Assembly: GCF_900143675.1 (NCBI RefSeq) | Contig: NZ_FRFC01000004.1 | Span: 186,001-250,000, forward strand | From: Candidatus Nitrosotalea sinensis | GTDB lineage: Archaea; Thermoproteota; Nitrososphaeria; Nitrososphaerales; Nitrosopumilaceae | Direction: 5' to 3' | DNA length: 64,000 nucleotides | Part shown: one piece after another, positions 1-64,000 of the stretch | How the letters are laid out: each line of letters opens with the position of its first letter | How positions within the stretch are numbered: the stretch's first letter is position 1 | Translations under genes and position numbers: made by a program | Notes under the pieces: generated by a model | Database searches by the model: none | Told to the model about the DNA's origin: nothing | What the model saw: the letters and a program-made list of their open reading frames with translations, nothing else

Positions 1-1
1 A

Positions 2-115
2 GAATTAAAGAGACTGACAGGAGATTACACCTTTGTAGATAAAATTGGTACAGATGGAATGTCACTTTACATTCCCATACTGGAACTAGAGAAATCAAAC
101 CTTGATTTTCCATGA
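2..115 (+). CDS. 3' end of a gene cut by the window edge
   Basis: An open frame enters from the left edge and stops with TGA at 113-115, giving 37 C-terminal residues that end in LDFP. The residues are mixed polar and hydrophobic (the stretch SLYIPILELEKSNLDFP is readable) and show no recognisable motif. It runs convergently into the DUF35 gene that follows on the other strand, only 7 bases away, which fits a genuine gene end. The product cannot be named from this fragment. Confidence 0.5.
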   Translation, partial: ELKRLTGDYTFVDKIGTDGMSLYIPILELEKSNLDFP

Positions 116-122
116 GAGTATC

Positions 123-446
123 TCATGAAATCTTGAAAACAAATTTTGGCGTTTTGTCATAAGTACAGTATTCCAAGATCAACATTTGACCTGGAATCAG
201 ATCAGATATAGGCTCAGATATTGTTCCAATAACCCTTATGCTATTTTCAAATTCTGCAATACAAAAGTAAGCATCGCCTTTTCTTGAAAACTCTACAAGA
301 GTTGCATTACTTGGGACATGTAACCATTCAACATTGCCTAGACATTTATTACAAAATTCACTCGGAGGCCATACCCAATGAATGCATTTCATGCATTTGC
401 TGCACACAAAGTTATTGCGAGACAATTCATCTTCAAATCTAGTCAT
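123..446 (-). CDS. DUF35 Zn-ribbon/OB-fold acyl-CoA-binding protein
   Basis: A 107-residue protein of the DUF35 family, whose members partner thiolases and related acyl-CoA condensing enzymes. The N-terminal zinc ribbon is visible as Cys15, Cys18, Cys32 and Cys35 with an extra Cys21. The remaining roughly 65 residues form the expected OB-fold, with alternating hydrophobic strands and a GTISEP stretch. It is the last gene of a four-gene minus-strand operon and its start overlaps the end of the thiolase gene by 4 bases (ATGA). In known archaeal systems such a protein bridges a thiolase and its partner enzyme; here I infer that it is the accessory subunit of the adjacent thiolase. Confidence 0.85.
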   Translation of the reverse strand: MTRFEDELSRNNFVCSKCMKCIHWVWPPSEFCNKCLGNVEWLHVPSNATLVEFSRKGDAYFCIAEFENSIRVIGTISEPISDLIPGQMLILEYCTYDKTPKFVFKIS

Positions 447-1552
447 GATTCTAACACCAAAACTGTAGATGATGTTGCACCTGCCGACATATTGTGAACA
501 AGACCAGTCTTTGCAGCAGGTACTTGTCTTTTACCTGCACTTCCTCCTAGCTGGCGACACACTTCAACAACTTGTGCTATTCCTGTAGCACCAAGAGGAT
601 GTCCAGCTCCAAGTAAGCCTCCCCTTGGGTTTATTTTTTTATCACATGTATCATATAGAGAACGAACAAGTTTTGAACCCTCTCCTTTTTTACAAAATCC
701 CATTTCTTCTAATCCAATGATTTCACATATACTAAATGCATCATGAAGCTCAACTACATCAACATCATCAGCAGTTTTTCCAGACATGTTGTATGCCTGA
801 GTTACTGCATGTCTTGTAGATTCCATTGAAGAAAGATCATTATTTTTTGTAAAGCTTGCAGAGGTTGTCTGTTGTCCAATTCCAGAAATCCATACTGGTG
901 TGTCAGTGATTTTTCTTGCCTTTTCTTCAGAACATACAAGTATTGCAGCAGCACCATCACATGGCATTGAACAGTCAAGCAATCGGACATTCTCTGTAAG
1001 ATTTTTGGATTTCATTACATCATCAAAGGAAAATGATTTATCAAAAAAGGCATCAGGGTTAGAAAGCGCATTGTCATGGTTTTTTACTGACACGTATGCA
1101 AGATCTTCCAAACTTGTTCCATATTTTCTCATGTGCGCACTTGTAAACATGGATGACCAGAATATTGGATGAGTGTATTCTCCTCTTGACATGTCCCAAT
1201 TTAGAACAAGACCAGGATTATTTGCCTTGTCAGCGCCCACTACAAGAACAACATCTGCAAGCCCTGATGAAACATATGCATATGCTGACACTAGAGAATT
1301 TGTTCCAGAATTACATAAACTCTCAACAGAATGAGATATTTTTGGTTTAATTCCTGACAATTCAGATATTATGTTTGCAATATAATTCCTGTTCGCATTT
1401 GTAGAGGCAAGAACTGCATCAATGTCATGTTGTTCAAGATTTTTCCCACTCTCAAACATTTTCTTGACTGCTGAGAGCATAATCATATCAAGTGGTCTTT
1501 CACTCTTGTCAAATTTTGTAATACCTGTTGCAACTATTGCTACTTTTCTCAT
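443..1552 (-). CDS. Thiolase (acetyl-CoA acetyltransferase/SCP-x-like)
   Basis: A 369-residue thiolase-fold enzyme expected to condense or cleave acyl-CoA thioesters. The nucleophilic cysteine is Cys80 in the context SVESLCNSGTNS. The HDAF and GHPLGATG histidine motifs follow in the C-terminal half. The second cysteine of classical bacterial thiolases is replaced (HNMSAGATSS near the end), which is normal for archaeal SCP-x-like thiolases. Overlaps of 4 bases with both neighbours point to translational coupling with the flavin/F420 oxidoreductase upstream and the DUF35 protein downstream. The substrate is unknown; a role in mevalonate or in the 3-hydroxypropionate/4-hydroxybutyrate cycle is possible but not shown. 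Confidence 0.88.
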   Translation of the reverse strand: MRKVAIVATGITKFDKSERPLDMIMLSAVKKMFESGKNLEQHDIDAVLASTNANRNYIANIISELSGIKPKISHSVESLCNSGTNSLVSAYAYVSSGLADVVLVVGADKANNPGLVLNWDMSRGEYTHPIFWSSMFTSAHMRKYGTSLEDLAYVSVKNHDNALSNPDAFFDKSFSFDDVMKSKNLTENVRLLDCSMPCDGAAAILVCSEEKARKITDTPVWISGIGQQTTSASFTKNNDLSSMESTRHAVTQAYNMSGKTADDVDVVELHDAFSICEIIGLEEMGFCKKGEGSKLVRSLYDTCDKKINPRGGLLGAGHPLGATGIAQVVEVCRQLGGSAGKRQVPAAKTGLVHNMSAGATSSTVLVLES

Positions 1553-2520
1553 ATCATCTCACTACGAAGTGTTTTTACAAGTAATTCAAACGAATCCTGC
1601 ACGTTGCCCACAGGGTTAAATTGTAAGATAGGCAGATTTACTCCTGCGTCCACAAATTTTGATATCTGTTTTCTTACATCGTCAGGAGTTCCACAAGCAG
1701 ACAACGAATTTACCATATCATCAGTTACAGAATAATGAGTATCTTTTAGACCATTTTTTTCATATTCTTCAAATATAGATTTAGTTTCATTATGAAATCC
1801 ATTGGATTCCAAAAATTCTCGATATATCTTCCCTACAGAGACATAGAATGAAATTGTTTGTTTGGCACGTAGTATTGCTTTTTCAGCATCATCAGATACA
1901 CATGTTATAACTTGGCAAGTAACATCAATTTTACGTCTTGATTGCATTTGAGATATTGTTGTTTTCAATTCGTGAAGTGGTCGTAAATAAAAAATCACAC
2001 CATCTGCAATATCCCAAGTCAGGTCTACCATTTTTTTATTTATAGCTGCAAGATAGATTGGAATTGTTGTTCTAGGAGATTTTATTAACAAACTAAAGTT
2101 TTTCAAGTGAAATATTTGACCATCATATGACACTCTATTCCCAGATACCGCAAGGCGAATAATATCGACATATTCTTTCATGCGTTGAACCGGATTATCA
2201 AATTTTAAACCATGCCATTCTTGAACAATCGGTTTGCTACTAGTACCAAGTCCAAGTATGAACCTTCCATTTGATACAGTATCAAGTGTTACAGCAGACA
2301 TGGCAATCAATGCAGGACTTCGAGAGTAAATGTTAATGATAGAAGAGCCTAATTTTGGTTTTTTTGCAATATTTGAGACATTCGATAAAACAGAACAGCA
2401 ATCCATTCCCCAAGTTTCAGGAACCCATATGGAATCAACCGTGTGATTATTCAATATTTTAGCACAGTGAGATATTTCTTCAATGGACAAAAGTGAGCCT
2501 AGACTAAATCCAAGTCTCAT
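1549..2520 (-). CDS. Luciferase-like (LLM) F420/flavin-dependent oxidoreductase
   Basis: A 323-residue TIM-barrel protein of the bacterial-luciferase-like superfamily, close to archaeal F420-dependent methylene-H4MPT reductase-like enzymes. Family signatures are the LGLGTSSKP stretch and the strand PIYLAAINKKMVDLT. A GTG at 2529 opens the frame three codons earlier, but GTGAT there overlaps the previous stop and looks like a Shine-Dalgarno, so ATG 2520 is preferred. It sits between a sugar-nucleotide transferase and a thiolase. The reaction is probably a hydride transfer with F420 or FMN; the substrate cannot be predicted. Family confidence is high, function low. Confidence 0.85.
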   Translation of the reverse strand: MRLGFSLGSLLSIEEISHCAKILNNHTVDSIWVPETWGMDCCSVLSNVSNIAKKPKLGSSIINIYSRSPALIAMSAVTLDTVSNGRFILGLGTSSKPIVQEWHGLKFDNPVQRMKEYVDIIRLAVSGNRVSYDGQIFHLKNFSLLIKSPRTTIPIYLAAINKKMVDLTWDIADGVIFYLRPLHELKTTISQMQSRRKIDVTCQVITCVSDDAEKAILRAKQTISFYVSVGKIYREFLESNGFHNETKSIFEEYEKNGLKDTHYSVTDDMVNSLSACGTPDDVRKQISKFVDAGVNLPILQFNPVGNVQDSFELLVKTLRSEMI

Positions 2521-2525
2521 ACATA

Positions 2526-3215
2526 TCACTTTGAAGCAATAAATTTTTCATATTGTGTAGATTTTATGAGAGATTCACACTCTTCCATATCTTTGTAAGA
2601 ATCAATTGATTTCCAAAACACATTACCATATTGTATTGCGTTCAATTTCTCTTTTTTGGCAAGAATCGGAAATGTCGTACTTTCAAGATTTCCTACAGAA
2701 GGTACATGTTTGAGTACATCTTTATTCAAATTATATATTCCAGCATTCATCCAATAGTTAGACATCTCAGGTTTTTCTTCAAATCTTTCGACTTTTGAAT
2801 TATCAAGATGAACTATTCCAAACGATGTTCTAAGAGGTATTACTGCGATGGAGTTGTCATGTGTTTTTAATTTGCCAAGATCAAGATTTGTCAGAACATC
2901 TCCATTTGCTACAAAAAAGCTATCAGAGTCAATGTGTTTGGCGGCCTTTTTTATAGCACCGGCAGTGCCTAGCGGCCTGTTTTCTACAGAATATGTAATG
3001 GTGACACCAAAATTTTTCCCATCAAGATATTTGATCACTTGATCTGATCGATAACCCACACATACTATGATATCGTTTATCCCAAATTTTTTGAAGTATC
3101 GTATCTGCCACTCTATTATAGGATAATTACAGATAGGAATCATTGGTTTTGGAAGATAATCAGTGAGTGGTTTGAGTCGTTTGCCAAACCCTCCAGAAAG
3201 AAGTAATGCTTGCAC
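2526..3215 (-). CDS. Sugar-phosphate nucleotidyltransferase
   Basis: A 229-residue nucleotidyltransferase of the mannose-1-phosphate guanylyltransferase/glucose-1-phosphate thymidylyltransferase type. The N-terminal signature LLSGGFGKRLKPLT followed by PKPMIP binds the nucleoside triphosphate, and FFVANGDVLTNLD carries the metal-binding aspartate. The protein stops after the catalytic domain and lacks the C-terminal left-handed beta-helix of bifunctional homologues. It is the first gene of the minus-strand operon, with the oxidoreductase downstream. It should supply an NDP-sugar for glycan or lipid glycosylation. The nucleotide used cannot be told from sequence alone. Confidence 0.85.
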   Translation of the reverse strand: MQALLLSGGFGKRLKPLTDYLPKPMIPICNYPIIEWQIRYFKKFGINDIIVCVGYRSDQVIKYLDGKNFGVTITYSVENRPLGTAGAIKKAAKHIDSDSFFVANGDVLTNLDLGKLKTHDNSIAVIPLRTSFGIVHLDNSKVERFEEKPEMSNYWMNAGIYNLNKDVLKHVPSVGNLESTTFPILAKKEKLNAIQYGNVFWKSIDSYKDMEECESLIKSTQYEKFIASK

Positions 3216-3266
3216 AAAGTTACGATTAGTAGATTTTAATTAAAAGATTTGGAAAACTGGAACAGG

Positions 3267-3410
3267 TCATTGTTGTTCTGAATTAGAATTTTTCTCTGTC
3301 ATGTAGTAATGTAATTCAGTATAACACTCTACGCAATAATCTTCATCTTTGGTGTGTTCACAATCATATACTTTGTTCACATCATTACCGCATTTAGCAC
3401 ATTTTATCAT
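3267..3410 (-). CDS. Small zinc-ribbon protein (47 aa)
   Basis: A short frame with ATG at 3408-3410 and TGA at 3267-3269 encodes 47 residues. It begins MIKCAKCGNDV, giving a first CxxC at residues 4 and 7. A second CxxC (Cys26, Cys29 in YCVECY) and an extra Cys17/His19 pair follow, so one or two zinc ions could be bound. The tail is polar and glutamine-rich. It lies alone between the nucleotidyltransferase operon and a membrane protein. The spacing of the cysteine pairs makes a chance frame unlikely. Function unknown. Confidence 0.7.
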   Translation of the reverse strand: MIKCAKCGNDVNKVYDCEHTKDEDYCVECYTELHYYMTEKNSNSEQQ

Positions 3411-3463
3411 GTTTTTTAATATCTCAATCCGTCTCTTTGAATATTTCCAAAAGATATCAAAAT

Positions 3464-3862
3464 TTAGGATTTACGAATTTTTAGTATTCCCAATATAGTA
3501 ATTATGACACCAATTCCAAGAACTGCTCCAAATTCTCTTACCGCTCTTGCATCCTGAGATTGAGCACCTTGTAATGCAAGTATAATTCCAGTTCCGGCAA
3601 TTATCAATGCACCTCCAATTATTATCAATATCCCTAATTTCTTTGAAGGCTCTTTTCGTGTGATGAAAAACGAGATAATTAGTAAAGCAGAAGGGATTAT
3701 CCCAAAGACAGAACCTCTTACAGATACATCCATTGGAAGAAAGCCGTTCTTTCCACCATTTGCTGCAATTACGTCAAGACCGTAAATACAGAGCATGATT
3801 ATAGATATAACAGACATTACAACTGCTATCTTTGTTTTCACATCTAAGCTTGGCCAGTACAT
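3464..3862 (-). CDS. Small multi-spanning membrane protein
   Basis: A 132-residue protein with about four hydrophobic segments: near residues 10-30 (IAVVMSVISIIMLCIYGLDV), 48-67, 74-95 and 112-130, separated by short polar loops. The charged turn ITRKEPSKK lies between segments two and three. No enzyme motif is seen. It is a single gene between a zinc-ribbon peptide and divergent purK. It could be a thaumarchaeal conserved hypothetical; the function is not predictable. Confidence 0.7.
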   Translation of the reverse strand: MYWPSLDVKTKIAVVMSVISIIMLCIYGLDVIAANGGKNGFLPMDVSVRGSVFGIIPSALLIISFFITRKEPSKKLGILIIIGGALIIAGTGIILALQGAQSQDARAVREFGAVLGIGVIITILGILKIRKS

Positions 3863-3987
3863 CTAATAAACTTATGAGAGTTACAAAAAGATCTGCGAAC
3901 AGTTTGAAAATACAGAATGCTAATACTTAGATTTTAGATCTAGACGGCATGCAAGTAGTTAACTATTTTTAAAACCATGTTCAAGGC

Positions 3988-5136
3988 ATGTGGTTGACAA
4001 AGAGTCTAGGAATAATTGGTGGGGGTCAACTTGGAATGATGCTTACAGAAGCAGCAAAAACTATGCCAGAGTACATATCAGATGTAACGGTTCTTGATCC
4101 AACTGAGAATTGTCCTGCCTCAAGATCAGGAGCAAAACAAATTGTAGCAGATTTTAAAGACAAAAATGCTATAGTTGAACTAGCACTTCAGTCAGATGTC
4201 ATAACTTATGAAATAGAATCAGGAGATAGTGAGGTGTTAGAATCATTGCATGGAGAAGTTGCAATAAATCCATCTCCCAGCACACTAAGAGTAATACAAG
4301 ACAAATATCTGCAAAAAAAATTCTTGAGACAAAATAACATACCAGTGGCAGACTTTGATGTCATAGAATCGCTTGATGATCTGAGGAAAAAAACCGTAAT
4401 TTTCCAATATCCAGTATTACTAAAAGCAAGACGTGACGCCTATGATGGCAGAGGGAATTTCAAGATAAATGATTCATCCCAGATAGAAGAAGCATACAAC
4501 AAGTTTGCTGGGAGACAAACAATGATTGAGAAATTTGTAGATTTTAAAATGGAAGTATCAGTGATTGCTGCACGAAATATCCATGGTGAAATTGCAACGT
4601 ATCCTCTAGTTGAGAACATCCATAGAGAAAACATATTAGAATTCACAATCGCACCTGCACGTGTAGACAACAAAATTGCATCAGAGGCAGACAGGATTGC
4701 AAAAAAAACCATGGATGTATTACACGGTGCAGGAGTGTTTGGAATAGAAATGTTTGTGACAAAAGATGAAAAAGTATTGATAAATGAAATTGCTCCAAGA
4801 GTACACAATTCAGGACACCACACATTACAATCAAGTGAAACATCGCAGTTTGAACAGCATCTAAGAGCAATACTTGGATTGCCTCTGGGAAGTACAAAGC
4901 TAAAACATGCCACAGTGATGTGCAACATACTGGGACCAAAGGATTTCTTTGGAAGATACAAACCAATTACACTTGAACAAACAAACGGAGTTTACCTCAA
5001 GATGTACAACAAAGATGAAGCCAAGCCACAGAGAAAACTAGGACATTTCAATGTAGTTGATGAGCAAGACAAAGGAATTGATTTTGTTTTTGAAAAAGCT
5101 ATAGAAATTAAAAAATCAGTAAAATTCTTAACTTGA
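3988..5136 (+). CDS. purK: PurK, N5-carboxyaminoimidazole ribonucleotide synthase
   Basis: A 382-residue ATP-grasp enzyme that carboxylates aminoimidazole ribonucleotide with ATP and bicarbonate in de novo purine synthesis. The N-terminal GIIGGGQLGMML motif is diagnostic. ATP-grasp features follow: the LLKARRDAYDGRG phosphate-binding loop, MIEKFVDFKMEVSVI, and NEIAPRVHNSGHHT with metal-binding Glu and Asn. Length is normal. It stands alone; its partner mutase purE lies about 19 kb away at 23429 and is not co-transcribed, unlike the purEK operons of many bacteria. The ATG at 3988 is the only reasonable start. Confidence 0.95.
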   Translation: MWLTKSLGIIGGGQLGMMLTEAAKTMPEYISDVTVLDPTENCPASRSGAKQIVADFKDKNAIVELALQSDVITYEIESGDSEVLESLHGEVAINPSPSTLRVIQDKYLQKKFLRQNNIPVADFDVIESLDDLRKKTVIFQYPVLLKARRDAYDGRGNFKINDSSQIEEAYNKFAGRQTMIEKFVDFKMEVSVIAARNIHGEIATYPLVENIHRENILEFTIAPARVDNKIASEADRIAKKTMDVLHGAGVFGIEMFVTKDEKVLINEIAPRVHNSGHHTLQSSETSQFEQHLRAILGLPLGSTKLKHATVMCNILGPKDFFGRYKPITLEQTNGVYLKMYNKDEAKPQRKLGHFNVVDEQDKGIDFVFEKAIEIKKSVKFLT

Positions 5137-5207
5137 GATAAATATTATTTCATTTGTTTTTATCATCTTTCTTCCATCATATGCATTGTTGAAAGAGAAT
5201 ATGACAT

Positions 5208-5834
5208 CTATGAACACATGATTTGCATAATTCTGCTCTTATCAATTGATTCTCTTGTGGGCAATATTTTCATGACGATTTTGTTCTTTTCTACCGAAAT
5301 TCTAACATTTTCAAATATCGCCTTATACTTTGTAACCTTCTTTCCATCAGAGGTGTTCACATGGTCATGTGGGAGCAACACCCCATCTCGAATTAGTGAG
5401 TTTATTTTTCTATAACCCGAAGTTTGCGGGATATTGCTTATTTCTAAGATATCTGAAATTGTTTTTGATTCACCCATAACTGTATTAATGATATTTTTTT
5501 TATCTTCATCTCCCAATGATTTTAGCATCATTCTCATCAATCTAGCGTCTTCCAAGGTCATCCACTGTTTTACATGATTTTTTTGTTCCCTCATTGCAAC
5601 AATCTTGTCCAAAAGATTCTTTTCTACTCCATCAGCATCACCTCCAAAAAACTCTCTAAGAACAGTATCTAGTTTTTCAAAATCCTCAACTGCCTGAGAG
5701 AAAGATATGACATATTTTTCAAACAGTCTCTTTTCTATTCGTTCAAATGTGATCTGACCCAAATTATCCCTAACTACCAATTCTAAAGACTTTGCAATGA
5801 GTGTATCTAGGCCTGACATTAAAATATCGTGCAT
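5208..5834 (-). CDS. HTH transcriptional regulator (winged-helix-like)
   Basis: A 208-residue protein. The C-terminal half carries a helix-turn-helix resembling ArsR/MarR winged helices (about residues 105-175): a leading helix ARLMRMMLKSLGDED, then TISDILEISNIPQTSGYRKINSLIRDGVL, where the second helix reads as the recognition helix. The N-terminal 100 residues are helical and charged (VEDFEKLDTVLREFF) and may dimerise or sense a signal. A second ATG at residue 6 is an alternative start. It is divergent from the TrmB-type gene at 6106, with 271 bases between the starts that could hold both promoters. Target genes unknown. Confidence 0.75.
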   Translation of the reverse strand: MHDILMSGLDTLIAKSLELVVRDNLGQITFERIEKRLFEKYVISFSQAVEDFEKLDTVLREFFGGDADGVEKNLLDKIVAMREQKNHVKQWMTLEDARLMRMMLKSLGDEDKKNIINTVMGESKTISDILEISNIPQTSGYRKINSLIRDGVLLPHDHVNTSDGKKVTKYKAIFENVRISVEKNKIVMKILPTRESIDKSRIMQIMCS

Positions 5835-6080
5835 TCATGCCTGATAAATTAGAGCGTATGTATCATGATGTAACATAGTTGCTGTTAGCGATCTACAATT
5901 TTTCAAAATGAAAAACATGTCCAACTAATCATTACAATCAGAACTGATACTGAAAATAAAATAACCTAACACATATTGAAAAATACACTAAGTGACACAT
6001 ATGATAATGTACTTTTATCAGCTAAATACGATACCGCATTACTGTCTGAAGAAATTAAGGTGTAATATTTCGATACACAC

Positions 6081-6086
6081 AGGAGG
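6081..6086 (+). promoter_or_regulatory. Strong AGGAGG Shine-Dalgarno at unusual distance
   Basis: AGGAGG matches the anti-Shine-Dalgarno of archaeal 16S rRNA perfectly but lies 19 bases before the ATG at 6106, far more than the usual 5-9. No ATG, GTG or TTG in the TrmB-type frame lies at the usual spacing, so either initiation tolerates the spacing or the motif serves something else in the leader. Confidence 0.4.
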
Positions 6087-6105
6087 CTAAAACCGATCTA
6101 TAGAT

Positions 6106-6978
6106 ATGACTTGTAATATGACAATAGATGCATCAAAGATACTACCTACAAGCATGCAATCTGATATATCACTATCTAGTCATGAAGTTCTATTTGATAA
6201 GATTAGAAACGAACTATCAAAATTCGGATTAACGCCTAATCAGTCCAAAGTATTTTTGTACTTGGAAAAATACGGCTCCAGTACAGCTACTCAGGTAAGC
6301 AAGGCATTAAAGATTCCAAGAACAGAAACATATCATTTACTAACCAATTTGCAGAACAAGGGAATCATATCTGCTGCTTTTCAACATCCAATAAGATTCA
6401 CGTCTCTTCCCATGGACAAGGCAATAACCACCCTGATAAATGCAGAAAAAGAGAGGGTCAAGAATCTAGAAACGCAGGAAAAAAAATTAATCGACATGTG
6501 GAATGCATTACCAAGATTCAAGACAAACAATGAAGAAGTCAAGGACGGAAAGTTTCAGATGTTACAAGGCACAAACCAAATGACTGGAAAAATAAAAGAA
6601 ATGCTTTCAGGATCAAAAGAAACTATCCAGGTATTAGCATCAGAAAAAGATTTCATGAAGTTTTATCATGCTGGATATCTTGAAATCATAGAAAATTCCA
6701 AATCGGAGGTACAAATTATTTCATCATCATCTGAAAAGACATCATATATTTTTGAAGGCAACCTTATGAGTAAGGTCAAAAAAACACCTATGAAGATTAA
6801 AGAAGATTTGTGCTTCATCATAATAGATGAGAAAGAATCCATATTGTTTATGAAAAATACAAATGAGGTATCACAGAATGTTTTGGCCATGTGGACTGAT
6901 TCGTCTTCAATGGTGTATACATTAAAGTTGTTATTCACATACGTATGGTCAAATTCAAAACATTTCAAAAATGAATAA
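6106..6978 (+). CDS. TrmB-family transcriptional regulator (copy 1)
   Basis: A 290-residue regulator. The winged helix spans about residues 30-105: KFGLTPNQSKVFLYL, then TATQVSKALKIPRTETYHLL as the HTH and a beta wing to IRFTSLP. A coiled-coil helix with the TrmB-like NAEKERVKNLETQEKK follows, and the remaining 150 residues form an effector-like domain. It is clearly paralogous to the protein at 20986 along its full length, including RTETYHLL, NAEKER, KFQMLQ, AEKDF/SEKDF and MWTDS/VWTDS. TrmB proteins usually respond to sugars or redox state; no ligand can be named here. The two copies flank the pilus locus. Confidence 0.9.
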   Translation: MTCNMTIDASKILPTSMQSDISLSSHEVLFDKIRNELSKFGLTPNQSKVFLYLEKYGSSTATQVSKALKIPRTETYHLLTNLQNKGIISAAFQHPIRFTSLPMDKAITTLINAEKERVKNLETQEKKLIDMWNALPRFKTNNEEVKDGKFQMLQGTNQMTGKIKEMLSGSKETIQVLASEKDFMKFYHAGYLEIIENSKSEVQIISSSSEKTSYIFEGNLMSKVKKTPMKIKEDLCFIIIDEKESILFMKNTNEVSQNVLAMWTDSSSMVYTLKLLFTYVWSNSKHFKNE

Positions 6979-7044
6979 ATTTTGTGTGTAAACAAAGTAT
7001 TTTCGCATTCCATCATACGTCTGGATGTAATTTAATTTCCATTT

Positions 7045-7311
7045 TTGGCAGATGGTGTTTTTATAGCAAAAAGCATAAAAAATATTGTGAAACATAAACT
7101 AGCATTTGGTGAAAAAGATTCTAAATTCTCAGAGGTATTTGTGAGCTATGTTTCAGACATTGCACTTGAAGTAGAAGCTATAAACTCAAAAAAAATGCAA
7201 AACGATATACAGAGTATAAATGAACATATAGATAGAATTAGTCGGGCATTATTAGGAATAGTTGATGCAAGACTGGCTCTTGGAAAAAAATCACAAGATA
7301 TGCAGAATTAA
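7045..7311 (+). CDS. Small helical protein, paralog of 33411-33692
   Basis: An 88-residue protein with a conserved core (SEVFVSYVSDIALEVEAINS) and a second helix (SINEHIDRISRALLGIVDARLALGKK). Both halves align without gaps to the 93-residue protein at 33411. It starts with TTG at 7045; the paralog starts with TTG in the same local context (CCATTTTTGG-A-GATG), so the unusual start is probably genuine. No transmembrane segment or catalytic motif is visible. It follows the TrmB-type gene by 66 bases and may share its transcript. Function unknown. Confidence 0.7.
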   Translation: MADGVFIAKSIKNIVKHKLAFGEKDSKFSEVFVSYVSDIALEVEAINSKKMQNDIQSINEHIDRISRALLGIVDARLALGKKSQDMQN

Positions 7312-7329
7312 CAAGAATTCAAATAAACT

Positions 7330-8028
7330 TCAAAACAATTTCAACAAATTAAAAATTATATCTCCATAAAAAACTTGGATTATAAATCCAGCAGCGATGT
7401 AAAGTATATACGGCATTCCAGGAGTAACCCATGTCTCTTTTTCATTACAAAATGACATATGTTCAACATGTTTCAAGGAAAAATCAAGGTGTTTTTTCCC
7501 ATCAATCACAGTCTCTAATGAGAAACTATGTTTTGGATTTTTTGCTTTATATCCAATAAAAATGGCAAGTATTTTTTTCATCCTAGTTTCATCAATGTCT
7601 TTGAAGATGTTTTCTTTTCTTGTAATAGAAATAATATTTCTAGACAAATTTACAAAAAGTGAGGCAACTGACAATATGGCAGCATTTGTAAGGATAGTAA
7701 ACGGAGTGAGCTGAGCTGTTGTGATAGTAAACATCGGAGCTAGACTTGCAAGTACGACAAGACAAAGAGCATCCGCACCCCCAAACATTCCAAGTCTCCA
7801 CAACAAAAGAGCAACAGGAGCAATGATCAGAGACATCCCTACAACTTTGAGAGAAAACAAAATATCGGGGCTAAATACCACCAGAAGAATAGACACTCCT
7901 GAAAAAGCAATCCATAACATGTCATTAATTTCACGTTTTTTCAGATCAAGAAAAGACGCCAATCCAAGCATGGTAAAGGCTGCAATCATTCGGACTATAT
8001 TTACAACAGAGAGACCGTCAAACATCAC
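7330..8028 (-). CDS. Prepilin/preflagellin peptidase (A24 family, PibD/FlaK-like)
   Basis: A 232-residue membrane aspartic protease that removes class III signal peptides from pilins and archaellins. The first catalytic aspartate is in SFLDLKKREI (about residue 28), and the second sits in the GxxD motif FGGADA (about residue 85). Several hydrophobic segments surround these and a soluble insert spans about residues 130-200. This is the processing enzyme expected for the three class III leaders encoded at 13890, 17820 and 18299. It lies at the left end of the pilus locus on the same strand as the assembly genes. Confidence 0.88.
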   Translation of the reverse strand: MMFDGLSVVNIVRMIAAFTMLGLASFLDLKKREINDMLWIAFSGVSILLVVFSPDILFSLKVVGMSLIIAPVALLLWRLGMFGGADALCLVVLASLAPMFTITTAQLTPFTILTNAAILSVASLFVNLSRNIISITRKENIFKDIDETRMKKILAIFIGYKAKNPKHSFSLETVIDGKKHLDFSLKHVEHMSFCNEKETWVTPGMPYILYIAAGFIIQVFYGDIIFNLLKLF

Positions 8029-8113
8029 ATTTCACTCAAATGGGAAATGTACCACTTTTAGTTTCCAAAAGGAGTAGATCAGTCTTATATTGTAGAAATC
8101 CAATGGGTTTTTT

Positions 8114-8362
8114 ATGAGACTCTTTTATGCATGGCACAACCCAGAAACCAAGAGGTACGTTCCATACTATTCCATAGTATTGATTGCATGTGTGACTGTT
8201 GTGGTTCTGACCATGTTTCAAGTCATACACCAGACTCCATTACAAAATGCAGCCACGTTTTTTGAGGGGTTTTTTTCATTGTTTATGTTAGTACGCAATG
8301 AAAAAGTAGGTAATGCATTTTTAACGCATATGGCATCCATAAGATTGGCTTCCAAATTTTAA
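8114..8362 (+). CDS. Possible small membrane protein
   Basis: An 82-residue frame with one clear hydrophobic segment (residues 19-40, YSIVLIACVTVVVLTMFQVI) after an aromatic N-terminus, MRLFYAWHNPETKRY. It overlaps the end of the surface-protein gene by 4 bases convergently. The minus-strand frame across the same bases has no better coding look. No family is recognised. Its position beside the prepilin peptidase suggests, but does not show, a pilus role. Confidence 0.45.
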   Translation: MRLFYAWHNPETKRYVPYYSIVLIACVTVVVLTMFQVIHQTPLQNAATFFEGFFSLFMLVRNEKVGNAFLTHMASIRLASKF

Positions 8363-10755
8363 TTCTGACCTCTTTCTGTCATTCTTTCTTTTAGATCACC
8401 AAATCTTTCTTGTAGGTTTATTTTTTTGGAAATACTTTCAAACATTTCCTTTTTCTTAAAGATCAATATTCCTACACCTGCAATTACAGGGATAATTAAA
8501 AATATAGGATTAATTCCAAATAATGAAACATTATTTTGTGTAGGTTGTGGATCACTTGTTGTAAGCGGTGCATTCACAGTGACATCTTTAACAACATGTG
8601 TGGTTTGATATTCGCCACCCAGCACTGATGCATCAATATGGATTTTTCCAGGAGTATTGGCTTCCATTGTAATTTTTGCTTTGCCCTCATCATCAGTTAC
8701 AGAATTCATGTTTGTGATTTTTGCCCCATCTACTTTCCAGTCTACTGCTAGACCTTTTAGTGGAAGTTGTTTGTATGAGGCAGTAATTTCTGCAGAGAGT
8801 GGCACGTTAGATTCTGCAAAATCAGCAGATGCAATATTTACATCAGGTACGACACTCACAGCATTTATTGTGAATTTAGACAATGGAATTTCATCAGCAA
8901 GCATTGCAATTTCAGACTGGCCATCACTTTTTGCTTCAACATCAAAGGTTGTAAAATACGAACCAGTATTGATTTTCACACTATCTGGAAATTGAATAAC
9001 AGATTGATTACTTGAAACAAATTTAACATCAATGTCATGGTTTGCAAATGTTGGTATTTGTTGTCCATCAAGAAGTTCAATCGATATAGTACTCTTCAAT
9101 CCTGCAGTTAGTTTATCTGGATAAACCATTGATATGGATTTTGCATTCATAGAGATTCCTTCTGTGCTAAAAGTTGTGGAATATGTAGGAGTTGTAACTG
9201 AAAATATTTGTAGACCATCCTTGTTCAACGTAGCACTAGATACCAACACAGGCTGGGTTGTAATCATGGATAGTTTGTCAGTCAAGATAGAATCCACAGG
9301 AGAGACAGATATATCAAAATCATTAGGAGGTGTATCTAGTGAGTCACTTTTTGTCATAAAAAATGCGAGGGGAAACGCACTATGTGTAAGCACTTTGGGC
9401 AATAGTGGCTGGGCATTTAACATGTCACTACTAGTGACAGTACTTGTAACTGTAGGTACTACCGATTGAGGATTATCAGTTACAACATTGAGTGTGACTG
9501 GATTAACAACTGTTCCAACTTGGCCAAATACCAGAGCAGATTGAGAGCCTCGATTCATTTGTACATTAGATATAGACACTACAGAAGGATCAGATGAATC
9601 AATACGCACTGGTAGATCTGTTTTTGCAAGTAACACGTTACCAAAAGTATCTTCAAGATGAACAACTCCTATCAATTCCTTTTGTCCAGTAGCAAGAATT
9701 GGCAAAGCATCTAGCCTTGCAGATTTTGTATCAAGCATTATGTTGGTAGCATTTGTAGTAATTTCTGCAGGAGCGGACACTAGATTTCCCTTTGCAGATA
9801 TAGTGACATTAAATTTACCTGTAGTCCCAGCAGATACTTCAATTGGAATGTATGCCCAGTATGAGCCTTGTTTTATTACCATTTGTTCATTTACTTGGAA
9901 TAACGGACTTTGTTTACTAGTGTTAATAGTTCCTATACCAGTGGCATTTGTAACTTGAACAGTTACAGGAATATCACTTGTTGCAACTATTGGATTTCCA
10001 GATGAATCATGTAATTGAGTGATAACATAGGCTGTTGCAGACTTGTATGCACTTATTTTACTTGGATATACATAAGCCTGAATGGTGTTTTGTGAATTTA
10101 CATTTTTTACTGTGACTTGGGTTGATACTTCTTGCATTGAAGGCGAGGATGCATATATCAGAGCAGAGCCTGGGCCATCTATAATGAATTGTCCTGTTGC
10201 ATAATATTGGCCGCTTTTGATTATAATTTGAGAATCAACCGGGTTTACAATCTTGCTGTCAGATGTAGTTATCGATACTGGCATGTCTGATGCTACAGGA
10301 GTTGGAATACCATCGCTGTTAACACTTTCAACTGCTACATATCCATGCACAGGACCGTTTGTAGCAAATGTTGATGGAGTAGTTTTGATAAGAAGATTTG
10401 TAACAACATTAGAGTTTTTAAATACAGTAAGATCAAATTCGGTTGATGAAAATCCTGGTGCGGCAAGTGCAATTTTTGCATCACCCGGTTTTATTGCATT
10501 TATTTTTATTTTAGACATCATGTGTCCATCAGCAGAAGTAATTTCTGCAATTTGAATTATGGATGGGTCTGATGATGTAGCAACTAGTTTGTCAATTGAG
10601 ATGCCATCGGTTTTAGAATAAACCTCTATAATGCCTTGAGTATCTTCCATGATTTTGCCAGGTAATAGGGTCACTCCAAGTTCAGGCGTATCAGCATAGA
10701 CGCATATGGGAAATACCAATGCAATAGATAGAATAAGTATCAGCAGATATCTCAA
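8359..10755 (-). CDS. Large membrane-anchored surface protein with Ig-like repeats
   Basis: A 798-residue extracellular protein. A signal peptide covers residues 1-21 (LLILILSIALVFPICVYA). The body consists of repeated beta-rich modules with recurring phrases such as SSDPSIIQIAE, SNVQMNRGSQSALVF and SSNQSVIQFPDS, resembling bacterial Ig-like/invasin-type domains of about 80-100 residues each. A C-terminal hydrophobic anchor (FLIIPVIAGVGILIF) is followed by a basic cytoplasmic tail. Being upstream of the platform and ATPase genes on the same strand, it may be an adhesin or wall-spanning partner of the pilus. The fold is inferred from repeat pattern only. Confidence 0.85.
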   Translation of the reverse strand: MRYLLILILSIALVFPICVYADTPELGVTLLPGKIMEDTQGIIEVYSKTDGISIDKLVATSSDPSIIQIAEITSADGHMMSKIKINAIKPGDAKIALAAPGFSSTEFDLTVFKNSNVVTNLLIKTTPSTFATNGPVHGYVAVESVNSDGIPTPVASDMPVSITTSDSKIVNPVDSQIIIKSGQYYATGQFIIDGPGSALIYASSPSMQEVSTQVTVKNVNSQNTIQAYVYPSKISAYKSATAYVITQLHDSSGNPIVATSDIPVTVQVTNATGIGTINTSKQSPLFQVNEQMVIKQGSYWAYIPIEVSAGTTGKFNVTISAKGNLVSAPAEITTNATNIMLDTKSARLDALPILATGQKELIGVVHLEDTFGNVLLAKTDLPVRIDSSDPSVVSISNVQMNRGSQSALVFGQVGTVVNPVTLNVVTDNPQSVVPTVTSTVTSSDMLNAQPLLPKVLTHSAFPLAFFMTKSDSLDTPPNDFDISVSPVDSILTDKLSMITTQPVLVSSATLNKDGLQIFSVTTPTYSTTFSTEGISMNAKSISMVYPDKLTAGLKSTISIELLDGQQIPTFANHDIDVKFVSSNQSVIQFPDSVKINTGSYFTTFDVEAKSDGQSEIAMLADEIPLSKFTINAVSVVPDVNIASADFAESNVPLSAEITASYKQLPLKGLAVDWKVDGAKITNMNSVTDDEGKAKITMEANTPGKIHIDASVLGGEYQTTHVVKDVTVNAPLTTSDPQPTQNNVSLFGINPIFLIIPVIAGVGILIFKKKEMFESISKKINLQERFGDLKERMTERGQN

Positions 10756-10817
10756 ATCAGCAGATCTGGCTCTAGATACAATATAAGAGACGGTATGACT
10801 TTTTTAGTGACATACTC

Positions 10818-12290
10818 TCATGTGGATGATGCAGGTTTGAGGATTGAACCTATGTTGATAACATGAAGCTGAATCATCCCAATTGAGGCCATTGTGATTA
10901 CAGTGAGTAACAATGAGAACATAAAGCCACCAGAATACGCACCTTTTGTTATCTTGCCAATAAAAAGACCTGCAAGCCATGCTTGTGCTACAACTGCAAT
11001 AGAGACTACCTCAAGCAGTGAATTAGGTGCAGTATTTTGTTGTGCGTTATTTGTGTGAACAACATCTTTTCCCTGGTTTATCTCTGCAAAAGAATCTATT
11101 GTAAGCAATGTTGTGAATCCCGTAATTACTATTAGCATGAATCCAACGATAACATATGGTTGTAACATGTCACGCTTGTTTTTTGCAATGTTGTGAATTT
11201 TTTCACTTGCATCAGCTAGTGAATCAAGTGTATTTACATTTCCCCCACCTGAGGAAATTATTTCAAATAAAATTCTGAAACTAACAAGAACTTGGAAATT
11301 TTTCATCTCTTTTTGTAATGTCTCAAAGATATTAGACATTGGAATTCCCCATTCCAGTTTGTTTGCTATTGTGTTTGCCACAATGTTAAATGATTTGAAG
11401 TCCTTTCTTTTGCATGCATGTATGATGCATTTCTCAGGACCCATTCCGGCTTTTCGTGCCTCTGTAATGTCTCGTAAAATTTGTGGAGTTGCAGATTCTG
11501 CATGAATGTTTATAGTGTAGATCTTTTGGAATTTTAATGCAGGCCATAATGAAGCAATTACAAGTGCGATACCTAGAATGTATGCATTTGCATGAAAGTT
11601 TGAAAGAACATTACTTGCAATCAATACTATTACAACAATAAAAGGCGGCAGACAAAACTTTAATAATTTTTTTAATTCGATTTCTGGAATATTTGAGGTA
11701 TTCATCTTTTGTACAATCTTCATGAATGCAATTGATATTATTGGAGAGAAGATTAACAACAAATAGGGAGGATCAGATTGTGTCTGGTCACCTGAACTAG
11801 TAAGCGGGTTTGAGCCTATAGCAGCTACTAAAATGAATACTGCCAATATGACTATCTGCATAGTTAACCAACCATGGACTACACCACTAAGCTTTTCAAC
11901 AGATTGTTTTTCAAGATTTTCTAGTCTATCATATGAGCTTGACATTTTGCTCTTGAGATAATTGACTACATTACCTCCACTTTGAATAGCAGACACATAT
12001 CCATTTAGGAATTCGCCTAATGCTCTAGAAGATGGCTTGTCTTTTGCCTGGCTTAGTGCCGTTAGTGGATCCACTCCAAGCATATCGATTTTTTTTAAAA
12101 TTTTGATTGTTTCTGTTTGAATGACAGGAAGAAGATTAATGTCTTTGATTTTTTGTAAAATGGTATATGGTCCAAACCCGCTTGATGCAAGAAGTGACAT
12201 TATTGTAATAAAGTATGGAAGTTCGCGTTCTATCTTTTTGTTCTGTTTTTTTTCATAATCAGCCTGATCAAGTTTTTTCAGCGAGAGCAT
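10818..12290 (-). CDS. Pilus assembly platform protein, TadC/FlaJ family (two T2SSF domains)
   Basis: A 490-residue membrane protein with two type II secretion F-domains, each ending in membrane helices. N-terminal features include ELPYFITIMSLLASSGFGPYTIL and GGNVVNYLKSKMSSSYDRLE; the second copy repeats them as SATPQILRDITEARKAGMGPEKCI and SSGGGNVNTLDSLADASEKI. Hydrophobic clusters lie near residues 140-260 and again in the last 110 residues. It is the inner-membrane platform that the ATPase next door drives. The gene follows the ATPase gene by 4 bases. This type serves archaeal type IV pili and archaella; no archaellum genes (FlaF, G, H) are in view, so a pilus is favoured. Confidence 0.9.
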   Translation of the reverse strand: MLSLKKLDQADYEKKQNKKIERELPYFITIMSLLASSGFGPYTILQKIKDINLLPVIQTETIKILKKIDMLGVDPLTALSQAKDKPSSRALGEFLNGYVSAIQSGGNVVNYLKSKMSSSYDRLENLEKQSVEKLSGVVHGWLTMQIVILAVFILVAAIGSNPLTSSGDQTQSDPPYLLLIFSPIISIAFMKIVQKMNTSNIPEIELKKLLKFCLPPFIVVIVLIASNVLSNFHANAYILGIALVIASLWPALKFQKIYTINIHAESATPQILRDITEARKAGMGPEKCIIHACKRKDFKSFNIVANTIANKLEWGIPMSNIFETLQKEMKNFQVLVSFRILFEIISSGGGNVNTLDSLADASEKIHNIAKNKRDMLQPYVIVGFMLIVITGFTTLLTIDSFAEINQGKDVVHTNNAQQNTAPNSLLEVVSIAVVAQAWLAGLFIGKITKGAYSGGFMFSLLLTVITMASIGMIQLHVINIGSILKPASST

Positions 12291-12294
12291 CCAG

Positions 12295-13839
12295 TCATAT
12301 ACCTCCCATCTCCATTTTTTGCATTAGCGATTCAGGGTCTCTATAATATTTACCTACAACTTCGGCTACTTTTTTGTAGTTTCGAATATCGTTTTCAAGC
12401 ATCCATTTTAGAATTTTAATTCGCTTTTGGTGTTCTACAAGTAATTCGTTTAGATCACGCCCTGTTGCATCAGCTATTCTTTTGAATAAAACACTATCTT
12501 TTAGATCATCATCAAAATTATCAGTCTTAGGATTCCAAGAAAATGCTGCGTGTGATGAGCTTGCAGAAATTATCTCAGATACGGCAATTGCACGTCTACT
12601 ACTTTGTCCGGTAGAGCTTTCCTTGACTCGTTTGATTACAACTGCACAGTTCATTAATGAAATGTATGCAGGAGGAATATCCATTGGTTTTTGTTGTAAT
12701 CTTTTTGTAGCAGACTCTAGTCCATCTGCATGCATAGTACACAAACCACCGTGACCTGTTGCCATGGCCTGGAACATGACATAAGCCTCAGAGCCTCTAA
12801 TTTCTCCTACAATGATATAGTCAGGTCTGTGTCTTACACCGGCTTTTATGAGATCATACATGCCTATTTCACCTTCACCGCTAAGACCAAAGCCGCTTCT
12901 TGAGACCAGCGTAAACCAGTTTTCATGATTTATGTTGATTTCAGCAACATCTTCAACTGAGAAAATTTTGTAATCAGGATGAACAAGACCAGTGATTGCA
13001 TTAAGTACTGTAGTCTTACCGCTACCTGTTGAACCAATTATGATAAATGACATTTTGGATTCAACAAGCATCCAAAGATATGCTGCAATTGACATGTTTA
13101 TTGTGCCAAATTTTATTAAATCAATTACAGTGTACGGGTCTTCTTTGAACTTTCTTATTGTAAAACTTGTTCCTTTTGGTGTTACTTCTTTTTGATAAAG
13201 AACTGAAATTCTATGGTTTCCTTGCAGTGCCAAGTCAGAGATTGGAAAAGCAGAGCTGATGTGTTTTCCTGCTCGAAATACAATTCTTGATACAAAAGAA
13301 TTTAGGTTTTCATTTGAGGGGTATCTGATGTTAGTAGGAATGCTGTCATAGTTTCGATGCCATACAAATATGGGTTTTTCAGTTCCACTGCAACTAATAT
13401 CTTCTATGCTAACATCATGCATTAGCGGATCAATTAGTCCAAATCCAAGCACATCACGCTTTAGATAATACTTGACTTTTTCCATGCTTGTACTGGAATG
13501 GTTTAAGAATAGTTTTTCATTTTCTTTCAAAATTACATTAAGATAGTCTTCAAAATTTTGGTCACTTTTTGTTTTTGATGGAGATTCAAGACTTTCTTCA
13601 ATTAATCGGTACAACTTTTCAAAGATTGCCTTTTCTTCATAGTTAAGTTTTAGTTCATCGATGAAATAAAGATATGATGATTTCTCTACATTATACAAGA
13701 TATTTGCATAGCTAAATGGTGGATCCAGTGGATATTTTTTTACAAGCTCAAATCCTTGCGGGATTTGATTTTGTCCCTCATCAACAAGGTTACTTGCAAG
13801 AAAACCTTCAATTTCTTTTGTTTTTGATTTATCTTTCAT
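12295..13839 (-). CDS. Type II/IV secretion ATPase (VirB11/TadA/FlaI-like)
   Basis: A 514-residue hexameric ATPase powering pilin export and assembly. The N-terminal domain (about 1-240) is followed by Walker A IIGSTGSGKTTVLNAI near residue 270, and Walker B PDYIIVGEIRG near 340. The conserved GLCTMHADGLESATKRL histidine box comes next, near residue 365. The C-terminal 100 residues contain EIISASSSHAAFSW. Length is normal for archaeal pilus ATPases. It is directly upstream of the platform gene and downstream of the pilin gene on the same strand. It should sit on the cytoplasmic side of the membrane with the TadC-like protein. Confidence 0.93.
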   Translation of the reverse strand: MKDKSKTKEIEGFLASNLVDEGQNQIPQGFELVKKYPLDPPFSYANILYNVEKSSYLYFIDELKLNYEEKAIFEKLYRLIEESLESPSKTKSDQNFEDYLNVILKENEKLFLNHSSTSMEKVKYYLKRDVLGFGLIDPLMHDVSIEDISCSGTEKPIFVWHRNYDSIPTNIRYPSNENLNSFVSRIVFRAGKHISSAFPISDLALQGNHRISVLYQKEVTPKGTSFTIRKFKEDPYTVIDLIKFGTINMSIAAYLWMLVESKMSFIIIGSTGSGKTTVLNAITGLVHPDYKIFSVEDVAEININHENWFTLVSRSGFGLSGEGEIGMYDLIKAGVRHRPDYIIVGEIRGSEAYVMFQAMATGHGGLCTMHADGLESATKRLQQKPMDIPPAYISLMNCAVVIKRVKESSTGQSSRRAIAVSEIISASSSHAAFSWNPKTDNFDDDLKDSVLFKRIADATGRDLNELLVEHQKRIKILKWMLENDIRNYKKVAEVVGKYYRDPESLMQKMEMGGI

Positions 13840-13889
13840 TTTTTATTCACCAAAAATAAAAAGAAGAAAAGAGGGGCATTTTTAGCCTC

Positions 13890-14543
13890 CTATTTAGACT
13901 CTACAGTTACCGATTGCGGTGCACCTACATTGCCAGCATATACTGCTACACTGCTTTGTGAACCTGCATCTACAGTACTCAGTATGCCAGATGGTACTTG
14001 GAAGTACACTATTGCTCTATCACCTGGTTTCAATGATATTGGACCAGTTGCTTTTGACAGACACATATTTGAACCACTATTTGGTGCAAACTCATTGATG
14101 GTGATCACGCCAGTACCGCTACATGTACCAGAACCTCCAGTTGAAAGATTCTTCAAATAGCCGGTACTATTTGTACCAGGATATTGTAGTTGGGATTGGA
14201 AGTTTGTAGTAGTTACTCTTGTTGAGTTATTGTCGTAATACCAGCTTGCAAATGGCACCTGATTACCTCTTACATTAATCTGGTCTACTGACAAAATCTT
14301 GTCACCACTGTTTCTGACTTCTGCAGCACCATACACATATGTACTTCCTGGGCTGCTTGAAGAGTCCACCCATACATGAACACCCTGAGTAGCAACACCC
14401 GCAGATTGGGCACCTGTTTGGAAAAGAGAAGTACCATACAGTACAACACCTGTTCCAAGAACAACTGATGCGACCAAGATGATCAATGTCGTGAGTACGG
14501 CACTGATTGCCTTTCTGTTCTTTGGTTTAGAGAACATATTCAT
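13890..14543 (-). CDS. Archaeal type IV pilin-like protein (class III signal)
   Basis: A 217-residue prepilin. The leader MNMFSKPKNRKA ends in a charged-plus-alanine site before the hydrophobic helix ISAVLTTLIILVASVVLGTG, the pattern PibD cleaves. The rest is Ser/Thr/Gly-rich, with a Cys-Gly cluster and an extracellular beta-domain look. A TTG opens the frame at 14552, but ATG 14543 gives a normal leader length. It lies immediately upstream of the secretion ATPase and is the likely major or minor structural subunit of this pilus. Confidence 0.88.
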   Translation of the reverse strand: MNMFSKPKNRKAISAVLTTLIILVASVVLGTGVVLYGTSLFQTGAQSAGVATQGVHVWVDSSSSPGSTYVYGAAEVRNSGDKILSVDQINVRGNQVPFASWYYDNNSTRVTTTNFQSQLQYPGTNSTGYLKNLSTGGSGTCSGTGVITINEFAPNSGSNMCLSKATGPISLKPGDRAIVYFQVPSGILSTVDAGSQSSVAVYAGNVGAPQSVTVESK

Positions 14544-14594
14544 TATTACCAAAAATGACTATGTGGGTTATCTGATCTAGTATGTATTGTCAAA

Positions 14595-16151
14595 TTACAT
14601 ATCATCAGAAGAGACAGTCTTGTAGGCAGTAATGAATTTGGCCACAAGTTGTTTTAGATCAGAAGAACCACGTACACTGTTGCGAAATCGTTTTGAAGTA
14701 GATTTTGAGACCCCAATTGCAATAAGTGATATGCCAGAAACATCTAGTTTTTTTGTAATTTTAGTCAAATGTTGATTTATTCTTTCATATCCAGAAGAAT
14801 GGCCATCAGTTATGACAAAAATATATTTTCTTTCTCTAGGGTCATTTACCAGAATTCTACGTGTTAGCTCCAGTGCATCAGGTAGTAAAGACAGACCATT
14901 GTTTTCAAGTGAACCTATGCGTGCCTGTACCTCATGATCATATTTTTCTTTAAAATCTTTCAAGATTTGAAAATTATTATCAAAACTAAACAGTGCCCAT
15001 GCATCAGATTTTCCTGCAAGATCATTTGCAGATTCTGATACGCATATTGTAAATTCCTTAACTTGATCAAATCTCAGGCTCATGCTGGCACTTTTGTCTA
15101 TTAGAATTGCCCATGCCTCCTCAACTCTTTTGATTTCATCACGTTCAAAGATATCCGTAGTCTGTCCTTCTGAGGCTATTGCTTGAATTGCCATTTGCAT
15201 GTTCAAATATCCAATTTGATCAATTCGTGGTTCATCCACAAGATTTGCTACCATGCGCAGTTGTTGACGAATTCTTTTCAATAGAGGTGATGCTTTTTCT
15301 TTTAGTTGAATGTAATTATGAAAATTCCCTGGCGGAATCACGATAGAATCGAAATTGAGATCTTTCAGATATTTTCCATATGTTTTGAGTAGTTTTGATT
15401 TTAGTTGTTCATCAGCCAACCACAACATATCAAGATGTTCAATATTTTCATTAAACACTCCAAACGGTTCAAAATCAGGGCTTTTTTGTTCGGGTTTGAA
15501 CAAAGATTTCAAACCACGACATTCACAATATGGAGGAGTGTATCTAGGCAACAAATCTCTGTTTTTATATAACAAATCCGCAATAGAAATAACGCTACTT
15601 TGTGTATTCATCAAATTTGTTCGTATATTTTCAATTTTTTTCTCCCTATCAAGACTTGATATTTTCAAATTTTTATCAGACTCGTACAAGCCTTCTTGAA
15701 TTTTTTGTACAAATTTAAGATGGATCATTTTCATATTCTCAAATATTTCAGGGTTAGTGTGAGATATGTATCGGTCTACTGATACGTCTTCGATAAAATC
15801 AATTACTTGAAAACACACATCTTTTGTCTTGTGTTTGACCCACTGATCATATACAGAATATTTTGATACACATACATGTGAAGCAAGATGATAAAGCGTT
15901 GCAAAAAATACGCACCAAAGATTTTTCCTACCATTGTGATTGTTATCAAACATCATTCCTTCAAACAGATATTTGTTATCATATTTTTGTGGCAGAGGTA
16001 TGACAAGTTTTAGTTTAGAACCAAACTTCATTATTGGAAATTGAGTTTTTTTTGAGAATGTAATGTCAATATCACCTGGTTTAGTTTGTGAAAAGGTGTG
16101 AAAGATATTCTCCACATATTCTAAAAAACTTGGTACCTTGTCTTTTATCAT
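14595..16151 (-). CDS. VWA-domain protein, MoxR partner (CoxE/CbbO-like)
   Basis: A 518-residue cytosolic protein with a von Willebrand factor A domain in its C-terminal 170 residues. The MIDAS motif is LIDKSASMSLRF near residue 355 (DxSxS), with a metal-binding threonine and aspartate in FVITDGHSS. The upstream 340 residues are helical and carry a Cys-rich spot (YCECRGL). It overlaps the MoxR gene by 4 bases, so the pair is translationally coupled. MoxR/VWA pairs act as metal-insertion or remodelling chaperones for specific clients. Here the client is unknown; its position between pilin genes suggests pilus or envelope proteins. Confidence 0.88.
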   Translation of the reverse strand: MIKDKVPSFLEYVENIFHTFSQTKPGDIDITFSKKTQFPIMKFGSKLKLVIPLPQKYDNKYLFEGMMFDNNHNGRKNLWCVFFATLYHLASHVCVSKYSVYDQWVKHKTKDVCFQVIDFIEDVSVDRYISHTNPEIFENMKMIHLKFVQKIQEGLYESDKNLKISSLDREKKIENIRTNLMNTQSSVISIADLLYKNRDLLPRYTPPYCECRGLKSLFKPEQKSPDFEPFGVFNENIEHLDMLWLADEQLKSKLLKTYGKYLKDLNFDSIVIPPGNFHNYIQLKEKASPLLKRIRQQLRMVANLVDEPRIDQIGYLNMQMAIQAIASEGQTTDIFERDEIKRVEEAWAILIDKSASMSLRFDQVKEFTICVSESANDLAGKSDAWALFSFDNNFQILKDFKEKYDHEVQARIGSLENNGLSLLPDALELTRRILVNDPRERKYIFVITDGHSSGYERINQHLTKITKKLDVSGISLIAIGVSKSTSKRFRNSVRGSSDLKQLVAKFITAYKTVSSDDM

Positions 16152-17176
16152 ATTCCAGCTATTTTTCGAACTATTTTTCTTACCACATCCTGAATCTCGA
16201 CATCATCGCTGGTAAGTGAGATTATGGTTTCTTCTGCTGCATCAATTAGTGCAGTACCATCTGAGATCAACATTGCCCAGTTTAGTAGGTCGCCGATTGA
16301 TGGCCCATAAGGAAGATCACCTGTTTTGTATTGCTTGCGTAATTCTGCTCCAACTTTGACCAATATTTCGGCATCTTGCCTGCTTAGATTACTAGTTTTT
16401 TTCATTAGCAAATCGATTTCTTTATCATCAATTTTTGGACCCACACTCATATAGTCAAAATTCAACCACACACTCATTCTTCGCCTCATTGCAGCATTGA
16501 TTGGCTTTGTACCTGCAAATTCAGAAGATACTGGATTCATGCTAATTATCAAAAAGGCATCCTTGTGCCTCTGAATTATTTCATTGTCTTTTTCTGTTAA
16601 TACCATGTGACCTCTTTGATCCAAGATAGGATTGAGCCTTGTTGCAATATCTTGTTTCATCATGTTAGCTTCATCCAGATACAATATTCCCCCATATCTT
16701 GACCAAGAAGTTATCAATCCGTCTATCCAGTTCTCTTTTCCCAATCCCACATATCTACCAAAAAGATCAAACACAGAGGTCTGCAAACCACAATTTATTT
16801 CCCAGAGTGGAAGACCTGCAAGCTCTGCAACAAGATATACAATGTGTGTCTTTCCTGTTCCGCTAGGTCCAATTAATGCACATTGTTTGAAAAATGCCAG
16901 GGCACGAGCAATTCTTTCGACATATTTTTCTCCGTTGTCAAGATATGGAGGCGTATCTTTTGGTATGAGTTCAGAAATTTCAGGTGAAAATGAAAATGCT
17001 TCTGGTGTAAGATATTTTTTGATATCATAGTTTTTTGACAAGGCATGTGTAGTTCTTTTTAATTTGGAAACATGAATGTTTAGAGTAAAGTTGTCATTAT
17101 TTATCTTTGAAGTAGTGACTTCTTTTGTTCTCTGACCTATAGAATTTTCCATATTCTTGGATTCAATGTGCCTCAT
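16148..17176 (-). CDS. MoxR-family AAA+ ATPase
   Basis: A 342-residue AAA+ ATPase of the MoxR/CbbQ/NorQ class. Walker A is GPSGTGKTHIV near residue 105 and Walker B is GGILYLDEANMM near 165. Sensor-1 is in LIISMNPVSSEFAG and the arginine finger region is PINAAMRRRMSVWL. The N-terminal 80 residues are an unusual extension containing NMENSIGQRTKEVTT. It is co-transcribed with the VWA gene downstream and divergent from the gene at 17214. It should remodel or load cofactors into a client protein together with the VWA partner. Confidence 0.9.
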   Translation of the reverse strand: MRHIESKNMENSIGQRTKEVTTSKINNDNFTLNIHVSKLKRTTHALSKNYDIKKYLTPEAFSFSPEISELIPKDTPPYLDNGEKYVERIARALAFFKQCALIGPSGTGKTHIVYLVAELAGLPLWEINCGLQTSVFDLFGRYVGLGKENWIDGLITSWSRYGGILYLDEANMMKQDIATRLNPILDQRGHMVLTEKDNEIIQRHKDAFLIISMNPVSSEFAGTKPINAAMRRRMSVWLNFDYMSVGPKIDDKEIDLLMKKTSNLSRQDAEILVKVGAELRKQYKTGDLPYGPSIGDLLNWAMLISDGTALIDAAEETIISLTSDDVEIQDVVRKIVRKIAGI

Positions 17177-17213
17177 GTATTACTTAAGCATGTAATGTGT
17201 ATCATGATACTAC

Positions 17214-17759
17214 ATGCAGGCGGTTAAGTTGCATAATATTTTCTTACAAGCATTGAATCCTAAGATAGAAATCACTTCGACATCATTTTCAAAACTAAAA
17301 AACGACAATTCATTTTCAAAATATAACATAGAGGCATCTCTTGATGAGGTAGAAAGCAGAGATTCAGAGGTAGTCCTAAAATACAAGCTTGTCTTTTTGT
17401 CAAACCCTACAAACTCAAAGATACAAGTAGAAGGATTGACAACACTTTATGGAGACCAGTCTGCCATATCTGCACAACTTGGCCCTGATGAGCAAAACAT
17501 ACCTATAGTTCTAGGTTTGATATATCAGGAAATCTTTCCATTGTTGTTTATTACATCAAAAAGTATGCATATACCATGTCCTGCATATAAATTAGCACAA
17601 ATGACAGCACAACCATCATCAACTAAGACTGCATCAGATCAAATCCCGAAATCAGCAGATGTAAAAACAGTCGAATTATCGGATAATGAAAATACCATTG
17701 AAGAACAGATAGAGACTGAATCTACACTCAAAGAACAAGTCATTGAACAGCAAATGTAA
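17214..17759 (+). CDS. Hypothetical protein, possibly SecB-like fold
   Basis: A 181-residue protein with a beta-rich core of about 120 residues and an acidic, low-complexity tail (SADVKTVELSDNENTIEEQ). The pattern of strands followed by GPDEQNIPIVLGLIYQEIFPLLFI and a terminal IPCPAY recalls SecB-like chaperones, in which a strand sheet is followed by a long helix ending in a proline turn; this resemblance is weak and is my inference. It is divergent from the MoxR gene and just upstream of two pilin-like genes, so a chaperone for exported pilins would make sense. No family can be claimed. Confidence 0.65.
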   Translation: MQAVKLHNIFLQALNPKIEITSTSFSKLKNDNSFSKYNIEASLDEVESRDSEVVLKYKLVFLSNPTNSKIQVEGLTTLYGDQSAISAQLGPDEQNIPIVLGLIYQEIFPLLFITSKSMHIPCPAYKLAQMTAQPSSTKTASDQIPKSADVKTVELSDNENTIEEQIETESTLKEQVIEQQM

Positions 17760-17819
17760 GTATGTAAAAAAGACATACACACCGATAATATCTATTTTTG
17801 ATGAACAAAACAAGAGGCA

Positions 17820-18302
17820 ATGAGAAAAGTAAGATCATCGCATAGAGGTCTGAGTACTATAGTCACAGCTGGCATAATGCTTAGTGCAGTAGCAGTTTTG
17901 GGAAGTGCTGTAGTAACCTGGTCAAATGGAAATCTCAAGGCATACGAAATATCCCTATCCAATGCGGCAGCAAACAATACAAACAAAATTAATGAAAACT
18001 TGTCAATAGAAAATATTGCATTTTGTACTAATTGTTCGGGCAATAATGCAAAAAAGGTAATCAATGTTACATTGACCAACACAGGTGCTACAAGCCTAAA
18101 GATAACTCAAATTCAGGTAAACAATACTCTGATAACACAGTATTACAGTTCTAGTTCTAGCCTCCCAACAAACATACTATCTCAAAAGTCATACACAGTA
18201 TCAGCACAACTTGCAACAGGTACTTGGAACAAGGGAAGTGTGAATACCATCACTGTTACAACTGCAAGAGGTTCCACATATACAACACAGGCGGCACCAT
18301 GA
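17820..18302 (+). CDS. Pilin-like protein with class III signal (FlaG/pilin type)
   Basis: A 160-residue protein. The leader MRKVRSSHRG precedes LSTIVTAGIMLSAVAVLG, with the charged-Gly cleavage site expected for PibD. The mature part is Asn/Ser/Thr-rich and ends in alternating beta-strands (VTLTNTGATSLKITQIQV). A CTNC pair near residue 64 could form a disulphide. Its stop codon overlaps the ATG of the next pilin-like gene (ATGA), so the two are translationally coupled. I take it as a minor pilin or anchoring subunit of the pilus. Confidence 0.82.
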   Translation: MRKVRSSHRGLSTIVTAGIMLSAVAVLGSAVVTWSNGNLKAYEISLSNAAANNTNKINENLSIENIAFCTNCSGNNAKKVINVTLTNTGATSLKITQIQVNNTLITQYYSSSSSLPTNILSQKSYTVSAQLATGTWNKGSVNTITVTTARGSTYTTQAAP

Positions 18303-19630
18303 TGAAAACTCGTAGAGGTTTAAGCACGGTAGTTGGCACAGTATTTGCAATAATTGCATTGACTACAACGATAACTTATGTAACATACAGTATGAATACT
18401 TTGGACAAATATAACCAGTCATCTTTAATGAAAAATCAGCAGTTAACAGATTTTGATAAAGAAAAATTCCAGATTTCTAGTGTGACAGTTCCAAATAACA
18501 AATTCAATATAACAGTCTCAAACAGTGGAAGTCTTCCAATTACATTTACAAAAATATGGATTCAAAATACAACTACAACTGATTGGATTAACAGCTATAC
18601 GCCAATAAATAATTTTGTTGTTCCAGGCGGAATGTTGAAAAACATAGGACAAAACATACCAGTTACCATCAATTCTGCAAATTCATACAATGTAAAATTG
18701 GTAACATCGAGAGGAAACACACAGCAATTTACAATGAATTCACCTAATACAGCTCCATTGAATATTCAATTACTATCAATTCCAAGCAATGTAGATGTTG
18801 GCTTTAATTCAACACTTGTTATGGTAATAACGAATAATGGATCAAACACACTGACTAATATAATTCCAAATACACCAATTCAGACGGCAGGTTTTGCTAC
18901 ATGTTCTCTAGGCAATGTAGTTCCTACTAAATATGATACTTTACCCCCTGGTAGCACAGCGATATTCAAATGGGATGTAATAGTAAAGACAGGATCCGAT
19001 TCTCAGTCATGTACTTTCACGGCATCGCCGCCACTTCAAAATGGCTATACTAGACAGAGTGTATCTGCAAAAGTAACTATAACAGTGATAACATTCACCC
19101 AAACTTTGTTGGCTAAAAATACAGGAATACTTACCTTAGATTATACTTCTTTCCGATGGACCCAAGATGCTGCACCTTACGCTGGCGCGTGGCAAACAGG
19201 ATGGAGTTTTCCCAGTAGCCCACACACCGTATTCGCAGTGAATGTAACAAATAACAATGCAACTAGTGATTTCTACGTATCAGCAAATTCGCAGGTTTTC
19301 TACAGAGGAACTAGTAGTTCAAATACTAACTCATTTTGGCTTGTAAATGGTACTAGTGGTACAAGTCAAGCACCTTCCTTCCCACTTAAACAATATACTT
19401 GTGGGGGTCAAAATGATTTTTGTACAAAAATTCCTGCTGGAAGAACAGCGGTATTATACTTTGGTGCTGGTGCACTTCAAGGAGGCAATGGTAAACCAAC
19501 TCAACATCTTAATCAGGCAGATACTTATTTTACAGTCATGCTTCTATACGGGAAATATTCAGACAGTCAAACTAATAGCGGATCACAGTATTCTCAAAGT
19601 TTACCATACCTGGCATGGATTGGCACCTAG
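18299..19630 (+). CDS. Large pilin-like protein with class III signal
   Basis: A 443-residue protein with the leader MMKTRRG before LSTVVGTVFAIIALTTTITYV. ATG 18299 sits in an ATGA overlap with the preceding gene and leaves a short basic leader; the in-frame start at 18224 would put 25 residues in front of it, so the later start is preferred. The mature region is Asn/Thr-rich with repeated extracellular beta-sheet phrases (LTNIIPNTPIQ, FKWDVIVKTG) resembling CARDB/fibronectin-like domains. It is too long for a major pilin. A tip adhesin or minor pilin is a reasonable inference. Confidence 0.82.
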   Translation: MMKTRRGLSTVVGTVFAIIALTTTITYVTYSMNTLDKYNQSSLMKNQQLTDFDKEKFQISSVTVPNNKFNITVSNSGSLPITFTKIWIQNTTTTDWINSYTPINNFVVPGGMLKNIGQNIPVTINSANSYNVKLVTSRGNTQQFTMNSPNTAPLNIQLLSIPSNVDVGFNSTLVMVITNNGSNTLTNIIPNTPIQTAGFATCSLGNVVPTKYDTLPPGSTAIFKWDVIVKTGSDSQSCTFTASPPLQNGYTRQSVSAKVTITVITFTQTLLAKNTGILTLDYTSFRWTQDAAPYAGAWQTGWSFPSSPHTVFAVNVTNNNATSDFYVSANSQVFYRGTSSSNTNSFWLVNGTSGTSQAPSFPLKQYTCGGQNDFCTKIPAGRTAVLYFGAGALQGGNGKPTQHLNQADTYFTVMLLYGKYSDSQTNSGSQYSQSLPYLAWIGT

Positions 19631-19770
19631 TAGAGGATCACATACAAACAATCCCATTTTTTGACAAACAACATATTGTCTCAATAGGTTAAAAATAGAA
19701 CATCTTTTGAGATATTTTATGTCAAATTTAGCAACTAGACATTTTGTGTAATATTAAATTACATACACAT

Positions 19771-19780
19771 CTTATTTATA
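19771..19780 (+). promoter_or_regulatory. Likely TATA box for the gene at 19801
   Basis: CTTATTTATA sits about 25 bases upstream of ATG 19801, the distance at which archaeal transcription would begin at or next to the start codon. A leaderless mRNA is therefore likely. Confidence 0.5.
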
Positions 19781-19800
19781 CAAAAAGACAAATTTTTTAC

Positions 19801-20289
19801 ATGTCTGCTCCTGACAATGCCAGTCCAGACGACCTAGCTTCTGCAGTAAAGGCAATGGATGACCTAGTAGAAGAGGCCATCCAGATATACGAGTTAGACA
19901 AGGAAAAAACCAACATTACAGATGAGTTGTACAACTCGCTCAAAGTAATAACAAATTATCTTGGATTTTCTATTGATGTAGACCCACAGATTCTAAACTT
20001 GCCACAGGATATAAGAATAATACTGATGCCATCACTAGATTTGCTCATAATAAAACCTAATTTCAAATCAGAGCAAAAGAGATTAGACCAGTTAAACCTA
20101 GATGAAATATCAAACATATTAAAGTTTATCATTCCTAACATCATAAACATGGCAAGATCAGATAGAATTCTAAAGAGTCAAAAGGTTTCATTTATGCGCG
20201 AAGCTACAAAGAGACTAAAACGATTACCTGGTTCTAACGTAGAAGATATGATTGTAACAGACACCGCATTACAAGTGGATGGAATTTAA
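19801..20289 (+). CDS. Conserved-looking hypothetical protein
   Basis: A 162-residue mostly helical acidic protein (SAPDNASPDDLASAVKAM at the start, then EEAIQIYELDKEKTNITDEL). No catalytic motif or membrane segment is seen. A TTG would extend it to 19744, but ATG 19801 follows a TATA-like element at leaderless distance. It is followed after 2 bases by the gene at 20292, so the two probably form one operon and may act together. Function unknown. Confidence 0.75.
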   Translation: MSAPDNASPDDLASAVKAMDDLVEEAIQIYELDKEKTNITDELYNSLKVITNYLGFSIDVDPQILNLPQDIRIILMPSLDLLIIKPNFKSEQKRLDQLNLDEISNILKFIIPNIINMARSDRILKSQKVSFMREATKRLKRLPGSNVEDMIVTDTALQVDGI

Positions 20290-20291
20290 AA

Positions 20292-20813
20292 ATGAGAGAA
20301 GTCAAATATTTACGTACAATTTCTGAATTACAGTCATTCATTGAAAACGATTTACAAGCACATAAGAAAAAATCATCCGAGTATTCAGAGGCAATAGGTG
20401 AGAAATTACGCTCTGAAAATACTGCAAGTGACTCTGCAGAAATGGCAGAACTAAAAGAAAAACTTGATGGCCCAACAGACCCAAAAAAGAAAAAACCAAT
20501 CAAGAAAAAAGATCAAAAAACAAACTGGTATGATTTTAACAACATCTCAATATATGACGGAATTGGTACAAAAGGAGAATTAGAGATTTATTTCAAGGCC
20601 TTGGAGGAGATCAAAGCAAGGATAGAGAAACTCGAAAAGATCAAAACTACTGTTGACGACATGATTGAAAAAGGAGTAAAAAAGGATCTAGGTTGCATTA
20701 TTTTCTTAACTCAGGACTTGAATCTGCAGATTGCATTCATAAAACCACGACAATCCAAGACTAGATTTTCATACAAATCGATCGCGAGTATGCCAGTGGA
20801 GATTTACCATTGA
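20292..20813 (+). CDS. Hypothetical protein with charged coiled-coil regions
   Basis: A 173-residue protein. The first 60 residues are helical and charged; then comes a lysine-rich linker (DPKKKKPIKKKD), an aromatic stretch WYDFNNISIYDG, a coiled coil (LEEIKARIEKLEKIKTTVDDM), and a C-terminal beta-rich part ending in SMPVEIYH. It is directly downstream of, and probably co-transcribed with, the gene at 19801. No family is recognised. The basic linker could bind nucleic acid but this is not shown. Confidence 0.75.
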   Translation: MREVKYLRTISELQSFIENDLQAHKKKSSEYSEAIGEKLRSENTASDSAEMAELKEKLDGPTDPKKKKPIKKKDQKTNWYDFNNISIYDGIGTKGELEIYFKALEEIKARIEKLEKIKTTVDDMIEKGVKKDLGCIIFLTQDLNLQIAFIKPRQSKTRFSYKSIASMPVEIYH

Positions 20814-20985
20814 AATCAAAATATATCATTATAAGCAAAAATGATTATAATATATCACATAAATATCATAGTATCTATGTAAATTTCATATTTATTAAGT
20901 CAAATAAGATCCAAAATCGATCAAGATCAGCAAACCAACGATCAATAAATCAAACCACTTCAATATACCGGATCTGTGTGTGAGG

Positions 20986-21840
20986 ATGAACAACGAAGAA
21001 TTACAACAGTCAATTTTTGACTCGGATGCAGGTTCTGCCATGTACGAACACAAGATGGCATTTGACAAGCTAAAAGATGAGCTTGCCAAGTTTGGTCTTA
21101 CATCTAATCAAAGTAAGGTGTACACATATCTTGGAAAATATGGTTCCAGAACAGCCCCAGAAGTATGTAAGGCACTCAAATTACCAAGGACTGAGACATA
21201 TCATCTATTGACAGTATTACAAAATAAAGGACTAGTATCTGCTACATTCCAAAATCCTATACGTTTTTCTGCAGAACCATTAAACAAGGCAATATGGGTG
21301 CTTGTCAATGCAGAAAAAGAGCGCATCAATGTGCTAGAAAAACAAGAAACAGAGATTATGAAAATATGGAAATCAATTCCAGAATACAATGAAACATTAG
21401 AGACCAAGGACGATAAATTTCAAATGTTACAGAGTGACAACCAGACAAACAGTAAGATAAAAAAGATGATAGAGACTGCTGAAGATGAGTTTCTTGTAAT
21501 TGGAGCAGAAAAAGACTTTCTAAGATTTTATCGTTCAGATTTTTTTGAAGAGATTGACAAGAAAAAGACAGACATGAAACTTTTGACATCAATATCTGAA
21601 AAGATGAAATACATTTTTGACGATATTGATAGATCTAAAGTTCGAATGATGCCATCAGATATACGTCAGAATCTATGTTTTCTCATAAAAGATAGCAACG
21701 AAATGGTGTTTTTCATGAAAAAATCAAACAATACATCAGAACAAATGTCAGCAGTGTGGACAGATTCCGAAGCCCTGATTTATTCCATGAAACTTCTTTT
21801 TGATACACTTTGGACAAAATCAAACAAAATACATCTATAG
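20986..21840 (+). CDS. TrmB-family transcriptional regulator (copy 2)
   Basis: A 284-residue paralog of the regulator at 6106. The winged helix is KFGLTSNQSKVYTYL then TAPEVCKALKLPRTETYHLL. The helix NAEKERINVLEKQE and the C-terminal domain with KFQMLQ, GAEKDFLRFY and AVWTDSEALIYSMKLLF all align with copy 1. GTG 20980 lies two codons upstream and is an alternative start. The 172 bases upstream are very AT-rich. It is convergent with the KaiC-like gene. Conserved DNA-contacting helices suggest the two copies bind similar operators. Confidence 0.9.
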   Translation: MNNEELQQSIFDSDAGSAMYEHKMAFDKLKDELAKFGLTSNQSKVYTYLGKYGSRTAPEVCKALKLPRTETYHLLTVLQNKGLVSATFQNPIRFSAEPLNKAIWVLVNAEKERINVLEKQETEIMKIWKSIPEYNETLETKDDKFQMLQSDNQTNSKIKKMIETAEDEFLVIGAEKDFLRFYRSDFFEEIDKKKTDMKLLTSISEKMKYIFDDIDRSKVRMMPSDIRQNLCFLIKDSNEMVFFMKKSNNTSEQMSAVWTDSEALIYSMKLLFDTLWTKSNKIHL

Positions 21841-21842
21841 TA

Positions 21843-22577
21843 TCACGTAGATATTCTAGGATGCATTATCTGCAATCCAAGTTCGTTTAGCTTCATCGGA
21901 AATACCTGTTCACTATGTTTCATTCCCTGTAGTTTGACTACTTGGATTGATCGTTCCATCGCATCTCCTTTTCTTACACGATAAAGCATTATCAAGCCAG
22001 ATGCGATATACCACTCTACATGTACCTTATCAGGCAATTCAGATTGTGATAGTAATATCGAGGTGCAATTTTGGCCCTCAAGTGCATATATCATTCCCTG
22101 TAGTCCTTGTCTTATGTAAAAGTCATCAGTATATTGCATTTCAAGAACAGAGAGAGAATCAAGAACAAGTCTTTTTGCACCTATTCTTTTGATGCTACTC
22201 AAGATAAGTTGGGTCAAATGCATGAAAGGCATTTGTTCTCCACGATAAAGCGATTCATCAAATGCAATAAAACCCTCTTCTTTCTTAAAAGGCCTTGCGT
22301 CAATTATTATCATCTTTCCTTCCTCTATTAATTTCTGGACATCCCACCCAAAAGATTTGAAATCGTTTTTAATTTCAGATGGGCTTTGTGATAGTGTAAC
22401 AAAAATACCTGGCTCTTCAAAGTCTTTTGCCCCGGAATAGAGAAATTGTATTCCAAAAGTTGTTTTACCGCTTCCAATAGAACCAGAAACTACTATAGTC
22501 TGTCCTTGTCTAAATCCTCCCGATATAACAGAGTCAAATCCTGAAATTCCAGTTTTGACCTTAATAGACTCACCCAT
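21843..22577 (-). CDS. KaiC-like RecA-superfamily ATPase
   Basis: A 244-residue single-domain KaiC/RadA-like protein. It opens with GFDSVISGGFRQGQTIVVSG and Walker A GSIGSGKTTFG (about residues 33-43). Walker B is RLVLDSLSVLEM near residue 140. It has one RecA core, not the two of cyanobacterial KaiC. Archaeal members of this family are signalling ATPases of mostly unknown role. It is convergent with the TrmB-type copy 2, with 2 bases between stop codons. Link to that regulator is possible but not shown. Confidence 0.88.
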   Translation of the reverse strand: MGESIKVKTGISGFDSVISGGFRQGQTIVVSGSIGSGKTTFGIQFLYSGAKDFEEPGIFVTLSQSPSEIKNDFKSFGWDVQKLIEEGKMIIIDARPFKKEEGFIAFDESLYRGEQMPFMHLTQLILSSIKRIGAKRLVLDSLSVLEMQYTDDFYIRQGLQGMIYALEGQNCTSILLSQSELPDKVHVEWYIASGLIMLYRVRKGDAMERSIQVVKLQGMKHSEQVFPMKLNELGLQIMHPRIST

Positions 22578-22753
22578 AAGAAAAAATTCTCAAAAAATAT
22601 ATTTAAAGACTAGTGAAGTTTTCAATATGACAGAATTCCAAAGTGGAAGAAATCAAACCAGACAAAGATAAACTGTCAAAGCAACCCACCACAAGATAGA
22701 GAAAATATACATCAATGTGAGAAAAGAGTAGATGATACCCAGTTTAAGGTAAC

Positions 22754-23314
22754 TTATTTTTTAACAAGTGCAAATATGCCACCCGCACCATAAGCTATTG
22801 CTATCATAATTCTAGAAGTTATCACAGCTGTTGTTTGATTAGAAATTAGTGATGTATCAATTATTACTGCCAGAGGTAGTGCTGCAAGAGACACTGCACC
22901 TACTATGATTTGTTCCAGATTTACAAGATTACTAAATTTTTTCATAAAGAAAAATGTGGAAGTATTTCCTAGTCCTATTCCAAACAATATCAGATACTGG
23001 TAATAATGTGGAAGTACTCCTATCATTGCAAAAGGTGCGGCCCAGCATAGTCCATTTATTGCCTTGACTGCAGGAGGCCATGTTACACTGTTTTTCATTC
23101 TTCCACGGATGGAAGAGAGCATAGACCTGAATTTTCCAATTATTATTCCAAATGTTATCGCAAAACTTCCGAACCAAATTATTGCATAATAAAAGATTGG
23201 CTCTTTGTGCTCAAATGAGATCTCACTGAGGATCGATGCGGTTCCTACAGATATTGCTACACCTACAAACAGAATGCCAAACGCCCGTCGTACTTCTAGT
23301 GGAGATTTTTGCAC
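22754..23314 (-). CDS. Integral membrane protein
   Basis: A 186-residue protein with about five hydrophobic segments: residues 12-28, 38-60, 88-105, 107-125 and 135-185 in two parts. The loops are short and basic (KFRSMLSSIRGRMKNS). No transporter signature is recognised. It is divergent from purE, with 114 bases between. Function unknown. Confidence 0.72.
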   Translation of the reverse strand: MQKSPLEVRRAFGILFVGVAISVGTASILSEISFEHKEPIFYYAIIWFGSFAITFGIIIGKFRSMLSSIRGRMKNSVTWPPAVKAINGLCWAAPFAMIGVLPHYYQYLILFGIGLGNTSTFFFMKKFSNLVNLEQIIVGAVSLAALPLAVIIDTSLISNQTTAVITSRIMIAIAYGAGGIFALVKK

Positions 23315-23428
23315 GACTTCAAGTGTAATTCATCTTAGATATAATTTAAGAGACTGGAATTCAATATCATACAAACGCCCAATAAAACGTTGAGTTTAAT
23401 TATTAATTGGATTGCATCAAATAGATAG

Positions 23429-23986
23429 TTGAAAAAAGCGCTTGTTGGAATAATAATGGGATCAAGTTCTGACAGCAAGATAATGCATTCTGCTGCTACA
23501 ATATTAGATGAATTTGGTGTAGCCCATGAGGATCAGATAGTTTCTGCACATAGAACACCAACAAGATTATCAGATTATGCAAAACATGCTGAAAAGGAAG
23601 GATTCAAGGTCATAATTGCAGGAGCAGGAGGTTCAGCGCATCTACCAGGAATGATAGCATCCCATACTGTAATTCCAGTCATAGGCGTGCCAATAATGGT
23701 TTATAATGACAAGGCAAATTCCGACAAGTTCAAGTTTTCAGCATTTGGAGGACTAGATGCTCTGTTATCAATATCAGAGATGCCAACTGGATCTCCAGTT
23801 GTAACAGTCGGAGTAAACAAGGCCGCAAATGCAGGATTATACGCAGTAAAGATTCTTGCAAACGAATTCCCAGAACTAAGAAGCAAGTTAAAAAAACACA
23901 AAGAAACCCAATACAATTCAGTAATCAAAGAATCAGATGAAATGAGAAAGATAGGCCTGGCCAGATTTGCAGGCAAGAAAAAATAG
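23429..23986 (+). CDS. purE: PurE, N5-CAIR mutase
   Basis: A 185-residue PurE that converts N5-CAIR to CAIR. GIIMGSSSDSKIM and the substrate loop SAHRTPTRL are both intact, and AGAGGSAHLPGMIA follows. The class I catalytic serine and histidine are present. It starts with TTG at 23429; the next ATG (in GIIMGSS) would remove the first strand, so TTG is likely right. It stands alone, away from purK at 3988. The C-terminal 25 residues are more charged than in bacterial PurE. Confidence 0.95.
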   Translation: MKKALVGIIMGSSSDSKIMHSAATILDEFGVAHEDQIVSAHRTPTRLSDYAKHAEKEGFKVIIAGAGGSAHLPGMIASHTVIPVIGVPIMVYNDKANSDKFKFSAFGGLDALLSISEMPTGSPVVTVGVNKAANAGLYAVKILANEFPELRSKLKKHKETQYNSVIKESDEMRKIGLARFAGKKK

Positions 23987-23989
23987 AAA

Positions 23990-25267
23990 CTAGTTTCCTC
24001 TACTAGATATTTGCATTACTGGAATTGAGAAATATATCGGATATACTTTTCCAGTAGTCGGGTGGTTATAGTTCCATCTTTTATCTTGTGGATCTATTTT
24101 GATAAATTGTGATGTCATGTCAGGAGACAACATCTTGTATGCCTCTTCGCCTATTGTCATCTGGTTTGGTTGCGCAAGAGGTAAGATTTTTGATGCAATT
24201 GTTATGCTATGGCCTATCAAGTCAGGCTCAGAACCAAGAACAACAATTCTGTTTTTACCCACATCAATTCCAATTCGTATGCTTATCTTTGGCAAACCAA
24301 AGCTTGCAAACATTGGATTTAGAGAATGTGTTATCAGCATATTCATAGAGCGTGCGCAGCGTATTGCATTTTCCGCCATGTTTCCAAAATCTTTCAATTC
24401 TGGGAAAAATGCAATTACTGCATCTCCAGTATATTTTAAAACAAAACCAGCATGTTTTGATATGACCACAGACATTTCCTCAGAAAAAACCTTGATAAGA
24501 CCTGATAGCTCTTCAGAACTAAGAGATGTGGCTATTTTCGTAGAGCCTACTATATCCACATATAAAACAGCAGTATTGATTTCATTTTCTGGCCACAGGC
24601 TCAAAAATCTGCTAGAAATATACTTGAGAAATGCTTGAGAATAGGAGTCACTTTGTTTCCTTTTATACAAAGAAAAGTTTCGTTGAATCCTAGTCAAGCT
24701 TTGAATTACAAATTCATCATCAGCAGTAAGAATCTGGAATTTTTCCACAGGTTTTACCTGAGATACTACAGCTTCAAGATTTTCAAGTGGAACAAATTTT
24801 TTCTCAATTACGTCATAGTATCCTTTTTCACCCTCTATTGCTTGAGGCTCAAGCTTTACTTTGCTAGTTGTAAGTCCAAATGGAAATGTTGTTTTTTGTT
24901 TATTTGCTGCAATTAATATGACACTATCATATTCACTAAGAGCTAATCCTTGTTCATTTTCTACACCAGAACTAATATCAATTATACGAGAAATTGGAAA
25001 TATTGAGATTTTTCCAGTGTTTGAATTTGAACGAATTACTTCTATGACATCATGTTCAGAATTGTCTGACACTGTTGTTTGCAGTATGAATTTATCTCTA
25101 AATTCAGATCTATACATTCCAGTACCTTTGGCAGCATGTACTTCAGAACCTACCGTAGCTCCACGACTCTTTACTTTTACAATATTAACATTAATCCCAA
25201 GCATATCAAGCGCATCTGTAACAGCAGTCAAATCATTTCGCGGTAGTTCTGCCTCTATTCGTATCAT
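23990..25267 (-). CDS. PII-like domain fused to a class III nucleotide cyclase
   Basis: A 425-residue fusion. Residues 1-100 resemble a PII/GlnB signalling domain: MIRIEAELPRNDLTAVTDAL aligns with the first strand and helix, VKSRG with the region before the T-loop, and IEVIRSNSNTGKISIFPISRI with the helix and strand that end in the B-loop. The GDGK of the PII B-loop is missing, so normal ATP binding may be lost. After a linker (about 105-215), the cyclase domain begins: TAVLYVDIVGSTKIA supplies the first metal aspartate, KYTGDAVIAFFP the second, and IRIGIDVG follows. It should make cyclic AMP or GMP under control of the N-terminal domain. Cyclase call is firm, PII call moderate. Confidence 0.85.
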   Translation of the reverse strand: MIRIEAELPRNDLTAVTDALDMLGINVNIVKVKSRGATVGSEVHAAKGTGMYRSEFRDKFILQTTVSDNSEHDVIEVIRSNSNTGKISIFPISRIIDISSGVENEQGLALSEYDSVILIAANKQKTTFPFGLTTSKVKLEPQAIEGEKGYYDVIEKKFVPLENLEAVVSQVKPVEKFQILTADDEFVIQSLTRIQRNFSLYKRKQSDSYSQAFLKYISSRFLSLWPENEINTAVLYVDIVGSTKIATSLSSEELSGLIKVFSEEMSVVISKHAGFVLKYTGDAVIAFFPELKDFGNMAENAIRCARSMNMLITHSLNPMFASFGLPKISIRIGIDVGKNRIVVLGSEPDLIGHSITIASKILPLAQPNQMTIGEEAYKMLSPDMTSQFIKIDPQDKRWNYNHPTTGKVYPIYFSIPVMQISSRGN

Positions 25268-25360
25268 TTCTTAGTCAGAACTATTTATCACATATACCCA
25301 TTTAAACTAGTTTTTTAATTATCGTATGTTGTTATCCACAGTGATACTTTAATTTACGAC

Positions 25361-25918
25361 ATGTCAAGGATTGAGATATTGGAATTAAGCGAGATTTTAT
25401 ACACAGTAATTTCAGAGCATGAAGAACAAAAGATACTCTCTGAAATAGCACAAGGTCATAGTGCTGGCATCATAAAGAGCATTTTTGAACAATGCATATC
25501 CATTATCAAGAGCAAACACGAGATAAAACAAGATACACTTGTTACAGTTGCCGAAGGGTTACTGCATTACTTGCTTACTGTAACCATGATTCCAAGCAAA
25601 CGAAAAACAACATTCCAAGGAATTGACATAGATGTTGCAGTCCCAGATACCATAACATTAGGAACTTCACCACAAGAGGTTGTCATAATATCATTCCCAA
25701 AAACAAACGACATGAGAGAGATAAATATGCAAATTGATAACATAAAAAAAATTCAACCAAACCAAGACAACATATGGTTTGTACTTGAAAAAGACATGAA
25801 CCTTGGAATTAAGACATATACAGTACAGGACTCGATGACATTTACAAACATAATTGATGATTTGAAAAGTTTTACATCAAACAAAAAGCAATCCAAATTA
25901 AAAATTTTCAAGATATAA
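25361..25918 (+). CDS. Hypothetical protein, faint nuclease-like pattern
   Basis: A 185-residue protein with a helical N-terminal half (ILSEIAQGHSAGIIKSIFEQ) and an alpha/beta C-terminal half. The pattern IDIDVAVPD followed by QEVVIISFPK faintly recalls restriction-endonuclease-like (PD-(D/E)xK) cores, but the acidic residue before VVIISF is glutamine, so activity is doubtful. It converges with bioD and the coding ends overlap by 11 bases. It is divergent from the PII-cyclase gene, 93 bases away. Function unknown. Confidence 0.7.
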   Translation: MSRIEILELSEILYTVISEHEEQKILSEIAQGHSAGIIKSIFEQCISIIKSKHEIKQDTLVTVAEGLLHYLLTVTMIPSKRKTTFQGIDIDVAVPDTITLGTSPQEVVIISFPKTNDMREINMQIDNIKKIQPNQDNIWFVLEKDMNLGIKTYTVQDSMTFTNIIDDLKSFTSNKKQSKLKIFKI

Positions 25919-26600
25919 GAGATTGTAAATCAATATTTTTTTCAATGTATGGCATTACTGTTTCATAACTATCACAATCTTTCACAAATGGTAAAACTCC
26001 CAAAATATCAACTCCAGTTATTTCATGAATCGTAAGAGGTGAATTTTTTTCTTCAGGACCACCTTTTTCATCATAATTATTTACAACTATGCCTTTGATT
26101 GAGACTCCATGATTACGACACGTATTGACGGTCATCATAGTATGATTCAATGTACCCAGAGTGGATCTAGTGACAATAATTGTTTCAAGACCAATCTCTT
26201 TTATCAAGTCAGACACAAAATAATCCCGAGTAAGAGGAGTCATTATTCCACCAATTCCTTCTACAAGCATCATATCGTGTCGTTTTTGTAATTTTGTAAA
26301 TTGTTCAAAAATTACTTTTTTGTCAAATGACAGATGTAGTATCTTGCTTGCATCATAGGGAGATACTGGGAGCGGCATAAAAATCGGATTTATTTCATTT
26401 TCCAAATCATTTACTTTTGCCGCACTATGCAAAATGGAAACATCTGTTGACCGAAACCCAGTCTTTGAAGAAATCCCTGTTGCGACAGGTTTCATTACAC
26501 CCACGTTGATACCACGCTTTTGCAAACATGAGGCAAGTGCAGCGGTAAAGAAGGTTTTTCCTACACCTGTGTCAGTACCAGTTACAAAGTAGGATTTCAT
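25908..26600 (-). CDS. bioD: BioD, dethiobiotin synthetase
   Basis: A 230-residue enzyme forming dethiobiotin from diaminopelargonate, CO2 and ATP. The N-terminal P-loop is FVTGTDTGVGKTFFTAAL. The MKPVATG substrate loop and MLVEGIGGIMTPL follow, all family signatures. TTG 26609 is an alternative start but ATG 26600 gives the canonical MKSYFVTGTD. It is divergent from bioA, with 68 bases between, so a shared regulatory region is likely. Confidence 0.94.
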   Translation of the reverse strand: MKSYFVTGTDTGVGKTFFTAALASCLQKRGINVGVMKPVATGISSKTGFRSTDVSILHSAAKVNDLENEINPIFMPLPVSPYDASKILHLSFDKKVIFEQFTKLQKRHDMMLVEGIGGIMTPLTRDYFVSDLIKEIGLETIIVTRSTLGTLNHTMMTVNTCRNHGVSIKGIVVNNYDEKGGPEEKNSPLTIHEITGVDILGVLPFVKDCDSYETVMPYIEKNIDLQSLIS

Positions 26601-26668
26601 AGAATACAATCAGCAATGTTGTTTAATAATTAACTTATCATTATTAATACGACCACGTGAGATATCTC

Positions 26669-27979
26669 ATGCGTAGTTTTGTCTGGCATCCATACACACA
26701 GATGGGAGACTGGAAGAAATTCGATGTAATATCAAAAGGCAAAGGAATGTGGCTCTACGACACAGATGGGAATTCACTCATGGACAGCGTAGCAAGCATG
26801 TGGTGCAATGTATGGGGACACTCAAATAAAGAACTGACAAAGGCAATGATAAAACAAACAAAAACATTACAGCACTCATCACTGTTTAATTTAACAAATG
26901 ACAAGGCAGAATCACTTGCAAGAGAATTGATAACGCTTGCACCCCAGATGCACAAAGTATTCTATTCTGATGACGGTTCTACTGCGATGGAGATTTCTGC
27001 GAAAATGGCGTTACAATATTGGCACAACATCGACAAAAAAAAGACCAAGTTTGTATCACTTGAGAATGGATACCATGGAGACACCATAGGAACAATGTCA
27101 TTAGGATATGTGCCTTTATTTTTCTCAAAATTCAAATCAGTGTTATTTCCAGTTCTACGAACTCCATCACCAAATAGATACAGAATGCCAAAAGGATACT
27201 CTTATGAAGACTTTCAGGAACATTGCATAGATTCAATTGAGAAAATATTTGTGAAAAACAGCGATATTGCAGCTTTTGTGATGGAAAGTGGTGCGCAGCT
27301 AGCAGGCGGTGTTGTAGTATACCCCAAAGATTTTCAGAAAAAAGTAAGCAAACTATGCAAAAAACACGATGTCCTATTCATACTTGATGAAATTGCAACA
27401 GGATTTGGAAGACTAGGTTCAATGATCGAATATCAGGCACAACAGAGTATTCCAGACATTGTATCATATGGAAAAATGTTATCAGGAGGATACCTGCCGC
27501 TTGCAGCTACACTCGCAAATAAAAAAGTCTATGATTCCTTTCTCGGAGAATATAAAGATATGAAACATTTCTTCCATGGACATACTTTTACTGGTAATCC
27601 TTTAGCATGTGCAACAGCATTATCAAATATTTCATTATACAAAAAATACAATTTAATCTACAAAATTAAAAAGCGCGCAGCTCAAATGCAGTCATACATA
27701 GACACGATTTCAGGCTTGAAACTAGTCGGAGATGTACGACATAAGGGAATGATGATGGGAATAGAACTAGTAACAGACAAGAGTAAAAAAACCCCTATAT
27801 CTCCAGATAAAAAAATACCACAGAAAATCTTTACAGAGGCAAAAAAACACGGAATTTATCAAAGAACATTAGGAAACATAATCATGATAGTGCCACCGCT
27901 TGCAATATCAGAACAAGAGTTAGATTACATGATGAGAGGAATCATCAAAACAATCAAGAATGTTACACATTTAGCATAA
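26669..27979 (+). CDS. bioA: BioA, adenosylmethionine-8-amino-7-oxononanoate aminotransferase
   Basis: A 436-residue PLP aminotransferase that uses S-adenosylmethionine as amino donor to make diaminopelargonate. The family's N-terminal WHPYTQM is present. GSTAMEISAKMALQYW and YHGDTIGTMSLG follow, and the PLP lysine is in VSYGKMLSGGYLPL. The GTG at 26657 overlaps a GTGAG Shine-Dalgarno 7 bases before ATG 26669, so the ATG is taken. It heads the rightward biotin genes; bioB follows after 142 bases. Confidence 0.94.
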   Translation: MRSFVWHPYTQMGDWKKFDVISKGKGMWLYDTDGNSLMDSVASMWCNVWGHSNKELTKAMIKQTKTLQHSSLFNLTNDKAESLARELITLAPQMHKVFYSDDGSTAMEISAKMALQYWHNIDKKKTKFVSLENGYHGDTIGTMSLGYVPLFFSKFKSVLFPVLRTPSPNRYRMPKGYSYEDFQEHCIDSIEKIFVKNSDIAAFVMESGAQLAGGVVVYPKDFQKKVSKLCKKHDVLFILDEIATGFGRLGSMIEYQAQQSIPDIVSYGKMLSGGYLPLAATLANKKVYDSFLGEYKDMKHFFHGHTFTGNPLACATALSNISLYKKYNLIYKIKKRAAQMQSYIDTISGLKLVGDVRHKGMMMGIELVTDKSKKTPISPDKKIPQKIFTEAKKHGIYQRTLGNIIMIVPPLAISEQELDYMMRGIIKTIKNVTHLA

Positions 27980-28121
27980 GTTCAATATCAAGACAATTTG
28001 CCAAACATTTTCTCGTTCAAGTACTTATTGTTTAAAAATATTCAAACCATACATGGTAAACCATCACAGAGTATCAGGTTTACAATTAAAAGAATCTTAA
28101 TTAATGGATTAAAAGCCAAGT

Positions 28122-29108
28122 ATGTCAATGTCTAGTGAGATCGAATTCATAACAGCATGTAAAGAAAAGGTTCTGTCAGGGCAAAAAATCTCAAAAGAAG
28201 AATCGGACAGATTAATCAACACGCCAGAAGAATATTTACAAATTTTATCTGATGCGGCTAATGAGATCACACGAAAACTATGTGGCAATGTGGTAGATGT
28301 AGAATCTTTGATAAATGCAAAAAAAGGCAAATGTCAAGAAGATTGTTCATTTTGTTCACAGTCCGCATTTTACAAAACAGATATTGATACATACAAATTG
28401 TTACCGCCAGAGACAATAGTCCAAAATGCAATGCTTTCAAAAAATGACGGAGTGAAAAGCTTTTGTCTTGTTTGCGCATGGCGTGGACCAACAGAAAAAG
28501 ATTTTGAGCAAATTTCTTCAATAATAGACAAGATCAACAAGGAGGTCGGAATTGAAGTCAATTGTTCTCTCGGGTTTATTACTCAAGACATGGCATTGAA
28601 ATTAAAAAAACTTGGAGTAAAGAGGTACAACCACAATCTAGAAGCTCCAAGAAGTTTCTTTTCTCAAATATGTACTACACATACATACGATGATAGAATG
28701 GAAACTAATCTTATTGTTAAAAATGCAGGTTTAGAATTGTGTTGTGGTGGCATAATAGGAATGGGAGAGACAAGAATGCAAAGACTGGAGCTTGGATTAG
28801 ATCTTGCAGGGCTCAGTCCAGAAGAATGCCCAATAAATGTACTGGTACCACAGCAGGGAACCCCACTTGAATTACAAACAAGATTATCAATATCTGAGAT
28901 ACTTAGAACAATTGCTGTCTTTAGATTCTTGATGCCAAAAACAATATTGAAAATAGCTGGAGGACGAGAAGTCTACCTTTCAAATGATCAAGAAAGAGCA
29001 CTACTTGGAGGCGCAAATGGTATTATCACTGGAGGATATCTCACTATTGGGGGAAACTCACCACCTGATGACTTTCAGATGATATCAAAAATAGGCCTTG
29101 AAGCCTAA
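28122..29108 (+). CDS. bioB: BioB, biotin synthase (radical SAM)
   Basis: A 328-residue radical-SAM enzyme inserting sulphur into dethiobiotin. The [4Fe-4S] motif CQEDCSFC (CxxxCxxC) lies near residue 70, and FCLVCAWRG, YNHNLEAPRSFF and GGIIGMGET contain further cluster and substrate residues. The C-terminal LKIAGGREV retains the conserved arginine. Length is normal. bioF starts inside its last codons, with an 11-base overlap. Confidence 0.95.
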   Translation: MSMSSEIEFITACKEKVLSGQKISKEESDRLINTPEEYLQILSDAANEITRKLCGNVVDVESLINAKKGKCQEDCSFCSQSAFYKTDIDTYKLLPPETIVQNAMLSKNDGVKSFCLVCAWRGPTEKDFEQISSIIDKINKEVGIEVNCSLGFITQDMALKLKKLGVKRYNHNLEAPRSFFSQICTTHTYDDRMETNLIVKNAGLELCCGGIIGMGETRMQRLELGLDLAGLSPEECPINVLVPQQGTPLELQTRLSISEILRTIAVFRFLMPKTILKIAGGREVYLSNDQERALLGGANGIITGGYLTIGGNSPPDDFQMISKIGLEA

Positions 29109-30225
29109 AACTAGTTTTATCAAAGAAAAATTAAAGAATATCAAAGAGAACAACTTGTATCGTACACTTGTGTACAACAAGGTTGCGGGACCTTATATCA
29201 CAATCAACGGAAGAAAGCATATCAATTTATCATCCAATGATTATCTAGGACTAGGTTTCAAACCAGTTGTATCTCAAATACAATCAAGTTCAAGATTAAT
29301 TGCAGGAAATGATATATCATTTAAGAAATTAGAAAATGTTCTAGCACATCACAAGTCAAAAGAGGCAGCGCTGGTATTTCCAACAGGATACATGGCAAAT
29401 CTCGGGATAATTCCTGCACTGGCTCAAAAAAATGATCTAATAGTAAGTGATGAGCTAAACCATGCAAGCATAATTGACGCATGTAGATTATCACCTGCAA
29501 AGAAAACAATCTATGAGCATAACAATATCACAGATTTGGAAAAAAAATTAAAGAACAAGGCCAAGCACAAATTCGTAATAACAGAGGGCATATTTTCAAT
29601 GAACGGTGATTTTGCAAAACTTGATGATATCGCAAAAATATGTAGAGAAAATAATGCATTTTTATTACTAGATGATGCACATGGAGATTTCGTAGTAGGT
29701 AGAGATGGAAAAGGTTCTGCAGATCAGTTCAGAGTTACAAAAAACGTTGATGTCTACATAAGTAGTTTAAGCAAAGCATTGGGCGCATTTGGAGGATATA
29801 TTGCAGCAAACAAGGAAATAATCGAACTTGCAATAAACACATCAAGATCGTTTATTTACACATCAGCATTGCCTGGTTTTTTGGCAGACCTTGCACTAAA
29901 AAGAATTCAGACAAACAGAGAAAAAAATAGACTTGGATTATGGGAAAAAACAAGGTTGTTTACTTCAGGTTTGAAATCCATAGGATACAACATAGAATCA
30001 CAGAGTCACATCATACCGATAATAACAAAAGATGAGAAAAAAACCTTGGAATTTGCCAAATATTTAAGAGAAAACAGAATATTTGCTCACCCTATAAGAT
30101 ATCCAACCGTAAGTCAGGGAGAAGCCAGAATAAGAATATCCATAACAGATTGGCTCACAAAAGACATGATATTGCAATCATTAGACACGTTAGAAAAGGC
30201 AGGAAAAAAATTTCAAGTTATCTAA
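29098..30225 (+). CDS. bioF: BioF, 8-amino-7-oxononanoate synthase
   Basis: A 375-residue PLP enzyme that condenses a pimeloyl thioester with alanine. LSSNDYLGLG and FPTGYMANLG lie in the first third. The lysine for PLP is in SSLSKALGAFGGY, and LLDDAHGDFV carries the cofactor aspartate. It starts with TTG inside bioB; no ATG lies near enough to replace it. No bioC, bioH or bioW gene is in the window, so the source of pimeloyl-CoA or -ACP is elsewhere or different. Confidence 0.93.
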   Translation: MKPKTSFIKEKLKNIKENNLYRTLVYNKVAGPYITINGRKHINLSSNDYLGLGFKPVVSQIQSSSRLIAGNDISFKKLENVLAHHKSKEAALVFPTGYMANLGIIPALAQKNDLIVSDELNHASIIDACRLSPAKKTIYEHNNITDLEKKLKNKAKHKFVITEGIFSMNGDFAKLDDIAKICRENNAFLLLDDAHGDFVVGRDGKGSADQFRVTKNVDVYISSLSKALGAFGGYIAANKEIIELAINTSRSFIYTSALPGFLADLALKRIQTNREKNRLGLWEKTRLFTSGLKSIGYNIESQSHIIPIITKDEKKTLEFAKYLRENRIFAHPIRYPTVSQGEARIRISITDWLTKDMILQSLDTLEKAGKKFQVI

Positions 30226-30285
30226 GTGTTGATTTGGAAGAGATTTGGAACAAGGTATTAATAAAAAAACAACACTTGTAATGCA

Positions 30286-31017
30286 ATGGTAGAACTTAGC
30301 ATAGGCATTGCAGCAGTAGCAGGATTGGGTTCGTTTCTTGCACCATGCATTTTACCAATGATTCCAGCATTTCTGGCATATATTTCAGGAAGCACTATAA
30401 CAGAACTTCAGAAAAACAATGGCACTGTAAACATTTCAGTAAACAGACTCAACATAATAATGAACACATTATTTTTTGTAGCAGGGTTTACGATTGTATT
30501 TTCTATACTAGGAGTAGTTTTAAACAGCGTACTTGTAACAACTGCAGGTACACTTTTTACAAATTTTAATCACATTGGGGGCATCATCATAGCAGCATTC
30601 GGAGTGTTCATGTTATTATCTTCCAAAATATCAAAACTTAATTTTGAAAAAAAGATCATACCAAATAGAACAAAATCAAGTTATCCACTCTCGTTTGTAT
30701 TTGGTCTTGCATTTGCAACTGGCTGGACACCATGTATAGGACCAATACTTGGCAGTATTTTGACTCTTGCTGCTACAACCCCCAGTCATGCATTTTTATT
30801 ACTTCTTAGCTATTCACTTGGATTAGGAATTCCATTTATCATAATGGGAGTGTTTTTTTCCAGATTCACCCGATTCATAAGATCAATGAGTCGACATCTC
30901 AGATACTATACAGTCATAATGGGATCTCTTATCATCACATTAGGTATTCTAGTGTACACTAATCAACTTGCTGCAATTGCAAGCTTTCCACTACTAAACA
31001 ATCTGTTATTAGGATGA
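30286..31017 (+). CDS. ccdA: CcdA/DsbD-type membrane thiol-electron carrier
   Basis: A 243-residue membrane protein with six hydrophobic helices. Helix 1 carries the reactive cysteine in FLAPCILPMIPAFLAYISG and helix 4 carries the partner in GWTPCIGPILGSILTLA, the paired-cysteine pattern of CcdA. It passes electrons from cytoplasmic thioredoxin to extracytoplasmic partners. The DipZ-like thioredoxin gene follows after 4 bases, so the two are surely an operon. Confidence 0.92.
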   Translation: MVELSIGIAAVAGLGSFLAPCILPMIPAFLAYISGSTITELQKNNGTVNISVNRLNIIMNTLFFVAGFTIVFSILGVVLNSVLVTTAGTLFTNFNHIGGIIIAAFGVFMLLSSKISKLNFEKKIIPNRTKSSYPLSFVFGLAFATGWTPCIGPILGSILTLAATTPSHAFLLLLSYSLGLGIPFIIMGVFFSRFTRFIRSMSRHLRYYTVIMGSLIITLGILVYTNQLAAIASFPLLNNLLLG

Positions 31018-31021
31018 AAAT

Positions 31022-32161
31022 ATGAAAAAAGAGATTAAAACCGCAGCAATTGGTGCGGTAATCATAGTTGCCCTGATAGTAGGTGTAGAAGCATTTTTGA
31101 CATCATTAGATAAAACAACTCAAAATGCTGGAAATTTTTCAATTATAAACGGTACAAAACTTGGAACAAACCATATTTCAAACACATCGTCATACCAAGA
31201 TGAAAACAATTATCCACTTGCTCCAGGTCTAACAGGAATTGCAAGTTACATAAATACAACTCCAGAAGAATTACAAACAAAAATGAAAGACAAAGTGATA
31301 TTGTATGATTTCTGGACATATAGTTGCATAAACTGCATCAGAACGTTTCCATATCTTAAAGCATGGAATGACAAATATGCAGACAAAGGATTATTGATAA
31401 TAGGAGTACACTCTCCAGAATTTGAATTTGAAAAAGATCCTAACAATGTAAAAATGGCAGTACAAAAATACAATTTGACATATCCGATAGTATTAGATAG
31501 TGATCACAGAACATGGGATGCATTTTCAAACAGATATTGGCCAGCAGAATACATAACAGATGACATGGGACACATACGACATACAAACTTTGGAGAAGGA
31601 GAGTACGATCAAACAGAACAAGTCATACAACAATTGCTTGATCAGCGAGCACACAGACTTGGACTAAACATCACCGCAGATCAGGGCTTGGTAAATTTAC
31701 AAGAGCATGCATTTTCACTATATCAGACCCCTGAGCTTTATTTCGGATATGATTTTGCAGATGGGAGAAACTATTTTGGAAATCCAGAAGGATTTCAACC
31801 AGAAAAAATAGTCAGATATACCATGCCTTCTGAATTACAAAAAGATCACTTTTACTTGGACGGCCAATGGCAGAATCTTCACGACAGCATGAAGCTTGTA
31901 TCAGATAATGGAAAAATAGTACTGCCATATTCTGCCAAAGACGTCCACATAGTAGCATCAGGAATTGGCAATCAAATCCAAATTTTGCTAGATGGCAAAA
32001 CAATCACAAATAGTGACCAAGGTCAAGACACCAAAAATGGACTAGTTACAATCTCGGAGAACAGATTGTACAACATTGTATCCTCACAGCAGGCAGGATC
32101 ACACACTCTTACAATAATAGGACATCCTGGTTTTCAAATATACACATTTACCTTTGGTTGA
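31022..32161 (+). CDS. DipZ-like membrane-anchored thioredoxin with C-terminal domain
   Basis: A 379-residue protein. Residues 7-29 form a signal anchor. The TlpA/thioredoxin-like domain (about 75-220) holds the active-site CxxC in WTYSCINCIRTFPY, and the diagnostic GVHSPEFEFEKDP and RYWPAEYITD follow. The C-terminal 150 residues (VRYTMPSELQKDHFYLDG onward) resemble the beta-sandwich tail of mycobacterial DipZ. In actinobacteria this and the CcdA part are one chain; here they are two genes. It should reduce disulphides outside the membrane, fed by CcdA. Confidence 0.9.
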   Translation: MKKEIKTAAIGAVIIVALIVGVEAFLTSLDKTTQNAGNFSIINGTKLGTNHISNTSSYQDENNYPLAPGLTGIASYINTTPEELQTKMKDKVILYDFWTYSCINCIRTFPYLKAWNDKYADKGLLIIGVHSPEFEFEKDPNNVKMAVQKYNLTYPIVLDSDHRTWDAFSNRYWPAEYITDDMGHIRHTNFGEGEYDQTEQVIQQLLDQRAHRLGLNITADQGLVNLQEHAFSLYQTPELYFGYDFADGRNYFGNPEGFQPEKIVRYTMPSELQKDHFYLDGQWQNLHDSMKLVSDNGKIVLPYSAKDVHIVASGIGNQIQILLDGKTITNSDQGQDTKNGLVTISENRLYNIVSSQQAGSHTLTIIGHPGFQIYTFTFG

Positions 32162-32171
32162 TCAATATAGT

Positions 32172-32199
32172 ATATTTCTAAATTCGAATTTAGAAATAT
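32172..32199. promoter_or_regulatory. Perfect 28-bp palindrome (repeat family copy 1)
   Basis: A perfectly self-complementary 28-bp sequence whose core is TTCTAAATTCGAATTTAGAA, flanked by ATAT on each side. It lies 105 bp upstream of the CdvB-like gene and just after the DipZ-like gene. Similar copies occur at 33278, 36227 and 36298. It could be the site of a dimeric regulator; a hairpin in RNA is also possible. Confidence 0.65.
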
Positions 32200-32215
32200 T
32201 AAAGCCAATTGCGAG

Positions 32216-32247
32216 TGTAACTTCAGTAGGCTGTAACTGTAGTTACA
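32216..32247. promoter_or_regulatory. Three TGTAACT half-sites upstream of cdvB
   Basis: TGTAACT occurs at 32216-32222 and 32232-32238, and inverted (AGTTACA) at 32241-32247. The last two form an inverted repeat with a 2-base spacer. They lie 57-88 bases before the CdvB-like start. This looks like an operator. Confidence 0.5.
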
Positions 32248-32303
32248 CATCAAGTGAGAACATGAGTGTTTAAAGCATCATTGTGAATCATGCGCAGTAA
32301 CAA

Positions 32304-32942
32304 ATGAACTTTACAAACAAGTGGAACGTGCAAAAAGAAAGTATTTCTCAAAAAGTAATGGACAAGGTAAAACCAGACGCCCCATTGAAACCAAAGATCG
32401 ATGAGGCTCAGAAAAAATTACAATTACAGATAATAAAACTAGATTCTATCTCAAAAAAACTCAAGGAAAAAGATGATTTCATATTCAAAAAAGTTGTTGA
32501 AGCAGTAAGATCGCACAACGGTGCATATTCTAATGCATATGCAATAGAATTGAATGAGATTAGAAAAATGAACAGGATGGTCACAGGTGCAAAACTTGCC
32601 ATGGAACAGATTCAACTCAGATTGAACACAATATCCGAGCTTGGAGATGTGGTGGTAACTCTAAGTCCATGTATGTCCATAATCAAGGGACTTGGAACAG
32701 GCCTTAGCGGATTGATGCCTGCAGCAGATTCTTCCATGACAGATTTGTCAAACATATTGGGAGAAATCATGTCAGGTGCATCAGTTAGTGGTGATAACAC
32801 ATTCACGTTAGATACTACAAACTCTGAGACAAACCAGATATTAGAAGAAGCACAATCCATACTAGAAGGTCATGTAAGACAAAGTCTGCCTGATCTTCCT
32901 CCAACACTTGGTTCCACAGCAAAGGCTCCAGAACCTATCTAG
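32304..32942 (+). CDS. cdvB: CdvB-type ESCRT-III (Snf7-family) protein
   Basis: A 212-residue ESCRT-III-like protein used in archaeal cell division or membrane remodelling. The basic N-terminal helix is followed by the long helical hairpin (PLKPKIDEAQKKLQLQIIKL then YAIELNEIRKMNRMV). A flexible acidic segment ends in a proline-rich SLPDLPPTL that resembles an MIM2 motif for binding the Vps4-like ATPase CdvC. No C-terminal winged helix is seen, so it is likely a CdvB paralog, not the CdvA-binding CdvB. No CdvA or CdvC gene is nearby. It ends 8 bases into the convergent gene. Confidence 0.88.
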   Translation: MNFTNKWNVQKESISQKVMDKVKPDAPLKPKIDEAQKKLQLQIIKLDSISKKLKEKDDFIFKKVVEAVRSHNGAYSNAYAIELNEIRKMNRMVTGAKLAMEQIQLRLNTISELGDVVVTLSPCMSIIKGLGTGLSGLMPAADSSMTDLSNILGEIMSGASVSGDNTFTLDTTNSETNQILEEAQSILEGHVRQSLPDLPPTLGSTAKAPEPI

Positions 32943-33276
32943 AGCGTTTTTTACTCAATTCTACAAAGTGTTTTTTTATCCTAGATATGGTGGGGTAACT
33001 ATAACCCATTTTCCTATAGTTTGCGATCATCATTTTCCAGTTTTTTAATCTCCACTGAGCTTGTTCTGCAGTAACAGAGTGAATTTCTTTGCGTATTATG
33101 CTCTTTCTACCTACTTTGAGTACTCCTGCATCCTTTGCGGTCCATCTCCTATGTGCAAAATTTAAACCAGATAGGATCTCAGAAAGAGGCATTTCGATAA
33201 AAAACTCTTGAATTTTTTGTATTTCTATATCAGTGGGTTTTTTTGTAACAGCCAAGTTAATTTCATATCTTTCCAT
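32935..33276 (-). CDS. Small basic protein, possibly DNA-binding
   Basis: A 113-residue very basic protein. A helical core (MPLSEILSGLNFAHRRWTAKD) and the C-terminal NYRKMGYSYPTISRIKKHFVEL, which reads like a helix-turn-helix, suggest DNA binding. A half-copy of the palindrome (33278-33294) abuts its start codon, so it could be the factor that binds that family or be controlled by it. This is inference. Its mRNA may be leaderless. Confidence 0.6.
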   Translation of the reverse strand: MERYEINLAVTKKPTDIEIQKIQEFFIEMPLSEILSGLNFAHRRWTAKDAGVLKVGRKSIIRKEIHSVTAEQAQWRLKNWKMMIANYRKMGYSYPTISRIKKHFVELSKKRSR

Positions 33277-33277
33277 A

Positions 33278-33294
33278 TTCGAATTTTGAAATAT
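33278..33294 (-). promoter_or_regulatory. Palindrome family half-copy next to a start codon
   Basis: TTCGAATTTTGAAATAT matches the right half of the 28-bp palindrome with one change, while the left half is not preserved. It is only 1 base upstream of the ATG of the basic protein. Confidence 0.45.
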
Positions 33295-33410
33295 TGCTCT
33301 TAATTAGCATATTGATAAACGCGTGAAATATACATCATTTTCTTTTTTTGGAGAATAAATTTTACAATTCCCATCATTAAGAGATTAACATAATTAGTTA
33401 TTACCATTTT

Positions 33411-33692
33411 TTGGAAGATGAATATTTTATACATGGAGCGAATACAGATTACATGGAACAAAAGATCACGCTTAATTCAAAATCACCCACTTTTTCAGAC
33501 ATGTTCACACAATACATTTCAGATATTGCGCTTGAAGTGGAAGCAATCAAGTTAAGGAATTTAAAAAATGATTCAGAGAGCATAGATGAACACCTGGCAC
33601 GAATTAATATAGCTCTTCTCGGAATCATGGAGGCAAAATTGAGTCTTGCTGAAAAGGTGTTACAATCTCAATCAGATAAACCGAGTACATAA
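33411..33692 (+). CDS. Small helical protein, paralog of 7045-7311
   Basis: A 93-residue protein sharing SDIALEVEAI and a helix of the form SI-EH--RI--ALLGI--A-L-L with the protein at 7045. It starts with TTG, as the paralog does, in matching context. The C-terminus is polar. No membrane segment or catalytic motif is visible. It stands alone between two minus-strand genes. Two diverged copies in one window suggest a small thaumarchaeal family. Confidence 0.72.
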   Translation: MEDEYFIHGANTDYMEQKITLNSKSPTFSDMFTQYISDIALEVEAIKLRNLKNDSESIDEHLARINIALLGIMEAKLSLAEKVLQSQSDKPST

Positions 33693-33714
33693 ATACAATA
33701 TCTAAATCCTATAT

Positions 33715-34434
33715 CTAAAACCCAGGAGAGGTAGAAAATAATTCATCATCAGCATCCATTGTCTTTTTCATTGTCTTGAATTTTTCTGCAAGTAACGATA
33801 AATCAACTAGCTTGCCAGTTTCTTTATTTTTCAAGTTGACATAATACAATACTCTATCATTAAATTTGTCAGGAGTGATCTCTCTTATCATAACTTCTCC
33901 AGTGGATATAATTTTGGCCATCTTTTCTCTTTCTTTTTGTTCAAGTTTAGTTTTTTCAGACTCTAGATGCTGCCTATGATTTTCATATCCCAATTTCATT
34001 TCCTTTAGTTCAGTCTCTAGCTTAGTAAGCACTTCACTTACAGCCCCCACTTCTGTTGCCTTGTCCTTTGAAGTATCAGAAAGGGGTTCTTTTTTAGAGA
34101 TGGGCGGTTTTACATCCAGTTGTAGATCTTCAGACTTTTCTGTAACAAGTTTTACAGATATAGACTTTGGAATCTTTTTTGCCACCATGCCAAATGCCAT
34201 TATTCCCATCCCTACAACTGTAAGTCCTATTAAAGAATATTGAAAAATAGGCATAACTTCATGCAATGATGGGTACCCCATCTGGTGCAAAAGTGATACA
34301 GTATTCACATTTCCCCCAGACACAGAATTAACAAAAGAATGTACGGAAGACGTAATAAAATGAGGTGCAAGATAATACGAGAAAATGGAAAACATGACAA
34401 TAAAGATGCCGGTAATTACAAGTCCTAGCCTCAT
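33715..34434 (-). CDS. Membrane protein with cytoplasmic coiled coil
   Basis: A 239-residue protein. Residues 3-24 and 67-87 are transmembrane helices with an extracellular loop of about 40 residues between. The cytoplasmic part has a polar linker (VKPPISKKEPLSDTSKD), a coiled coil (LTKLETELKEMKLGYENHRQ to KEREKMAK) and a C-terminal domain (VMIREITPDKFNDRVLYYVNL). It could be a membrane-tethered scaffold. No family is recognised. Confidence 0.7.
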   Translation of the reverse strand: MRLGLVITGIFIVMFSIFSYYLAPHFITSSVHSFVNSVSGGNVNTVSLLHQMGYPSLHEVMPIFQYSLIGLTVVGMGIMAFGMVAKKIPKSISVKLVTEKSEDLQLDVKPPISKKEPLSDTSKDKATEVGAVSEVLTKLETELKEMKLGYENHRQHLESEKTKLEQKEREKMAKIISTGEVMIREITPDKFNDRVLYYVNLKNKETGKLVDLSLLAEKFKTMKKTMDADDELFSTSPGF

Positions 34435-34517
34435 ATTTTAGAGGCAAAACGGAAGCTAATATTCACTTGTTTGTAATAAAAACAAATAACACATCATGAT
34501 GATAAAATTAGAAAGAA

Positions 34518-34814
34518 ATGGTGGAATTAGACATACGGGCAAACAGAGTTCCAAAGGGTTTTTTTCATAAGGAAAGAAAATGTGAGAAAACTAAGTGCGG
34601 TAAAGAAGGCATCTATTCGTCAAAACTAGGGTATTTTTGTCTTGATCACATATTAGACTATGATATGCCATGCCCAAGTTATGACTGTCCAAGAAACGGA
34701 CTCGCCATGGATAAATTGATTTCTAAGATAGAAAAAGACATCAAGGGAGACATGCATCAGATATTTCAGTGTCCATCATGCAATTATAGACATGACCATA
34801 CTGTACATGTCTAG
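34518..34814 (+). CDS. Zinc-binding hypothetical protein
   Basis: A 98-residue protein rich in cysteine and histidine. CEKTKCG (residues 22-27) with CLDH, then CPSYDC, then the C-terminal CPSCNYRHDHTVHV could build two or three zinc sites. Function unknown; short zinc proteins like this often bind RNA or act as adaptors. Confidence 0.72.
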   Translation: MVELDIRANRVPKGFFHKERKCEKTKCGKEGIYSSKLGYFCLDHILDYDMPCPSYDCPRNGLAMDKLISKIEKDIKGDMHQIFQCPSCNYRHDHTVHV

Positions 34815-35516
34815 TGTAGAGTTTAAAAAAACCAAGCTAAAATATCCACAAAATTCCACTGGAGACTTAAGATGTCATCAGAGCACTTCACTAAATGGCT
34901 ACCCATAACTGACCAGGCCTAGAATCGTGAGGGTTTTTGTGATTCTCTCACGATGATATTAATTCGGTCATAGTTTCACAACTAGAATCATTTCCAACAT
35001 GACTACCAGGTTTACTAGTTACCACATTTGGCAAGATAATTCAGAAAAAATAATCACGTGATGTAATTTTCCAATAATAGATTTGAGATCAAATTTTCCG
35101 CCCAAAAATATCCTTTTGACAACCAATTTGACTAAAAATAACGGTTTTTTAGATTCATGCCTGAAGGCTAAACCCCCTGTTATTTTCCTACCACTAGGAA
35201 TGACATGATTTTTTCAAAAATGCCTGATTTTAGGGGGGGTGTAACACTTGTGCGTACATATGAAAGCCAACAGTCAAACCACCCCCATCTCCCCACAAGA
35301 GTCCCCATATTCTTTTGTAGCATGAATAAAAGTTAAACCCCCTTTTTTTGACCTATTTTGGCGTTCATTTTTTAAATTTTAGAATACGTTGACAAAAAAT
35401 GAGCGCAACGTGGTAGGAAAAGTCTAGAATTTCAGGGGTTTTGAGTACAGATTAGCCCTAAAACTGGAGGGTATTTAGCTAAAAACTAGGTCAGAAAAAC
35501 AAGAATTTACTAAAAA
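34815..35516. other. 702-bp stretch without a gene
   Basis: No frame with coding character is seen on either strand. It contains a hairpin (34924-34954), two direct copies of TAAACCCCCT (35169-35178, 35334-35343), a GGGGGGG run (35233-35239), and a perfect 12-bp inverted repeat, TTTTCCTACCAC at 35183 and its complement at 35410-35421, with 215 bases between. No known RNA is recognised. It may be a structured non-coding RNA or a decayed element. Confidence 0.55.
34924..34954. terminator. Hairpin, possible terminator or RNA element
   Basis: ATCGTGAG pairs with CTCACGAT and two further inner pairs (one G-U) give a 10-bp stem around an 11-base T-rich loop. It lies about 110 bp after the zinc protein gene and has no strong T-tract after it, so terminator function is uncertain. 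Confidence 0.35.
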
Positions 35517-35840
35517 TTAAACTAGAGATTCTTCAGGATGACGCCATATGGTAGGAAGTTTTTCTATTTGCTCAAGTATCTCAAGCGCTTCATTACTGTC
35601 TCTTTTTTTCACAGCAGTTGCAAAAGCAAATCCCAATTTTACTGCCTCCGGAGTTAGGTCTTTTACTTTATCAATATCTTTTCCCTCTCTTCTCATTCTT
35701 TCTCCCAATGCACAAGATTTCCAGTTGTCAGACAAGGTATGTTCTATTAGACCAAGTGGTTTTTGCAATCTTTGCCTCCAGTCAGATAATTCAATTCTTC
35801 CTAAAATGTCATCAAGTTTTTGAGTGTAAAACACTCTCAT
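35517..35840 (-). CDS. Hypothetical helical protein
   Basis: A 107-residue soluble, helical, charged protein (QKLDDILGRIELSDWRQRLQ near the start, then SNEALEILEQIEKLPTIW). No motif is recognised. It is 37 bases after the zinc-ribbon gene at 35878 on the same strand and probably forms an operon with it. Confidence 0.7.
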   Translation of the reverse strand: MRVFYTQKLDDILGRIELSDWRQRLQKPLGLIEHTLSDNWKSCALGERMRREGKDIDKVKDLTPEAVKLGFAFATAVKKRDSNEALEILEQIEKLPTIWRHPEESLV

Positions 35841-35877
35841 GATTTTTTCGTGTGAAAAGATGTACTTAATATTTTTG

Positions 35878-36138
35878 TCAATTTACAGTTTTTATCATCT
35901 CAGGGATTTTCTCACGCGCTTGAACAATTTCTATTTCCACAGTTTCTATTGGCTCATCTACCACATTTCTTTTTATTGAAAACATTTTTGGTTTATCAAA
36001 ATCTTTAGTGCAGTCGGGACATGCATAAACCAGAACCCTGTATTCATTGGGAGCTTTAGGATTTGAAAGGCGAGGATAGTAAACTAATCTACCCCCACAA
36101 TCCACGCAATATCTATTTGCGCGTCTTGTTCTGGCCAA
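35878..36138 (-). CDS. Small zinc-ribbon protein
   Basis: An 86-residue protein with CVDCG (residues 11-14) and CPDC (about 40-43) forming a zinc ribbon, and a basic N-terminus ARTRRANRY. The tail is an acidic helix. It starts with TTG at 36138, supported by a strong AGGAGGT Shine-Dalgarno 5 bases before it. Two palindrome copies lie 89-187 bases upstream. It may bind RNA or the ribosome; this is not shown. Confidence 0.75.
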   Translation of the reverse strand: MARTRRANRYCVDCGGRLVYYPRLSNPKAPNEYRVLVYACPDCTKDFDKPKMFSIKRNVVDEPIETVEIEIVQAREKIPEMIKTVN

Positions 36139-36143
36139 TGTGG

Positions 36144-36150
36144 ACCTCCT
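36144..36150 (-). promoter_or_regulatory. AGGAGGT Shine-Dalgarno deciding a TTG start
   Basis: Seen on the plus strand as ACCTCCT. A full match to the anti-Shine-Dalgarno, 5 bases before TTG 36138, which fixes the start of the zinc-ribbon gene. Confidence 0.75.
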
Positions 36151-36226
36151 GCATGTATCATCATGATATGATCCGTATTAGATCCATATTGTCTAATAGA
36201 ATAAACTAAAACGTGATCGCATTATA

Positions 36227-36254
36227 ATATTTCACAACTCGAATTTAGAAATAT
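36227..36254. promoter_or_regulatory. Palindrome family copy 2 (imperfect)
   Basis: Matches the 28-bp palindrome at 32172 with three changes, all in the left arm; the right half TCGAATTTAGAAATAT is intact. It is 89 bp upstream of the zinc-ribbon gene start. Confidence 0.6.
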
Positions 36255-36297
36255 ACAGCATCAACATGTTGCGCAAGATGAACCATGACAAAAAACA

Positions 36298-36325
36298 ATA
36301 TTTCAGAATTCGAATTTAGAAACAT
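36298..36325. promoter_or_regulatory. Palindrome family copy 3 (imperfect)
   Basis: Matches the 28-bp palindrome with three changes; the core GAATTCGAATTTAGAAA is well preserved. It lies 71 bp from copy 2 and 5 bp from the 3' end of tRNA-Asn. Confidence 0.6.
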
Positions 36326-36330
36326 TAAAG

Positions 36331-36404
36331 CGCCGCCCGCCAGACTTGAACTGGCGACCCGCTGGTTAACAGCCAGCTGCTCTACCACGCTGAGCTAGGG
36401 CGGC
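36331..36404 (-). tRNA. tRNA-Asn (GTT)
   Basis: A 74-base cloverleaf. The 7-bp acceptor GCCGCCC pairs with GGGCGGC, the discriminator is G and no CCA is encoded. The D-arm has AGCTCAGCGTGGTAGAGC. The anticodon stem GCTGG/CCAGC holds the loop CTGTTAA with anticodon GTT, and the T-arm contains GTTCAAGTC. No intron. It follows the ribosomal operon after 44 bases. A TATA-like AATAAA (plus-strand TTTATT at 36432-36437) at the right distance could give it its own promoter. Confidence 0.95.
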
Positions 36405-36448
36405 AATAGACTTGTTCGTAGGATAAGCGGATTTATTCTTTGCTGAGA

Positions 36449-37006
36449 CTATTTTTCGATCTTGTCGAGCTTCTCGAAAAGATAAACACCATCAAGGAAA
36501 ACTCTATGATCTTTATTTTTGACTTTGGTGTTTTGTTGTAAGCTTCCAGCAGTTTGTGAAACATCAGTAAGTACGGGTCCAGTGATTATGATGTCATCTC
36601 CTTTTGAAACTACTTTGGTTTCACCAAATATTTTCGATGTCCTAGCAGCACGTTCGCCTTGGAAGTTTTCTACATGGATATATCCATCTTTTATTTTCAC
36701 GGTGATTGGAAAGTGTGCATAAACTACTTTCATCTTGAAGGTATATCCAGTTTGGACTCCTTTGAATAAAGTATTGATGATAGATTCCGCAGTCTTGAAT
36801 ATTGCATAATCTCTTTTACGAACACCAACAGACTTCAATACAACATTTTTGCCTTCTATTTGCAAATCTACAGGTATTTTCTTGAATGCTTTTCTTGTTT
36901 TTCCAAGTGGTCCTTGAACATGCAAGATTTTATGAGTTACAGATGCCTTGACAGAATCTGGAATTGGAATTGTAACCTGATGCAGCTCAACTTCTTTAGT
37001 AGACAA
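36449..37006 (-). CDS. rpl6: 50S ribosomal protein uL6
   Basis: A 185-residue uL6 protein of the large subunit. The two repeated beta-alpha modules are present; the second ends with GPVLTDVSQTAGSLQQ and KDHRVFLDGVYLFEK, typical of archaeal L6. Start is TTG, overlapping uS8 by 11 bases, with no ATG nearby. It is the last gene of the ribosomal operon in this window; eL32, eL19, uL18, uS5, uL30 and uL15, which follow in many archaea, are absent. Confidence 0.95.
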   Translation of the reverse strand: MSTKEVELHQVTIPIPDSVKASVTHKILHVQGPLGKTRKAFKKIPVDLQIEGKNVVLKSVGVRKRDYAIFKTAESIINTLFKGVQTGYTFKMKVVYAHFPITVKIKDGYIHVENFQGERAARTSKIFGETKVVSKGDDIIITGPVLTDVSQTAGSLQQNTKVKNKDHRVFLDGVYLFEKLDKIEK

Positions 37007-37388
37007 ATCCTATCAATAGCCCTCCCAAGCCTTTTTTTATTGCCTCATGATGAGACATTACTCCTTGATTTGTTGTTACAATCAGCATACCACGTGAGTA
37101 TGATGGTAGATATTGTTGTTCCCATTTTGCATATCCGTCCTTTTTCACTTTGAATCTAGGTGTAATTGCTCCACATTTTGTAATTTTAGCCAATAACTGT
37201 ATCTTGAACTTTCCACCTTTCTTGTCATCTACGTGTTCAAATTCACCGATATAGCTATGATTTTGCAATGTTTTTAGAACATCGGTTGCAAGCTTTGAAG
37301 TTGGCAGAACTACACAGTCTCCCTTTCGTCTTGCTTCTGTGTTGTACAAAGTTACAAACATGTTTGCTAGAATATTAGTTGTCGGCAT
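36996..37388 (-). CDS. rps8: 30S ribosomal protein uS8
   Basis: A 130-residue uS8 that binds the central domain of 16S rRNA. NILANMFVTLYNTEARRKGD is the N-terminal core, and the C-terminal SRGMLIVTTNQGVMSHHEA matches the family. The frame opens with GTG at 37397, but that GTGAT spans the uS14 stop and serves as Shine-Dalgarno, so ATG 37388 is used. Confidence 0.95.
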   Translation of the reverse strand: MPTTNILANMFVTLYNTEARRKGDCVVLPTSKLATDVLKTLQNHSYIGEFEHVDDKKGGKFKIQLLAKITKCGAITPRFKVKKDGYAKWEQQYLPSYSRGMLIVTTNQGVMSHHEAIKKGLGGLLIGFVY

Positions 37389-37393
37389 ATCTA

Positions 37394-37570
37394 TCACTTG
37401 AATTTCCTAAATCCTAAAGAATTGGCAACTTCTCTAAAGCATCTTCTGCAAAGATCAAGATCATATTTTTGAATTACTGCATTATAATCGCCACATCTTT
37501 TACACCATCTAGAACCTTTTCCGAACTTGTGTTCTGTCCTTCCAGTTATTTTGTAATCACGATTCTTCAT
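37394..37570 (-). CDS. rps14: 30S ribosomal protein uS14 (zinc form)
   Basis: A 58-residue zinc-type uS14. The CxxC pairs in SRWCKRCG and [10 protein letters not shown] bind zinc. [10 protein letters not shown] and the C-terminal LGFRKFK are family signatures. The frame opens 27 bases earlier, inside uL5, but a GTGGT Shine-Dalgarno sits before ATG 37570, giving normal length. Confidence 0.93.
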
Positions 37571-37571
37571 A

Positions 37572-38096
37572 CTATACCACTTGAATTCCAAACTCACGGG
37601 TTAGAAATGCTTTTGCTTCTTCTGCTGTTATAACATGAGTGCGTCCAATACTTGCCTTGTGTTTACTTCTTACTCTAATACTGAAGCCCGGTCTTGTCAA
37701 TGAAATAGCAATATCTAATCCCAAGATACCGTCTTGTGGATCATACTTTACTCCTGGAATATCAATATGTTCTCTTATGCCAAAAGAGAGATTTCCAAAG
37801 TCATCAAATGATGAACCTTTTACTTGATTTCCTTTTGCTGCAAACAATCTCTTAATCAATTGAATTGCAGGTTCATTTCTTACAGTCACTGCAACACCGA
37901 TTGGTTCACCCTTGTGTACACCCCAATCACGTTGTGTTGCTCTTGCGTATCGTGGTGATGGTTGTTGACCAGAAATATGTTTTAATGCACGTTTAGCCTT
38001 TTCAAGTGGTTCACCGGATTTTCCTACACCCATGTTTAGAACTACTTTGGAAATTGAAATCTTTTTCATTGGAGATTCAGTTTGTTGTTTAGCCAT
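37572..38096 (-). CDS. rpl5: 50S ribosomal protein uL5
   Basis: A 174-residue uL5, which binds 5S rRNA and contacts the P-site t[24 protein letters not shown] and [19 protein letters not shown] are typical. The start is ATG 38096 after a GTGAT Shine-Dalgarno, not the GTG at 38105. It follows eS4 by 5 bases. Confidence 0.95.
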
Positions 38097-38101
38097 ATCT
38101 A

Positions 38102-38818
38102 TCACTGGATTTGTATGACAGGTTTGTCTTTTCCTACTGCCATTACTAGGTCTGCCGGAATCTCGATTTGTCTATCACCCAAATCAACATCTGCTCTTTT
38201 TGGAAGAACAAATGTTCCAGGCTTTAGTTCAACAATTTTACCCATACGTCCTGCATTTACTCCACTTGTTATCATAACTTGAACACCTTTTTCAAGAGTT
38301 ATCACATTTAGTATTTTGGTTTTTGGAACTTCAACCACGCATGTATCTCCAACATTTACTTTAGTATCTGTAACAAGTGTTCTTCCATCATGAAATCCGA
38401 GTTGAGTTTTTTTATCTTTGATTGTCACTTTTCTAGTTACTTTGAGTAGTTTTTTTGTCTTTTCTGAAGAGTCAATTTTAATTGGTTTTAGAACAGTCAA
38501 ATCTTTTGGTACAAGCCTATAGACATCAGATACTCCTTCCAATTCTACAACATCCATCAAGCCAATACCGTGGTGAAGTGAGCTTCTTACCACTCCATCA
38601 ACTTTTACTTTCCCTCCATATATCACAGATTTTGCTTCTCTCAGAGAAGTTGCAAGTTTTAGAGTATCACGTATAAACACTGCAGTTGGAATGGAAATAT
38701 CTTTTTTATGACCACCGGGTTTGACAGTAACAACAAATCTCTTGTCTTTTCTTGTAATGCCCCAGAAGAGTGGAGCCATTTGTCTTTTTAGTTTTTTACT
38801 GCCTGAAATACTAACCAT
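38102..38818 (-). CDS. rps4e: 30S ribosomal protein eS4
   Basis: A 238-residue eS4, an archaeal/eukaryotic protein absent from bacteria. The S4-like RNA-binding domain (TSLREAKSVIYGGKVKVDG) and a KOW-type segment (VMITSGVNAGRMGKIVEL) are visible. Its start overlaps the uL24 stop by 1 base. It is in the usual archaeal place between uL24 and uL5. Confidence 0.95.
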   Translation of the reverse strand: MVSISGSKKLKRQMAPLFWGITRKDKRFVVTVKPGGHKKDISIPTAVFIRDTLKLATSLREAKSVIYGGKVKVDGVVRSSLHHGIGLMDVVELEGVSDVYRLVPKDLTVLKPIKIDSSEKTKKLLKVTRKVTIKDKKTQLGFHDGRTLVTDTKVNVGDTCVVEVPKTKILNVITLEKGVQVMITSGVNAGRMGKIVELKPGTFVLPKRADVDLGDRQIEIPADLVMAVGKDKPVIQIQ

Positions 38819-39324
38819 TATTTAGTCCCCTTTTTTTCATTTTTAGATTTGTCTTTCTTATCATCTGACTTTGATTCATTCTTTGTTTCCTTTGGTTTTT
38901 CTTTTTTAGCCTCTTTTTGTTCTTTTGGTTTTGTTTCTTTGTTTTCAGGAGATGATGTTACTTTTGCAGTTTTTGGTTTTTGTCCTTCAAGTCTGCTTTG
39001 TCTCCACTTGTCTTCAAGATTAAGTGAAGTAATGATAACGTTTGATGGATGAATGTAAATGTCAACATTTCCGCCTTTGAGTTTTTCTCGTTTTATACCC
39101 TCAATTGCAATACCTCTTTTTTCGGTAGACACTCGTGTAACTTTACCTTCAATTCCTTTGAATTCGCCACGCAATACTTTAACGCTATCACCTTCAATTA
39201 CACGCATACTACTGCAATGATATTTTTCTTTTAGATCCTTAGACAGATGTGAACCAAGTTGCTTGCTTTGCAAGTGCTGAGATGCAGCATACAACATTTT
39301 TTTTCTTATTGTTGTAGGTTTCAT
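38818..39324 (-). CDS. rpl24: 50S ribosomal protein uL24 with charged C-terminal tail
   Basis: A 168-residue uL24. The KOW motif lies in SVKVLRGEFKGIEGKVTRV. The core ends near residue 115; the last 50 residues are an almost pure Lys/Glu/Ser/Asp tail (KEQKEAKKEKPKETKN) longer than in most archaea. It may bind rRNA or be disordered. It follows uL14 by 1 base. Confidence 0.93.
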   Translation of the reverse strand: MKPTTIRKKMLYAASQHLQSKQLGSHLSKDLKEKYHCSSMRVIEGDSVKVLRGEFKGIEGKVTRVSTEKRGIAIEGIKREKLKGGNVDIYIHPSNVIITSLNLEDKWRQSRLEGQKPKTAKVTSSPENKETKPKEQKEAKKEKPKETKNESKSDDKKDKSKNEKKGTK

Positions 39325-39325
39325 T

Positions 39326-39763
39326 TTATACCACCATCGATGCCAAGTTTGCGATTCTTGGATATTTCTCTGCTGCTTCTACTGCTACAGGGCCTTTAAT
39401 TTCTGTGCCTTTGATTTCACCCTCAGGCGTTACAAGCACTGCAGCATTATCTTCAAAAGTTACTCTTACTCCGCTTAATCTTCTTACAGGATATTTCTGT
39501 CTTACAATCACGGCACCAAATATTTGTCCTCTTAATTCACCAGGACCTTTCTTTACAACAACATTACAAAAGTCACCAACAGCAGCTGATGGATATCTAG
39601 CTACTCTAGTCTTTGTTTTTTGAACCATCACAATCTCCAAAATCTTGGCACCTGTGTTATCAGCACAAATTACTTGTGCACCAAGTGGAAGTGCTCTAGT
39701 AACATATGGTCGGAATTCTTGAACACCTTTTGCAGATACTGCACGACTCTTTGTTGCTGCCAT
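39326..39763 (-). CDS. rpl14: 50S ribosomal protein uL14
   Basis: A 145-residue uL14. The beta-barrel core includes GAQVICADNTGAKILEIVMV and VVKKGPGELRGQIFGAVIV. The end KYPRIANLASMVV is typical. It starts at the last base of the uS17 stop, so the two are coupled. Confidence 0.96.
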   Translation of the reverse strand: MAATKSRAVSAKGVQEFRPYVTRALPLGAQVICADNTGAKILEIVMVQKTKTRVARYPSAAVGDFCNVVVKKGPGELRGQIFGAVIVRQKYPVRRLSGVRVTFEDNAAVLVTPEGEIKGTEIKGPVAVEAAEKYPRIANLASMVV

Positions 39764-40086
39764 TATGATACTACCTCAACTACTACAAATGATACACTTT
39801 TTGAAATAGGCCTACATTCAGCTGTAAGAACGACATCTCCTTCTTTTACATCAATGCATTGTGGTCTGTGAGCATGCAATTTACTTTGGCTACGTGCATA
39901 TCTCTTGTATTTTATATCCAATCTTGGAAATTCTTGTTGTACAACTACTGTTCTTGGTGCTTTTGCACTGACTACTTTACCTTGTACTAGTTTTCCTCGA
40001 ATACTCAAAATACCATGAAATGGACAAAGAGTGTCGTCACATTTTGATTTTGGTTCTTTTACTTGAAGACCTATGTTTCTTGTCAT
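39763..40086 (-). CDS. rps17: 30S ribosomal protein uS17
   Basis: A 107-residue archaeal uS17. CDDTLCPFHG is the archaeal N-terminal signature, and the OB-fold has GKVVSAKAPRTVVVQQE and YKRYARSQSKLHAHRP. Its start overlaps the end of the RNase P protein gene by 4 bases. Confidence 0.96.
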   Translation of the reverse strand: MTRNIGLQVKEPKSKCDDTLCPFHGILSIRGKLVQGKVVSAKAPRTVVVQQEFPRLDIKYKRYARSQSKLHAHRPQCIDVKEGDVVLTAECRPISKSVSFVVVEVVS

Positions 40087-40349
40087 GCTTTAACCCCCAT
40101 TCTTTCATATGATCTTTTCATTATAGTGTTTCCATTAACACTGACAGGCATGCCATCAATATGAAATTGCCATGTAGAGTAGTTTTTTGGAATCATTTTT
40201 ACTCCTGTAACAGTTTGAATGAAAAACATTGATTTTGTTTCATCAAGTATTTTTCCGCTCAATCCCACAAGTTGATTATTGCTAGATTGCACTATAGAAG
40301 TATCAAGTCCAATCAATTCATGATAGAATATATTTTGTGATGTTATCAT
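40083..40349 (-). CDS. rnp1: RNase P protein component 1 (Rpp29/POP4)
   Basis: An 88-residue RNase P subunit that helps trim tRNA 5' ends. HELIGLDTSIVQSSN begins the Sm-like fold and LVGLSGKILDETKSMFFIQ follows, typical for archaeal Rpp29. Its location between uL29 and uS17 is the usual archaeal place. It overlaps both neighbours by 4 bases. Confidence 0.93.
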   Translation of the reverse strand: MITSQNIFYHELIGLDTSIVQSSNNQLVGLSGKILDETKSMFFIQTVTGVKMIPKNYSTWQFHIDGMPVSVNGNTIMKRSYERMGVKA

Positions 40350-40549
40350 TTGGATTTCATCTCATTTAATCTGGTTAATACTCTTGCGATATCTCTTCGA
40401 AGTGGTTTTACCTTTCCACTATCTTTTCGTAATGTTCCTTTTGATGCTTCAATCTTTAGTTTTGTTAATTCCGAACGTAATTGTGCCAATCTATCTTTAA
40501 GATCTGTTTCATTGAATTCCCGTACAGTTTTCATTTTTATGCGAGCCAT
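40346..40549 (-). CDS. rpl29: 50S ribosomal protein uL29
   Basis: A 67-residue uL29, a helical hairpin near the exit tunnel. The helix LKDRLAQLRSELTKLKIEA and the conserved KPLRRDIARVLTRLNE are visible. It overlaps uS3 by 1 base and the RNase P gene by 4 bases. Confidence 0.95.
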   Translation of the reverse strand: MARIKMKTVREFNETDLKDRLAQLRSELTKLKIEASKGTLRKDSGKVKPLRRDIARVLTRLNEMKSK

Positions 40550-41307
40550 TACTTGAGTTCCTCTTCCACTTCTTCAAAGGTTTCAACTGATTCGATTAAT
40601 TTCTCTTCTATTTCAATTGCTTCACTTTCTGTACGAGGTTTGGTTGGATCAATCTGAGTTTCCTCTACAATCTCAACTTCTTCTGGCAACTCTGATTTTT
40701 GTTTCAAATCTTTCTTTATAGCCTTGAATTCAAATTCTGGAACAAATCTTTCCTTTCTTGCTATTCTAATTCTAACTCCAATAAGACCCATCTTTGTTTG
40801 TACATGAGCAATATCTTCTGAAACCACTACTGCTGCTTGATGTCCTGCTCTTGGGAGTATACCTTTACTATGTTTTTCAAAACTAGAACGGTCTCCACGT
40901 AATTTTCCAGATGTAGTAATCTGCACACCCATGGCACCGGCCTCCATTATAGTTTGCATGGTCCACATGACTGCACGTCTAAATGCAGTTCCTTTTGCAA
41001 GGTGTTGTGACATTCTATTGCACATAACACTAGGCTCAAGTTCTGGTTTTACTATTTCAATTACTGAAATTTGTGGATTTTTAAGACCAAAATCAGTTTC
41101 CAAGACTTTTGTAAGATCGCGTATTCCACTACCTTTTCTTCCAATTACAATACCTGGTCTTGTAACATGCAATCCTACCCTTGTACCAGTAGGAGTTTTT
41201 TGAATATCTACTTCAGAAAAACCTGCTTCCTTGATTGCCTCTCTAAGATAGTCTTTTAGAAGCATCAACTTGTAACTGTCATTGATTACGTTTTTCACAG
41301 AAGACAT
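40549..41307 (-). CDS. rps3: 30S ribosomal protein uS3
   Basis: A 252-residue uS3. The KH domain has the GxxG loop in [17 protein letters not shown]. The C-terminal domain includes [17 protein letters not shown] and [18 protein letters not shown]. The last 45 residues form an acidic tail ([10 protein letters not shown]) beyond the usual core. It follows uL22 by 1 base. Confidence 0.96.
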
Positions 41308-41308
41308 G

Positions 41309-41764
41309 TTAAATCTCCTGAGCTACTAGCTCAACGTGAGTAAGAATGTCAACTTTTGGAGTAGCACGACCCATTGCACGAGGAGTAAATCTTTCCAGTT
41401 TTCTACCCTTGTGAACAGTTGCATTGATTATTTTTAGACGATCAAGATCCATTCCACGATATTCTGCATTTGATTCCAGATTATCTAATAATCGTATGAA
41501 TTCAGATGCTGCTTTTTGAGGATATCTTCCAGACATTACACCAGAATCAGACTTGTGCCCAACTTCGTTATGATATCTTTTGAATGGAACAGCGCGTTCT
41601 AGACCAACAACGGATTGCAAGTATATCCTTGCAGATTCAATTGATTTTCCTTTGATAGTGTGTGCAATTTCTCTTGCATGTTTGTGAGATATTGTTTTTT
41701 CTCGTAATGCAGCACGTACGTGTCGTGTTTTATCATAATTTTGGAAGGCGTAGCTAAAATGCAT
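41309..41764 (-). CDS. rpl22: 50S ribosomal protein uL22
   Basis: A 151-residue uL22 that lines the exit tunnel. [20 protein letters not shown] and [18 protein letters not shown] mark the family, and the C-terminal [15 protein letters not shown] is the tunnel loop. The GTG at 41773 overlaps the uS19 stop as part of a GTGAT Shine-Dalgarno; ATG 41764 is the start. Confidence 0.95.
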
Positions 41765-41769
41765 ATGTA

Positions 41770-42165
41770 TCACTTTAATGGCACGTACAAACTAGACCTA
41801 GATGCGCCAACACCAGGTGCTCCATGTACAACTCTCTTGTTAGTTCTTACAAATTCTCCCAGATAATGTCCTACCATTTCCTGTCTAATTGTAACTGGTA
41901 AGAATTCTTTTCCTGAATAAACATGAATTGTCAATCCCACAAAATAGGGCAAAATAATGACATCTCGTAGATGTGTCTTGATTTGTGTATTAGATTTACC
42001 TGCTTTGGCAGATTTAATTTCTTCTAAAAGTTTGCGTTTTCCGTCAGTGATGCCTCGTCTAAGTGATCTTCTTGCCCTGGATGGCAATAATTCAAATAAT
42101 TTTTCTAGAGAGAGGTTTTGGATCTCTTCTAATTGCAAACCGCGGTACTTGTATTCTTTAACCAT
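41770..42165 (-). CDS. rps19: 30S ribosomal protein uS19
   Basis: A 131-residue archaeal uS19. EFLPVTIRQEMVGHYLGEF and the C-terminal VVHGAPGVGASRSSLYVPL are family signatures. It follows uL23 by only 41 bases, and uL2, which lies between them in most archaea, is missing. Confidence 0.95.
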   Translation of the reverse strand: MVKEYKYRGLQLEEIQNLSLEKLFELLPSRARRSLRRGITDGKRKLLEEIKSAKAGKSNTQIKTHLRDVIILPYFVGLTIHVYSGKEFLPVTIRQEMVGHYLGEFVRTNKRVVHGAPGVGASRSSLYVPLK

Positions 42166-42206
42166 TCATACTCACTACTACTTTATTTGATTCCAGTTTG
42201 ACCATA

Positions 42207-42473
42207 TTATAGCATTCCTATCTTGGTGGCCAAGTCCCGTGCCTTTTCAACTGTTTGGAATTTAACAAATGCTTTTTTGCCATAAACTGTCCTGCACACA
42301 TTTAGTCCAACTGGATCTTCTTTATAGAGCAATTTTATTGCCTCGATAATTTTTGGTTTTGTAGCTTCTTCTCTTACCAAAAAGCATATTCTGCTCTCGT
42401 TTTCTACTAATGCAAAAGTTTTTTCAGTAATATACGGCTTTAATATTATATGAGTTGCTTCTTCAAGATTCAT
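42207..42473 (-). CDS. rpl23: 50S ribosomal protein uL23
   Basis: An 88-residue uL23 at the tunnel exit, where SRP and translocon dock. ILKPYITEKTFALVE and VCRTVYGKKAFVKF are typical. It overlaps uL4 by 4 bases. Confidence 0.95.
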   Translation of the reverse strand: MNLEEATHIILKPYITEKTFALVENESRICFLVREEATKPKIIEAIKLLYKEDPVGLNVCRTVYGKKAFVKFQTVEKARDLATKIGML

Positions 42474-43285
42474 TTCGTTGTCACCAGAATTTCAAGATGA
42501 GGAGATTTTATCTTTGATATTTCTTCAATTGCACCTTTTGAGAATACAGTTAGTCTGACAGGTTGTGCACCTGGAGCCAGATCAAGTACGCTAAGGTTCT
42601 TCGCGTCTACCACATCAACTCCCAACAATGAGCCTGATGCTTTGGCAAGGTTCTTTGAATCTTTTACAACTAGTAAGATACTTTTTCCAACTTTTGTTTT
42701 ACGACCTCTTAAAAGAGGTTTTCCGGAACGCCCCTTTAGTCTATTTCTCAGTCTATCTACATCTTGTGTCAGATTTAGTGAATCTAGAATCTTTGCCAAT
42801 TCTTTTGATTTTGAAACTGATTCAATTTGATCAGATACAACTAGTGGTAGAGTTGTGATCTTGTCTATTTTGTGACCTCTAAGTTTTACAAGTGTTGATG
42901 ATGTTGTTGCAGCAAGTGCAGAGCACAAAGCAAGTTTATTTTCTTTTTTGTTGAGCATTTTATATATCACCCGCTCAGAAGTTGGTGGATGAGCTTGTCT
43001 TCCCTTTCTAACCATTGCAACTCCACCAGCTTGACCCTGTCTGCCACCTCCACCACCAGCCATTCTTGCAACTCTTGCTTGATGATGACCAGTAGGAGGA
43101 CTGTTAGATTCTGCAACTACGTCCATACCGGCATTTGGATATCTGCCTTGTCTTTGAAATGAATGGGATTCTAGATGAATGTAAGCTCTGTGAATTAGAT
43201 CGTTTCTAACAGGAGTAGAAAATACAAGAGGTAACTCAATGTCACCATCAACAGATCCTGTTGTGGATAATACTGGAACTTTCAT
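42470..43285 (-). CDS. rpl4: 50S ribosomal protein uL4
   Basis: A 271-residue archaeal uL4. The tunnel loop (TGHHQARVARMAGGGGGRQG then GGVAMVRKGRQAHPP) is glycine- and basic-rich. The C-terminal SGKPLLRGRKTKVGKSILLV follows. It overlaps uL3 and uL23 by 4 bases each. Confidence 0.95.
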   Translation of the reverse strand: MKVPVLSTTGSVDGDIELPLVFSTPVRNDLIHRAYIHLESHSFQRQGRYPNAGMDVVAESNSPPTGHHQARVARMAGGGGGRQGQAGGVAMVRKGRQAHPPTSERVIYKMLNKKENKLALCSALAATTSSTLVKLRGHKIDKITTLPLVVSDQIESVSKSKELAKILDSLNLTQDVDRLRNRLKGRSGKPLLRGRKTKVGKSILLVVKDSKNLAKASGSLLGVDVVDAKNLSVLDLAPGAQPVRLTVFSKGAIEEISKIKSPHLEILVTTK

Positions 43286-44274
43286 ACCATTATCTCCAAT
43301 ATTTTTGGTTGTGTCACCTTGGATAATTTCGGCCTAACAGGAGCACGGAGTTTTACAAGTCTCTTATATGTTCCAGGAATTGAGCCACGTAAGATGACGT
43401 AATCTCCTTCCACTAGACCAAAGTGTTTGTAACCTCCAGGAGGATTAATTTTTAGTTCATCATTTTGAGAATTACTTACTATCATTATTCTATTGTTGTA
43501 CTGGATTCGTTGGTGGAAACCTCGTTGTCCGGCTCTTGGAACAGAGTACATGATGGTTGCAGGACTGATTGGACCTAGAGTACCAAGAGCTCTTACACTT
43601 TTTCTGGACTTGTGTTGCTTTTTCTTTACACCCCATCTTGTGATTGGACCTTCAATACCTTTTCCTTTTGTAATTGCAGCTACATCAACTTCAGATCCTT
43701 TTTGGAAGACTTGATCCACTTTGACTTCTTTTCCTAACAAGTCTTTTAGAAACGTAAATTGCTTTGAAATGTCTCCACCTTTTACTGCAACTTCAAACAC
43801 ATATGGTTTCTTTTGTTCAAGTCCGGCTTTTCGTGGAAGAATAGCTGCAATTGCGTAAAGTTCTTCTATTATGCCAAGAGATTTTTCTGCTTTTTCCAGT
43901 CCCTTTTCATCAGTCTTTGTTTTGAAGAGTCTAGAAATTTCTTTAGGCAAATCTTTTGCATAAACATCAAAAGTAGAATCTATTCCATATCTATCCTTAG
44001 AATATCCCCTAATTCCAATTATGGTCATCGGAGGGGTAACTACAACAGTACCAAGTCCAACAAGTTGTTTACCAAAGTTAGGTGTCTTTTCTCTGTCATC
44101 AATGCTTGCGATTCTCATACATGCTGCCTTGAATCCGGCATAACCAAGAAGTTTTGGCTGTTCTGCTTCAACATCAGGCCATGTACGAATTCTTGCTTCC
44201 ATGCTCTTCGCTCTGCCCCTTGGCAAATATGCAAGACTTCCTCTTCTAGGTTGGCTATGCTTTCTATGGCCCAT
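43282..44274 (-). CDS. rpl3: 50S ribosomal protein uL3
   Basis: A 330-residue archaeal/eukaryotic-type uL3 reaching towards the peptidyl transferase centre. The start HRKHSQPRRGSLAYLPRGRA is diagnostic, and GQRGFHQRIQYNNRIM follows in the later part. It is the first gene of the operon. A TATA-like AT-rich stretch (TTTAATTATA) lies within about 40 bases upstream. Confidence 0.96.
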   Translation of the reverse strand: MGHRKHSQPRRGSLAYLPRGRAKSMEARIRTWPDVEAEQPKLLGYAGFKAACMRIASIDDREKTPNFGKQLVGLGTVVVTPPMTIIGIRGYSKDRYGIDSTFDVYAKDLPKEISRLFKTKTDEKGLEKAEKSLGIIEELYAIAAILPRKAGLEQKKPYVFEVAVKGGDISKQFTFLKDLLGKEVKVDQVFQKGSEVDVAAITKGKGIEGPITRWGVKKKQHKSRKSVRALGTLGPISPATIMYSVPRAGQRGFHQRIQYNNRIMIVSNSQNDELKINPPGGYKHFGLVEGDYVILRGSIPGTYKRLVKLRAPVRPKLSKVTQPKILEIMV

Positions 44275-44352
44275 TGATAAACCAAGTTGTTCAAAAAGCC
44301 CATTATAAGTCTATAATTAAATCAAGACAATACATGCGTGAAAATTTAGATC

Positions 44353-44454
44353 TTAGTGCCAAAAGTTTACCAGGCTTTTCATTATAGATATGGCACCTAT
44401 GACAATACCTGCAGAGCCAACAAGTATTACAAGAATCAAAAATCTTTTATTCAA
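44353..44454 (-). CDS. Possible tiny membrane peptide (33 aa)
   Basis: A short frame (TTG 44454 to TAA 44353) starts (M)NKRFLILVILVGSAGIVI and continues through one hydrophobic helix to VNFWH. Basic residues precede the helix, as in membrane peptides. It lies between the SPOUT methyltransferase and uL3 genes on the same strand. No ATG is available. It may be a real conserved peptide or chance. Confidence 0.35.
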   Translation of the reverse strand: MNKRFLILVILVGSAGIVIGAISIMKSLVNFWH

Positions 44455-44485
44455 TACTCTTTTGCCAGAAGATCCCGTATTAAAA

Positions 44486-45301
44486 CTAGTTACGAGTTAG
44501 CACGTTTAGAACTGAAAGAATGCCAAAGATTGCCTCTTCTAGTCTAACTGTCTCAGTTGCCTGATCTGAGAAAAAGTTCAGGGTGTGAGATCGTGGTATA
44601 TTTCCTACATGTTTTCCCAAGATTTCATGAACTCCTTTTTTTGGAGAGCCAAAGACAAGAAGAACAGGAACATTTGAGATCTCATCAAAGTATTTTTGTG
44701 TTTTATGAATAGGTTTGCCCTTTCTAGAAGTTAGTATGATATCAGATCTCCATTCGGCAAGAAATGTAGCAAGGTTTGATACTTCTTTGACATCATAGCC
44801 CCAATATTGGTTGATCTCGTCTTTATCTATCTGTTTTACAGACAATGTAGGATATCCCTCTTTGAATCGAACTGTAATTCGTTTCCCAATCTCATCTTTG
44901 CTGTAAAATGAGATCAGTTGTTCAAATCCTACGTCGAGGTATTTTTTTCCCTTGTATTGTACTACCACTCCATCTCTTACATCTCCTGCCTTGATTTTTT
45001 TAGGATCAGATGTTTGTACATGTGATGAGATCTTTAGAGGACTCATACTGCCCGCAAATTGAAAATCGTCACTTAATGGATACAATATCTTTCGTAGATA
45101 TTGAGGAGTTTCAACATAACGAAGTAAATTTCTAAGTAAAGATCTGTCTCGATCAGAACCGCTTGATTCTTTGTAAATGTAAATGGTATCTACTCGAAAG
45201 ATAGCGCATGCTCTTGCAATTTGCGCTGTCTTCATTGTTTTGTCAAGCTTTGATGGTTCTTCAGACAGAGAAGAATCAGGAATTGCAATAGAAATTTTCA
45301 A
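44486..45301 (-). CDS. SPOUT-family RNA methyltransferase (MTH1-like)
   Basis: A 271-residue SPOUT-class methyltransferase with an OB-fold insertion. The N-terminal strand MKISIAIPDSSLSEEP and RACAIFRVDTIYIY start the fold. GDVRDGVVVQYKGKKYLDVG lies in the insertion. The C-terminal knot includes VPVLLVFGSPKKGVHEIL and LNFFSDQATETVRLEEA. It belongs to a family of uncharacterised or uridine-N3 RNA methyltransferases. It sits upstream of the uL3 operon, as often in archaea, and probably methylates rRNA. Confidence 0.88.
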   Translation of the reverse strand: MKISIAIPDSSLSEEPSKLDKTMKTAQIARACAIFRVDTIYIYKESSGSDRDRSLLRNLLRYVETPQYLRKILYPLSDDFQFAGSMSPLKISSHVQTSDPKKIKAGDVRDGVVVQYKGKKYLDVGFEQLISFYSKDEIGKRITVRFKEGYPTLSVKQIDKDEINQYWGYDVKEVSNLATFLAEWRSDIILTSRKGKPIHKTQKYFDEISNVPVLLVFGSPKKGVHEILGKHVGNIPRSHTLNFFSDQATETVRLEEAIFGILSVLNVLTRN

Positions 45302-45340
45302 TGACAGTACATGGATAGTAGCGTTATAAAATATTAGGTT

Positions 45341-46090
45341 CTACTTTGGTCTCTTGGCAATATTTTCTTTAGCCTTGACAGCAAAATGTTCAATATCTTT
45401 TTCAGAGGTTCTTGTCAAGAGTTTTGTAGAAAGTGGAATTTGTGCCATCTTGATGTGCTTTACACCTTCCTTGTCTTCACTAACAAGATAAATGGATTCT
45501 ATTGCCATTGCAGCAGCATCTTCAGCAGACATGTCTTTTTTGTAGTTCTTTTCTAGAAATTCAGTAACTTGATCTGCACCTGCACCAATAGCTACTGCAT
45601 CGTATGAGATGTAAGTACCACTTGGATCAGTCAGGTAAATTGTGCTTCCACTTTTATCAATGCCTGCAATTATTAGTGCAACACCAAATGGTCTAACTCC
45701 AGCATATTGTGTATACTGTTGTGCTTGATCAGCCAAGTGTTTGGCCACTGCTTCGACTTCTATTGGTTCGTCATATATCATTCTGTTACTTTGTGAAAAG
45801 AATCTTGCATTATCTACTTGTGATCTTGCATCTGGGATATAGCCAGCAGCGGCTACTCCAATATGATCATCTACTTGGAATATTTTTTGTGTAATATCAG
45901 AATTTTGTAATTTTCGTGGTTTTTCTTCAACTGCAAGTATTATGCCATCTTTGCTTTTGATCCCAATTGCCAGTGTTCCTCTTCGTACTGTTTCAATAGC
46001 ATATTCAACTTGGTATAGTCTACCATCTGGAGAAAAGACCGTAATTGCTCTATCATAACCTGCTGCAGCTGGTAGCATTTCAAAATTCAT
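45341..46090 (-). CDS. psmA: Proteasome subunit alpha
   Basis: A 249-residue alpha subunit of the 20S proteasome. AAAGYDRAITVFSPDGRLYQ and VEYAIETVRRGTLAIGI are the classic N-terminal gate and signature. The ring-forming core follows. The frame opens at 46135, but ATG 46090 or 46078 gives a normal N-terminus and leaves a 39-base divergent gap with DUF371. No beta subunit gene is in the window. Confidence 0.95.
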   Translation of the reverse strand: MNFEMLPAAAGYDRAITVFSPDGRLYQVEYAIETVRRGTLAIGIKSKDGIILAVEEKPRKLQNSDITQKIFQVDDHIGVAAAGYIPDARSQVDNARFFSQSNRMIYDEPIEVEAVAKHLADQAQQYTQYAGVRPFGVALIIAGIDKSGSTIYLTDPSGTYISYDAVAIGAGADQVTEFLEKNYKKDMSAEDAAAMAIESIYLVSEDKEGVKHIKMAQIPLSTKLLTRTSEKDIEHFAVKAKENIAKRPK

Positions 46091-46129
46091 CCTTTGAAGG
46101 TTTAATTTAAGTTTATACAACTTGAGATC

Positions 46130-46546
46130 ATGCATTTTGAGATCTCATTCCATGGTCACAAAAATGTAAGATCATTGCATCCAAAATCAATCGAGATAAC
46201 AACCGAGGAGAATCTTACAGTAAATGGTGATTGCATAGTAGGAGTAAAAGCTTCATGCGGTTGTCTTGGAATCCCAGACAAGATCAAAGAATCATTGAAA
46301 AAAGATCAGACAAAAGTAACATGTACTATACAGGTCAATGATTTTTCATTCAAGATAACAGGTAGCGGTAGTGAAAAGCTCACACTTACAAATCCTCATG
46401 ACATAGTGATAAGAAAAAGTAATTTCACATGCCCCCGAACATTGTCAATTGGTTGCAATGTTGCATCAGATTCAATACCAAGAGAGATGATCGATTTACT
46501 TCAAGATCCCAATACTAAGGGGATCTTCAGAATAGAAGTAGAATAA
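46130..46546 (+). CDS. DUF371 family protein
   Basis: A 138-residue archaeal DUF371 protein. ISFHGHKNVRSLHPKSIEIT and VGVKASCGCLGIPDKIKE are family hallmarks, and SNFTCPRTLSIGCNVAS follows. It looks beta-rich. Function of the family is unknown. It is divergent from the proteasome alpha gene. Confidence 0.9.
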   Translation: MHFEISFHGHKNVRSLHPKSIEITTEENLTVNGDCIVGVKASCGCLGIPDKIKESLKKDQTKVTCTIQVNDFSFKITGSGSEKLTLTNPHDIVIRKSNFTCPRTLSIGCNVASDSIPREMIDLLQDPNTKGIFRIEVE

Positions 46547-46550
46547 AAAA

Positions 46551-47084
46551 TCACTTTTGCAAAAGCAGTTGGCCATTATTTTCAAACACTTTTGCCATTG
46601 CTCTATTGAGAATTTCCATCAATATGTATTCCTCATAATTTGATTCGCTAGTATTTTTCGTACTCTTCTTTTTTATTTTAGAACCTGCATTTTCTGCGAT
46701 GTTTTTTATTACTTTTTCTAGTTTGACTGAAGTGTCAGTTATTGTTTTTGAAAATTCTGTTTCAAAATTAGCTGGTAGTTTATTCCCCATGACCCGGACA
46801 GATGTTCCATAATATTTCATGACAGCACCTCTAACTTCTTCCATTTTTACAATTTCAATAAGTCCAGCATTTTTTAAAACATCAATATGATGTCTAATGG
46901 TAGTGGTTGCTTTTTTGTAACCACTTTTGCTTAGCTCTTCAGCAATTTGTTCTGTATGGAGTTGTTTGTGATACAATATTTGGATAATTTTTATCCGTGC
47001 GGCGTCATCAAGGGCTTTTGCTTGATCGGCATTTGTGCTAAGTATTTTGCTTATTTTGATTTCTTTTTGTAGCAATGTAGACAT
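46551..47084 (-). CDS. ArsR-type HTH transcriptional regulator
   Basis: A 177-residue regulator. The winged helix is DDAARIKIIQILYHKQLHTE then QIAEELSKSGYKKATTTIRH and HIDVLKNAGLIEIVK. A helical C-terminal half follows (ITDTSVKLEKVIKNIAENAG), perhaps for dimerisation. No metal-binding cysteines are seen, so it is not a classical metal sensor. A 9-bp inverted repeat lies about 200 bases upstream. Confidence 0.88.
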   Translation of the reverse strand: MSTLLQKEIKISKILSTNADQAKALDDAARIKIIQILYHKQLHTEQIAEELSKSGYKKATTTIRHHIDVLKNAGLIEIVKMEEVRGAVMKYYGTSVRVMGNKLPANFETEFSKTITDTSVKLEKVIKNIAENAGSKIKKKSTKNTSESNYEEYILMEILNRAMAKVFENNGQLLLQK

Positions 47085-47413
47085 TTGATGATTTTCATTT
47101 TCTGATCGTCCTAAAAGATCAGGAGATCACATTTTTTTGTCCAATACGTAATTTTTTTTCATGTTCCAAGTTTGATTGACTTGACACCAAAATTCTAGTT
47201 TCGTTATAACATTTAGTGCTACAAATGAATCATATTCATAATGCTTGTATCATCATCATACTAGTATAACAAATATCAGACCGTTATGATTAAAATCATA
47301 ACAATACAAAAAATGTGAAAAATTTCAAAAAAATGAAAAAATTGGAAAACATCGTACCATCAAAGGTACAACGACAAACCAAATACAGAACAACCTCAAA
47401 AAGGAAATTCGAG
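47085..47413. other. 329-bp non-coding stretch between purC and the ArsR-like gene
   Basis: No coding frame is seen. It is AT-rich and holds the inverted repeat GTTATGATT-AA-AATCATAAC (47283-47302) and a smaller one, GTACC/GGTAC, at 47353-47368. It probably contains the promoter of the regulator. Confidence 0.5.
47283..47302. promoter_or_regulatory. Inverted repeat, possible operator
   Basis: Arms of 9 bp, GTTATGATT and AATCATAAC, with a 2-base spacer. A dimeric winged-helix protein, such as the ArsR-like product downstream, could bind it. Confidence 0.45.
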
Positions 47414-48253
47414 TTAAAACGAGGTTTTTGTTATCTTTTCGTACGCAGTAATGTATCTTGAAGATAATTCAAGACATAATGATTCAGGAAGTTGTGGTGC
47501 AACAGGTTCTTTTCCTGCATTTCTTTCATCTTCGAATTTTTGTTGATATCCACGAGATGCAAGCCAGTCACGCAGTAGTTGTTTATCGAAACTTTCTTGC
47601 GTCTCCCCCACACGATATGTGTCCTTAGGCCATAGCCTGTACTCATCAGGACCAATGGAATCGCCAAGAACTATAGAGCCATTGATTTTCCCAAATTCTA
47701 ATTTCAAATCTGCCAGAATAAATCCAGCATCATCCGCAATCCTGTGCATTTGACGATAAATCTCTACAGATGTATTTTCTAGCCAATCATACTCTTGTGG
47801 TGTCACAGTATTTCTATCAAGAGCGTCTTTTTTGGTCAAAGGTAGATCATGCGTTTCAGATTTTGTAGTAGGATCAAACAACGGAGTAGGTAACTTGGAT
47901 GCAAGTAGATCGGATGAACCAGTAGGTAAAGAGATCTGTCCTGTTTTCCATCTATGATATAGACTGCCATAAAGATAGCCTCGTACAACACATTCAATTG
48001 GAATCATGTTCATTTTTTTTACAACAATCTTATCTTTGTTTTCAGTTCGGACATAGTGATTAGGTACAGGTAGTTTTTTGAACCAAAACTCTGCAAACCT
48101 ACACAGCACTTCTCCTTTTTTTGGAATAGGAGTTGGAAATTTGACATCAAATGCAGATACACGATCTGAAAAATGGAAGAGTATGTTTCCGTCTGGAAGT
48201 TCATAGATATCTTTGACCTTGCCTGAACGTAGAAACTTCAAACAGGCGGTCAT
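47414..48253 (-). CDS. purC: PurC, SAICAR synthase
   Basis: A 279-residue enzyme joining CAIR and aspartate with ATP. SGKVKDIYELPDGNILFHFS is the family's start. ECVVRGYLYGS and LADLKLEFGKINGSIVLGDS with PDEYRLWP follow, covering the ATP and substrate sites. It resembles the longer eukaryotic/archaeal type. It is the last gene in the purQLF-RAM-purC series, 37 bases after the RAM gene. Confidence 0.95.
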   Translation of the reverse strand: MTACLKFLRSGKVKDIYELPDGNILFHFSDRVSAFDVKFPTPIPKKGEVLCRFAEFWFKKLPVPNHYVRTENKDKIVVKKMNMIPIECVVRGYLYGSLYHRWKTGQISLPTGSSDLLASKLPTPLFDPTTKSETHDLPLTKKDALDRNTVTPQEYDWLENTSVEIYRQMHRIADDAGFILADLKLEFGKINGSIVLGDSIGPDEYRLWPKDTYRVGETQESFDKQLLRDWLASRGYQQKFEDERNAGKEPVAPQLPESLCLELSSRYITAYEKITKTSF

Positions 48254-48290
48254 TGAACTGGCTTGAATTTAAACTGATATACTTGTAGGG

Positions 48291-48536
48291 CTATTTAGTA
48301 CTTTTACCAGGCAGTGCGGGCAATGTGGTTGTAGACAATACATTTGGCACTATACGAATCTTTTTTGTAATAATTTTATCCAATTCAGGCCTTGTAGAGG
48401 CTTGGACTTTGACAAAGATATCGTATTGACCAAATGTTCCTGTTGCTTCCTTTACGCCATCAATTTTTAGAATATCATTCATGACATCCATTTCATGACC
48501 CATTTTGCTTTTGACTAGAACAAATGCGAGTTCCAT
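48291..48536 (-). CDS. Stand-alone Lrp/AsnC ligand-binding (RAM) domain
   Basis: An 81-residue protein that is only the regulatory domain of Lrp/AsnC proteins, without DNA-binding helices. AFVLVKSKMGHEMDVMNDIL and EATGTFGQYDIFVKVQA give the beta-alpha-beta-beta fold. The start is ATG 48536, after GGTGA that overlaps the purF stop. It is between purF and purC; such RAM domains may sense amino acids or purine intermediates. A paralog is at 57728. Confidence 0.88.
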   Translation of the reverse strand: MELAFVLVKSKMGHEMDVMNDILKIDGVKEATGTFGQYDIFVKVQASTRPELDKIITKKIRIVPNVLSTTTLPALPGKSTK

Positions 48537-48537
48537 G

Positions 48538-49974
48538 TTATTCACCTCTTACTTCTGCCCTTGTTTTAAACATGGGCTTTATTCCAAGTGTAGAGTAATC
48601 CCCACTTGAACATGTAAAGCACATCGAGTTTTCGTCCATTCCAACTGCTGCTGCCAGATTCTTGGCATCGTTATAGCCCAAAAAATCTGCACCAATTAGT
48701 TGTCTTACTTTTTCAGTAATTTCTTCCTCAGAGTATTTTCTTCCATCACCCATGTAAGTTACAAGTTCATCTTGAGATGGAAAGTCGATTCCTGCATAGC
48801 ATGGGAATTGTATTTGTGGAAATGTTATCACCATGCTAATTTTTCTAGCGCCGGCTCTTCTCAATGCTTTGATAATGGCCTTAGAGCTTGTACCCCTCAC
48901 TAGACTGTCATCAACAACTACAACATGCTTGCCAGAGATGACTTGAGTAATAGGTATTATCCAGCGATTAATTTCAACTCGGTCTGATTGATGTGGTTCT
49001 ATGAAGCTGCGAAGTGGTCCTTTTCTGCTATATCGGTCTTTTAGTAATCCTTCTTCAAATGGCACACCTAACTCTTGTGCATATCCAAGCGCTGCAGGTC
49101 TTGCAGAGTCTGGCACCGGGATTACTATGTCAGCATCTTTTATTGCAAACTTTCTTGCAAGAAATTGACCTATTCTTTTTCTTGCAAGGTAAATGTTAGA
49201 GCCCTCCATCACACTTGAGGGATGTGCAAAATATGTAAATTCAAATGAACAGTGCGCATATTTTTTTTCTTGTGAAAACATTTCAGATTCCAGTCCCGTA
49301 GGACTAATCTTTAACAATTCACCAGGTTTAACATCACGAACAAGTTGTGCGCCCATTGCAGAAAGTGCAGCTGACTCGGATGCTACAATGTATGTATTGT
49401 TGTCTTTTCTATATCCAAGTACCATTGGTCTGAATCCTTTAGGATCTCTTGCAGCATAAACAGAATTATCATCAGACACAAAGGTAAAGCAAAATGAGCC
49501 TACCATTTCATTTTTTAAGATAGACAATGCATTTCCCAATTTCCCATTCTCAGACATTAGTGTAACAAGTCTTTGAGCTGCAATCAGTGTGTCACTTACA
49601 TTTTGTGGCGTAAATGTACAACCACCAACCATGCCAGTTAGTTCTTCAGCATTTGAGATAGTACCATTATGCGCAACACATAGATCTTTTACCTTCAATG
49701 GTTGTGCATTTTCCAGATTGCTCTTTCCCATAGTAGAATATCGAACGTGGCCTATAGCAGCAGAGGACTCGTATTCTCGTGTAACTTTATCAAAATCTGC
49801 CACGCCAGAAGACACTAGGCCTAGTTGCTTGTATGGTTGCTTTTTTGGGACCGCTATGCCCCAAGCCTCTTGACCTCTGTGCTGTAATGCACGCAAGGCA
49901 TCAATTACCATAGGTATTACGTTTGCACCGTCAAGACTAAAAATTCCAACTACTCCACAGTTTTCTTTAACCAT
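48538..49974 (-). CDS. purF: PurF, amidophosphoribosyltransferase
   Basis: A 478-residue enzyme for the first committed purine step. Cys6 in MVKENCGVVGIFSL is the glutaminase nucleophile after removal of five residues. The PRPP-binding motif is VVVVDDSLVRGTSSKA. Cysteines in AHCSFEF, FPCYAG and MCFTCSSG could hold a [4Fe-4S] cluster, as in Bacillus PurF. It overlaps purL by 8 bases. Confidence 0.96.
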   Translation of the reverse strand: MVKENCGVVGIFSLDGANVIPMVIDALRALQHRGQEAWGIAVPKKQPYKQLGLVSSGVADFDKVTREYESSAAIGHVRYSTMGKSNLENAQPLKVKDLCVAHNGTISNAEELTGMVGGCTFTPQNVSDTLIAAQRLVTLMSENGKLGNALSILKNEMVGSFCFTFVSDDNSVYAARDPKGFRPMVLGYRKDNNTYIVASESAALSAMGAQLVRDVKPGELLKISPTGLESEMFSQEKKYAHCSFEFTYFAHPSSVMEGSNIYLARKRIGQFLARKFAIKDADIVIPVPDSARPAALGYAQELGVPFEEGLLKDRYSRKGPLRSFIEPHQSDRVEINRWIIPITQVISGKHVVVVDDSLVRGTSSKAIIKALRRAGARKISMVITFPQIQFPCYAGIDFPSQDELVTYMGDGRKYSEEEITEKVRQLIGADFLGYNDAKNLAAAVGMDENSMCFTCSSGDYSTLGIKPMFKTRAEVRGE

Positions 49975-52132
49975 GTGTTACAAGTGCCCCCAACGAGTTT
50001 AACCATTTTTCTTGTGCAATATCAACCCTTACGTCTATTAGAAAACTGGTTTGATTTGTAAATAAGATATTTTTATCTGTAAACTTACCAACAGTAGCAC
50101 AAGGGACATTTTTTTGTTTAATAAAAGACATCACAGTGTTTTCTTTTTCAGGATTTATCACAAGTAAGAATCTAGAATGAGACTCTGAGAACAACAATTC
50201 ATCTGGACGTAATTTTTCAGATGGAACCATGTCTAGCGCAATACGGCACCCTATGTCATTTAATATACACAGTTTTGACACCGCAACTGCAAGTCCTCCC
50301 TTAGAGCAATCATGTACAACTTTAACAGCATCATTTGGTAAAAGAGCAAGAATTGTAGATTGTATTTCTCTAGATAATTTCATGTCAACAGTAGGACATT
50401 TACCACCTATTAGATTGTGAACATATTCGTAATATTCAGAACCGCCAAGTTCATCTTTTGTAGTGCCTACGATTATGAGAATATCGTTGTTTTCAATCTT
50501 TTTTGGGATAAGTGGTTTGCCATCAATTAGACCCAATACACCAATTAGAGGAGTAGGCTTTATTGGACCGTTATTAGTTTCATTATACAGACTTACTTTT
50601 CCTCCCACACATGGTATTTCAAAATATTTTGCATAATCAGTTATGGATTGCACAGACTCTTTGAATGTCCAAAAAATTTCTGGGTCTTCTGGATTTCCAA
50701 ATTGTAAATGATCTACCATGCCTATAGGTTTTGCACCAGTACAGATTACATTTCTACAAGCCTCATCAAAACAACCCATAACCCCGTCTCGAGGATTTAT
50801 GTAGCAATGTTTGGAATTGCCATCAATCTTTGCTGCCAAGAACTTGCCATTATCTAGTCTAAGTACGGAAGCATCATTTCCAGGCTTGACAACAGTCCTT
50901 ATTCCTACTTCGTGATCATATTGAGTGTACACCCATTGTTTGCTTGCAATATTTGGATTAGATAGCATTTTCAATAAAGTTGCAGACAGATTTTGCGGTG
51001 TTTCCGGTTTAGTGATTTTTTCAATTGTATCCAAATACCTGGGTTTTGATGAAGGCCTATCAAGAAGAGGAGCATTTGCAACTATCTGACTTGGAAGTGT
51101 AGCAAGAATGTCTTTTCCCAATACAACATTCATCATGGAATCATCGGTTACTTTGCCAATTACAGAATAAGGTACCCTAAATTTCTCACAGATTTTTTTT
51201 AGAGTCTCTAATTTTTTTTCATCGGTAATAACAAGCATTCTTTCCTGGGATTCAGATACCATCAGTTCAGACGGGGACATGTTTTGTTCTCTTTTGTGAA
51301 CAAGTGAAAGGTCAAGTTCAATTCCCACTCCCAAGGCATCGGCAGTCTCAGATATGGCACAGGACAATCCACCACCACCAAGATCCTTCATTGCTTTGAT
51401 ACATTGTTGATTTCTTGCTTCAAGAATTACTTCGATGACTAGTTTTTCAATAAAAGGATCAGGAATTTGAACTGCAGAACGATTTTCTGCCTCTAGTTTA
51501 TCGGAGGCAAATTGCGAACCGCCAATACCATCACGTCCGGTAGATCCTCCAATTAGTACAACATAATCTCCTTTTTCTGCTCTATTTCTGATGAGTTTCT
51601 CTTTCTTACCAAAGCCTATAGAAGATACATCAACAAGTGCATAGTTTGTAAAACAATTATCAAATTCAATTTCTCCACCAATCGTAGGAATTCCAAGGCA
51701 GTTCCCATAATCTGCAATTCCACGAACTGCATTTTTGAACAACCATCTGGCATGACTATCAGTTTCAATATTTCCAAACCTTAGACCGTCAAGAATTGCA
51801 ATAGGTCGTGTACCGGCAGACAGAATATCGCGAATTACACCCCCGACCCCGGTTGCTGCACCTCCATATGGTTCAACAGCTGAAGGGTGATTATGACTCT
51901 CAATGTGTACTGTTACGACGTAGCCATCACCAACATCAAGTACGCCCGAGTCATATCCTGGACCTGAGATAACACGCTCACCGTTCTTTGGTAATATCTT
52001 GAGATGTTTTTTAGACGACTTGTAAGAGCAGTGTTCGGACCATTCAGCTGCTACAATTTGTAATTCTAGAGGATTTGGCTTTCTCCCAATTTTATTTTCT
52101 AGATATTCAGACTCGTTTGGAGTAAGACTCAT
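49967..52132 (-). CDS. purL: PurL, FGAM synthase large subunit
   Basis: A 721-residue enzyme of the small-PurL type that works with PurQ and PurS. The N-terminal EWSEHCSYKSSKKHLK is the signature, and VTVHIESHNHPSAVEPYGGA and GGSTGRDGIGGSQFAS follow. DLGGGGLSCAISE contains the ATP-binding glycines. It overlaps purQ by 4 bases. The third subunit, PurS, is encoded separately at 54136. Confidence 0.96.
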   Translation of the reverse strand: MSLTPNESEYLENKIGRKPNPLELQIVAAEWSEHCSYKSSKKHLKILPKNGERVISGPGYDSGVLDVGDGYVVTVHIESHNHPSAVEPYGGAATGVGGVIRDILSAGTRPIAILDGLRFGNIETDSHARWLFKNAVRGIADYGNCLGIPTIGGEIEFDNCFTNYALVDVSSIGFGKKEKLIRNRAEKGDYVVLIGGSTGRDGIGGSQFASDKLEAENRSAVQIPDPFIEKLVIEVILEARNQQCIKAMKDLGGGGLSCAISETADALGVGIELDLSLVHKREQNMSPSELMVSESQERMLVITDEKKLETLKKICEKFRVPYSVIGKVTDDSMMNVVLGKDILATLPSQIVANAPLLDRPSSKPRYLDTIEKITKPETPQNLSATLLKMLSNPNIASKQWVYTQYDHEVGIRTVVKPGNDASVLRLDNGKFLAAKIDGNSKHCYINPRDGVMGCFDEACRNVICTGAKPIGMVDHLQFGNPEDPEIFWTFKESVQSITDYAKYFEIPCVGGKVSLYNETNNGPIKPTPLIGVLGLIDGKPLIPKKIENNDILIIVGTTKDELGGSEYYEYVHNLIGGKCPTVDMKLSREIQSTILALLPNDAVKVVHDCSKGGLAVAVSKLCILNDIGCRIALDMVPSEKLRPDELLFSESHSRFLLVINPEKENTVMSFIKQKNVPCATVGKFTDKNILFTNQTSFLIDVRVDIAQEKWLNSLGALVTHG

Positions 52133-52809
52133 GCTGTAACGCCCAATGTACTTAGAAGAGATTCAAATATGAGTGAGGCTGGTTTTGCATTTCCAGGATT
52201 AATTATCTGCTCTGCAGATCTCTCAGGATGAGGCATCATTCCCACAACATTTCCTTCTTTATTGCATATGCCTGCAATGTCAAGTGATGCACCATTGACT
52301 TGTTCTGCATATGTGAAAACAATTTGATTATTTTTTTTCAGTGATAGTAATGTTTCTTCATCAGCATAATACCTTCCTTCTCCATTTGCAATTGCAATAG
52401 GAATTCTTTGGTCTAGTTGGAGTTTATTTGTAAATGGAGTTTTATTGTTTTTGACAATTATCTCAGTCCACTTGCACATAAAATTCAATGAAGTATTTTT
52501 TAGTAGTGCCCCAGGCAACATTCCAGATTCTACAAGTATTTGAAATCCATTACATACGCCAAGAACTGGCATGCCTTTTTCAGCCATTTTTTTTACATCT
52601 TTAATTACAGGACTATGGGCTGCAATTACACCTGCCCGCAATCTATCTCCATAAGAAAATCCACCAGGCAGAACTATTGCATCTATGCCTTTTGGTAACT
52701 CATCAGTATGCCAAACAAGCTGAGATTCAAGTTTAAAGACATCGGTTAAGACATGATGCATATCTCGATCGCAATTACTTCCAGGAAAGACAATTACTGC
52801 AACCTTCAC
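52129..52809 (-). CDS. purQ: PurQ, FGAM synthase glutaminase subunit
   Basis: A 226-residue class I glutamine amidotransferase feeding ammonia to PurL. The nucleophile is in VLGVCNGFQIL and the catalytic His/Glu in MMPHPERSAEQ. VIVFPGSNCDRDMHH is the family's start. The start codon is GTG. It heads the leftward series purQ-purL-purF-RAM-purC. Confidence 0.96.
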   Translation of the reverse strand: MKVAVIVFPGSNCDRDMHHVLTDVFKLESQLVWHTDELPKGIDAIVLPGGFSYGDRLRAGVIAAHSPVIKDVKKMAEKGMPVLGVCNGFQILVESGMLPGALLKNTSLNFMCKWTEIIVKNNKTPFTNKLQLDQRIPIAIANGEGRYYADEETLLSLKKNNQIVFTYAEQVNGASLDIAGICNKEGNVVGMMPHPERSAEQIINPGNAKPASLIFESLLSTLGVTA

Positions 52810-52984
52810 AAATCTTGTTACTTTTCAGACATATTAAATTGAATCGTCAAAATTACTGAAAACAAATTCAAAGTCGTTTCTAATGCAGCGATCAAATTCA
52901 AGCAGGCCTAAACCCTTTAAATGAAAAAACATATCAAAAAATCACCTTATCGTTTTATTACAGTACTAGGCACAAGAGAACGAG

Positions 52985-53593
52985 ATGTTAAAGATAGGAA
53001 CTCCCCCTCTTATCACAACAACGCTGGTAATCATCAACATATTGGTTTTCATATATGGTATAATTAGCAATACACAAAATGCCATAATATCCCACTATGG
53101 ATTTGTTCCAAACGAACTATTTCATTCAAGATACATAGGTGATAGCATTTTACGATTATTCACATCAATGTTCATTCACGCAGGAATTGCCCATATTGCA
53201 TTTAATTTGTTTGCACTAGCATACATGGGAGGATTTGCAGAGAGATCCATTGGCAAACCCAAGTTTATTGGGTTATATCTTGTGGCAGGACTCGGAGGTG
53301 CAATTTTTCACGGAATCATATCTTCATACATTCTTGGAAACGGCGATTCAGTACTAATTGGAGCATCTGGAGCAATCTCAGGAATTTTAGGAATATCTGC
53401 TGCCATGGGAGATATCAGAGGATATTATTGGCTTGCAATCCAGGTGCTGTATGTTTTCATAGGCTCTATTGCATCAATCTCAATTGCATTTGCAGCACAT
53501 GTTGGAGGATTTGCCACAGGTTTGGGTTTGACAAAGATGTTGATCGAGATAGAGCGTCGCAAACGCAACCCGTACAAAAATTTCGCAAATTAA
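52985..53593 (+). CDS. Rhomboid-family intramembrane serine protease
   Basis: A 202-residue protein with six transmembrane helices. The catalytic serine is in LIGASGAISGILG near residue 128 and the histidine in AAHVGGFATG near 174. AHIAFNLFAL holds the family's loop HxxxN. All catalytic residues are present, so it should be active. It is divergent from purQ and its stop is 105 bp before the CBS gene. Confidence 0.92.
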   Translation: MLKIGTPPLITTTLVIINILVFIYGIISNTQNAIISHYGFVPNELFHSRYIGDSILRLFTSMFIHAGIAHIAFNLFALAYMGGFAERSIGKPKFIGLYLVAGLGGAIFHGIISSYILGNGDSVLIGASGAISGILGISAAMGDIRGYYWLAIQVLYVFIGSIASISIAFAAHVGGFATGLGLTKMLIEIERRKRNPYKNFAN

Positions 53594-53698
53594 AAATTAT
53601 AAAATAATTTCAGAATAATACAATACAAAAAGAAAATTGTGTAACAAATGTTTTCAAGAGTGGAATCATTTTTATTCCAATATCCGGTGGTACTGGCT

Positions 53699-54139
53699 AT
53701 GGGTTTAGTTCGCGACATCATGGTTCGTGATGTAATAACTATCGAGCACGACAAGACTGCCAAGGATGTTGCGTTACTTTTTGCAGAAAAAGGCATAAGC
53801 TCACTAGTAGTTGTAAAAGACAACAAACCGATAGGTCTTGTGACTGAAAGAGATCTAGCACGTAAGGTTTCAACTACAGACAGAAAGAGCATCGAAGTAC
53901 CATTATCAGAGATAATGTCGCCCAATTTTAGATGGGTAGAGCCAATGACACCAATAGAGGATGCAGTTCAAAAGATGCTAAATAAGAACGTCCGAAGGCT
54001 GTTGGTGCTTGACAACAACAACTTGGCAGGCATAATAACTGAAACAGATCTTGCCAAGTATTTACGAAGCAAATTACTCATAGATGGAGCACTAGACGAT
54101 GTCACCGCACTAAATAGAAAAGTGATAAAAAGTAGCTAG
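53699..54139 (+). CDS. CBS-domain pair protein
   Basis: A 146-residue protein with two CBS motifs. The first runs from VRDIMVRDVITIEHDKTAKD to GLVTERDLARKV, the second from LSEIMSPNFRWVEPMTPIED to GIITETDLAKYL. Such pairs bind adenine nucleotides or related ligands. The frame opens at 53648, but a GGTGG Shine-Dalgarno 8 bases before ATG 53699 supports the later start. It is next to purine genes, so sensing ATP/ADP/AMP is plausible. Confidence 0.88.
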   Translation: MGLVRDIMVRDVITIEHDKTAKDVALLFAEKGISSLVVVKDNKPIGLVTERDLARKVSTTDRKSIEVPLSEIMSPNFRWVEPMTPIEDAVQKMLNKNVRRLLVLDNNNLAGIITETDLAKYLRSKLLIDGALDDVTALNRKVIKSS

Positions 54140-54396
54140 AGAGTAATCACTTCAGATGTTACTTTGCTTACAAGAGGATTGTAAATCCTAAATTCATTAC
54201 ATATGTTTAGGACTGTTTTTTCTGCAGTCTCTTTATTTTGAGCATCGATTACAAATTTGAGCATCTTTGCAGAACGAACCTTTTTGACATTTGTTTTGTT
54301 GTCCTTGAGAATCAAGTCGTTTAATATGGTATCACCTTCAGGGTCTACAATTTCAGGTTTGTTTTCTATGATGACGTTGACTTGAAAGGAAGGCAT
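54136..54396 (-). CDS. purS: PurS, FGAM synthase small subunit
   Basis: An 86-residue protein matching PurS, the small subunit that links PurL and PurQ. The start PSFQVNVIIENKPEIVDPEG and helix DTILNDLILKDNKTNVKKVR match the family, as do SAKMLKFVID and EFRIYNPLVSKVTSEVI. ATG 54405 is an alternative start. It is separated from purQL by the rhomboid and CBS genes. An AT-rich TATA-like element about 20 bases upstream suggests its own promoter and perhaps a leaderless mRNA. Confidence 0.9.
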   Translation of the reverse strand: MPSFQVNVIIENKPEIVDPEGDTILNDLILKDNKTNVKKVRSAKMLKFVIDAQNKETAEKTVLNICNEFRIYNPLVSKVTSEVITL

Positions 54397-54428
54397 AAAA
54401 TGCATTTATTTATAATCAATTTAAGCTT

Positions 54429-55292
54429 TTGAAACAAGAAGAAAACAGATCTATTTTTGAACCAATCTCGTACAAGATATCAACAAAAGCAAACTGGAAT
54501 ACAGTTGCATTTGAATATCATTACAACTGGGCTGACCAAAAGATAGGACCGTTCAAGTCAACTGAGGAAGTAGTAAAGACAGCAAATATTCAAGATGACG
54601 ATAAGGTACTTGACATAGCATGTGGTACTGGAGTTGTTTCAAAAGAAATTTCACAGTTACTTGGTCCAAATGGATTGTTAATAGGAATAGATTTGTCAAG
54701 AACCGCACTAAATATTGCTAAAAAAACAATCGCCTCAAATCAATTCAATGCCATAGAGATGGATGTAGAAAATTTAGGATTAAAATTCAAGTTTGATAAG
54801 GTAACTTGCCAATATGGATTGATGTTTTTTCCAGACTGTAGAAAAGTTATAGGCACAGTCAGAGAATTACTAGATGACAAGGGCATGTTAGTTGTTGCAG
54901 TGCATGGACTTGCAGATGACGTGCCATATTTTAGTACAATAATGAAACCAATTTTGGAATACATTCCAGACATAAGACCAAAAGGCTCACCCACCGTACA
55001 CAGATTTGGCAATCCTGACGATCTAGAAAAAGAACTTGCAGGCGCAGGATTTTCAGACATAAAGATTACAAGACATGATTATAGTTACGAGCCAGGAACT
55101 TTTGAAGAATATTGGAATGACTACATGAATTCCACTGCAAATTCCATCAGAAGTAAAATTGAGAGTCGTGGAAAAGATGTCATAGACATGATAAAAAATA
55201 GTGCAGAAAAAAACGCATTAAAATATACAAGAGACAACAACATTACATTTCCTTGGACAGTCTTTATTGCATCATGCTCAAACAAGACATGA
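54429..55292 (+). CDS. Class I SAM-dependent methyltransferase
   Basis: A 287-residue Rossmann-fold methyltransferase. Motif I is VLDIACGTGVVSKEI (about residue 60), GIDLSRTALNIAKK follows, and motif IV is FDKVTCQYGLMFFPD. It resembles UbiE/ubiquinone-type methyltransferases. It starts with TTG; no nearby ATG exists. It is divergent from purS, 32 bases away. Substrate unknown. Confidence 0.86.
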   Translation: MKQEENRSIFEPISYKISTKANWNTVAFEYHYNWADQKIGPFKSTEEVVKTANIQDDDKVLDIACGTGVVSKEISQLLGPNGLLIGIDLSRTALNIAKKTIASNQFNAIEMDVENLGLKFKFDKVTCQYGLMFFPDCRKVIGTVRELLDDKGMLVVAVHGLADDVPYFSTIMKPILEYIPDIRPKGSPTVHRFGNPDDLEKELAGAGFSDIKITRHDYSYEPGTFEEYWNDYMNSTANSIRSKIESRGKDVIDMIKNSAEKNALKYTRDNNITFPWTVFIASCSNKT

Positions 55293-55295
55293 CAT

Positions 55296-55757
55296 TTACT
55301 TTATTTTTGTTGCATAGGACATAAAATCAGAATCATACCAGATTGTCTTTGATTCTTTTCCGTTTGCAAACAAGTTAAATGCAATATGGGCAAGATTGTT
55401 TCCTTTTAAGGCACCATGCCAATGCAGTGTATTTTTTGGAATAAATACAACATCACCTTTTCCAAGTGGTACTTGGGATGATTTTTTGATTTTAACCATA
55501 TTATTTTGCATTGATACTTTTTTGTAGAATACGAGCATTCCTTTACCAGTAGTAACCACAAGAATTTGCCCTCCTTGATGGTAGTGCACTTTAGTTCTTG
55601 CACCATTACTAAAATTTGCAAAATATACCTTCTGGCCTGTGATCTTTAGTTTGAGTGAAATATCATTGAGCCAGGCATTTCCTACAAAGTATTGCTTTTT
55701 ACTTTGTACAAGTTGCTTGTCTGGTCCTAATTTTGATACGATTATTTTTTTATTCAT
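55296..55757 (-). CDS. Cupin-domain protein
   Basis: A 153-residue single-domain cupin. TKVHYHQGGQILVVTTGKGM contains the first motif and GDVVFIPKNTLHWHGAL the second with metal-binding histidines. A Shine-Dalgarno-like GTGA before ATG 55757 decides the start. It converges with the methyltransferase, with 3 bases between. Function unknown; many such cupins are oxygenases or isomerases. Confidence 0.85.
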   Translation of the reverse strand: MNKKIIVSKLGPDKQLVQSKKQYFVGNAWLNDISLKLKITGQKVYFANFSNGARTKVHYHQGGQILVVTTGKGMLVFYKKVSMQNNMVKIKKSSQVPLGKGDVVFIPKNTLHWHGALKGNNLAHIAFNLFANGKESKTIWYDSDFMSYATKIK

Positions 55758-55954
55758 CAATTTCACGATCCATCATGATAAAATCACTAATCATAGAACA
55801 GATAGAGATGTGGTGTCCAGTCATTTAATCAATCCTTGATATCATCCAGTTTAATGCCATGTCTTATAACATTACATCTAACCAGATCAGGGTATAAATT
55901 TCTAGTAGTGATAAATCACAAAAATAGAAAGGTCATTTTGTGTGTGTGATAACA

Positions 55955-55961
55955 TTTTAAA
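55955..55961 (+). promoter_or_regulatory. TATA box of tRNA-Thr
   Basis: TTTTAAA is centred 30 bases upstream of the tRNA 5' end, the usual archaeal distance. Confidence 0.65.
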
Positions 55962-55987
55962 CCACCTTCTAAAGTCCATTACCTAAT

Positions 55988-56062
55988 GCCAACGTAGCTC
56001 AGCCTGGCTAGAGCATCTGACTTGTAATCAGAAGGTCGAGGGTCCAAATCCCTTCGTTGGCT
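55988..56062 (+). tRNA. tRNA-Thr (TGT)
   Basis: A 75-base cloverleaf. Acceptor GCCAACG pairs with CGTTGGC and the discriminator is T; CCA is not encoded. The D-arm is TAGCTCAGCCTGGCTAGAGC. The anticodon loop CTTGTAA gives TGT, between stem arms CTGA and TCAG. The T-arm contains GGTCCAAATCC, a variant with AA in place of the usual TTCAAATC pattern. No intron. Confidence 0.92.
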
Positions 56063-56660
56063 TTTACAAAATAGGTCAAATCCATACCAGATCATTATTA
56101 CTTGATTAAATGAAACAAGAAACAACGATAAGATCAAAGCAAATATTCATGATTTTGACAAGCGATTAGAGAGTGTTTTCAAGAGACTAACAGAGACTTT
56201 CATCTGAGAATATTCATAGTCAATAGTTATTACAATGTAATGATAACAAACTCAGGTCAGTAGAGAAAAACACTTGCAAACCATTCTATCATATTTCAAG
56301 ACAGAAAAAGCAAAAAGTCACATCTTTTACCTATAACATTATCAAAAAATATGTCGAGTAAAGTCGTGTGAGTTATGATCGCCTCGTAAGCAGAGGTAGA
56401 TGATGATTGGGCAAATGCGTAAAACTTATGGCAAAATAAAGGTAAATGAGTCGGTTGTTGATATGAACTATAATTTTGAAGGAATCATTAGTTTATTGGA
56501 TATAGTATAAGCATATTCTTAGGTTAAAACATATTTTAGATTAATCAAAAAAGACCTTTTTTTATGTAATTTCTCTATTTGATAAAAGATAAAATGATCT
56601 ATTACCACTTATGAAAATCTGGTTCTAATTTATTATAAATGAAGCATGACAAACTAGTAC
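56063..56660. other. 598-bp stretch without a gene
   Basis: No coding frame is seen on either strand. It is AT-rich. A short stem, CCTC-GTAAGCA-GAGG, is near 56385, and ATGATGA (C-box-like) follows near 56400 but no matching D-box was found. No known RNA or attachment site was found next to the tRNA. Confidence 0.5.
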
Positions 56661-56861
56661 ATGGTGTTTAAAACACTAGAACTTGGAGTGACTGATTTTA
56701 TTACTCCAAGACCAATAACAGTCAAGGACAGTCATGGATTTTTAGATTCCATTCAAATTATGGCTGAAAAAGGTATAGGAAATTTAATTGTGGTAAAAAA
56801 TAGAAATCTCATAGACATTCTCACTGAAAGACAAATTCTTGGACATGTTACCAACATATGA
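56661..56861 (+). CDS. Single CBS-motif protein, possibly truncated
   Basis: A 66-residue protein with one CBS motif: FITPRPITVKDSHGFLDSIQ through GIGNLIVVKNRNLIDILTER. CBS motifs normally come in pairs, and the protein ends just after the first. The closest in-window relative is the pair at 53699. It may act as a homodimer or be a remnant. It is 9 bases before the hydrolase gene and likely co-transcribed. Confidence 0.6.
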   Translation: MVFKTLELGVTDFITPRPITVKDSHGFLDSIQIMAEKGIGNLIVVKNRNLIDILTERQILGHVTNI

Positions 56862-56870
56862 AAAAATAAA

Positions 56871-57518
56871 ATGAAACAAAAATCTATTGAAATTCCAATT
56901 GATTCGGTAACTCTTAATGGAGATATTGTATTTCCTGAAGATCCCGTAGGTCTAGTCCTGTTTGTACATGGAAGTGGAAGCGGCAGACACAGCCCTAGAA
57001 ATAGATTTGTTGCAAACATTTTAAATCAAAAAAGAATTGCTACATTGCTATTTGATTTGCTCACATTGGAAGAAGAAGAGTTTGATTCTATCAGTGGCGC
57101 ATTAAGATTTAACATTCCTCTATTATCAGAACGATTGATTCTAGTAACTGACTGGGTGTTGAAAAATCAAGAGTTGTCAAATCTAAAGTTAGGATATTTT
57201 GGTGCAAGTACAGGAGCTGCAGCAGCTTTGATGGCAGCATCAAAAGAGGATGACAAGATAGATGTCATAGTATCAAGAGGAGGCAGACCTGATTTAGCAG
57301 AAGGCAGTCTCAGAAAGGTACGATGCCCTACATTGTTTATAGTTGGAGGACGTGATGATGTTGTAATAGATGTAAATAAAGAGGCAATGGGTAAGATGAT
57401 ATGTATAAAAAAATTAATAATAATACCGGGTGCAACTCATCTGTTTGAAGAAGAAGGTAAGTTAGAAGATGTCTCACACCATGCATCTGACTGGTTTCTA
57501 AAGTATTTTAGAAGTTAG
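56871..57518 (+). CDS. Alpha/beta hydrolase (dienelactone hydrolase-like)
   Basis: A 215-residue hydrolase. The oxyanion region is GLVLFVHGSGSGRHSPRN. The nucleophile elbow is GYFGASTGAAAALMAA (GxSxG), the acid is in VGGRDDVVID, and the histidine in IPGATHLFEEEG. All triad residues are present. It follows the CBS-motif gene. Substrate is unknown. Confidence 0.88.
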   Translation: MKQKSIEIPIDSVTLNGDIVFPEDPVGLVLFVHGSGSGRHSPRNRFVANILNQKRIATLLFDLLTLEEEEFDSISGALRFNIPLLSERLILVTDWVLKNQELSNLKLGYFGASTGAAAALMAASKEDDKIDVIVSRGGRPDLAEGSLRKVRCPTLFIVGGRDDVVIDVNKEAMGKMICIKKLIIIPGATHLFEEEGKLEDVSHHASDWFLKYFRS

Positions 57519-57727
57519 ACTAGATCGGCATCCAAAGATAGACAAGATGTCGCCGAAAAACGCTCTAAAAAATTGACCTGGTCAAAAAATAAAACCCCGT
57601 ATTCTAGCAATCCTATAAGATTGGTGCTCGTTGACTTGACACGCTTACTTCCTAGTCAGTTTACGGACATGAACAAAAATGATAACATAGACAAAAAGTT
57701 AAGTAACGTAAAAGAATGTAATCACCT

Positions 57728-57961
57728 GTGGAAAAAGGATTTGTGTTAATCAACTGTGAATTGGGTGCAGAAGATTACATAATAGAAGAATTAAAGCTCA
57801 TTCCACAAGTAAAAAATGCACATGTCACATTTGGTGCATATGATGTAATAGCAGAAATACAAGCAAAAAACTCTCAAGAATTTGATCAAACAGTATCCCA
57901 AAAGATACGTGCGTTGTCACAAGTGATGAGCACTATGACACTAAAGGCAACAACAGAATAA
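57728..57961 (+). CDS. Stand-alone Lrp/AsnC ligand-binding (RAM) domain, second copy
   Basis: A 77-residue RAM-only protein, paralogous to that at 48291. KGFVLINCELGAEDYIIEEL and KNAHVTFGAYDVIAEIQA give the fold. Start is GTG. It has no DNA-binding part. It stands alone after a 209-bp gap. It probably binds an amino acid and interacts with a full-length Lrp. Confidence 0.85.
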   Translation: MEKGFVLINCELGAEDYIIEELKLIPQVKNAHVTFGAYDVIAEIQAKNSQEFDQTVSQKIRALSQVMSTMTLKATTE

Positions 57962-58051
57962 GTCATTGTCACCAAAAGAACAGCCAGGTAATTTACAAAA
58001 ATTCAAACTTCCCGAATGATAATTATACTAGTAAACTGAGGGTTACTTTAG

Positions 58052-58339
58052 TTGGACAAGATTGAATATGAAGGGACAGTCTGGGCAATAAACCATGGTT
58101 TACCACAGCCATTGTTAGATCATTGTATAAAAAAATTGGTAGATCATGGAGTCAAAAAAGAGGACATTGTAATTACTGATGCTCCATCAGATGTAAAAGT
58201 AGGAACAGTAGTAGTTGACGTATATCCATATCACATAGAGGTTGGAAGAGTACGAACGACACGTAACGATTCATACATTAGCGGCAGCATAATGATAATA
58301 GAACTAAAGACAGATCCTGAAGGAAAATACATAGACTAG
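58052..58339 (+). CDS. Hypothetical protein
   Basis: A 95-residue protein with a helix (LLDHCIKKLVDHGVKKEDIV) and a beta-rich C-terminal part (GTVVVDVYPYHIEVGRVRTT). The start is TTG. No motif is recognised. It may be a thaumarchaeal conserved protein. It stands 90 bases after the RAM gene. Confidence 0.68.
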   Translation: MDKIEYEGTVWAINHGLPQPLLDHCIKKLVDHGVKKEDIVITDAPSDVKVGTVVVDVYPYHIEVGRVRTTRNDSYISGSIMIIELKTDPEGKYID

Positions 58340-58412
58340 ATTACAATTATTTCCAAGCATACAAACTGTAGTCTTAACGCATAAGTAGCCAAATCACATC
58401 ATTTACAAATAA

Positions 58413-59003
58413 TTGAGATTAGAGAAAAAAGATATTTTACTCATAATTAGTGTCTCGCTGATTTATTGTTCTTTATCTGCGGGTTTTTCCCTCATTAGTA
58501 CAGTATTACCAGACAAGACAGCCTTGGCAAATCCAATAGAGCGAGGTAGTTTAAACATCAAAGAGATTACAGGTCATTTCTTATGGGGAGTTGTTGCTGC
58601 CACAGTCACATTGCAAATTAGATATATTCTGCTTGGAGGTACACTTGCAGTTCTCATAGATTCTGATCATCTAGTCGGTTTGTTACATGTAGAGGGACTA
58701 CCAAGAATGAGTCACTCCATAGCATTTGCAATAATTGCGACAACGATTTTGGTTATAATATTTCGCAAGAGTGATTATTACAGACTAGGTGCCATCATAG
58801 CAACAAGTGTTCTCACACATATATCATATGACGCATTTGACGGCGAGTTTGGTTTTCCCATATTCACTCCTTTCATGAATAAAATTATCCAGTTTCCAAA
58901 AGCAGATTGGATACTATTTGAGATAGCAGCAATCTCCATACTAGGGATAGTAAGTTTTGCATCCACACGAAAACGCAGTGAAGGAAAGGTAGTATCGATT
59001 TGA
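58413..59003 (+). CDS. Membrane protein of the DUF457/YdjM-like metal-dependent hydrolase group
   Basis: A 196-residue membrane protein with about five hydrophobic helices. Metal-binding-like residues are seen in VLIDSDHLVGLLH, MSHSIAFAI and THISYDAFDG; this D-DH, HS, H-x3-D series is typical for the YdjM/DUF457 group. Start is TTG. Function in this group is poorly known. It is followed by a gene with a single membrane anchor. Confidence 0.72.
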   Translation: MRLEKKDILLIISVSLIYCSLSAGFSLISTVLPDKTALANPIERGSLNIKEITGHFLWGVVAATVTLQIRYILLGGTLAVLIDSDHLVGLLHVEGLPRMSHSIAFAIIATTILVIIFRKSDYYRLGAIIATSVLTHISYDAFDGEFGFPIFTPFMNKIIQFPKADWILFEIAAISILGIVSFASTRKRSEGKVVSI

Positions 59004-59061
59004 CACTAGAAAAACATCATTTGTTTCAAACAGATTTATTTCAGCACTAGTTCTGATTTTT

Positions 59062-59571
59062 GTGCGGAAAAAAAAGACTCCAGGTAAGAGCAAGGCAGTA
59101 CCAATAGCAATAGGCATTGGAATTACCATAGTAGTTCTTGTCATAGCAATAAATTATTATCTTGATCAGACAAGTATCTCAGGCCAGAGATTTGGTGATC
59201 AACTATCTCAGATTCAGACAGACCTAAAAAATGAGACATTAAATTTTGATGCATATCTTACCCAGTACAAGAGCGGCCAGATTTCAAAAGATCAGATGTT
59301 AAAAGTTACTGATGAACACATATCAGCAATGAAAAACATACTGCCTAGATACGACCAATTAAAAGCACCCGAGTCTTTTGGGCCAGCATTACAGTTGTTC
59401 AAGTTGTCCACAGAGACACAGATTGATAGCGATAATGCATTACGAGAATGGATAACTACAGGTGATAACGCTACCAGGGTTAAATCAGACCAGTTACTAC
59501 AGCAGTCATTTCAATATGAAATGAACGCATTACAGTCATACGAGAATGCCAAATCAAAAGGTTCACAATAG
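59062..59571 (+). CDS. Membrane-anchored extracytoplasmic helical protein
   Basis: A 169-residue protein with a basic start, one membrane helix (VPIAIGIGITIVVLVIAINYY, residues 13-33) and a helical outer domain with DQLSQIQTDLKNETLNFDAY and KAPESFGPALQLFKLSTETQ. Start is GTG. No family can be named; the helical outer domain could bind a partner. It converges with the next gene and overlaps it by 9 bases. Confidence 0.72.
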   Translation: MRKKKTPGKSKAVPIAIGIGITIVVLVIAINYYLDQTSISGQRFGDQLSQIQTDLKNETLNFDAYLTQYKSGQISKDQMLKVTDEHISAMKNILPRYDQLKAPESFGPALQLFKLSTETQIDSDNALREWITTGDNATRVKSDQLLQQSFQYEMNALQSYENAKSKGSQ

Positions 59572-60018
59572 TCCTCGCTCTTGTGCAAAATCCAGTACAC
59601 CACTTAGCGTATCGAGTATTTTGGTTTTTTCAAGAGGAATATCTGTTGTAAATATTATTCCGAGCGTTATACTCAACATATCATGATCAGTATGAGACAC
59701 CAGGATTTTATGATGGGCAATGTTTTTCTCAGTCAATAAATTCTTCCAGGCCAATATCCTTACATGTACTAGACGCAATTGTTGCTCTACATAATCAATA
59801 GTCATATCTTTGCCGTCTTCAAATATGCCAAATTTTACCATGGGCAACATTAGATATCCGCTTTTTACTAGATCATGATTTTTTAGCATCTCTTGCCTTA
59901 CTTGGTATGCCTTGTCTTCAGGTTGAATGTCACCATATTCAGGTGCAAAATATCCTACCAGTGTCTTGTTATCATCATAGATTTTAAAATAATCTTCTTC
60001 AGGATTAATGGTCCACAT
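59563..60018 (-). CDS. Hypothetical protein
   Basis: A 151-residue alpha/beta protein, starting MWTINPEEDYFKIYDDNKTL and with a C-terminal ITLGIIFTTDIPLEKTKILD. No family is recognised. The frame opens at 60045 but ATG 60018 follows the stop of the zinc-ribbon gene by 1 base and is preferred. The pair is probably one operon. Confidence 0.72.
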   Translation of the reverse strand: MWTINPEEDYFKIYDDNKTLVGYFAPEYGDIQPEDKAYQVRQEMLKNHDLVKSGYLMLPMVKFGIFEDGKDMTIDYVEQQLRLVHVRILAWKNLLTEKNIAHHKILVSHTDHDMLSITLGIIFTTDIPLEKTKILDTLSGVLDFAQERGLL

Positions 60019-60019
60019 T

Positions 60020-60166
60020 TTATTTGGCTGCCATCTTCTCTGCAACTTGATTTATTTTCAGAGTGCTAAGACACTTGCCACAAAAATATTCTTTTCCAGT
60101 ATTAAATATGGTAGGATTTTTGCATTTTGGACATTCTTTATTGACTCTATTTACTTCAATTGGCAT
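60020..60166 (-). CDS. Small zinc-ribbon protein (48 aa)
   Basis: A short frame of 48 residues, ATG 60166 to TAA 60020. CPKC (residues 12-15) and CGKC (29-32) form a zinc ribbon. The tail is helical and basic (LKINQVAEKMAAK). It is upstream of and close to the gene at 59563. The paired CxxC motifs make a chance frame unlikely. Function unknown. Confidence 0.75.
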   Translation of the reverse strand: MPIEVNRVNKECPKCKNPTIFNTGKEYFCGKCLSTLKINQVAEKMAAK

Positions 60167-60299
60167 AGAAAAACTTGGGATCTATTTCTTCAAAAATACA
60201 TGTTGTCAAATTTAATTTGCAATCACTCTAATTACTGAAGAGTCGTTCTTACTTGAAATCAAAGATTAACATTATAAACTATGTAAAGAAAAGTACGTC

Positions 60300-60581
60300 A
60301 TGATCCCACATACAACAAGACAGTTCATTGATAGTTTGATTGATTATTACATAAGCGAGGCAGCATCATACAAACAACTTGCAAGGACATATTCTGAGGA
60401 AGTAGAAGACATAGATGCCAATGCATTTGGCATCATAGTAGGTTGTATTTACTCGGGTTTCTTGCAAGCATATCAGAATCAAAAACAAAAACCTCTGCTT
60501 GAAGACACTCAAGAATTCACACAGATGATAAAGACTAGAGCAGCACAGATAAAACGCAGTATACTTGATGCCAAGATCTAG
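60300..60581 (+). CDS. Hypothetical helical protein
   Basis: A 93-residue helical protein (FIDSLIDYYISEAASYKQLA then FGIIVGCIYSGFLQAYQNQK). A short hydrophobic segment is present at residues 40-56. No family is recognised. It stands alone. Confidence 0.65.
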   Translation: MIPHTTRQFIDSLIDYYISEAASYKQLARTYSEEVEDIDANAFGIIVGCIYSGFLQAYQNQKQKPLLEDTQEFTQMIKTRAAQIKRSILDAKI

Positions 60582-60697
60582 CAAATTTTAACATACGAGT
60601 TGTTTTTAGATTGAATTCCAATTCCATTACAGGCTGGGCATAGAAATCATAAGTATTTGTGAAAGATTAAATGTAAACATTTCAACCAAGATATCAA

Positions 60698-61018
60698 ATG
60701 TCAGAAATAGTACATTATCAAATTCAACAACTAATTGATAACGGTCAGACAGTACAACTAACACTTGTTGAAGATGTTCAAACAGAACCTGTATCTCAAA
60801 AACAATTAATGCTTGAGGCAATAAATAAAAAACTAGATCCTGAGCTTAGAGACCAAATTGCACCATTTATTGAAGCAATACTCCAAGCACAACCAACCAT
60901 TGCAATCAAAAGTTATGCCCAAACATCAATCACAATTACAATGCCAAAGCGAAGATATGAAAGAATGGGAAGTCCAGCAGTAGGTCAGAGACTTGAAATC
61001 AACATGAGAAAAATCTAA
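60698..61018 (+). CDS. Hypothetical protein
   Basis: A 106-residue protein. A beta-hairpin-like start ([16 protein letters not shown]), a helix ([20 protein letters not shown]), and a strand with [20 protein letters not shown] are seen. The C-terminal RRYERMGSP is basic and may bind RNA. No family is recognised. It overlaps the convergent gene by 4 bases. Confidence 0.7.
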
Positions 61019-63042
61019 ACTAGTTTCTCAATATCAGACAATGTTTCAAGTGGCAAAGAACAGGTAAAGTCCTTACACACGTAGACACGAGTTTTATCAT
61101 TAACAAATTCTTTTCCTGTAAAAAATTGAAGGTTTGATAGCTGTTCAAGATCATTTTTCTGATATATTATTACCATCATTGCTTCTGGAATGAATTTTTT
61201 TAAAAGATAGTCACTTATCTGAGAATCAACTGGATTAACAAGAGTTATCTCAATTGGTTTTTGCAGATACATGAATAAGGTATTTAGTAATTGTCCAAAA
61301 CCAAACGGGTTTTCTGCAGCTGCAAGTGCTACAGATTCCATCAGTTGTACTGATACATCCAGAAATTTTTTCTCATTTGTCATGTGATACAATCTAAGCA
61401 TCATTCCCGCAGCAACAGAATTCCCAGAAGGCAAAGACAAGTCATACAAACTCTTTGTTCTTATGATTAGTTTTTCATGATTGTCAGCAGTAAAAAAGAA
61501 ATTCTTGTGTTCTGCATCCAAAAAATGATCAATTAGATAATTTGCATAATATATTGCCAGATCAAGATACTTTTTGGACGGCTTGACCTCAAAATAATCA
61601 AGCAGTGCATTTACAAAATAGGCATAATCATCAAGATATGCCTGGAGTTTTGACACTCCATCTTTATGAGTATGTAATAACTCGCCATTTTTTGTAAGTC
61701 TAGTTTCTATGAAAGATATACAATTTGTTGCAGCGTTTAGAAAATCCAACTTGCCAGTAACGCGATATCCTTTGACAAAAGCTGTAATCATCAAGGAATT
61801 CCAGCTTGTCATTATTTTATCATCCCTGCCAGGTCGGATTCTTTTGCTTCTTGCCGCATAGAGTTTTTCTTTTGATTGTTTGATTATCTGTTCAATTTCA
61901 GACTCTGGTTTACCAAAGTGAAATGCAATCGTGGACAGGTTTATGCTGTTATACAGAATTGTATTTCCCTCAAAATTACCTCCATCTGTTATATCATAAT
62001 ACAAACAGAATATTTCCGAGTCTTTTCCAAGTATTTCCTGAATTTCACGTTTTTTCCAAACATAGAACTTGCCCTCTTCGCCGTCAGAATCGGCATCCTC
62101 TGCAGAATAGAAACCTCCTTCAGCAGAAGTCATTTGATTGAGTACATAATTCAGTGTGTCTTTTATCACCTCAAGATATCTTGGGTCCTTTGATATTTGG
62201 TATGCCTCTGCATATACAGGAGGCAATAATGCATTATCATATAGCATCTTTTCAAAATGTGGTACAAGCCATCTAGAATCAGTAGAATATCGATGAAATC
62301 CTCCGCCTAATTGATCATACATACCACCATTTGCCATCTTGGTTAGGGTTTTGAATACAAATTCCTGAAATTTTGTGATTCCGGATAATTTAGAGTATCG
62401 CAATAGAAATGAAAGATTTGATGCATTTGGAAATTTTGGGGCTTGCCCAAATCCACCGTTTGTCATGTCTGCGATAGATAAAAGATTCACCGCGGCTTCG
62501 TCAAGCAGAGATCTTTCCAGTTTTGAATGAGTTGAGACAGATTCTGTATTTCGTAGTGTGTTTACAAGATTATCCGCAGCTTGTTCTACATCATTTGGTT
62601 TTTCCTTCCAGGCTTGAGCCAGTTGGAGAACCAGACTGCCAAACCCAGGCCTTCCATAATTATCAAGAGGTGGAAAATATGTCCCAACATAAAATGGTCG
62701 TTGGTCAGGGGTGAGAAAAACACTCAGTGGCCAGCCTCCACTACCCGTAGTCATCTGACAGACTTTTTGATAAATATCATCAATGTCAGGTCTTTCTTCT
62801 CTGTCAACCTTGATGTTGATAAAATTCTCATTCATTGTCTTGGCAATTTCTTCATTTTCGAAAGACTCGTGTGCCATAACGTGACACCAGTGACAAGCAC
62901 TATATCCAATACTGAGAAATATTGGCTTGTTTTCACTTTTTGCCCTGGTTAATGCATCTTCTCCCCAAGCATACCATTGAACAGGGTTACCAGCATGCTG
63001 TAACAAATACGGACTTGATTCTTTTATCAAATTATTTGGCAA
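61015..63042 (-). CDS. Thioredoxin-domain DUF255/YyaL-type protein
   Basis: A 675-residue protein. The N-terminal thioredoxin-like domain has [18 protein letters not shown] with a CxxC pair. The C-terminal 500 residues form an (alpha/alpha) barrel like N-acylglucosamine epimerases or glycosidases, with [19 protein letters not shown] and [18 protein letters not shown]. It is of the SPATA20/YyaL group, whose function is unclear. The longest frame starts at 63138 and would overlap the next gene; TTG 63042 gives the canonical start [20 protein letters not shown] and is preferred. Confidence 0.9.
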
Positions 63043-63128
63043 TACATGATACAAGAAAATTACAGTATTTGTATTAATCTCTTTAACAGAAAGAATAATG
63101 TTACATTGAATAATGCCAAATTTGAGCG

Positions 63129-64000
63129 ATGAAGACAATAATCATACTTTTTGCAGTTTGTGCAATCTTTTTTGCATCAGAGGCAAATAATGCATTTTCA
63201 CAACAAGCCAATACATGTCAAGAACATACTATTTGTGTGCATCCAGGTGATACATTGACATATTCTATGACATTACGAGATGTAAATAGTACAGAAAATT
63301 ACAATTTTAAGAACATGGTAGATAGTGACAACATCCAGGTATTACAGAATCAAGATGAATCAAACGTAAAACAAAATGCCACTTTGATACTTGATTTGAA
63401 GACAGGTTTTATTCACACTCAGAATTCTACAGATCAAAGGCCATTTCTACAAATTCTACCATCCCCCGTAGATTACAACAAATCAGATACATCCATCCTG
63501 CCAATAACAACAGAATTCAATGGGCACAAGAGGACTGCACTAGCAGTATTTCATTCCAGCGAGAACACGACATCAAAAATAGAATATGATTTAGAAACAG
63601 GAATCTTGCTAGATGAGCACTTTTCATCAATTATTACAATAAGAGGAAATCCACAAATTGTAAATGTTGCAGATAGACTGACAGATACTAACATTATAAA
63701 CTCTGATTCACAATCCATAATGAATCAGAGTAGTACATCAATACCAAAATGGGTAAAAACCACTGCAAAGTCATGGTCAACAGGAGACATACAAGATTCT
63801 GAATTTATCGGTGCCATACAATATCTGATATCAAAAGGAGTCATGCATGTTCCACATGGTGCACAGGGAACAAACTCTTCCCAGTCTATACCCACATGGA
63901 TAAAACACAGTACTGGAATGTGGTCAAACGATCAAATTACAGACAATGAATTTGTTCAAAGCATACAATGGCTAATTTCTAAAGGCATAATCCAGGTAGG
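63129..64000 (+). CDS. Secreted protein with W-G-type repeats, cut by the window edge
   Basis: An open frame from ATG 63129 to the window end (290 codons). Residues 1-24 are a signal peptide ([13 protein letters not shown]). A beta-rich region of 180 residues follows. Then come two repeats: [20 protein letters not shown] and [14 protein letters not shown], then [20 protein letters not shown] and [14 protein letters not shown]. This repeat is common in secreted thaumarchaeal proteins. The C-terminus is missing. Function unknown; cell surface is likely. Confidence 0.85.

Follow-up and report, generated by a model that had tools for sequence, protein, structure and literature searches.

We show that in archaea of the genus Nitrosotalea, ammonia oxidizers of acid soil, a duplicate of their own Amt-linked PII protein has become, in a single event, the N-terminal part of a soluble class III cyclase. 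Whether this PII paralogue couples the Amt1/PII ammonium-uptake system to cyclic-nucleotide synthesis is, in our judgement, evenly poised. If the coupling is real, it would provide a short path from ammonium status, which for these archaea means their energy source, to a cyclic-nucleotide signal, and this in a group with several class III cyclases but no known receptor. The gene was found in a stretch of 64,000 nucleotides from Candidatus Nitrosotalea sinensis (the window), where a first-pass annotation, made from the letters alone, had placed it at 23990-25267. These coordinates are exact, and the gene lies on the minus strand. Its features, in window coordinates, are as follows:

23990..25267, minus strand, PII-class III cyclase fusion gene (425 aa, ATG start)
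24944..25267, minus strand, PII domain, residues 1-108 (PF00543, identity to P0002, AlphaFold/Foldseek, tree)
25106..25159, minus strand, T-loop, residues 37-54 (HAAKGTGMYRSE region; a low-confidence loop in the model; Tyr52 aligns with GlnB Tyr51)
24998..25018, minus strand, shortened B-loop, residues 84-90 (the alignment shows a loss of five residues against GlnB, at its IGDGK region)
24887..24943, minus strand, junction, residues 109-127, linking the PII domain to the part common to PII-less sister cyclases (whose ORFs start at about residue 128)
24623..24886, minus strand, middle region, residues 128-215 (GYYD...KKFVP), common to PII-less sister cyclases
24026..24622, minus strand, class III cyclase part, residues 216-414 (PF00211, 2.3e-11)
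24554..24556, minus strand, metal aspartate D238
24422..24424, minus strand, metal aspartate D282
24188..24202, minus strand, T356 to K360, the transition-state Asn/Arg positions in the alignment, here Thr/Lys
25300..25313, minus strand, AAACTAGTTTAAAT, putative TATA region (by eye), ending the upstream stretch about 32 bases 5' of the ATG

The N-terminal 108 residues are a true PII domain. Searched against Pfam-A, the whole fusion protein gave two matches only, PF00211 and PF00543. The latter (P-II) covers residues 2-99 (E=4.6e-4) and spans positions 2-99 of the 102-position model. It scores 20.9 bits in the full protein and 24.5 when the domain is taken by itself, narrowly missing the curated cut-off of 25 in both cases. 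The domain does, however, share 45% identity across 109 residues (E=8e-36) with P0002, a standalone PII of the same genome that scores above this cut-off and is encoded by one of two tandem PII genes adjoining an ammonium transporter; identity to the second tandem PII is 39%. A profile of 21 fused PII domains retrieved PII chains only from the PDB, with E. coli GlnB as the best match (2e-6). In an AlphaFold model of the domain, strands (residues 2-9, 28-32, 59-66 and 87-91) and helices (10-22 and 68-81) follow the β-α-β-β-α-β order of PII proteins around a disordered, low-confidence T-loop, and the best 50 Foldseek matches of this model in the PDB are all PII proteins, foremost GlnZ (4co3, 7e-8). 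The identity to P0002, the PDB profile search and the Foldseek matches rule out a chance likeness. The resemblance of residues 1-100 to PII, which the first-pass annotation had noticed by eye, is thus borne out by PF00543, P0002 and the profile search, and the structure prediction that it had suggested yielded a PII fold, with GlnB among the PDB profile matches.

The C-terminal part is, as first annotated, a class III cyclase with both metal aspartates. PF00211 matches residues 231-387 (E=2.3e-11) with 44.1 bits against a curated cut-off of 21.9 and is matched in all 21 fusion homologues, in which D238 and D282 are invariant; together with K278 and D349, these residues are retained in every cyclase row examined. 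No Pfam model matched residues 128-215. Structure prediction of the full-length fusion gave no usable model (pLDDT 47), because its 21 homologues are all at least 72% identical. The source genome contains four PF00211 matches, one of them weak and partial, and a search of it for the cNMP-binding domain PF00027 found none.

The missing GDGK residues, to which the first-pass annotation had drawn attention, correspond in the alignment to the five-residue B-loop deletion, and they are not peculiar to the fusion. In the family's Amt-linked PII group, represented by 57 rows (21 fused domains, six PII-A, six PII-B and 24 PIIs of other genera), the deletion is found in 57/57 rows, as is the replacement of Arg101 by Asp, and Arg103 is also lost, being Ser or Gly in the fusion. 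Judging by this alignment, the loss is a trait of the whole Amt-linked group; B-loop length is kept solely in the third PII type of the source genome. The fused copy bears changes beyond those of the standalone PIIs, namely Asn for T29 (21/21), Thr or Ser for F92 and Thr for V64, and has Thr or Gly for Q39. Residues at positions 29, 64 and 92 contact ATP in archaeal GlnK, where ATP and 2-oxoglutarate are coordinated by the B-loop and by R101, R103, T29, F92 and Q39 (PMC8395244). Given the loss of the B-loop, R101, R103, T29 and F92, we infer that canonical ATP/2-oxoglutarate sensing is unlikely to persist in the fusion. The equivalent of the 2-oxoglutarate-binding Lys58 is retained as K59 in 20 of the 21 fused homologues, and the same number have Tyr at the position of GlnB Tyr51, where Amt-linked PIIs have Phe. 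The remodelled pocket is strongly conserved within the fused clade, where N28, T65, R94 and D97 are invariant.

All standalone Amt-linked PIIs of the family (L062-L099) likewise carry the five-residue deletion and lack Arg101 and Arg103, which makes classical ATP/2-oxoglutarate sensing doubtful in these ammonia-oxidizing archaea (AOA) as well. They would constitute a PII subfamily without the classical ligand site, and reviews that assume 2-oxoglutarate/ATP or uridylylation control in these organisms may err.

In a phylogenetic tree, the fused PII domains come together in a single clade (100/100) and join PII-A and PII-B of Nitrosotalea (90/99), both of which adjoin amt; all of these fall inside the Amt-linked PII group. 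A single fused clade at this position is most simply explained by one fusion event following the duplication of an Amt-linked PII. The sister cyclases, which are 52% identical to the fusion but lack PII, start at fused residue ~128, which indicates that the PII domain and a short junction were added to a pre-existing cyclase. At one locus (L129), 1.5 kb separates a sister cyclase from PII-B/PII-A/amt.

Of 37 Nitrosotalea genomes, at least 23 carry the full-length fusion, including that of Candidatus Nitrosotalea devanaterra (chromosome LN890280.1), which rules out an assembly artefact. The search for this domain pair in other relatives, likewise proposed in the first-pass annotation, found no full-length match in 129 sampled genomes from 21 other genera of the family, and outside the genus a 151-genome sample of the phylum yielded standalone PIIs only. 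Both domains are under strong purifying selection: dN/dS is 0.02-0.035 in the PII, middle and cyclase parts, with dS partly saturated in the second group.

The presence of the fusion parallels that of the ammonium-uptake system. Of the 19 near-complete genomes, 15 combine the fusion with the tandem Amt-linked PII genes and two to three Amt, while the other four (G073, G079, G085 and G097) have neither the fusion nor the PII tandem and a single Amt. On a GatB tree, each trait requires four changes, and all four independent pairs are concordant; with four pairs, significance is out of reach (sign test, p 0.125), and the tree is that of one gene, so that this co-occurrence is suggestive only. One deletion does not explain the joint absence, since the fusion and the Amt/PII loci are ~90-130 kb apart in the source genome, G044 and G008. 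A loss of ammonia oxidation is ruled out as its reason by amoA, which all four near-complete genomes lacking the fusion retain. Where the fusion is missing, its flanking genes, purE and a 185-aa ORF, are adjacent; the gene is therefore truly absent, and an assembly gap is ruled out. In G079, a 555-base search gave a weak match (E 1.7e-4) to residues 368-414, correctly placed and oriented, which is perhaps a remnant of the fusion; another match of similar weakness lies on the other strand.

The fusion is kept only alongside the ammonium-channel system, so that converting ammonium status into a second-messenger signal is its probable role. The PII module would tether the cyclase to the Amt1/PII system, either through co-assembly with the standalone PII-A and PII-B subunits or through T-loop docking onto the Amt trimer. 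Depending on its state, the module would raise or lower the synthesis of cAMP or cGMP by altering the pairing of the cyclase domains. Since a PII trimer and a cyclase dimer differ in symmetry, the switch is likely to be a hexamer or a mixed PII trimer. The signal would be ammonium or Amt status rather than ATP, ADP or 2-oxoglutarate in the classical pocket. The T-loop motif is MYRSEF in the fusion as opposed to xFxPEF in Amt-linked PIIs, which means that docking on Amt may have been lost. Counted against the coupling as such are the Thr/Lys pair in place of the transition-state Asn/Arg and the absence of PF00027 from the genome. The more specific proposal that, in acidophilic ammonia oxidizers, Amt1 occupancy is converted by the PII domain into cAMP or cGMP without classical sensing, for a receptor other than PF00027, is correspondingly more tentative, and we hold it to be possible rather than probable. 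Of the PII-type sensor of nitrogen or carbon status that the first-pass annotation had envisaged, the domain identities and the idea that PII controls the cyclase stand, and the link to nitrogen gains from the origin of the domain in an Amt-linked PII and from its occurrence alongside the Amt1/PII locus; that the usual PII ligands are sensed is not supported.

Alternatively, the PII domain might bind a small molecule of its own, such as the cNMP product or another metabolite, in the remodelled site and thus exert direct feedback on the cyclase, independently of Amt. The invariant pocket residues speak for this, as does SbtB, a member of the PII superfamily that binds cAMP (PMC10117731), but no particular ligand is indicated, the B-loop deletion and the loss of R101 are common to standalone PIIs, and the co-occurrence with Amt1/PII is not explained by feedback alone; we consider it unlikely. 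If the classical ligand residues are gone while the fold is retained, the domain could also be a mere assembly scaffold, a trimer or hexamer that senses nothing. This is distinctly unlikely, given that T-loop residues V43-T49, R53, S54 and E55 are invariant among the fused homologues and that dN/dS is as low as in the cyclase. Conversely, ATP/ADP and 2-oxoglutarate bound between the subunits might still set cyclase activity, as in a classical PII, for which the retained fold and K59 could be cited; with a B-loop five residues shorter and with R101, R103, T29, F92 and Q39, whose counterparts coordinate both ligands in archaeal GlnK (PMC8395244), all replaced, we regard this as very improbable.

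On the cyclase side, the transition-state substitutions raise the question of whether the domain is catalytically dead and serves for binding nucleotides or partners. The Lys at the Arg position is, however, common to all AOA cyclases in the alignment, the Thr at the Asn position being limited there to the fusion and its sister group, and the metal aspartates as well as the substrate-binding Lys/Asp are invariant, which makes a dead enzyme quite improbable. A role in making or controlling c-di-GMP, finally, has been proposed in print (PMC7646526) on the strength of the Pfam name guanylate cyclase. It is nearly excluded: PF00211 denotes the class III mononucleotide cyclase fold and not GGDEF, a domain that is absent from the fusion in Pfam-A and for which nothing in the source genome scores above the cut-off (best E 0.16).

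The existence of the PII-cyclase pair is thus already known: in 2020, one sentence tied a Nitrosotalea protein with PII and guanylate cyclase domains, A0A2H1FDM3, to c-di-GMP (PMC7646526), a link that is probably wrong. Matched here by description rather than by sequence, this protein very probably belongs to the same family as the fusion; the paper gives no anatomy, distribution or partner system for it. In the searchable papers we found no account of the anatomy and origin of the fusion, of the pocket remodelling that it shares with AOA Amt-linked PIIs or of its co-occurrence with Amt1/PII, and a literature search for AOA adenylate cyclases with cyclic nucleotide signalling gave nothing. Among known systems, the standalone Amt-linked GlnK/PII proteins of AOA resemble the fusion in sequence (45% identity), B-loop deletion and lost arginines, but they are only ~109 aa long, retain T29 and F92 and have Phe at the Tyr51 position. 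The bacterial class III cyclases CyaB (3r5g) and CyaC (1wc1) share the catalytic domain with both metal aspartates, whereas the fusion has PII as its N-terminal sensor and Thr and Lys in place of the transition-state Asn and Arg. The cyanobacterial PII-like protein SbtB also connects the PII fold with cAMP, albeit as a separate cAMP-binding protein not joined to a cyclase (PMC10117731). In Azospirillum, GlnZ controls second-messenger enzymes, a diguanylate cyclase and a phosphodiesterase, but does so non-covalently, in response to 2-oxoglutarate and in c-di-GMP metabolism (PMC7646526).

The fusion gene lies tail-to-tail with purE, which adjoins it in 22/22 named loci from this genus and related MAGs, and is divergent from the 185-aa ORF. 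A functional tie to purE was weighed and set aside, the two genes being tail-to-tail and the fusion having its own divergent upstream region, in which the putative TATA region appears by eye to be partly conserved among homologues. A tie to the bio genes was likewise set aside; in several genomes, the bio side was not found close to the fusion. Close to the fusion, in part of the genus, lie genes for a KaiC-domain ATPase and a TrmB-family regulator (window 21843-22577 and 20980-21840).

Directly after the sister cyclase, a GvpD/KaiC-like ATPase gene is found at three loci (L128:2955-5285, L129:3099-5390 and L131:2298-4604), and at L130 it lies 1.6 kb downstream; the two genes possibly form a signalling unit. 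L130 (G085) has the same neighbourhood as L129 (G103), without PII-A, PII-B and amt between the ATPase gene and a 158-aa ORF. Elsewhere, an ORF of 104 aa that weakly matches PII (22.8 bits) adjoins a CrcB-like membrane protein (L039:1037-1734), which we take to be probably the known DUF190-CrcB pair.
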